DNA of 64,000 nucleotides from Tubulanus polymorphus (Eukaryota; Nemertea; Palaeonemertea; Tubulaniformes; Tubulanidae), in assembly GCF_964204645.1 (NCBI RefSeq), contig NC_134033.1, forward strand, positions 12,836,155 through 12,900,154, in the 5' to 3' direction. Below, in pieces: positions 1-64,000 of the stretch. Made by a program: the position numbers and the translations under genes. The notes under the pieces were generated by a model. That model ran no database searches. It was not told where the DNA came from and was given only the letters and a program-made list of their open reading frames with translations. The stretch's first letter is position 1; the number at the start of each line of letters is the position of its first letter.

Positions 1-23004
<23,004 letters not shown>

Positions 23005-23006
23005 CT

Positions 23007-26000
23007 GTAAGAAAAGAAAACCGACAAAAAATAAAAGACACCGAACCTGCCGATTCAATGAGAGACCAGTATGTGAAATACTTAACTGCTACCGCCAGGA
23101 TTCAAAGACATGAATCCTGGATTGATGAGAACCATAGGCCACACCAATAGCTTAAACAACTCGCTCATTATACCTGCCAGACTGACACTGCTCAGGTTCA
23201 GCTAGGTTTATGCCAATGAACACAAAAATAGGCAAGTGCCGAAAAATGCTTCCCCCCAAAAGAAACAGTTCAGGGCACTTAATTTCTGGTGTTAAAAAAA
23301 TGGAGCAATACTGAGGCCTAATACTCACCGACCTTGTTTTTCCCAAGAGGAGGTGCTCACTAGTTTTATCACCTGCGCTGGACATCACTAAGCTTTTAAG
23401 TCATTTCATTAGGCCTAAGGACAAGTAGTAGGCTATTGAGAAATTCAAGCCTAAGGCTGAATAAAGTAAGACTAGACTACTTGATTGAAGTTGAACTGTA
23501 TTTGCAGTGACTCTGAGATTTGACAAGCCAGACATGACAGCAAAGCAATAATTGTCACTGACTGACTGAACAGTGTGACAGATGACTTGACAGACAGACA
23601 GGACAAAAATGTCCTGCCCCATATCGGCTCTCCCTTTCTTAATCTTATTTTAACATTACTGAAATCTTTCATGAAAATTATTAACAGTTTTGGTTTACGT
23701 CTAGGGACGAGTCTCTTCTAAATCAAATCAAAAATCCCGTAGAAAGAAAAACGAGTCAAAGAATCAACAATGAATGACTCACAACGTCGAACTCTCAGTC
23801 TCAAGACTCAGACTGGCCCTTTTCAAACCCCGGAAAAATGCTTAAAATCCAAATATTTACCTGTAAAAACTCCCTTTAAAACAGTTTCGCTGTAGATCTA
23901 TGCGGCTAACCGGTCGGTTAGGCGCTGTGATGCTGTGTTAACGCGTTAAAAACGATTAATTTCAGTAGAATTCCAGTTTATCGATGATGGATATAATGGT
24001 TCGGGATGACGTCATTCGCCGGGTGGTGGCAGCACCTGACGACCAGTAAGCCGCGGCTAGTCGAGTTCGAGTCCCAGAAAAAGCGAACTATTTTCGGTTA
24101 AGGGTATTTTAGGTTCGAATCCGCCAAGCAGCGGGAATTTTGGAAGAAGCCTTTCTATTGGATAATCCATGAATCCATACGGGCTAGTCTTGAGAAACGA
24201 AGATCTCACAACGACGTAAAGCAAAGACGAACAAACAAACAAAACATTACAAATTATGACCGCAAATATTTCATTACGGAGAATTAGGTATGAAAATGTG
24301 GAATTGGGGGCCCCCACTTTCTCCGCCGTTCATATCTTCGGTCGTCAATATAACGGAAACGACTACCATTCCTCTCACGTGCCACTGTGCGTACCCATCC
24401 CAACACCTACAAATCCAGCTGCCGCACATGTCCATTTTTACAGGGTCCGCTCTAACGAATGAAAAGCCACTTGCCCGGGGGCGAGCATTTCTGGAATTGT
24501 GCTAGCCCCCTCCAAAAGCTACAGTTTGCCCTACAGTACAGGCAGTCCGATTGGTGGCACTATCATCCGTTGTATCGACTGGGAAAAAAGTTTTGTGACA
24601 TAAATTGCACTAGCCCCGGGGGGACAATTGATAAATGTTCAACCTACTTGCCCTGATGAGAATATATTTGTCCCGGGCAATCGGACGATTGCTTAGAGAC
24701 CCTGCCATAGGAATCTCGAACGAACCCCCACTCATCGCAGGGGTGTACACCTCCCCCTAAAAATGTCAAGCTGACCCAAAAATTTTAAAGGGAAATCAGT
24801 GTTAAACTGATACCACATTCGTTTTTCTCCTGTATATTCAAGAATGAGTTTATTCTTTTCGGGGTGCATATGCTAGGCCTATCATCGTCCCGGCACCCAT
24901 CCCTCAACTGCCACAGTTCGAACCGGCGCGAACGATTCGCATTTTACGGTGATGATATATCATTTATTTCTCTGATCTGTTCGTTGAGTTTGCGGCGACG
25001 AAACGACGAGCGTTAAATAATAAATACCCGACGCGACAGGTGCACGTTTCTAATACCTCGAATATCTCGTATTCATCATCTTCACCTCAGGCGTCAACCA
25101 ATTGAGTAGTTAGATCTTTCCCTTCTAACGGCAGGCATGACAAATTAATCTTTAGTTTTTCTTCGTTAACTCGTCGTTGTAATTCAGTGTCACGTGACAC
25201 GCGTCGCAGGCGCCGGACGAGTCGTTTTAGGTCGTAGAAAACAAGTCCACGGTCGTCACTATGCAGGCGCAGATCCAGAGGAGGGGTTTCAAGGGTCGTG
25301 ACCCCCCCCCCCTGCTCAGCTACCAAAAAAATGTTTAATTGTTTTCTTGGAGGAATGTATCAAGACAAAGCGGGCGAACAGTACCACATAATTGGTACCA
25401 TATCATCTTATGTTTGGCCAAACAATATGCCGTATAGGCCCCCTTCCAGAGATTTTAGTCGGCGGTTTAACATTGATGATCCTGGAAAAAACCCTGGATC
25501 CGTGACTGATGCGGTTTGAATCTAGGGTTGATTAAATAATTAAGTAGATGGGCGCTTAAAATCGTTGTGTCCAAGGCACTCACTATAAGGACTCAATAGA
25601 TAAAACTTACTATACACATCTGACTTAAGTTAAAAGAAAGTTTATCATTCCCAGAAATTAGAAATCAGAGTGTGGCGAACGCCAGTAAATAGTTTATGTT
25701 AGTAGAAATAGGTCATCTCTGTAGTATCCCCGCCCTGCATGTCAATCATATTAGCATGAGCATGTGCTGTCCGCGGAGTCGGAAATAAACAGTTGTATTT
25801 TGGATATCAAACGAAAAGGGTCTTCTCTCATTCTTTCTCTGCATCGAACTGATTTCTCCTGTGGAACTGCAAGACCTCCACACAGAGAGGACACGACGTT
25901 TCAGACTCTCTCCCCTAGATGACATCGCGTCGTGTGATCATCATTTTGTTTAAAGTAGGTTTTAATCGTATAATCGCTCTTCCATGACATCTGATTGTTG

Positions 26001-26269
26001 CTATTCTACTAATATGGACTCAGTTGACGTGAGGTCTTAATCATCGAGTAAGGTCAACCAACGCTAGTAATGAAAATCTCGAAGTTCTAGAAATTTCAAA
26101 TGTGCCAGACTTTCCGCAAAATGTAATTTCATATTCAGCGACGTAGATTATCGCCACTTAATCCATCGGGATCAAGTCCTCAGCGACGAATTTGTCAATT
26201 TGGCGCCATGTCATTGGGGAACCAGAGGACCGAGGGATCGCGTAGCAAACACACGAGGACGTAGTAGTA
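23007..26269. other. Upstream of PAK exon 1; no gene recognised
   Basis: An untranslated first exon and promoter of PAK may lie here but could not be placed. Contains a possible tRNA-like fragment (GGTTCGAATCC near 24112) and one possible hAT-type end near 25270 (CAGATCCAGAGG). Confidence 0.5.
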
Positions 26270-26351
26270 GGTAGCGTGGCCGAGCGGTCTAAGGCGCCGG
26301 TTTAAGGCACCGGTCCAGCAATGGGCGTGGGTTCGAATCCCACCGCTGCCA
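26270..26351 (+). tRNA. tRNA-Leu (AAG)
   Basis: 82 nt. The acceptor arms GGTAGCG and CGCTGCC pair fully (one G-T). The D arm has GTGGCCGAGCGGTCTAAGGC. Anticodon stem CCGGT/ACCGG surrounds loop TTAAGGC, giving anticodon AAG. A long class II variable arm and T arm GTGGGTTCGAATCCCAC follow. A T-rich terminator lies just downstream (ATATTTTC). There is no intron. It appears functional. Confidence 0.95.
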
Positions 26352-27687
26352 CATATTTTCTTTTGGGGGTTAGTTAGTGCGGAAATGGTAGGACAGTTAT
26401 AAAATCTGATCATTTTGAATAATGTATTAGATCATACGCCCATGATTAGATAGATGCGTTCCACCACCTAAAAAACAAAAAGCTAAATCTGATCCAAATA
26501 TGGCAAAATCTACTGAATCTTACTCACAAAATTGAGGCTCATAGACTAGAATTAGATTATGAATAATCTCTGAATTGCCGTATGAATGAAAAACTAACAA
26601 CCTTTCGGAAGGAAATTGATCAAGCCCCCGAGTGCCTGAACTGCGCGTGAATCTATGGTTTTAATCTGCCTGGCCTCGGCGCCTTTTTTAGCAACATTTA
26701 TACGAATTTCTATTGTGTTCGGCAGAAAGCGAAAACTTGGACTTATGCGTTCACCTGTTCTACCCAGCCTGGGGGGTAACTTTTCATCAGCGATTTGCTG
26801 AGAGGACGCGGGAACTCCTGAATGGTCTAATAGCCTTATTAATATATATTAAATTAGATAATATAAGATAATATTAGACTACAACCCGAATTGTCGATTC
26901 AAATGTTAATTTAGGCGACCAAAGTCGATTATAAAATGGGTTTAGAATACGAAGCCAGCTTCATTTTGCATGTATGGTCGTAGCATTGAGTTATGTAGTC
27001 TTATCTTTCAAGCATCTATGTAACTCTGGTTCCAAAACGGCATTAGCTCAGTCGAAGCTTAGAATAGAAAGAAAGGGTAACAGTTTTGTAATTCAGGAGC
27101 AGCTCATTTTTGTTTCGTAAATCATAAGCTGGTTTCCGTTGACGCGCGGGTGCAGCTGCGGGTCGGGGGGGGGGGGCGGTGTGGGCGCGGGTGCAGCTAC
27201 GGGTCGGGTGGGCTTGCTTCGTTAATGCGTCATCGTGTTAGGGCAATTTGCATTTGCTTTTGACTATAAGGTAATTGAAAAATGCTTATCATTTGAAAAT
27301 ATTCTTAGAGTATTTTCTAGTCGTCAGGGTACGCGATACAGAACCCCTCGCGGGATGAGTAGGCTACGCAGTTTGTAGTGTTATTCAATCTCTAAAAAGC
27401 GCCTTTCCGTCGTTCTTTGTTTTACGCCACGCCCACAACGACCTGACGGTGATCATCTTCGACAGATAGCAGCGAATGGCAGACGACATTCTCGGCCCGA
27501 TTAGCATAAATGAAACCGTATAGAAAGGCGCACGATGAATGAAGGTGCTAATTGTTTCGGTGACGATTTATTATCGAGAATTAAAACAACGAACAAGCGT
27601 TTGGTCCCCTGATTCAGTTGTTTAAGAGGATTTGTTGAATTTTGATAAATTTTCTTCGCCGCGTAGAACAGCTTTTGTAGTTGAATT
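26352..27687. other. Region upstream of the nuclear receptor; possible promoter and 5'UTR
   Basis: Contains a G13 run and GC-rich GGGTGCAGCTACGGGTCGGG near 27160-27205. The stretch 27420-27687 is probably the receptor promoter/5'UTR if the ATGG exon at 27688 is real. No other gene is seen. Confidence 0.4.
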
Positions 27688-30600
27688 ATGGGTAAGTCTT
27701 CTTATACGAATACAGTGGAACCTCGTTATAACGAACTCGGATACAGCGATTCTTCGGATAAAACAAACATAAAATTTCGTCCCATTTAAGAAAATTTAAT
27801 TAATTTCATACTGGATATAACGAACTATATCGGTTATAACGAACATGTTTTCTGGTCCCGTGAAGTTCGTTGTAACGAGGTTCCACTGTATTAGTGCTCT
27901 TTATGTGTCAAACCTCGATTAGCAATAATTACGGATGTTTTAATACTATCTATTCGAGTCGATTAAATGAAATATGGAATGTTAAATCAACAGAGAAAAA
28001 AGGGCAAAGGCTGGTAGCAGCCACTTTCTCACTTCGGCCATCATATCAAATGATCAGTATTGTTCATAGATTTATGGGTATGAAATACCTACAATTCAAT
28101 AAAGAAATCATTCAAACATGGGTAAGTGAGTAGCTTGCAACAGAAAAAGATGGGAAAGATGGGGCTAGGTGTGGCTTGTTGGTGCAAATGGCTTTTTGGT
28201 GGCATAAGCAATCTACAAATGAAGCCCTATTTTTGCTTTTACTCAATTGCGAAATCTACAGATATGATATGATGATGACAGCAAGCATGATCATAATATT
28301 TACTTTTTGATAGTGTCTACAAGTGTTTCTAACAACCTACGTATTTCTAACTACCCTACCTATTATTAATTTTTTTAAACGTTTTTAAGGATGACTCATA
28401 TAAAGAAAATTCAGGAAAAAAGGTTTCATGGAGAACCCGGGCATCGATCCCGATACCTCTCGCATGCAAAGCGAGCGCTCTACCATTTGAGCTAGTTCCC
28501 CGCCGATGTAGCAGTCCGGTCCGGTCCAACTGAGGTCGGGCTTTCCCACTCACGGCTATTGACCGTGTAGCGCTGCACGAAACCGTGTCCCACACGTCTG
28601 AATAATCGTCCAGAAATTCATTCATATACTTATAGATAATTCTTATTGTATACTATCAATATTTGTCAATGGCTTTTATTTTTTTCCGAATATTCACTCG
28701 TCATTTTCCATTCGACCTGACTAAAAATCCAATCTATAATTTTCGAAAGTGTTTTATAGGTTTTATTTCAAGGAACGACCTATATATCTAAAATTATAAG
28801 GTTCATGGTGTAAACCTTCATTTCAGCTAGTGCCCCTGTCAGGCGTTAATACCACAGGGTAGTCACAAGTTGGTCAGTCCTCACTCGGGGTTGACAAAAA
28901 ATTTTTGGAGAACCCGGGCATCGATCCCGGTACCTCTCGCATGCTAAGCGAGCGCTCTACCATCTGAGCTAGTTCCCCGTCGACAACATGACCGGGCAAG
29001 TCACGCGGCGGTTTGCCATACACGTCTATTTGACCGCACAGGCGGCGCCGTACGAAACCGTGTCCCACACGCCTGAGTTGTCCTCCAAAAGTTCATTTTC
29101 TCTTTAGATTACCATCTATTGTAAACCATTATTATAAGCCAATGCTTTTCCAAATATTCGCCCATCATTTTCCTATCGACCTGAGTAAAATAATCCAATT
29201 TATAATTAAAAAGCCATTTTCCTCGCTCAAACGCGCGGCAATCTCAATACGCACTAACTGGCGGTAAAACTAAGTAACTTTTGTAAATTAGTTGGGGTTG
29301 CGTAAACGAGGTCTCCTAATATTTGCGTACATGTATATGTGTCTCTTTATGTACTTATCAACGATTTGCCTCGTTGTACAATGCCATCTGCTGTTGAAAT
29401 TTAATGTATGAATGTTCTGTGCAAAACATGTTTTTGTGGAACAATAAAAATGAAATCATCAAATCAAGATGTCTTGGTTCTAGAAATTTGAGACGAACTT
29501 CTCTCTATCGGTGATGTATAAGATAGAGAAAGTGTCGGTTACCTTTTAGATATTTTTTGAAAATTGATTGCAATTTATGTTAATGAAAAATGAATCTTTA
29601 AACTTCGGTAACACATTTTCTGAGACGTCTATATACAACTCATATTTGTGAATTCCCTCTTTGTGACTCCATCTTTGACTTCCCTCAGTTTGGCTCCTGC
29701 AATATTGATAGAATATGTATTACATAATGTACTTTGAAATCTAAAATTTTAACTCTTACAAAGTACAGACGCCTTTTTGGTGGATTTTTTCCTTTCAATG
29801 TTCTCTCTTGGTTTCGATTTTGTTTTTTGATTGTAGATCGTGTCACGATGATAGATAAAAAGCTAAATGTTAACACCGCGGCAGCATTATTCAGAATGGG
29901 TTCACTGAAGCGGCTCTAGAAATATTGAGTCGAAAATATTGAAAACAAAAAAGAATCAGAAAAGCTGTGCAAGCAAAGTCTTATCACAGCGCGAGCGATA
30001 ATCCTGTGTCGCAGCGATTTACAAAGAAAGCAAATATACGCTCGAAAACGTTGTTGTCGCCAAGATTTTCGACCTCTGCTAATCGATTTTATGGCCCATA
30101 ACTCGGCGCGTCAAATCCGTCTTTTCGTTCCGGTTTATTGGTCATTCAATCTAAAAAACCTGAACGACGCATTAAGCATTTGACTGCACCTGGCCAGCTG
30201 TACCGAGTCTTAATCACTGGCTTCACCGCGTTTCGCATATTGCGCTTTAATGTCGTATGTTTGTCAAGGGTTTTGCAATTACCGACGGAGGCAGGTGCGC
30301 GGTAATGAGCCGGCTTAGAAGTCTTGTGACGGGGAATTGGCAGCCGAAGAAATCGCGTCGAGAGCTGTGATGCCGTGTATGCACAGTAGAGCTCCGTGTC
30401 GGCTGCGGCGTATCGACCGGTCGTGTTTGTCTCGGTCGGTCGTGTTTGTCGTCGAGTGTAGCGCGCTCTCGTTATAATCCCCTCCACACTCGCAGGCAGA
30501 TTAAAGAATAAAACGCGCGGAGATAAAGATCGCCGAATCGATTTGTAAATGCTTCAAAATGAAAAGACTATCTAGATATAAGATCTAGATATAAGGATTC

Positions 30601-33600
30601 TATCGTACCTATGCGTGTTATCAAAATAGACCGCAACAATGTATTGTAACGTCCCAGCAGTCACACTTTCCAGACACCCGTTCAGCACTTCCAAAAGTGC
30701 TATCAAAATTTCGAAAGTGCTATCAGTAACAAATTGAATCTTTCCATCGAAATATAAAAGAAAATGCTCAAACTAATCGGTAACCGATAGTAAGACCCTC
30801 AGTAATATCTTTCATATTTCTGTACGCATCAAATAAATCAATTCAGTATTTTTCCTCTAAATAGTAACAAATACTGAAAATCAGTTGATGATATTTGAAT
30901 GTTATTTACTTCTTCCAAATCATTTTATAAAATTCTTTCAATACTGATATCATATAACGCTTTGGGCTTAGGATCAAGCATGACTTTATTGACCATCACG
31001 ATTTAAGTTGAATAACTATATCTGACTTCGGAAATCTACAAATATGAACGCGTAGAATTAGAAAGAAACGACTGTTCCACTTATTCCGCTACACAGATCC
31101 AAATGATCCATGTATGGTCGTACCATATACAACTGTAATAATCATTATCACCGGTGTTTAAGGTACATCTCTAGGACAAGAAAAGAGTCACATTCGTTAA
31201 AAATCGAGTAATACGCGCATGGTTTATATATGTGGCAGCTGCATTGGACTGTCATCCAAGCACTCAGTAAATTCAGGTCGAAAGATCTTTTTTGAAAAGT
31301 TTCACATAGTCCGGTCCATGGGTCCCAAAAATTGACTTTTCGCTTGAGTGGGAAGACATATTCGCGAATTCTTTTTTGAAGGTAGCCCTTGTTCTCTAAT
31401 ACCAGGGTTATCGCTAAACTAGAAACTGGTTTGTGTAAACATCAAATCGTATCAAAACGGACACTAAATATGCTTCTGTTTAAATTCGATTTTGACTCGC
31501 TTTGTTTGATTCTATTTCGTGCAGGGAGAACGTTGCCGGTGCCCGTACCGTGTAAAGTTTGCGGCGACAAAAGTTACGGTAAACATTACGGCGTTTACTG
31601 TTGTGACGGCTGTAGCTGTTTCTTCAAACGGAGCATCAGGAAGAATATGGTGTACACGTGTATAGGTAAGGGAACGGCGATCAATTGATACTGCGTCGTA
31701 ACTGTGAGGGCCTAGTGTTTGCATACACCCTGGCCCAGTGTCGGAGTCCATGGCTGATACCATCAAATGATATACCGGTAAGGCTAAAAATGATACCTTG
31801 TTTCTCCTAATCGGCGGGTCATTTTAACGATAAAATCACAATAAAATTTGTAATCAGTTCATTTCTATAGCTGCCGGGTCTGATATTAGCTCGATCATGA
31901 GCGTACACAGGATGGATAGGCGGTTACCGGGTCAACTTTTAAGTTCAGCAGAAATGAGAAACAAGGTATTCATTTTTTAGCCAAGTTGCTGCAACGTAAT
32001 CAGCCCTAGGGTCAGAATTGACTGAAGAGTTAATGAGTTAACTCGGTCGGGTTCCAGTTTCACGAGAGAGTGCGCACCGCTAAAATCTTATTCAGTTTTT
32101 CTCAGATCCATTTGGAAGTTAATCATCATCTCTATGGAACTGGTTCTTTTGGTTCGACTTAATTCGAAACGTTAAAATTTGAGGAAATCTGCAAATTCAA
32201 CAGAAGTGATTCGATCAGGAGAAACCCTGTGGCCTCACAGTTCCTGAATCTGATATGATATGATATGATAAACGTCGTGAATTATCATTTTGTAGGCAAA
32301 GGAGGTTGTATCATCGATAAAGCACGCAGGAACTGGTGTCCGTATTGTCGTCTGCAGAAATGCTTCTCTGTTACTATGAACAAACATGGTACGTACATCC
32401 ACTGTATACTTTTTAAGACTTTTTAACCCTTACAGTGCTGACTTATTAATATCCTATAGTGCCGGAGATAATTTGAAAATTTTGAAAAATTCCACCCTAG
32501 TGTGTTGAATAACGGGAATACCACTATAGTGCGTCTACACCGCGGCGCAGTGTATCGTTAGTTTCTAGTTTTTCACTATGTTTGAAAGGTGCCGCCATTT
32601 TTCAAGAGAGATATTACTTTTCTCGTTGAACTTTTCGCCAGAATCGTTGTAAGTGGCGATTTACAATCGAAAATCTGGGTTAGAATTTTGGACGTGTTGC
32701 AACTGTCAGAAATGAGTGAAATCAAATTCTTGACTATTGAATTTTGCTTCTTGCTTATTCGCAGCCGTGCAGGAAGAAAGAGGACCCAGAAAAAATAAAG
32801 GATTGCGACATTCGATTAACACTAAAAACCACCAGACGTCCGCCAACGGAAGTACGTGCAACCAAAATGGCCTCCCACCGAGACCGTACTTGCCAGCAGC
32901 GAACATAGGTGGCGTTGTTGGCGGCAATCTAATTCGTCCGGTGTTGACTTCACACGTAGCCTATTTCGACCGACATTTTCCGAGAGAATTCGTAAATTCG
33001 TTTAAGAGTACGACGACAGGTACGGGGTCGATATTGCTGTCACCGCAATCCATGGCGAAAATACACAGCGAGGATAGCAGCGCTTTCTCTAAAGTGACCC
33101 CAACACGCGGCCACAACGACCTTCCGTCCGAACCAAACGGTAAGAGTTCTATTTGACTCGAACGATTCTTTATTTTGTTGAAAGAAAGGAAGCTAATGGC
33201 GTTAGTTGAATTCCGAAACTATTTCGAAATACCAGTAAAGCACAGGAACTTGTCACAATTCGATGGAGGATGGATGACACCAGTATCCCTATTTGCCTAT
33301 TTCTCTTTATAAAGGCACATAGGGATACTGGTGTCATCCATCCTCCATCAAATTGTGACAAGCCCTTGTGCAGTAAAGTGCCAGTTCTCCGTCAACGCCA
33401 CGCAAGAAATATATATCATAATATCGAGCGTTTAAACTGTCGCCAACTTTTGACTTTTTACTTCATTTAGCTGCTTGCGCCCGATCGCTAATTGAAACCC
33501 GCTGTGATGTCAGACAAAATCTTGATACGATTCAATCTACAGTTGATTACACGGAATTTCACTTTACGATATACAGAACAGTTGTATTATATAAATGATG

Positions 33601-34436
33601 GACTGTATCATATTTTCAGTGTTAGAGTTGCGTTGCTGTAGGCCGCCTCCACCTACACTAAACCAGCATCAAATGATACAGGAAGTGACGGCACAAGTTC
33701 TCTTCGCCGCCATACGCAAAGCGCAGACGAACCAGTTCACGCTGAGTCTGCGCAATGAGGATCGACACATACTATTGGCCGAAACGTGGCATGAACTGTT
33801 CCTACTGAACGCCGCCTACTGGCCGATCGATATCGCCATTCTGATGCTACGAATGACACCCGGTTCCGCCGAATCGAAGGTCTGGTTCCACTCCAATAGA
33901 ATAGCCCATACGGTGATCCTCTGTACCTATTTTCAAGCTGACGTGTTTATCTTCTTTTTTAGAAATATAGCGGTGAACTACAGCGCATTCACACCGCATT
34001 ACTCGCCTGCCAGACCCTGAACATAGACTTTACTGAGTTGGCATTGCTAGAAACTGCCCTACTCCTTAAACACGGTAAGAACACGTTGCATGATCCCTTT
34101 AGGCCTAGAGGCTAGTTACTCAATTACATCACCATTATTTGCATAAACCGCATATGGCTAGTAAAGATGCGTTTTTTCAATTTGTATTTTCGTTTTTCAG
34201 AAACTAAAAAGACATTATCGGACGCTTTTAAAGTGCAAAGATTGCAGGACCACGTGCAGATGACATTGGTGCGCTACGTCAACCAGTCACATCCGACGAA
34301 CCCGGCTCGATTCAATAAAATCATTCTCGTTTTACCGTGTTTGAGAAGCGTCGACGCTTCGCTAGTAGAAAATATATTTTTCAAACAGACAATCGGTCCG
34401 GCGACTATGGAACAGATTATACGCGGTATGTGGTAA
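27688..34436 (+). CDS. NR2E-type nuclear receptor, HR83 (NR2E5)-like
   Basis: Nuclear receptors are DNA-binding transcription factors. Exons: 27688-27691 (ATGG only, inferred), 31525-31665, 32296-32388, 32765-33139, 33620-33879, 33963-34074, 34201-34436. All junctions fit; the total is 1221 nt (406 aa). Zinc finger 1 begins [16 protein letters not shown] and contains [11 protein letters not shown]; finger 2 has GGC, NWCPYC and RLQKC; then VQEERGPRK, the NR2E T/A-box pattern. The ligand-binding domain has [16 protein letters not shown] (helix 1/3), [20 protein letters not shown] (helices 4-5) and a terminal [14 protein letters not shown] (AF-2 position). A long Ser/Asn-rich hinge lies in the 32765 exon. 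TLX/PNR have Gly where this has Cys in the P-box region; I recall insect HR83 sharing Cys. Alternatives: a divergent TLX/dsf paralog. Exon 1 is the least certain part. Confidence 0.9.
27711..27890. mobile_element. pogo/Tigger-like MITE with TA target duplication
   Basis: The element is bounded by TA and has inverted ends CAGTGGAACCTCGTTATAAC and its complement (GTTGTAACGAGGTTCCACTG). It is about 180 bp with no ORF and lies 20 bp into the presumed first intron of the nuclear receptor. CAGTGGAACCTCGTTATAAC ends are typical of pogo/mariner superfamily MITEs. Confidence 0.88.
28429..28501 (-). tRNA. tRNA-Ala (TGC)
   Basis: 73 nt. Acceptor GGGGAAC pairs with GTTCTCC; discriminator A. A box TAGCTCAAATGGTAGAGC; anticodon stem CTCGC/GCGAG with loop TTTGCAT (anticodon TGC); T arm CGGGATCGATGCCCG. 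It lies antisense in the receptor's first intron, in one of two duplicated units. Confidence 0.93.
28906..28978 (-). tRNA. tRNA-Ala (AGC)
   Basis: 73 nt, nearly identical to the tRNA 477 bp away. Anticodon loop TTAGCAT gives AGC; the only other differences are CAGATGG for CAAATGG and TACCGG for TATCGG, the latter improving T-stem pairing. Acceptor, D and T arms are intact. Confidence 0.95.
29220..31524. other. Rest of receptor intron 1; nothing convincing
   Basis: The stretch 30100-30490 is richer in CpG and has a minus open frame (30487-30146) of basic, unrecognised sequence without signal or domain. The remainder is AT-rich intron. Confidence 0.5.
32423..32625. mobile_element. Truncated TTAA-MITE copy in receptor intron
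   Basis: Starts TTAACCCTTACAGTGCTGAC and follows the 6685 copy through CACCGCGGCGCAGTGTA to the TTTCAAGAGAGAT block, then stops. The right end is absent. Confidence 0.75.
33233..33378. mobile_element. 130-bp hAT-type MITE with 8-bp target duplication
   Basis: CAGTAAAG occurs directly at both sides (33233-33240, 33371-33378). Between them 33241-33370 is a near-perfect hairpin, with arms of about 55 nt (TGGAGGATGGATGACACCAG and its complement) and ends CACAGG/CTTGTG. It lies in the receptor intron before the exon at 33620. Confidence 0.85.
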
Positions 34437-35626
34437 GTGATGACGATCCACCAGGCGTCGCTTTTTAATCAACTTTCAACTGGGTTGTTAGGATTCCACT
34501 ATCCGGATTGTCATCGTAAGGAGCCACCCCATTAAGTCGTCACCGGAACTCATTGTTCTTATCAAAAGCAAAGAACATTTATATTCAATTATAATTGAAA
34601 ATTGAAGAAGAAACTGAAATGCAGAAGACCAACCAGCTACTAGCGAACCTGGTGGATTCTCACTTGCCATAAGGATTATGGCAATCATGGGGTGATTGCC
34701 GGCAACCTATACTTAAACTATTCTAGTCAATGGTCCTTAGAAAAGAACAACCCGCTAAAACATGAACATTATCCGTCAATTTATTTCAACAAAAAATGTC
34801 TCCAATTGTAAGTACGTATGTCAGCAGTAAAATCAAAATAAATTATAATTGTATATAATGAAAATATAGAAGAAAATATCCCTGCGTTGAATGAAACATT
34901 GTGTATGTTTAGTTGTTAATCTACGCGGCCTTGTGTTGTCAGGTTTAATTAAATATCTCGTTCAGCTTCTTCGACGGACGCCATCACTTTACCGGCCAGT
35001 CCTAACATCGTTTCACCTACAAATACAGGAGGACAGCATCGAATTAGAATCCCTACCTGTGAATTGCACCGGAGAGACCAATTTGACGGCAGTTCAGAGA
35101 ACCTGAGGCGAATTTATCGAAACGCACCCGACCGAATTCCGGGTACGTTGCTTGACGGGTATATAGGGTACTCAATAACGAGTATCCTTTGTGGATAAAT
35201 GAGTTATGTTGGTTTTTGTTGCGATGAATATAGCGGTAGTGTATATGAGTGGCTGCCATTTTTTCTCACTTAGGCGTACTCAGGGTAACCATGCTCTTGA
35301 GTATGGTAAGGCAAGTCCATCATCCAAAATTGACTTTCTGTATATATGTATATATTGTTTTCTTTTTCTACCGTTTCGGTGTTCATTGACGATCATGTCA
35401 TTTGATTATGGTGAATAAACTAACTGAGATGACTATTAGAATATCGTCGAAACGTCGAATAAACTACACTTGCTCTAGGAAACATTTTCGGACTTTATTT
35501 TTCGTTATTATTGTGGGATAAAGTGTCTTAAAAGTTGAATACACCATTGGATAATGTGCCGAGTATCATCACTTGAAACATGATTCCATCATTATCGGTA
35601 CTACACAGTTGGGCTAACCAGATTAG
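34437..35626. other. Intergenic region between convergent genes
   Basis: AATAAA at 34838-34843 is a candidate poly(A) signal for the receptor. A motif GATGACTATTAGAATATCGTCGAAACG at 35428-35454 (given here as two parts: GATGACTATTAG and TCGTCGAAACG) resembles Penelope-like element ends. No gene. Confidence 0.5.
35494..35499 (-). promoter_or_regulatory. Candidate poly(A) signal (AATAAA) for the GPRPD precursor
   Basis: TTTATT on plus equals AATAAA on minus, about 130 nt after the proposed stop codon. It fits the expected distance for a short 3'UTR. Confidence 0.5.
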
Positions 35627-37781
35627 TTAACGTTTCGATAAAGTCGCCTCTAAAATCCCAGACAGGCAGATATTCGAAAAATCAATCACAGAAATAATAT
35701 ATACTTACGTAACAATTCTTTCAGAGCCGTTCCGATATCGGTTAGCGCATCTTTACCGTCGCCGAGTAAGTCGGTAATGTTAGCGTCTTTCAGGGCGTCG
35801 ATTTTCTCCTGCAGCGCTTGTTTCAGCTCGTCGAGATTTCCGGCGAAGTTTTCGTCGATGATGTTGGCGATCGATTTACCGATATCGCCGATACTTTCTA
35901 ATTTCTGTCGAGAGAAATAACACATAGATTACGTATAGACTTTGTATATGAATTCACGGCTTTGCTCAGTCAATGACGTCACACTCGAGGTATATGTATA
36001 AACATGTATTCATACCTCCTGAAGATCGTCGATATGTGGCTTCAGAAAATCAGTGATTGAAGAAAAGTCAATTTTTGGCTGTGGCGCTGGGCCATCAGGT
36101 CGGGGTCCTCGCTTTACAAGGTCAGGTCGGGGTCCTCGCTTTACAAGGTCAGGTCGGGGTCCTCGCTTTACAAGGTCAGGTCGGGGTCCTCGCTTTACAA
36201 GGTCAGGTCGGGGTCCTCGCTTTACAAGGTCAGGTCGGGGTCCTCGCTTTACAAGGTCAGGTCGGGGTCCTCGCTTTACAAGGTCAGGTCGGGGTCCTCG
36301 CTTTACAGGGTCAGGTCGGGGTCCTCGCTTTACAAGGTCAGGTCGGGGACCTCGTTTCGTAATGAACGATTCAAAATCGCTTTTAACATTTTCGCCGATC
36401 GATCGAAGAGAGCGCTTATGCGTGTCTGAAAACAAAATCGAATAACAAATTATCTCAAAATAATGTCTTTACCACTTGCTTTCTACGGGAATGAAATATC
36501 ATGAATTCAAAAATATCTTACCCAGTATCGAGTCAATTTGTTCTTTGATTTCGTTCATTTTCTCTTGCAATTTGGCTTTGAAGTCGATTTGTCCGATGTT
36601 TTTGAAGACCTCTTTCAACTTGTCGACGGCCAGATCGAAAGCGGCGGCGGCTTTTTTACTGTTCGCCACGATCGAATCGCGTAGGTTCTTGTAAACGTCC
36701 ATGCCGTGTAGGGCGATGCTGGACGCGACGTCCCGTCTCCGCCGACCGAATAACATGCCTATGGTATTCTTCATGTTGCCTAAAGGATTCGAACTGTTTT
36801 ATAAAAGTCTACTGGGGTACGTGAAAATTTCAGGGATGCGTTAGCTTTAGGGAGGGCTTTCGTTTTATCAACCGCAGTGGATGCGTCTAAAATTCTTTTA
36901 CTGAAATGCGCTGTAATACTTTGATTTTATGCATTTGTTGCACCAGATTTTCTAGGTCTAATCCGTGTGCATTCGGCATTCCCCGCTTAGGGTTTTTAAA
37001 TATATCGAGGCAGAAACGTAAACAACTCGACCGTTGAATACGAATTTCTCGAAACTGTTCGTCACAAACTAAAAATATAACGATATTTTCGGCAAATTCG
37101 TTCGTTGAGCTGTAACTTTAATATGTTTTTAAAACCGAACTGCCGACTTTAAACAGAATTGTATGAATTTCCCATTTTATAATTGTCTACAACCTTGGAA
37201 TGTGATTTATAGTAATATATATATTTAGATCATTAGCATCAATTTGCGAGGAAGGAATTGGTTTTGAAGAAAGACGCTTCGCTTGTAGAAGGTTTGACGA
37301 TTGAATTTGTTTTCGCAGTTTGCCTAGGGAATGAATGAGGTATTTTTTTTCAGAATATCACAGGCCCTAAAGATCGATAAATCCATAACGGAAAACTATT
37401 TTCAAGGATGGAGTTTGTTTTAAGTTGTAATTCAGGACCCAGTTCTACAGTTGTAAGTTAGAGTAAATTCTGAGTTAAAGTTAGTTCAATTTCAATGAGT
37501 TTACTCTGCTCTGAGTCAAATCTTAACTCAGAACTGTGGAACTGGATCCTGTTATTATATCATACAATTTTCGATTATTATGAAAACGTTTTACCGATGT
37601 ATATTTTACCTTTCAACAGATCGAGGCTTTCGTTGGTGATCTTACTCAAAGTTTCCTTTCCGACGCCTTTAAATCCATTGGTCAATTTGTCGATATTCTT
37701 CTCGAAGAAGCTGTTGAAGTTAAAGCCGTGAACTGCTCCTACGAGGAGTACCACGACGCACAGCGCGGTTAACAATTTCAT
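35627..37781 (-). CDS. Secreted precursor with ten GPRPD units separated by Lys-Arg; novel peptide-precursor candidate
   Basis: No known family recognised. Exons: 37781-37610, 36779-36522, 36425-36016, 35904-35709, 35649-35627; total 1059 nt (352 aa), phases consistent. Start: ATG directly after an acceptor, followed by a clear signal peptide (MKLLTALCVVVLLVGAVHG). Then an amphipathic helical region; an RRRR site; a longer helical, Ala/Lys-rich region (DLAVDKLKEVFKNIG); HKR; then an array with period nine, GPRPDLVKR, of which nine units end in KR (one has DPV) and a tenth reads GPRPDGPAPQPK. A C-terminal helical segment (LKQALQEKIDALKD) follows. Dibasic cleavage would release about nine GPRPDLV heptapeptides (inference). 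If the last donor (GTAAGT at 35708) is not used, the protein ends a few residues later at 35686. Alternative: a structural or amphipathic secreted protein with a minisatellite expansion. Confidence 0.8.
36105..36360. repeat. 27-bp tandem repeat inside an exon
   Basis: About ten in-frame copies of GGTCAGGTCGGGGTCCTCGC plus TTTACAA (plus strand). Unit length is a multiple of three, so copy changes preserve the frame. Copies are almost identical; the first in gene order uses some synonymous codons (GGGGACCTCGTTTCG). Confidence 0.95.
37434..37551. repeat. Palindromic interspersed repeat in an intron
   Basis: GGACCCAGTTCTACAGTTGT and CAGAACTGTGGAACTGGATC form an imperfect hairpin close to the 37610 splice donor of the GPRPD precursor. 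Same family as 3867-3976. Confidence 0.7.
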
Positions 37782-39856
37782 CTGAAACACAGGACAGAAT
37801 GAATTTTCAAACAGTTTTCCATTTTTGATTTCTTACCACGTACAATCTAGTATCTTGGGGGTTTCTTTGGAATCTATGTTTTCCAATATAGTTTAAATCG
37901 AAAAGGCAAACTTCCTAAACTACTATCGACACGACTGTTAAAGTGGTTGCGTGTGGTAGGCCTGTACGTTTAACTCGAATTTTGTCATCAAAGGCGTCAT
38001 GAACAAAAATAGAACATTGGCTCTTTATGCAAATTCACGAATGAATATGTATTCCGTTTCTCAATGATTATATAACTAAAAGACATAATCACAATGAACA
38101 TTAACGTTAAGTAATTCATTGAGAGCGCAGCTCAAGTCTAGAGACTGTACCAAAGGATGTGGATATCCCAAAACATGTAAAGAAAAAATTACGAATACTC
38201 ATCACATATTACAATAATAAATATGGTAAGAATATTTTGAAATCTTTAAAAGCTATAACGGAGGTAGATATAGATTTGATAATAACAAAGTTCACAGGAA
38301 TTCCTATACTCGACTAATTATGGCACCAAGAGTGGAGGCCACGTTGTTGCACATTTCAAACCTACCTTTCAGCACGAGAAGAGCTTGTGGTCCGGCGCGG
38401 TTAGATGCGATATTCTAGTCGAACACGGCGTCTATTTCAGATTAGTCGAGTTGGTAATCTAATCTAAAAACTTGCCCGTTCACCGGACATGTCAATGGGA
38501 GCTTATCATCGCTGGACAACGGAATCGACAGTTTGGAGGTTCAGAACATGTGGGAATTTCACACAGCCCTGGCAGTGGTTGTCTCCACCAGTGATCTCCG
38601 TCGCTCTACGATCCTAGTGTACCCACCGTGTGTGGTATTTCTGTGGTATATCAGATACTAAGGTTCTTGGTGAAGCGGCAATATAACGCAAAGGTTACGA
38701 TGTTATTTCGATGGAGGGGAATTTGCTCCTCAATCCGGATCCTCAGCACAGATATTCCTCACGCTACGGGTCTGATCAGTTTCTTTCTCTCGTCGTTGCC
38801 TTACATAAAAATTGCAAATGCATAGAAGTCTTTAGTTCGATCGCTATTACAATGATACAAAGAATAATACAATTTCAGGCTATATCAATTATTATTATCT
38901 ACAATGGAATTTTCTCTTGAAATTCATTTTTTTGGATGAATTGGAGCGTGTAGCAAAAGCAGGCGCTGAGGCAACCCACTATTACATGCGTTTTGCTTCT
39001 TGGGTACCTTCATTGATGCTACAATGAAAATACAATACTATTTTATGATTTCAATGTAAGTAAAATTATCATTATCACTATTAGAAAATTGCAGCAGTTG
39101 TTTGTATGAAATCAGTTATTTTCTTCAACTTGTGCTCGATAGAGCTGATTGAATAACTCATAGCGCCATTCACGTGTTCAGTATCGATAAAGCCGGGACA
39201 TCATACAACGTTTTTCCCCTCCCCTAATTTCTCATATTCTAACATCAAAGAAATACTCGACACAAGATAAGAGATGATATCAACAAGATAGACCATTCAC
39301 GGCAAAACAGCGGGAAACGGTTCCAAACTTCTCGATTAAGATCTGACTCTAGGATTGTATCATCGGAAATGGACTATTTCGATTTTAGAGCCAAACTTAT
39401 CCGAGAATAATATGGAACTGGATCCAGTTTTTATTTAATGCTTAAGAACTTCATAACACTGTATATAATGTATAATGTATATGTAATATAGAATCTCAAC
39501 AGTAATATGAATAAGGTAATAATATTGATATTAATCGTAATAATAGTAATAACCATAATACAAATGCTTTTGCGTAAAAAGAACTAATCTACTTACATTG
39601 AGGATATGAAATACTAAGCCATTATGAAGAGATGGGAATAATTTTTCAAATAATTTCCTAATTTTACCAATTCAAAAACTGCTACTTTCTACCATGGACT
39701 CTTCGTTTAGAGTCCATGTTTCTACTAACTTGTCTTAGCTAGTTGCTGTCTATTTGGAACAGCAATGCGGGTTAAAGCTTAAACTATTTGCAAGCCCCAG
39801 AGTCTGATATATCTCTTTAAATATCGATTCAATATTCCCGAAAAAAGTACGAATTT
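37782..39856. other. Intergenic / upstream of the GPRPD precursor
   Basis: A noncoding first exon of the precursor should lie here, because its start ATG sits right after an acceptor at 37782-37783; it was not identified. The stretch 38300-38640 is less AT-rich but not recognisably coding. TTTATT near 39430 could be the minus-strand poly(A) signal of the hemopexin-domain gene. Confidence 0.4.
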
Positions 39857-42800
39857 CTAGATTTTCAGAAAGTTTACTAACTTTGATTTAATCTCTGATA
39901 AATTTTTTTTTGGGTTTTTGGATGCGCTGCTACCTGGTCGACCTGTGTTCGGGTCGCATCGAAACCAAAACGTTGACGTAGACCGTGGGTACCCATCAGC
40001 TACCTAGAAACAATATTCAGTAGAACAGTTATAAGCAAATAGTTGTTAGGCATTATTTTACACCAAATCTATATCTCACGGGGACGCGTTTCCGCGAGAA
40101 TTAAATATCAGCCATTTTAACATTTCCGCAAGTGAGTTCCTGCTTGAGAACAGCTTTTCCAGTGACAAATCACAATATCTAAAGGGGCAATCAGGGGCGG
40201 ATCCAGGGGGATGGGTAGACAGTATTGGAAGGAAATTTAAGGGCACCTTTCTGATCTTAGGGCACACCCAGTACCCAGGTCAATGCGAGTGCTGAAGGTG
40301 CGACGTCCTTCGAAAGGGGTATGGGGGCCCTCCCCAGAAAATTTTGAAAATATGGTACCATTTAAAGGCTTTTAGAGGGCTTCTAGAGACTAATTCAGAG
40401 CAATTCAGAATAAACGACCCGGACACGGAATTAGCGGTTGCTGAAATAATGCCTTTAAAAATATTGCCGGTGAAATTTCGAAGGGCACTTAAAAATTCTA
40501 GACCGTATTGGGCAATACGGCTAATACGGTCTGGATCCGCCTCTGGCAATCTCATTCTTTATTCAAGATCGAGAATAAAAGGGAAAATAGATACAGTATG
40601 GGGGCATCAACTTGAAGGTCTAAAATATACCAAACAAGTTTGTACTCACTGCGTTGGTAGTTTCGTTTATTTTATAATATTGCGCGCCTTTAAAGAAATA
40701 CAAGACTGTGTTTTCCGGCCTCAACTCCCAGAAATTGAATGCAGCATCGATCTGGACTGGCTGTCCTTTATATTTCGACACCAGCTGCTTGGCGCTTTCG
40801 GCTTGGCGGTAACAATACTTGTAGTAACTATCCCCTAGATATAGAAGATATGATTAAGAATATATTTTGTGGCGTTGCTTTTTTTGTTGTTGTAAGTTTT
40901 CTAACGATGTTTTTACCTTTTATGAAGTAAAAGCAGTTATCGATGCCTACGTAGGCGCCGTCGATGTTGGAGGGAACTCCGGGAAACTCGATGGAAATCT
41001 TTTGCGGATAACCGATTACTAGAACCTGATTGTAGTACTTGTAAACGTCGCTACCCTGCGTGAATAACGAAAAGAATGTCAATGACATCGACTATTCTAT
41101 ACGCTGTAAGGACTTTCGAGAAAGGGTGAGATTGCTTTAATGAGGGAATTAACGATGTTTAATGTTAATCAGAGCTCAAATAATGTCAACATTACCATTT
41201 TGTTATTTGAAATGGTTATAGCGATTTGAATTAGTTGAAAAACTTGATATGAAGGTCTACCCACGGTAGAACTTGGTTTTGATGGTTAACCTGTCGGTTT
41301 TCAGCGACGGGCCACTGAATTTTAGAAAATCTATGGCAAATTCAATGGATTATTTGCTGATATTTTGGTCACCTTGAAGAAATACGTATTACGGGTGTAT
41401 TTTGCATACAGTGCTGCGTCTAGTTTGTTTGGTAGTTCTCCGGACCAGTCGATCTCTATTTTCCGCGGGAATCCCCGGTGCACTCCTCGGCGATACTGGT
41501 CGACTCTCCAATACCAGCGGTCTGTAAAATCAAAACATTTAACTGAAAAAATTTGAGTCCAGACCGCTTTCCCAAAATCATATATGTATCCGATAGTACA
41601 AGAGAAATTCAAAGAGTTCATGAGATCATTCCAAGATCATCCTGATTATGGCCAGCACCTTATAGCTACATGTGTTGAAGTGGTTTTCGCCCCACTTACC
41701 CAACCAAACCTTAGACATAATCAAACCTTTAGAAAGGAGTGGTATCCCAGTACAGGTATGCCAGTAGAACCGTATTATGCAGGGATCCCCACCATATTTG
41801 GATCTCATACTTGCAAAATAGTGGCAAGGAATCCTCTATTTCACTATCAACGACCTACTGATTTCATACATACCACTGTTCTTCGTCACCTATCCTATCT
41901 TTAGAACAATAGCAATTACAATGGGAGCCTACATATTCATTCTAGGTAGCAGTTTTTGGATCCTTACATCCTGAGGCCTTCTCAACATATTATTGCGGCT
42001 TATGCCTATTTTGTATCAATGCGGCCATATTTGACATTTCCTAAGTCTCGCGAGACTTGCAGAATGGTGTGCTTGGAAACCGAGACTTTGAATCCCAAGT
42101 CTCGTGTAACTTGATGAAAATCGTGCACGATCCAACATGGTCGCCTAAATGTAGAACAGGATGTACTAAGTGGGAAAAAATTCATTTACTTATGATTGAT
42201 TTTGACCAATGAGCGAACCTTTAAATATGTAGACTGGTCCATTTTCCGTCGTTGTTATGGCGTCGATTGTTGCGTCTTTGCATATATCCGGCGCGTCGTC
42301 GTGATCTCGTTTGACACGTGACTCCACATCGTCTGCAACGAGATTTTGAAAAATGACGCGCAAAAGAATCTCCGGGGAGCGATATTTCGTACGCGATAGT
42401 ACGAAAATAGTTGCGGAAGAATGAACCTGGCGACCACGGAGAGATATGTGTAAACTTACCCGTTAATGTATGCGATTCATCTACCTGTAAGAGAACAATA
42501 ACAGGGCTGAGTACTGATTCAATAGATAACGTACCTGTTAGGATAATATTTACTACGAACATAGCGCAATCATCGCTTTATTATCGTTATCATTAATTTA
42601 GGCCGTCACGAAAACAATTACTAATACTTCAGTGATTGACAAGCGAGAAATATATAAGAGATTGCGATTCATGGTTTGTTTTTTCTCATTACAGAAGAAG
42701 TTTGGGCCAGTCATGACTTAAACTTAAGACCAGTCTAAGACTGTCTTAGTTCTATAGCTAATACACCGACTTAAGAGCACTGTTGAGATTTGAGACAACT

Positions 42801-45800
42801 TTTGAAATTTGTGATTGGGACCGACTCTATTTACGTCCGGGAAACTTCCAACCGGATTCTTCAACATAGCGTTGTATCACGTGTTCCCCGCGATCTGACG
42901 ATCTCGATGGAATGGACGTTTCGGAGGCCTACAAAATTCACGTGACCAATAATAGATGCGTGCAACGGATGATCCGGACATCACGGATTTGACATGATGG
43001 AAACGGCCCCCATGGTCCACACGAGGGAAGGGGTTCGCAAACATTGTGTGCTAACAAACGGCCCTCAGCTACGAGGGGGGCGGCATCGGTAAAAAGAGAT
43101 CTACGTGATTAAACTACAACATATGCGCCGCATTCCGAGTTAACTAACGCTCGAAAATTCGCCTTCAGTTTATGTCTTCATCAATATGATATTTGCTTAA
43201 GCACGAAAGGTTTTATCTAAAAAACGATAGTTTCAGATTTTCAGTGCTAAAGAAAAACTGTAAGTAATAGACAAAAATTCCAAAGATAATCGGTAAAAAC
43301 CCAACAAAGTCGTATGTACTATACGTGTATTCTGATGTAAGGCAGACCGCCAGCTCGCAAGAATGCTAGTCAAGCGTTACCAATTTTTATCGAGTTATTT
43401 GTGTAAATACACTATATAATATGAAGATCATGTTTCTTCATGCCTGCAGTGAACCTGACATTGAAAACTCGATTGTTTTTTTTTGCGCGCAGACAAAAGA
43501 TAGTGCCATTTACGAACTATTTACTTACATTTTTTTCGGATGTGTTACGTTTGGAATTTCACACCAGCCAGAAAAAGCAAAACATTTCAATTAATTGAAC
43601 TAATTTTCTAACACAGAATATCGATAGAATGAGACAAACGGTTTACCGAACATACAAAACTCCGCTAAAATATTTTATACATATGAACACTTAGATAATT
43701 ACACAACGAATATCTCGTCAATGAACTCGTGTTTACCAACATTCAAAAATGCTATTTGATACGTGATTAACAGAGATTTACCGAAATTAGGACGTGTGCC
43801 ACGAGGCGGAGGCTACGAGTTGATGCCATAATTTGCTTGTCTTGTTTCGTTTTTCCCTTCATTTATTTACATTTCGAGATGAATGCGAGCATCGAGCATA
43901 TACTGGATGCTCAGATCAAATGTCGTTTATCTCTACGATATATTCGTGCTATTTCATGCTATTGCCGGTTTGAGGGTTTGGATTCCATAATTAGTTTTCT
44001 TCGCGCGATGAACTTCCTGTTTTTACTGAAAGCGACTATATATATTTCATGATGTTCAGCCCTATGCGGGTTTGGGTAATAATACATACGTTTGTACATG
44101 CTGCAAAAACCTTCACTCCTAAACCTTCAACAAACTAAAACCCAGTCTGTATTAAAGGAGATTTTTAAGAGCGATATTCTGAAAACGTTTATCTTCGTCT
44201 TCTCGATAGCTCAACGGTAATACTTTTTATAGTCTATTCTAACTATTTGTGAAGTTGGTGAATTTGTTTGATAGTTTTCCCTCCATTTTCTAGTCGATAT
44301 TGATAAACGTACTTGAAATACTCGCTGAAATCTACGCATTCTCTGCTGTAAATATATCACTGAAAGTTTCGAGGCATTTTCTTTTCTTCGCTTACGTATA
44401 ACTACATAATACAAGTTACTTCAGTTTTGTTGAGATTGAAACCATTTGTGCCTGTGAAACGACGTAGACGGCACTAGAATAATATATTAATCATAGCTCA
44501 CCACATGCGCTATCAAAAGCACAACAGATTCTATCGGAAAATTGATACAAATTGGTTCCGACAGAGCTAAGAAAATTGCCTCATCCTTGACATTTATCTT
44601 ATTAAATAGAACGGCCAGATTGAACTTGCATAACAATGCCGTATATATTTATCTTCTACAATACAGGGGACCTGCGGCATAGACATATGACCAGTCTAAG
44701 ACTAAGACTAACTTCTTAGTTTATAGCCCATCTAACATCTTAAAACCAGTAAAACCACTTCTGGACATAAGTCATGACTGCGCAACCAGCCCTAGATACA
44801 AACATATCTATATACCTTTCTATAGACTTTCACTAACTACACTTCAAGTTAGTCCAAGTAAGAATTTCAACTTTATCTGGAATGTATTTGGTCGAATATT
44901 ATTTACACAAAACACAACCCATGTCGGACTACGGACTTCGGACTATAGAAATGGACCACGGTGGATCCCATTGTGCCTTTTACGAAGACCAGCGAGGTCC
45001 AAGTTTCCGAAATTTTGTCCTTTAAGAATTGGTCTCTTAAGATGCTACGACGATCGCCCAGGACTAGAAAGGTACTTAAATTCTAAGACTTCGTTGAGCA
45101 AATGACCACAAGTTCCATTCTATCTCAACACAAAACTGTATCTCACTTTCATTTCTGGACTACAAAAAAATACGAATGTTGAATCGTTACATTTTTAACG
45201 ATTATTATTGACATTGACATCATAGGCTCGATATCGTCTAGTACAATATTTTAATGAGCGCAGACGACCCCGCGGAGCAGGAGGTATTAAATCTAATATA
45301 TTCAATATCTATTCCAGATGTTCGTGATTAGTATCGGCTGGTACTCTTACAAATATCGACAACGGATTCCGAACAACGAACTGTTCGCCGAAAATTAGAA
45401 AATATTCGCAATGAATTATAGATTACATAACATGATATCCGAAGGGGGCATGGCGCACCTCATCAACACACAGCCCTCGCTCTAATTAAAAAAAAAGACC
45501 AGGACGTTAAGAACTAGTTTGGGTGCAGTTTACCTCAAGGTATATTTATAAAATTCGCAAATTTGAGAACCGAGAGTCACGTAGCTTTTCGTAAGGTTTT
45601 CTCCCGTGGGTTATATTGTGTCCCAGGACCGGAGCTTTAGAGAGCGTGAGAAAGAGAAACTACAGGTTTCACAAATGGGATCAAATTGTATCCATATCGA
45701 TAAGATTATGTTATCCTTTTATGTTTTTCTTTCTTCGGCGCTAACGCTCAGCGGTCAGTAGGTTTTAACATGTTTTCTTTTTTTCTACGAAAATTATAAC

Positions 45801-46000
45801 CGAACTGCATTGAAATGAATCGAATCTTAAACTATAGGTTCCGATTTCACGTAGACTGACTCAATATCAAAATATGAATTCAAGTAAAGGTATAAGCAAA
45901 TAAAACGTGAGTGAATCGATACCTGTTTGCCGGCATACGCTGTCGCCAGGCCGATGACCACCACGGCGGCAAGGAGCACCGTACGCCGCAATCCGTCCAT
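39857..46000 (-). CDS. Secreted hemopexin-domain protein lacking a protease domain
   Basis: Hemopexin domains are four-bladed propellers that bind matrix, proteins or heme. Exons: 46000-45923, 42484-42460 (25 nt), 42332-42219, 41521-41373, 41055-40917, 40834-40650, 40003-39857; total 837 nt (278 aa), in frame. Signal peptide LRRTVLLAAVVVIGLATAYA; a short pro-segment; furin-type RVKR; then DICKDATIDAITT...GPVYIFK (blade 1), DRWYWRVD...LPNKLDAALY (2), GSDVYKYYNQ...VPSNIDGAYV (3), GDSYYKYCYRQ...VQIDAAFNF (4), and DGYPRSTSTFWFRC. The first Cys (DIC) and last Cys (FRC) fit the conserved disulfide closing the propeller. The domain end resembles MT-MMP tails (GYPKSALRDWMGC), but no zinc-protease or Cys-switch motif exists. 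The C-terminal tail after GRP is uncertain: a donor at 39933-39932 could replace the read-through end. Closest known organisation is vitronectin or hemopexin-like stand-alone domains. Confidence 0.88.
40192..40545. mobile_element. hAT-like MITE in the hemopexin gene's last intron
   Basis: Inverted ends CAGGGGCGGATCCAG and CTGGATCCGCCTCTG, with GCAAT repeated at both flanks. About 354 bp. CAGRGGCGGATCCAG ends are typical of hAT families. Possible relatives near 2637, 25270 and 53090. Confidence 0.7.
42485..45922. other. Hemopexin-gene intron 1 (3.4 kb), no gene recognised
   Basis: AT-rich sequence with palindromic repeat copies at 42702-42800 and 44660-44800. No coding exon or RNA seen. Confidence 0.6.
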
Positions 46001-48172
46001 ATTTCCGTTTCCTTCAGCAGTACCGCCGCCACCGCGAGCAGCCAAAACGGCAGCGCTATATCAGTAGCTCACTCCACGCTCGGCAATGCGCCAAGTTAAA
46101 AGCATTAAGAAGAGAAGTAGACGCGATCGTTGACTTCGGTGATATCTAAATAATCTTCGCCGCCTCTACACAAAGTAGATTGTTTCTTCCCTAACTGACA
46201 GGTTGTATCATACAAACATCTATATGAAGGTACCGACGTCTGTGAAATTTTTAGTTTCAATTTAACGGAAATATCTGAAGACACGAAGGCCATCTTCTTT
46301 TAGATGTGATAGCAGACTTTTAACTCGAGATAGAGAGCGAGGACAGAATAAGGGTAAAGCCCAACGGGATCCATTGCATAGTTGAGAAACTTAGAGGAGT
46401 GGAAATATTAGATCCAGCGATTTTTGATTTATGACGTAAAAATGTGGACCAGCTTCCTTTCGGCAATTTCGATCGGGAATCTTGGTTTGATAAAATTGTC
46501 CTTGAAATGAGAAGAATCTAACAAAATCCCACGCTAATAATAAAAAAAGAGTTTGAAATGTTTCCTCGTTTATTCGACGTATATCCAGGATTCTCAGGTT
46601 AAAGTCTGCATTCCTGGTGGAGATGACCATTAGGTTAAAGTCAGTATTCCTGAAGGTATGACCACTAGGTTAAAGTCAGCATTCCTGGTGGGGATGACCA
46701 CTAGGTTAAAGTCAGCATTCCTGGTGGGGATGACCACTAGGTTAAAGTCAGTATTCCTCAAGGGATGACCATTATAGGTTTAAGTCAGTATTCCTCAAGG
46801 GATGACCATTATAGGTTTAAGTCAGTATTCCTGAAGGGTATGACCACTAGGTTAAAGTCAGCATTCCTGGTGGGGATGACCACTAGGTTAAAGTCAGCAT
46901 TCCTCAAGGGCATGACCACTAGGTTAAAGTCAGCATTCCTGGTGGGGATGACCACTAGGTTAAAGTCAGCATTCCTGGTGGAGATGACCACTAGGTTAAA
47001 GTCAGCATTCCTCAAGGGCATGACCACTAGGTTAAAGTCAGCATTCCTGGTGGGGATGACCACTAGGTTAAAGTCAGCATTCCTGGTGGGGATGACCACT
47101 AGGTTAAAGTCAGTATTCCTGAAGGGCATGACCACTAGGTTAAAGTCAGCATTCCTGGTGGGGATGACCACTAGGTTAAAGTCAGTATTCCTGGTGGGGA
47201 TGACCACTAGGTTAAAGTCAGTATTCCTGGTGGGGATGACCACTAGGTTAAAGTCAGCATTCCTGGTGGGGATGACCACTAGGTTAAAGTCAGTATTCCT
47301 GAAGGGCATGACCACTAGGTTTAAGTCAGCATTCCTGGTGGGGATGACCACTAGGTTAAAGTCAGCATTCCTGGTGGGGATGACCACTAGGTTAAAGTCA
47401 GTATTCCTCAAGGGATGACCATTATAGGTTTAAGTCAGTATTCCTGGGGATGACTAAGACATAGTCGAAGCGTTGAATAGATAGTTAGTCCGAAGAAACA
47501 TTTCGGATATTTTCTTTACACTGAGTGCAGAATCTTATGTTATCTTTCAACGCGTACATTATTTCGTCAGTGATTAAGGTACGTTTATCCTATTACGTAT
47601 CCACAATTTAATCGTTACCGTAAAAAATATATTCGTTAAAACTTTTACGTTAATGGTTCAGTTGGTTTGTTATGGTTTTTATTCGCTGCACCTGGTCACC
47701 GATACATCCAATTAAATTTTAATTGCTTGACCCGAGCCGATAGACAGATACCGATGAGGATAATTGGTCGTCGAAAAGTCGTCATAACAGGTTGTCAAGT
47801 CGTCGCACACAGCTATCGTTTGGTCAGTTGCCGAGAAAGACAGCTCAGGAGGGCGGACAGACAGATACACGCGGCCCAGCGGACTCATATCATCTTTAGT
47901 CACAGACTCGCACTCAGGTAAGCCGATTGTTTCAACAAACCGAAAGATTTTTGATTTCTCGCGAAGCTAAGGATAATTTTGAATCGGTCGCTATTGTTTT
48001 AATGGTATTCATGGGTAATTTCTTTAAAGAATGAAATAATTTCTAAAATACGGGCATCGTTATTGTGTAATGAAAAAGCATTCAATGTTTAACATTGACT
48101 ATCATTTTACATTCTTGTTTCACGTTTCATAATGTATACACTAGACTTTAAATTTTAGTTTCGTTTTTTTAG
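46001..48172. promoter_or_regulatory. Divergent intergenic region with 5'UTR exon and minisatellite
   Basis: Separates the hemopexin gene (minus) from the Cys/Lys-rich secreted gene (plus). A noncoding exon of the plus gene ends at 47917 (CACTCAG|GTAAGC) and is spliced to the acceptor at 48171-48172. Promoters of both genes presumably flank the 36-bp array (46588-47452). A minus open stretch at 46293-46105 with four cysteines was not recognised. Confidence 0.5.
46588..47452. repeat. 36-bp minisatellite, about 24 copies
   Basis: Unit ATGACCACTAGGTTAAAGTC plus AGCATTCCTGGTGGGG, with variants (TCAAGGGC, GAAGGGC, TATTCC). Because 36 is divisible by three and has no stop, both strands keep a 12-residue periodic frame open (MTTRLKSAFLVG / NADFNLVVIPTR). 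No splice or start context supports translation. Confidence 0.95.
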
Positions 48173-48181
48173 AAGAACAAA

Positions 48182-49988
48182 ATGTGGAAGCTATCAGTAC
48201 TCGTCGCAGCTTTCGTAGCTGTAACTGGTAAGTTGATATTTTTAAATGATATCTTAAGGACATGAGATCTTTCTTTTTAAACCAATGGTTTATTACGTGT
48301 TGAATGGGGAGGACAGTTAATGATTTTTCAAAGATAATCTGCAATTAGGATAGAATATTTAGAATGACGATTTGTTGTTCAGTTAATGAATTACAGAGTT
48401 TCCAAACTGGGTCATGAAATCGAGGTATTCTTCAAATTATCTGCCAAACCTCTATCATCAATGGCTGAGTTACTAATTTTAGTGCATATTCTCATTTTCA
48501 GCTGGTAACAAGCAACTCGTTGCAGGTGCGTCATTTTCTTCTGGTTTCTTGCAAAATCTGCGGTCCTTCCGTATGGTGGATGGTCGCTTTAAAGAGGACA
48601 AAATGCAGATGCCTGTTAAAGGTGTTTAGCTTCTCTTTAAAAAAAAAACCTTGCCACAATGTAGTCACAATGGCACACGTCCATTTAACCTCTATATTGT
48701 TCGACCAACCACCGATTATTCTAGATAAAACAATTTGGGGAGATAAACTTGAAAAAAAAAACATTGGAAAAAATTGGAAATTTATGTCGATGTTAGCCTG
48801 ACTTAAGCTGGATCATCGCATCTATTATGGAACATACTCTAGTAATCCCAAGGCAAATGCCCACAGGCAATAACAATAATTTTACTGTCGTCCGTATTGG
48901 CGAATTTCCAGTGATACATTATTTGCTGTAATCATTTTCAGTGGAGAAAAAGAGCGTGTTCTTGTATACACGAGAATGCGAAGACGAAACGTTACACAAA
49001 ACGTTCAAAGCAGGTCACGTGTGGAAGAGCAGGTGCATCGTCTGGACTTGTGCCGTGACACCAGGTGGCGCTTTCAATATTCCAGTCAAACTCGGTAAGT
49101 ATATAAAACAAATAACTGATTATGAAACAGCCATTCACGTATACCAACTATAGTAGCTTGAAGTGATTATCTTGAAATAATCATAATTGGCTCATAATAG
49201 TTGTATAATAACTGACTCTTTGACTAGGGTCCAATGTTTTCACGCCCTCTGGTGGGATAATATTTACTACTTATTCATAAACTTTACTTTTAGTGATGCG
49301 TTATCGTTGACGTTTTGCTAGTAAAGTTTGTAAATCAGAACAAGAGTTTGTCGGACAAAGCAAAGCAAAGCTAAATTGATGAATATTATTTCGTTTTCAG
49401 AATGTGAGAATCTCCAAATTAAGGGTGGTAAAGAATCTAAAGAATGCGTCCCAGTCGGAACAACTAATCTTAAAATCAAACGTAACGATCACCTTTACAA
49501 GAACTGCGACTGTGTTTGGATGTTCAACCAACTGCAATACCACTGTCCAGTCGAGCGTGAACATTTAGAGGGCAAAGCCTCCCCCGCAGGAAAAGATAAA
49601 AAGGTAAACAAGAAAACTAAATTTAAAGTTTATTGACACCTTGAATGATATAATATTGACTACAAGACCGACTCTTACTGGCGCCACCCATGGAGGTGGT
49701 GGCATTCTCCATAATTTCGTTCATTTTTTCTCGCTTCATTTACTCAAAATTCAATATATAAACGTAATCGTTCTTAACGTTTCTCAGGAGGTCAAGAAAG
49801 TAACCAACATGAAGGAAGAGCTGAACGTATCGAAGAAACTCGATGCGCTGAAGAAAGAGCCGAAATTGATACCGAAGAAGGCAGCCGGCGAAAAACCAAA
49901 GGAAGTGAAGAAGGAAGAAAAGAAGGGCTTACAGCTCCCTCTACCGGCCCCGGACAAAAAGACCAAGAAGGAACACAAGAAACCATAA
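48182..49988 (+). CDS. Secreted Cys-rich protein with Lys-rich C-terminal tail
   Basis: Family not recognised. Exons: 48182-48227, 48502-48525 (24-nt microexon), 48942-49094, 49401-49603, 49788-49988; total 627 nt (208 aa), all phases fit. A 5'UTR exon ends at 47917. The start ATG follows an acceptor by 9 nt and gives a signal peptide (MWKLSVLVAAFVAVTAG). The middle has eight cysteines: YTRECED, KSRCIVWTC, LECEN, KECVPV, KNCDC, QYHC, compatible with four disulfides, but I cannot assign a known fold. The last 70 residues are about one third Lys with Glu and Pro (PKLIPKKAAGEKPKEVKKEE), ending KKTKKEHKKP. Such tails bind polyanions, mineral or matrix in other proteins (inference). A poly(A) signal lies at 50534. 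It could be a shell/matrix or mucus-type protein. Confidence 0.82.
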
Positions 49989-50533
49989 TTGTCACTATCA
50001 CCTCGTTTACAGTAAGCAGACGCGTATTTAGGAACACCGACAGAATCACTGAGTTCATTATACTCGATTATTTGACGATTCTTTTAATCAATTCGTATTT
50101 ATTTGAATTAACAATGAACGGATACACCCACCTTAAAGCGACACCTGTCGGCTTCGCATTTTTTTTTAAACTAGCGAGGCGTGTCGGGAAATCGAAGATA
50201 GTTCGGTGATAAGTCGGTTTTGTTTTCTGATGCGAACTGCTATTCTGCTAGGTAAATCGCGAGCAAAGTGACAAAATATCAAAATTGAACGAGAACATTT
50301 TTTACGAGGTTAACAAATTAGTTTAATCAACTCGCAATCAATCAATTAATATCAATTAATCAATTAACGAATTAATAAACGTTGTAACATACTGTAGTTA
50401 TTATCAACGATATTTCTAATCGGTTTAAAGTCGTCTTTATTTCATGAAATGTCCCTCTATCTTAATATCGTTTTGTAAAAGAAGTGCCGCCATGCGTTCG
50501 TTCCTCCAAATCTCTGTCTATCTTCTTACATCA

Positions 50534-50539
50534 AATAAA
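50534..50539 (+). promoter_or_regulatory. Poly(A) signal AATAAA
   Basis: AATAAA about 550 nt after the stop of the Cys/Lys-rich secreted gene, followed within 60 nt by GT-rich sequence (GCGTGTCTTGTATATTCTG). Likely its 3' end. Confidence 0.5.
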
Positions 50540-50589
50540 AAAGCAACGTAATATGCAAATATGCACGCGTGTCTTGTATATTCTGTTTT

Positions 50590-50843
50590 GATCATGCCGC
50601 ACGACTGAGAATAATATACGGGTTCGAATCCACCGGTAGCTTAAACAGGCTTCCGGTAAACACTAGATGGCGCAAGAATGTAATGGGCTACTCGCAAAAA
50701 CAAAACAATATGGCAGCATATAGCCGCCGATAGGGTATAGAGGATCCAGAGAGAAATACTCATTTACCGAGACCGGGACTCGAACTACAGACCTGCCACA
50801 TGCCGGGCGATTGCTCTACCAATTGAGCTATGGGGGTGACTTG
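50590..50843 (-). mobile_element. tRNA-derived SINE
   Basis: Minus strand head CCCCCATAGCTCAATTGGTA, then GTAGTTCGAGTCCCGGTCTC, carries A and B boxes like a tRNA. The acceptor ends do not pair and the anticodon loop lacks U33, so it is a SINE or pseudogene. A tRNA-unrelated tail (CTATATGCTGCCATATTG) continues. Confidence 0.65.
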
Positions 50844-51169
50844 CAGTTCAATCCCCGAACTCTTAATTCGTTCTAAGCTTCCTGGCACAGGCTAGCGTTA
50901 GGGTCAGAGATAGAGGACCTTTGATTACATACCTTATTAAGTTAGAGACACCCCATCGTTGCGCGGGCAGCGGGAGAGCTTGTAACTAATTATAATCACG
51001 TGTATAGAGTGGAGTATTAGCGGACGAGCGAAAATCTGTCAACCACCGAGACCGGGAGTTATCAATTCATAACTTAATAGCCTGTTAAGACAACGGAAGA
51101 TTTCAAAAATCCCCCGAACTTAAGGAAAAGTTCTTGAAATCTGCGTCAGATTACAGACAACGTTGTTCC

Positions 51170-51391
51170 TTACTCGACGTATTCAACTTTCATAGAAACG
51201 ACTGGATCTTTCGAATTTTTCAGATACAGTAAAATATAGTCGTTTCCATTAGGAAGGACGAGTTCAAAAAATAAATACGTTGCCTCGAGTATCGCGCCAA
51301 CTCGATATCCTAGTATTAGGTCGACACAAGATAAGGTAAAACCGTTGTGATTTTCATAGTAAAATATTTTATTAAATATCAGCCGCCCCTG
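51170..51391 (-). CDS. Possible terminal exon of an unknown gene
   Basis: After a CCTCCAG acceptor (AG at 51393-51392) about 73 codons run to a TAA at 51170. Composition looks protein-like (FTLSCVDLILGYR, ATYLFFELVLPNGNDYILLY, KDPVVSMKVEYVE). The alternating G..Y.FF.V....Y pattern is faintly cystatin-like, but no QxVxG motif is present, so no function is claimed. No upstream exon was found; beyond the acceptor lies an AT-rich simple repeat. It may be a pseudogene remnant or chance. Confidence 0.22.
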   Translation of the reverse strand, partial: QGRLIFNKIFYYENHNGFTLSCVDLILGYRVGAILEATYLFFELVLPNGNDYILLYLKNSKDPVVSMKVEYVE

Positions 51392-54300
51392 CTGGAGGTA
51401 TAAAAATAATGATGACAGCAAAAAGAACAAGATAACGAGATATAAGAGAGATAGAGAGACTAGATTAATAATGATAATAATAATAATCATAATCATAATC
51501 ATAACTATAATGATAATAATAATATTTCTAATGATCATAATAATGATAACAATAACAATGATGATAAACAATCATAACATTTACGATGACTAGATTTTTA
51601 TTGTTTACATTACATTTTAGTAGTTATTCTCTGATCAGTCCCTACTGGCTACCGTCCATTTTTTGCAAGCGATATAAATAAGGTACTTGCAGGCCCTCTT
51701 TATAGAAGCCAATTAACCGGTTGTAATTATCGCCTGACCATTTTGGTTCGACAAGTCGACATAAGCGTAGAACAGGTCAGAGTCACAGGTCCCGAACTAC
51801 CCGATCGAGAATGTCTGCAATGACCTAAGATGGCGACCATTTATCCGACTCTTCGGTAGAAATAGCTACGGGAAATCGAAATATCATATACCAACCGGAA
51901 GTGAGAACTAGTTATCTGCGTACATTGTTCTAATTGGTCGGTTGGCGTCGACTTCTCAAAATTCAAGCCAATCAACGCATCACGATATAATACTTCCGGT
52001 CGAATGTCCTCTTCGTTTTTAGTAAATGAATTACTGCTAAGTTCAAGGTTACGCGGCTATTCGCAACCGTATTCTGATTAGCTAAAACTGTGATGCTGCG
52101 GATTAAAAAGTCACACGTTGTTACGTATGAATGACTTTTTACTTACCGAATTTTTATATCGTATTATCATGATTTTGATTATCATTATTACCATTATCAT
52201 TATCAGATATTATAATACAATTACATATGTACATACACATTATCATTTCATAAATGCAATATTTCTTTCATCGTTTCGGTAAAATATTTTTTCAATATAT
52301 TATACTGTTAATAAAGACTTGGAAATTCCAAAGAGAAACGTCGACTATTGATAACTCCATACGAATATGTCGATAAGATGATGAAATCTATTGCCCTAAA
52401 AACTACGGATCTTCTAAACGGAACGAGGATAAAAAACACACTGTCCACTAGAACAGCATTTAACTTCTTAACGCATCGAAGTTTGATGAAAAGAACACAT
52501 TTTTCAAGCCACATCAGGAACAAACTTCTACTGCTTTCATATTATATGCAAACCATTCTGTAAAAGACCTCTGTGAATCATTACGTATGATAAGAAATGT
52601 TCATTGACGTCAACAGAATATTTTTTTTTGTAACTTGATATCATTTCGTAACAGAAAAGAAAACATTTGTAACTTGATATGAAGTAGTTTTTATGGAAAA
52701 TTTAACAATGGACAATCATACAATTATTCCTATGATACACACCGGAGCTCGAAACAATTTCACAGAAAATCAACTGCCCACACGTATAATCTATAACTGC
52801 TTGCTTTATGGTGAAGCTCGTAGTGACCCCTAACGGACAACGAATTATCAAGAAACTATTTCGAAACGAAACACGAAGAACACTTCTACATTTCGACGCG
52901 CTGATTGGTCGGTTAGCCAGAATACCAAATTTCTTCTACACGCTGATTGGTCGTTCAGCTGGAATACCTAATACTACCCGACAAATCAAGATAGGGTTAT
53001 CTGACGATATCGTTAGACTGTCAGGGTAAGAATCCCTGCCGTGTGGACCCATCCTCTCTCTCGAGGTTTCGAAGCTAATCGCAATGCGCAGGGGTGGATC
53101 CAGGCATAGAAGTGGGGTGGGCAGAGGTCCTATGCCTATGTGGGAACGTGGGACATGAACAGCGAGTACTGTTTTAACGTGAACCACTAAAATGGGGTTT
53201 GCGGTTGCAATTATTTGTGAAAATGTTATCCTGGCTAAAAAGGTGGGATGGGCCCCTAAATCCTTCCCTGGTGCGAGTAGTCGTAGAGTCTTGATACCCA
53301 CTTAAAGGGTACCCTATATTGCGTAAAACCCCTAAAACCCTTTCGGAAAGAACCTACAAACGTATCATATTAAGAAAAAAAGCCGATTGACACTATAAAT
53401 GACTTAGTAATTGAATGCTTGTTTCATGGCTTCCTGCTTTAACGTGTGTTTGTGCGAATTCGAAGTCGATTGTATCAAATCTGCCCTAAAATGAAGATGT
53501 ATGAGAGGAAGCTACGGACTTTGTTTGTACTCTAAGAATATACAGAATTTTATCGCTAAAATTACCAAATAAATCAACAGCGATTCAGTATTGGGTTACT
53601 GACATTTAGCATTTCTATTCATGTATTGAAAACTAAATCGTGGCAGTTAATGTGCATACGTACAGCCCTCTATCATAAGGCAGTCGAAAAAGAGATATCA
53701 CAAAAATAATCATATACAGATTAGAATATCAATATCAACTATAAAAATCAACGAATCTTGCACATACGGGTCCGGTTTCATGGACTACAAAACATCGGGG
53801 ATATATTTTTCACCGCGTTAGTTCTTATCTATTCGTTAAAGGAAACTCCGTCGATATGTTAGTCAATGAACCCGGTCCCAGTGGAATGTATTCAGCAATT
53901 CATTCTGCATCTACCTATATATTCATTTAGAAAAAAAAAATCAACAACGCGCGTAAAACGGAATGATAGAATTATTGCCAAAATGTAACGATAAATTGCT
54001 TCGAAGATCATTGAAAAATTATACGCAGAAAAGCCATCTTTAAAAAGTAAAAGGAATGTGAGTCAAACATGTTCAACAGAATATGCCAGAAACTTTAAAA
54101 AAATGATTTGCCGGGATTCGAACCCGCTCGCAGCAGCGACTGATGCCGGGTAGATTCGAATCCCTTTAAAAGGAATATTTTTAACGAGAAAATGGCTTAT
54201 AATCATATCATGATTTAAATAACAACAAATTAGTTTTGGAAAAAAATGGCAACCGGGTTTAAACACTATATACACAATGAGCCCTAGTCCTGTCTCCATT

Positions 54301-54569
54301 TCCCAATTGATATAGTAATACGCGTAACCAATCACAAGTCGGCTTTAAGATACATATAACACAATAAAATATTTGACCTTTGACCAAAACATATATGAAA
54401 GACGTAAGCTGATTGGTCGAAATGATCGAGCAGTTTTTTCGAAATGAACCAATTATTGACGCGTACCGCCATCTCTCTCTCTCACACACACACTGTTCCT
54501 ATGTTCCGCGCCGAACTAAGAAGCTAAAAGCTAAACGAAAGAGTCCCATATGATAAGATATTCATCTGA

Positions 54570-54763
54570 ATTCATTGAAATGAAACCACAACGTTTTGGC
54601 TGTTGACTAACAGCCATCATCAGGTAGAATGACCACCAAAAACAGAAGAAGCAAAGTTTTAAGAATCCTCAGAACATTGTTACTTCTGTTTCCGGTGGTC
54701 ATTCCACCTGATGATGGCTGTTAGTCAACAGCCGAAATGTTGCGGTTTCGTTTCAAAGAATTT
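54570..54763. mobile_element. Foldback element with hammerhead-like core (Penelope-like end or retrozyme)
   Basis: Arms of about 80 nt are inverted. On plus, CTGATGA (54708-54714), a GGCTGTT...AACAGCC hairpin and GAAA (54734-54737) occur in hammerhead order. The minus-strand arm has CTGATGA (54623-54617), the same hairpin, and AAAA in place of GAAA. Confidence 0.5.
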
Positions 54764-56365
54764 CATTTGATAAGAATCTTATCGGGGGCTTTTTCATTAA
54801 TGTACAGTTGACACGGATTAGAGTGTTTTATTTTCGACGACTAAGCTATAGGCTATATCTACTATAATACAAGCGTTTTTGATGAAAGATGAAATGTGCG
54901 CAAAATGCTCACGAGCATCTAACGACGTTCTCGGAGAGGTTACTGAAACAATGATGAAAATCGTTAATAACAGCCTGTAACGAATGCTTATTCTCTAGTT
55001 TTCATACATAGTTTACAATTCCTATAGTAAAGTTTATATCCTATTTACACCGCGCGCATGCGCGTTCGTAGAGAAAATAGAAATCGTATTTTACACAGCT
55101 GATAGACGAAGGAAAACGTTACTCTTTTATTCTTGCGAGAAAAATCGACGATGCGCGATCGAAGAAGACGCATTTCTCTAAACGGTGTCGGTACAAACTA
55201 CGATATGAAAGTGCGTCGAAAGATATTTGTGAATTTGACACTTGGCCACTAACCTCGGACAAGAATACATATCTCTATCGTAAACAGGAGAGACCCGGTA
55301 GGCTACGTACGTGGATTTTTACTACTCGGGCTTGAGAAATTTCAAATGCAAAAAGAATAGTTACCAAAGCGTTATCTTAACTGATAGCCTCGACGCAGAA
55401 GTCGGATATCGATTTTCTATACAAAATTATAATCATCATTTTAATCATCATCATCATTATTATTATCATTATTATTAATATCTATTTTTCGTTACTGTTA
55501 TAATCATTATGTACACGAATTGTGATTGTTGTTTGAGAAATCGGGAAAAAAAACGTAGATTCTTAAATGTATTCGAAATGTACGTATATACTACAAGGTC
55601 AAGGTCATATACACACGTAGATCGTAGCGATACCGGAAATGGCGCTTGAAACACGAATATAATGAGACGAAGTTCGTTTGGTTTGGTTTTCCGTTCATTT
55701 TCGGTCGAAACGGTGAGATTTTTATACATACTTGTTTATAATAAGCTGCTATTTAGAACTTGTCGAGGAATGCACATAAGCCTATACAGCCACGCACCCG
55801 CACTATGGACATTCATTCATACAGTTTTGCGAAACGGTCGCCGTGCGCAAGTTTAACCGTGACATCTATTTTGGAGCGAAAATAGGAAGCGGCAGCTTCT
55901 TCATCGATTCATTCAGTGGTCAGTAGTAGCTGCTTATTGCTAATACTTGAGTCTTGTTTCGCTCCCGGCAGGTGTGGTGGGTTTGTGAGGGACACCAAAT
56001 CAAAACAAATAAAACGAAATCTACCAATCAAATAAATTACAGGTTCAATCCCTATTTTAGAAATTTGAGTCTTCAAGTCCGTGTTGTAACGATGCCATAA
56101 AATCCCACAACCAAGAAATGAAGATAGAGTATGCAATGTGCTAATCTTTAGGGCCGGTTCCATAGTCTATTAACCGGGCCCTGACACAATCTTCGGCCCC
56201 GGTCTTAAACTTTCGATCCAAAATAGATATCACGAATTTCCGTATTTTCTACACGCTCTGCTGTTGATGGAGAGACCTGATTATATGTATTTTTATATCA
56301 TATGTTTATAATATTCGCTTCTTACAACGAGCATTTTATCGAAATGACCCATTGCACGATTTCAG

Positions 56366-59351
56366 TCAAATGACCGATTCTTTATTGTCGCCATTACTAC
56401 CGACACTTCCGATGCTATCGCTTCCGCAAATGTGCATTTCGATTTCGGACAGTCGTTGCTCGACCTCCCATTGCTGTTGATTCAGTTTAATGCTCATCGT
56501 GGCGTTCTCCGTCTCCAGGTGCACCAGACGTTCGCGCAGACGCTGTATCTCCTGCAGTAGAATCTCGCTCGACGGATCCCTCGATAACGATTGGCTGCTG
56601 GAAGTCAAGTGTGAACTGTACGGTATGCTCAGCGTGTTTAACGGTTGGTTCGGACTGAGACTGACGTGCGCGTGGCCCGGCGAGTATAAGTTCGAAACGC
56701 TCAGCGGCGAATAACTCGGCGATAAGTTTCTAATGGGAAGAGTGTGTTGTGAATGGTGCGATGCGGCAGGTGACAATTTTGGCGATATCAGGCCGGCTCC
56801 GAATGTCTGCAATGGGATATTATCCGTAAGTATGTTTGGCGGCGCCACAATCGACCCAGACGGGCCTTGTATTCCGATATTCGGTACCTGGTGCGACGCG
56901 AGCGGTCTTTGAAACGTTGTCAATTGCATTGGCGATGCTGGCGGGGTCAAGGTTACATGAGGCGATTTCGGAAACGAGGTTTCGGTGCCGTTTGACGTCA
57001 CCGAGGACGTGGTGACGGACTGAGTGATGTGGTCGTGTTGACCGGATTTTGGCGGTAATTCCGAGTCTTCAGCGACGTGGTGATGTATCTCGTTATTGTC
57101 ACTAGTGGTGGATGGATGCGACCCGGATAAATTACCAGCGCTGGCGCTGTGCGAGTGCACGGCTAATCCACCCGTCGAGGCCGTTAAGCCCCGAGCGTAC
57201 GCGAGTGCCATGTTTTCTATCGGGATTTTCCCGGCGGATTCAACTAATCCCGGTGTACTTTTACTCCGACTTAAAGCAGCTGAAAAACATGACAAATACG
57301 ATTTTAATCCGGCGGGTAATTCAACACCAGCAGGTTCGAATCCCTGCATGAGAGGATATTATTATGCGTCCTAAGCGCAGAGAATATACAAATGCTTTAC
57401 GCGGATTAAAAAGTCGCACAATAAAACTTTTATATAGATAGAAATGTGTTAAAATGAACACATCCTCTCAAAAATAATTTCAAAAATTTATCAAAAATGT
57501 TATGAGTTATGGAATGTATTTAATTACAACACGCCAAAATCCACTTTTGAAAACGCCAATATTGATGACGTAGTGTACATCGAATCCCCAATATAACGCA
57601 TACTAGGTGTCAATGTATATAATTCTTAGGGTTTTTACGGCGTCAAAAAATTCTATCGTGAGACTTTTTTTCATGAATCTATATCGTTTTCATGGAGTGT
57701 TTCATTCGACTGATAAAGAAACGGAAATAATCATACTCACCTTTTTCCAGGGGAGCTTTTTTATATTTTTCTAAACGTTTGACGGCGATGGATTCAAGTT
57801 TTACTCGGGCCGCCGGATACTCCTTCAATACGTCCCACATGTCCTTTTTCGATAAACAAAACAGATCGGAATAACCGACCGACCGAACGGATGCCGTTCG
57901 GCGATTTCCGGCCGTGCCCATGTTGAGAATACTTATTTCTCCGAAATAGCTGCCTGGCTTCAGCGTAGCCAATATTGTTCTGCCGTTTTCGGCTACCACC
58001 TGCAGGCGACCTCTATTGACGATGTACATTTCTTTGCCAACCTCCCCTGAAAATAATGAAAAGCAGGCGTTGAAAGAACAAACTAACGTTTATTTTTCAC
58101 CAACGAGGACACCCAGTTATTGTTGTTAGCGGCCATTTCGCAGACGGTTCCATCACGTTATAGAAACAGAACACACAGATTGTGAAACGGGCAACAGGTC
58201 CTTACTTGAAATTCTAAAACTGGTATTGTATCTAAGCCGCGCGGTCATGAAAGCGTTCTTATTCATGAATAACAGTTGTCACCCCAAAATATTTGAACTA
58301 ATTTGTATCCGGTACGAACAGTCGCTACTATGGGACACCGGCAACGCTACAGAGGGAAGAGATGATTCAGTGATAATCCGCCAGGATCGCTAGTGTACTG
58401 GTTACCGCGCTTCAATTTTTTCTTCATTTCCATTCAATTTTTCTCATTAGTAAATCAATTTTCTGTGAAATTTGTAAAATACACCGAGTGGGAAAGGAAG
58501 GGAATCTTATTTCTATCCGATGACTCGTTTGATAATTTTTCGGATTTGGAAGCCTAAAAATCAAGTGTGAATTTCATCAAAAATGAACTGACCCAGTGTT
58601 TGTCGCGCCATCTGGAGGTCAGCCAAAAAACGACTGTAAGATATTCACCGCTTTTCTTCACGTGAACAGCGCATATACGCGTGTATACGTCATTACGCTA
58701 ATTTGGTAATGCTACACCGCTTTTCTTCACGTGAACAGCGCATATACGCGTGTATACGTCATTACGCTAATTTGGTAATGCTAAAGATTTGGAGCGAATT
58801 CCTCGTGAATTCGAACACAAGCATTTTTCAGATTCCTCGAGGACTCCGAAGTATTTTTCCTATTCAATTTGCCGTCAAAAATATTTCGAACATTTCCGCG
58901 AATTCCTTCGAGGAATCTCTGAATAACTAAGCGAACAACGAAAATTCCCTTGACAATTGAAAAAAAAACTAGAGAAAAAAGATGCATCTGATGAATAAAT
59001 AAAGGAATTCTGATGGACACGTCAAGCACGCGCACGCGCGTCGGAGGTATTCATTACCTTTTCTGCATATGAAATCGCCAGGCGAGAACAGGACGGGACG
59101 TAAACGCAATACGAGCTCGCATAGGAATCCTGGATCCGTATTCTGGAATATTTCTACTCGTTTCAGTGTGTCTAAGTGTACGTGTATGGCTATCTCAGCT
59201 TTTAGTTTGTCCGGCAACAGGCTGAGAGTTTTCTCTTCGTCCGTCGACTTGTGACTCGTCCACAGGTAGTCGAACCACTTGATGACGCGGTCTTGCAACT
59301 TCAGCGGCACCCGCCGTAACGACATGTAGGTCTTGACACCGTCCAGTTTGG
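56366..59351 (-). CDS. Cyclic-nucleotide-gated channel, CngL-like: C-linker, ligand-binding domain and C terminus
   Basis: CNG channels are tetrameric cation channels opened by cGMP/cAMP. Three exons are present: 59351-59058, 58046-57741, 57279-56366 (all phase 1 joins). Exon 1 encodes [20 protein letters not shown] and [10 protein letters not shown] (C-linker), then [20 protein letters not shown] and [20 protein letters not shown] (start of the cyclic-nucleotide domain). Exon 2 has the binding cassette: [13 protein letters not shown] and the key Arg in NRRTASVRS, then [16 protein letters not shown]. Exon 3 begins [20 protein letters not shown] and has a long Ser/Pro/His-rich tail and a terminal coiled coil ([16 protein letters not shown]). 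The [11 protein letters not shown] stretch and leucine-rich end fit the invertebrate CngL group rather than CNGA rod/cone channels (inference from memory). The transmembrane exons lie upstream, beyond or not found in the window. Confidence 0.93.
58646..58783. repeat. Perfect 69-bp tandem duplication
   Basis: CACCGCTTTTCTTCACGTGA...TTTGGTAATGCTA occurs twice head to tail (58646-58714, 58715-58783) in a CNG intron. Identity suggests a recent event. Contains CACGTG and the palindromic-like TATACGCGTGTATA. Confidence 0.95.
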
Positions 59352-60226
59352 CTGCAATGAAAAATATTTTTATAACTCTTCCGAAGAAAATATTATACTA
59401 ATTGTATTTACAGTTGGATCATTACGATGGAATTCGAACCTTGAGCCAGATCCACAGGTTGCCGGTAAAATAGCGCCCCTGGAATATTTTCATGGTCCTC
59501 TCATTTTGATATAACTTACAGGGCACTGTTACCATGAACCTCCTCACTTTGAGGTTTAGATCATCAGTAAACTGGTGTTATAGATTGGTATTACCTTTAA
59601 CCCGGGGGTTAACTCAATTGATAATGAATTATGTATGCCCCCGGGTTTAAGGTAATGCCAGTCTAAAAAACCGGGCCCAGGGGGTTAAATCAATATCATT
59701 GGCCTCAGGCTTACTCGGTCCCGGTCAACATGTCACTTTTTTCAAATTTATTTGGGAAAAATCGTCTAGCCACTTCTTAAAAGTTCCCTAATTCCCAAGT
59801 ACGTTCCCCGAATGTTAGGGTACATTCCTAATGGTTAGGGTACAAAAACTGGTCGATGAAAAAAACCAGACGACCTATCAATTTCAGGAAAAACAGAAGC
59901 GTTTTTTATTTGGATACAACCTTCCTGCGGTGTATGAAATATACAATGTGACTGTGAAAGTCTGGTTTGTTTTCATTGAATAGTAAAAGTAGTATCCAAT
60001 AAATTGCCATTACGCGATGCTACTGGGAATAAAGCGAACTCTGGTAAACACACTTCAGCAACTAACGAACTACGTTTCTATCTCGTGGAAAGGTACTCAT
60101 AGAACCTGCCTGCGAAATTTCAAATGTCGTTTGCTTTACTTAATCAAATGTTAGTTTAGTAACCAATACAATGACAGTGATGATGATATTCAGGCGTTGT
60201 ATGATACGCGCATGCATATCTACGTC

Positions 60227-60230
<4 letters not shown>

Positions 60231-60290
<60 letters not shown>

Positions 60291-60705
60291 CCTCCCTCCC
60301 TCCCTCCCTCCCTCCCTCCCTCCCTCCCTCCCTCCCTCCCTCCCTCCCTCCCTCCCTCCCTCCCTCCCTCCCTCCCTCCCTCCCTCCCTCCCTCCCTCCC
60401 TCCCTCCCTCCCTCCCTCCCTCCCTCCCTCCCTCCCTCCCTCCCTCCCTCCCTCCCTCCCTCCCTCCCTCCCTCCCTCCCTCCCTCCCTCCCTCCCTCCC
60501 TCCCTCCCTCCCTCCCTCCCTCCCTCCCTCCCTCCCTCCCTCCCTCCCTCCCTCCCTCCCTCCCTCCCTCCCTCCCTCCCTCCCTCCCTCCCTCCCTCCC
60601 TCCCTCCCTCCCTCCCTCCCTCCCTCCCTCCCTCCCTCCCTCCCTCCCTCCCTCCCTCCCTCCCTCCCTCCCTCCCTCCCTCCCTCCCTCCCTCCCTCCC
60701 TCCCT

Positions 60706-60760
<55 letters not shown>
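60231..60760. repeat. (CT)n(CCCT)n(CT)n microsatellite, 530 bp
   Basis: About 55 bp CT, then about 428 bp of uninterrupted CCCT (60286-60713, roughly 107 copies), then CT to 60760. Translates as Leu/Pro/Ser or Gly/Arg/Glu repeats in all frames, which are artefacts. On the CNG sense strand it is (GGGA)n. Confidence 0.98.
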
Positions 60761-60762
<2 letters not shown>

Positions 60763-61082
60763 GGGCCCCTGTCGGCGCGAATCAATTTAATGTAATTACT
60801 TGCAATCAATTTCGACGGATAAATCCCTTCCCCGAAAATTTGGAAAACGTAATTGCTTTTATCACCATCTGTTCCGATCGACACAATATCACCCGATGTC
60901 AAACGCCATATTTATTAATTAGGTATTTCTTTTAATAAACGGTTATTTTTAAACTGTTAACATCGATCTGGTGCTGGTAGGCTCAATAAGCGTGACGAAG
61001 ATGAAAATCTCATTAACGAGGGAAACATTGTCTTCCACATTTCATTGTTACATAATGGCGTTTTTTCCGCATTGACTTTTAT

Positions 61083-61135
61083 TCACCTGATGAAGCTTCT
61101 ATACACTAGCAGCGAAAGCTCGTACGACAATAAAA
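61083..61135. mobile_element. Penelope-like element end with hammerhead-like motif
   Basis: CACCTGATGAAGCTTC, then ACTAGCAGCGAAAGCTCG and an AATAAAAT tail. CTGATGA and GAAA are in order but the intervening helix is only about 3 bp. The rest of the element is not present. Confidence 0.3.
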
Positions 61136-64000
61136 TAGTTACAGCTTTAAAGTAATACTCGTCTCGTTGTGTTCATCCTACGCCTGGGTGACACCGGGCT
61201 CCTCTACGAATCTAATCATTTCATTGTGATCAAATCTCTCACTTATGTTGTGTATAGTTTAGTCGGAGATGAGATGCACTTTATATACTTGTGTGCCCAT
61301 ACTTCGAAACGATACGACAAATATATAGGGACCTATCTTATTTCATCCCATCCTATTAATAAGCTGGGTACCTTTTAATTCTAATAGAAAAACCCTAGTA
61401 AATCTGGTAAGCCCATTTTTATCTCAAGTAAACATCACGCTATCACTGTACAAGTATTGCCCAAAAGGCAAAAGGGTAAAGTGAATTAAATTTATAGCGT
61501 TATTCATAGTTTATAGTGTTATTTATAGCCGTGTTTACGTAATAAACCATTTTACAGTTGCTAGCCGCCATTTTGTTAGGGTACTTTTGTCCTGTATTGT
61601 TGGGTCATTATTTTCTCCTTTTTAGAAACTATTTGTGATGCGTGTTTATCATATCTCATCTGTCCCTGGATGGATTTTGACAGTTTTAACAACATTTAAA
61701 GCGTGTGAATCTGTGCTATTATAGTCCATCCTACACAAATTCATGTATTTACACATATATCGTATAATGTTTTTCTGCGCTCTAAGCAAATGTCTTTTTG
61801 CAGAGCGATAAACCAATTTTCTACATTTCATGTAAATCGTAAGTTCGGTTTTTTTTTGTTTCTACCATCATGCAGCTAGTCAAACAGTTAAACTCTATTT
61901 CAGAGTTCCGGAATTATCGGAAGCTACAAATAATGAAACAGGAGCCAGCGGTGATGGAGTAAGGGTGATTGAAACGATACATTATTCGAGCTTTTTTCGA
62001 TTCTTCAAGTAGGTTTTCTGAAAAATAGCTCGAAGGACACAGATACATTTCGAGTTTCTGTATTCTTCAAGAAGGTTTTTTAAACCTACCGGAAGAATAG
62101 AAAAAAACCTATTGAAGAATAGGAAAGGACCTACTTGAAGGATACAAAAGCTCGAAATGTATCCATTGATTCGGGGCCGAAATGACTCTTAAAATAATAT
62201 ACAGATTGACGCAGAAACATGTTAAATATCTGAGAACCACTTAAGTGTATTGTATTTTTTTTCGAAGGATTAATTCCCCGACACAAATGTTGAAAATTAT
62301 CTGATTTGTCCTTAAACGAGCATTTATTCAAATGTGACGGTACGTTAAACGCGCTCTGATTGGTCCGTAAACGAGGCATTTCTGTTAATCGACCAATAAG
62401 AATTGCCCGTGACCGCAAAATCAGATCGTCGTGTTCTTCTTCTGTCTGCGGGGTGAATTCAGCAATTTTTTATCGACTCCAACATAAGAGTGCGCGCGTC
62501 TCTGTGATCACGAGAGGGTATAGAATTACTCGCTCCGGTGAAGAATTTCCAGTGACAGCCTAGACACATACGTGTAGATATACGTATACGCGTATACGAG
62601 TTCATCTCGTATTATACAATTATCGGTAACCGATACCAGAAAACGCGTCTCCACTCGTCGTCACACACACACATCTGCATTACACACCTTTCTTCTAGCC
62701 GTACAAGCAAAAACGGTTCAAGAACTACGACCCGACAACGCGTGTAGTGAGAAAAAAACATACGCCGAGGAACTGTCGACGCAGAACGACAAAGATTTGC
62801 TTTTTCTAGAGATGGGTCGATCATCGGCGACGTGTGTTGCCAATGACAACTCTCCGTAACGACAGTGTGCTAAGTCAGAATGTCTTCGGCTACATTAAAC
62901 AATATTGAACATCGTTAAACAGATTATTAAGCTACTACCAGTTCTCGGCTTGTTTTCACTATATTCGAGACGCTGTTGTTGTGCGCGGGTACGACGCTTT
63001 TAACAATGTCTCGTCTCCCTGAGAGATAGAGCGAGGGAGATAGATAGTCGCCATCTTTGCCGATTTTAGGGTGATGAGAATTACTATTCCTAGTGCCCCT
63101 CGACGCCGGAGTTTGGAAGTCTCGCAGCCTTTGCTCGAAACAATGGCGTTTTTTACGACGTTTGTTAGCTCGATAATTGGAAATTCTCATCTAATTGTCG
63201 CCAAGGAAACACCGGAAATTAAACGGCGGAACGACGCCATTCTCGGCAAAACACCATCGGTCGACTCGGAATGTCGATTGAGATCACGTAGGACGGTGTA
63301 GAGTTGGTGGACGAGAAATAAGTTGAGCAGTAAGCGTTCGTTTAGCTTTTGAGTAAGGCTCCATCATTCCGATCTCCCACCAGCTGCCCCCCCCCCAATC
63401 TCCATCCCGCACATACTACTACCTCCCTGCTTTTTAGATTTGAACCAGCTTTCGACATCGACTTCAAGATATATACAACCATTAGTTCAACCACAATCCA
63501 ACTACTGGACGAGAATATAGAAAAAAATGTTTAGAAATGCACGATTTCGTGTCATGAACGAACGAATCACTCGTGGGCCTAGAAACAAGTTCAAAAGGTT
63601 CGTTTATACATTTCATAGAAATGAACATGTGCAACATAATGATATTTACAACTACAAGAGTGAGAATAATCAATTAAGATGCTGGACAAAATGAATGGTG
63701 TACGAAGATGATTTACATGAGGGCAAAGCAAAGGAAAGTAAGGCCGCCGACGCGAGGACCGAGAAGAGGAAGAAATGAATACGAATATTGCTGAACAGTG
63801 TTGTTACCCGATGCAGGTGGGAATGTTTTTGTTGAATCGATATAAAATGAAAGCTTCCGACTTTCAGACGCATGCAGGCGGGCGATAAGTAGTTCGCATG
63901 GAATGATTAGTAGCATATATCTATACACGGCTGGCGTTCATATCAGCGGCAAGACGACATAAAAATCATGGACCGAATCCCGAACAATTTTTCCGATTCG

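Follow-up and report, generated by a model that had tools for sequence, protein, structure and literature searches.

A tandem GPRPDLV array at a dibasic linker of a helical secretory protein in Tubulanus polymorphus: a candidate multi-copy peptide precursor

Multi-copy peptide precursors in which short peptides are bounded by dibasic sites include the FMRFamide precursors, yeast alpha-factor and apidaecin, and how such precursors originate usually lies too far back to be resolved. To our knowledge, the exchangeable apolipoprotein families PF01442 and PF07464 have neither internal dibasic sites nor arrays of peptides. Here we describe a gene of Tubulanus polymorphus, located in a 64,000-nucleotide stretch of genomic DNA (the window), whose protein shares features with both kinds of system. 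The reading that we favour, and hold to be somewhat probable, is that of a helical precursor processed at dibasic sites, the third cleavage linker of which was recently amplified, and from which nine heptapeptides could be released.

The window gene (35627–37781, minus strand) gives a clean model of five coding exons encoding a predicted 352-aa secretory preproprotein, with GT/AG boundaries at all introns, intron phases of 1, 1, 0 and 1 and a frame that is open through all 352 aa. Exon 1 (37610–37781, on the minus strand as are the other four) contains the start Met, the hydrophobic leader (MKLLTALCVVVLLVGAVHG) and the first helical segment and has a phase 1 donor, and exon 2 (36522–36779, also with a phase 1 donor) contains the end of that segment, site 1 (RRRR, aa 70–73) and a long helical segment. 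Exon 3 (36016–36425, phase 0 donor) runs from site 2 (HKR, aa 146–148) through a short helical segment to TKR (aa 166–168, directly before the array), the array and then a conserved DF.KPHI segment. Exon 4 (35709–35904) encodes C-terminal helical segments (LESIGDIGKS...LLGDGKDALTDI) aligned with the LGD..K...LVGHG..AV of the family, and exon 5 (35627–35649) supplies the remainder of a split Gln codon, six codons (ATLSKR) and the stop. The leader (aa 1–18, Eisenberg mean 0.63), assigned from its composition and from its alignment with the leaders of relatives, holds the sole Cys of the protein (aa 8), and an AATAAA is found at 35499 on the same minus strand as the gene. The coordinates, five exons, leader, RRRR, HKR, ten GPRPD units and flanking helices described in the earlier note are thus all present, on the minus strand.

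The ATG of the window gene is immediately preceded by a splice acceptor (TTTCAG), and a splice acceptor likewise adjoins the ATG of the paralogous genes C6a and C10; a further upstream exon is therefore likely. For the last exon there is a choice of two acceptors separated by two bases: TTTTAG, which leads to LLQATLSKR and an end at 35627, and TTTTAGAG (35647), which leads to a 360-aa version ending DFIETLTNLVSPTV. We provisionally adopted the TTTTAG acceptor, and hence the 352-aa model, because QATL then aligns with the NETF of the family without a gap and because TAG is a better splice acceptor than GAG, though most searches were run with the 360-aa version as query. The window gene lacks approximately 28 aa of C-terminus present in C6a and C10, and the usual last exon of the family found no match elsewhere in the window (tblastn with 21 relatives, E ≤ 1). 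Other features of the window include genes for tRNA-Leu(AAG) (26270–26352), tRNA-Ala(TGC) (28429–28501) and tRNA-Ala(AGC) (28906–28978), and an ORF at 57679–58029 with a cyclic-nucleotide-binding domain (PF00027, E 7.9e-14). The last lies within a region (56366–59325, minus strand) that looks, by eye, like a cyclic-nucleotide-gated channel gene; the ORF at 56366–57349 matched BicD only, weakly, and that at 58969–59325 matched no family.

The array (36095–36354, minus strand) was delimited by Tandem Repeats Finder as 9.6 copies of a 27-bp period with 98% matches and is located at the site 3 linker of the family. Of its nine complete units, all in frame and KR-bounded, eight read GPRPDLVKR and one reads GPRPDPVKR; a tenth, partial unit (GPRPD) then passes into GPAPQPK. 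The nine complete units depart from their consensus by two base changes in total, one silent and one L-to-P, and this near-identity, silent sites included, shows the youth of the array rather than selection. It is not unusual for a minisatellite in the window to have an open frame, as one of 36 bp at 46596–47447 (23.6 copies) has one frame open on each strand, and the openness of the array alone proves little; a chance origin of the coding context is disfavoured because the sequences on either side of the array match a single protein family and share its intron phases. The array was also compared with a 27-bp array at C7:792848 (L015, 3763–4009) as a possible genomic source, a candidate that was rejected: the C7 array has stops in the matching frame, and its unit agrees with the window unit at 15 of 27 ungapped positions, no better than chance (5.9% of shuffles were as good). 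By eye, KRGPRPDLVKR resembles the C6a linker QRGKGDLGRK, KRAKGELGKK of the relative P0003 and the RRDLGQK of the family. GPRPDLV would carry no net charge after trimming of KR, and on this feature of the sequence a reading as an antimicrobial peptide of the apidaecin type was set aside. It has no C-terminal Gly for amidation and would accordingly be a free acid. The calculated MH+ is 753.4253 for GPRPDLV (2+ 377.2163), 737.3940 for GPRPDPV and 1037.6214 for an uncut GPRPDLVKR unit. The array site, LVKR, lacks a basic P4 residue and hence does not have the furin form R-x-K/R-R.

Sequence comparison indicates that the window gene is one of at least four family members in T. polymorphus. An assembly search with the window protein minus its array returned loci on C6 near 3.259 Mb (C6a, best E 8.8e-9, in a match of exon 2 that extends into the C6a intron) and, at E 1.3e-7, on C10 near 2.302 Mb. 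A further locus, C6b (near C6:8.57 Mb), emerged when C6a was the query, and a search with the relative P0013 recovered these three paralogous loci and nothing further at E ≤ 1 among the best-scoring candidates. The C10 protein read from the contig is contained in P0001 (LOC141912142), an uncharacterized protein of T. polymorphus with its gene on C10, which matches exon 2 of the window gene at E 3.8e-10. The exon plan and phases (1, 1, 0, 1) of C6a and C10 are identical to those of the window gene. All three paralogues share with the window protein the leader, site 1, helical segments, DF(F/L)KPHI (DFFNPHI in C6b) and the C-terminal LVGHG..AV region, but their site 3 linkers are shorter and a GPRPD array is present in none of them (C6b being represented by its translated frames). 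C6b differs further in a KR-ended N-terminal duplication of its own: at L029 2218–3420 (C6 near 8.566 Mb), a helix module of the N-terminus that ends in KR has been duplicated at the level of exons. Of all the genes seen, only the window gene has the array, at its linker 3.

A protein database search with C6a yielded 21 proteins at E ≤ 1, namely LOC141912142 and 20 unnamed proteins (one with an odd bacterial name), 13 of which come from contigs of 925–1286 bases while the other 7 have no contig listed; the 20 are probably transcripts of marine animals. Many of the 21 are near-copies of one another, and counts among them do not represent independent events. GPRP occurs in none of the 21 sequences. 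With the window protein itself as query, Pfam, PDB and the protein database gave no usable homologue, none of the best 7992 word-sharing candidates in the protein database reaching E 1, and a search with an alignment of 16 sequences (A3) returned P0020 and P0021 only among the best 7991 word-sharing candidates. No orthologue of the window gene was found in three protein database searches, two of which were crowded by array words. In hhalign, the profile of the 21 relatives (A2) matched the window protein at E 1e-13 before the array and 9.3e-12 after it. Since both flanks match the family profile, the helical parts on either side of the array belong to the family, and the array is an insert.

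Each of the 21 relatives gives a weak match (E ≤ 0.001) to PF01442, the profile of apolipoprotein A1/A4/E, and 6 of the 21 match PF07464. The PF01442 scores of the window protein (26.1 bits), C6a (39.6 bits) and P0001 (23.4 bits) are all below the curated cut-off of 90 bits, and we do not class the window protein as a PF01442 member because its score is far under that cut-off. Outside the leader and array, 13 of 27 18-mers have a hydrophobic moment of at least 0.40, a count made with no shuffled control, and an AlphaFold2 model of P0001 based on 21 sequences is all-helical and weak, with a mean pLDDT of only 50.1. By analogy with apolipoproteins, binding to lipid or membranes is a possible role of the helical parts.

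Dibasic residues recur at fixed positions in the family. At site 1, after the first helical segment, [KR]R is found in each of the 19 relatives whose sequence extends that far; 14 of 20 relatives have it at site 2, and 17 of 21 at site 3, which precedes the DFFKPHI segment. The window protein carries it at all three sites, with the array occupying site 3. [KR]R is missing from site 3 of P0001, P0002, P0005 and P0008, and cleavage there would therefore not be obligatory. Dibasic enrichment outside the array of the window protein is borderline and varies with the counting scheme, with 4 sites against 1.25 in shuffles (0.018) when RRRR is counted twice, 4 against 1.35 (0.021) when the terminal KR of the 352-aa model is included, and 3 against 1.16 (0.088) when each run counts as a single site and the last exon is omitted. 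Ten relatives were tested in the same respect: P0004, P0006, P0015, P0019 and P0020 are enriched (0.0002–0.037), and P0001, P0002, P0010, P0016 and P0021 miss 0.05. The case for processing is thus based on the recurrence of dibasic sites at fixed places and not on the enrichment figures. Ungapped self-comparison of the 21 relatives, C6a and the first exons of C6b revealed internal repeats in 3 of these 23 sequences, P0019 (three copies at a 52-aa spacing), P0020 (two copies, 43 aa) and C6b (two copies, 58 aa), and in each the modules end in a dibasic site. Multiplication of cleavable KR-ended modules thus appears to recur in the family, and the window array would fit this pattern on a smaller scale. 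Because the family keeps its dibasic sites and duplicates KR-ended modules, the predicted processing is likelier than it would be from the array alone.

In the processing scheme that we propose, the protein would enter the secretory pathway, a proprotein convertase would cut at RRRR, HKR, TKR and the KR of each array unit, and a carboxypeptidase would trim the KR. Each precursor would then yield helical segments, an 18-aa peptide, eight GPRPDLV and one GPRPDPV (all free acids) and a C-terminal helical part. The array itself probably arose by recent slippage or unequal exchange involving 27 bp of the ancestral linker. We regard release of the heptapeptide as slightly more likely than not; a function for the heptapeptide itself is considerably more doubtful, as it might be a signal or merely a cleavable spacer. 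The fuller proposal, that a new multi-copy peptide is arising from an amplified linker of an apolipoprotein-like polyprotein and that GPRPDLV has its own extracellular function in Tubulanus (signal, pheromone or defence), is put forward as a tentative and, on balance, unlikely one.

The main rival to this reading, and a serious one which we consider possible if not probable, is that the array is a neutral coding minisatellite, lengthening a floppy basic linker in a secreted lipid-binding helical protein that is unprocessed or cut only once, with no bioactive heptapeptide. The presence of the array in one gene only, with none in the three paralogues and the 20 other relatives seen, speaks for this rival, as do the near-identity of its units at the DNA level, the weak match of all 21 relatives to the Pfam apolipoprotein profile, the open-frame minisatellites elsewhere in the window and the borderline dibasic enrichment outside the array. 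Against it stand the position of the array at a dibasic site of the family, with a dibasic site repeated in each unit, and the duplication of KR-ended modules by other members. A random 9-aa segment of the helical part of the window protein would include [KR]R just ~11% of the time (3–11% in six relatives).

A stronger form of the preferred reading, overlapping with it, takes GPRPDLV to be a signal with a dedicated receptor, encoded in a multi-copy neuropeptide or hormone precursor of the classic type. The leader and the near-identical copies flanked by dibasic sites are consistent with this, but the amidation Gly is absent, the peptide is missing from the relatives seen and the helical framework constitutes a separate, older family, and we consider such a precursor improbable. 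The main text of a study of nemertean neuropeptides (PMC8557429) contains no word starting 'GPRP'. The comparison with relatives weakens the neuropeptide claim, as it points to an expansion that is confined to one gene and apparently recent, whereas the helical family around it is older; the earlier note had taken the helices for spacer peptides of a multi-copy precursor, an assignment that is reversed here, the helices being the conserved part and the array a linker addition in one gene. Every released peptide would start with GPRP after cleavage at KR, and an N-terminal GPRP defines a synthetic peptide that blocks fibrin polymerisation; invertebrates possess fibrinogen-related lectins, and the released peptides might conceivably act on fibrinogen-like domains. 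The match is one of four residues and we know of no vertebrate blood diet in Tubulanus, and we consider this reading very improbable.

The more general proposal of the earlier note, that a secretory preproprotein contains dibasic sites and could give rise to nine heptapeptides lacking amidation, is supported by the gene model and the linkers of the family, and the peptide-precursor idea is strengthened by the dibasic linkers and module duplications of other members. Absence of the array alongside retained helices, a pattern that the note had taken to count against a precursor, is seen in the three paralogues and the 20 other relatives, the comparison covering paralogues and distant relatives. 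The presumed ancestral state, a short dibasic linker, and the derived state, a nine-fold array, thus stand side by side in one genome, and if the peptides are released, one could trace here how a linker gave rise to a multi-copy peptide precursor. In the main texts of the open-access library searched, no paper was found for GPRPD, GPRPDLV, PRPDLVKR, FFKPHI or LOC141912142; the window gene links a peptide array with a helical secretory family that had no paper there under sequence motif or gene name. A table in PMC9415933 lists an RNA-seq data set from the anterior end of T. polymorphus (SRR1611583).

Apart from its paralogues, the window protein can be compared with two known kinds of system. 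Exchangeable apolipoproteins (PF01442, PF07464) resemble the window family in being secreted and helical and through the weak profile match, but are not known to carry internal dibasic sites or peptide arrays. Like the window protein, the multi-copy dibasic precursors (FMRFamide, yeast alpha-factor, apidaecin) have a leader and numerous short, nearly identical units that end in Lys-Arg. The window protein differs from these precursors in belonging to a helical family in which no other member seen has the array and in that its peptide would be a free acid, one that after trimming would be without net charge, unlike antimicrobial peptides of the apidaecin type.
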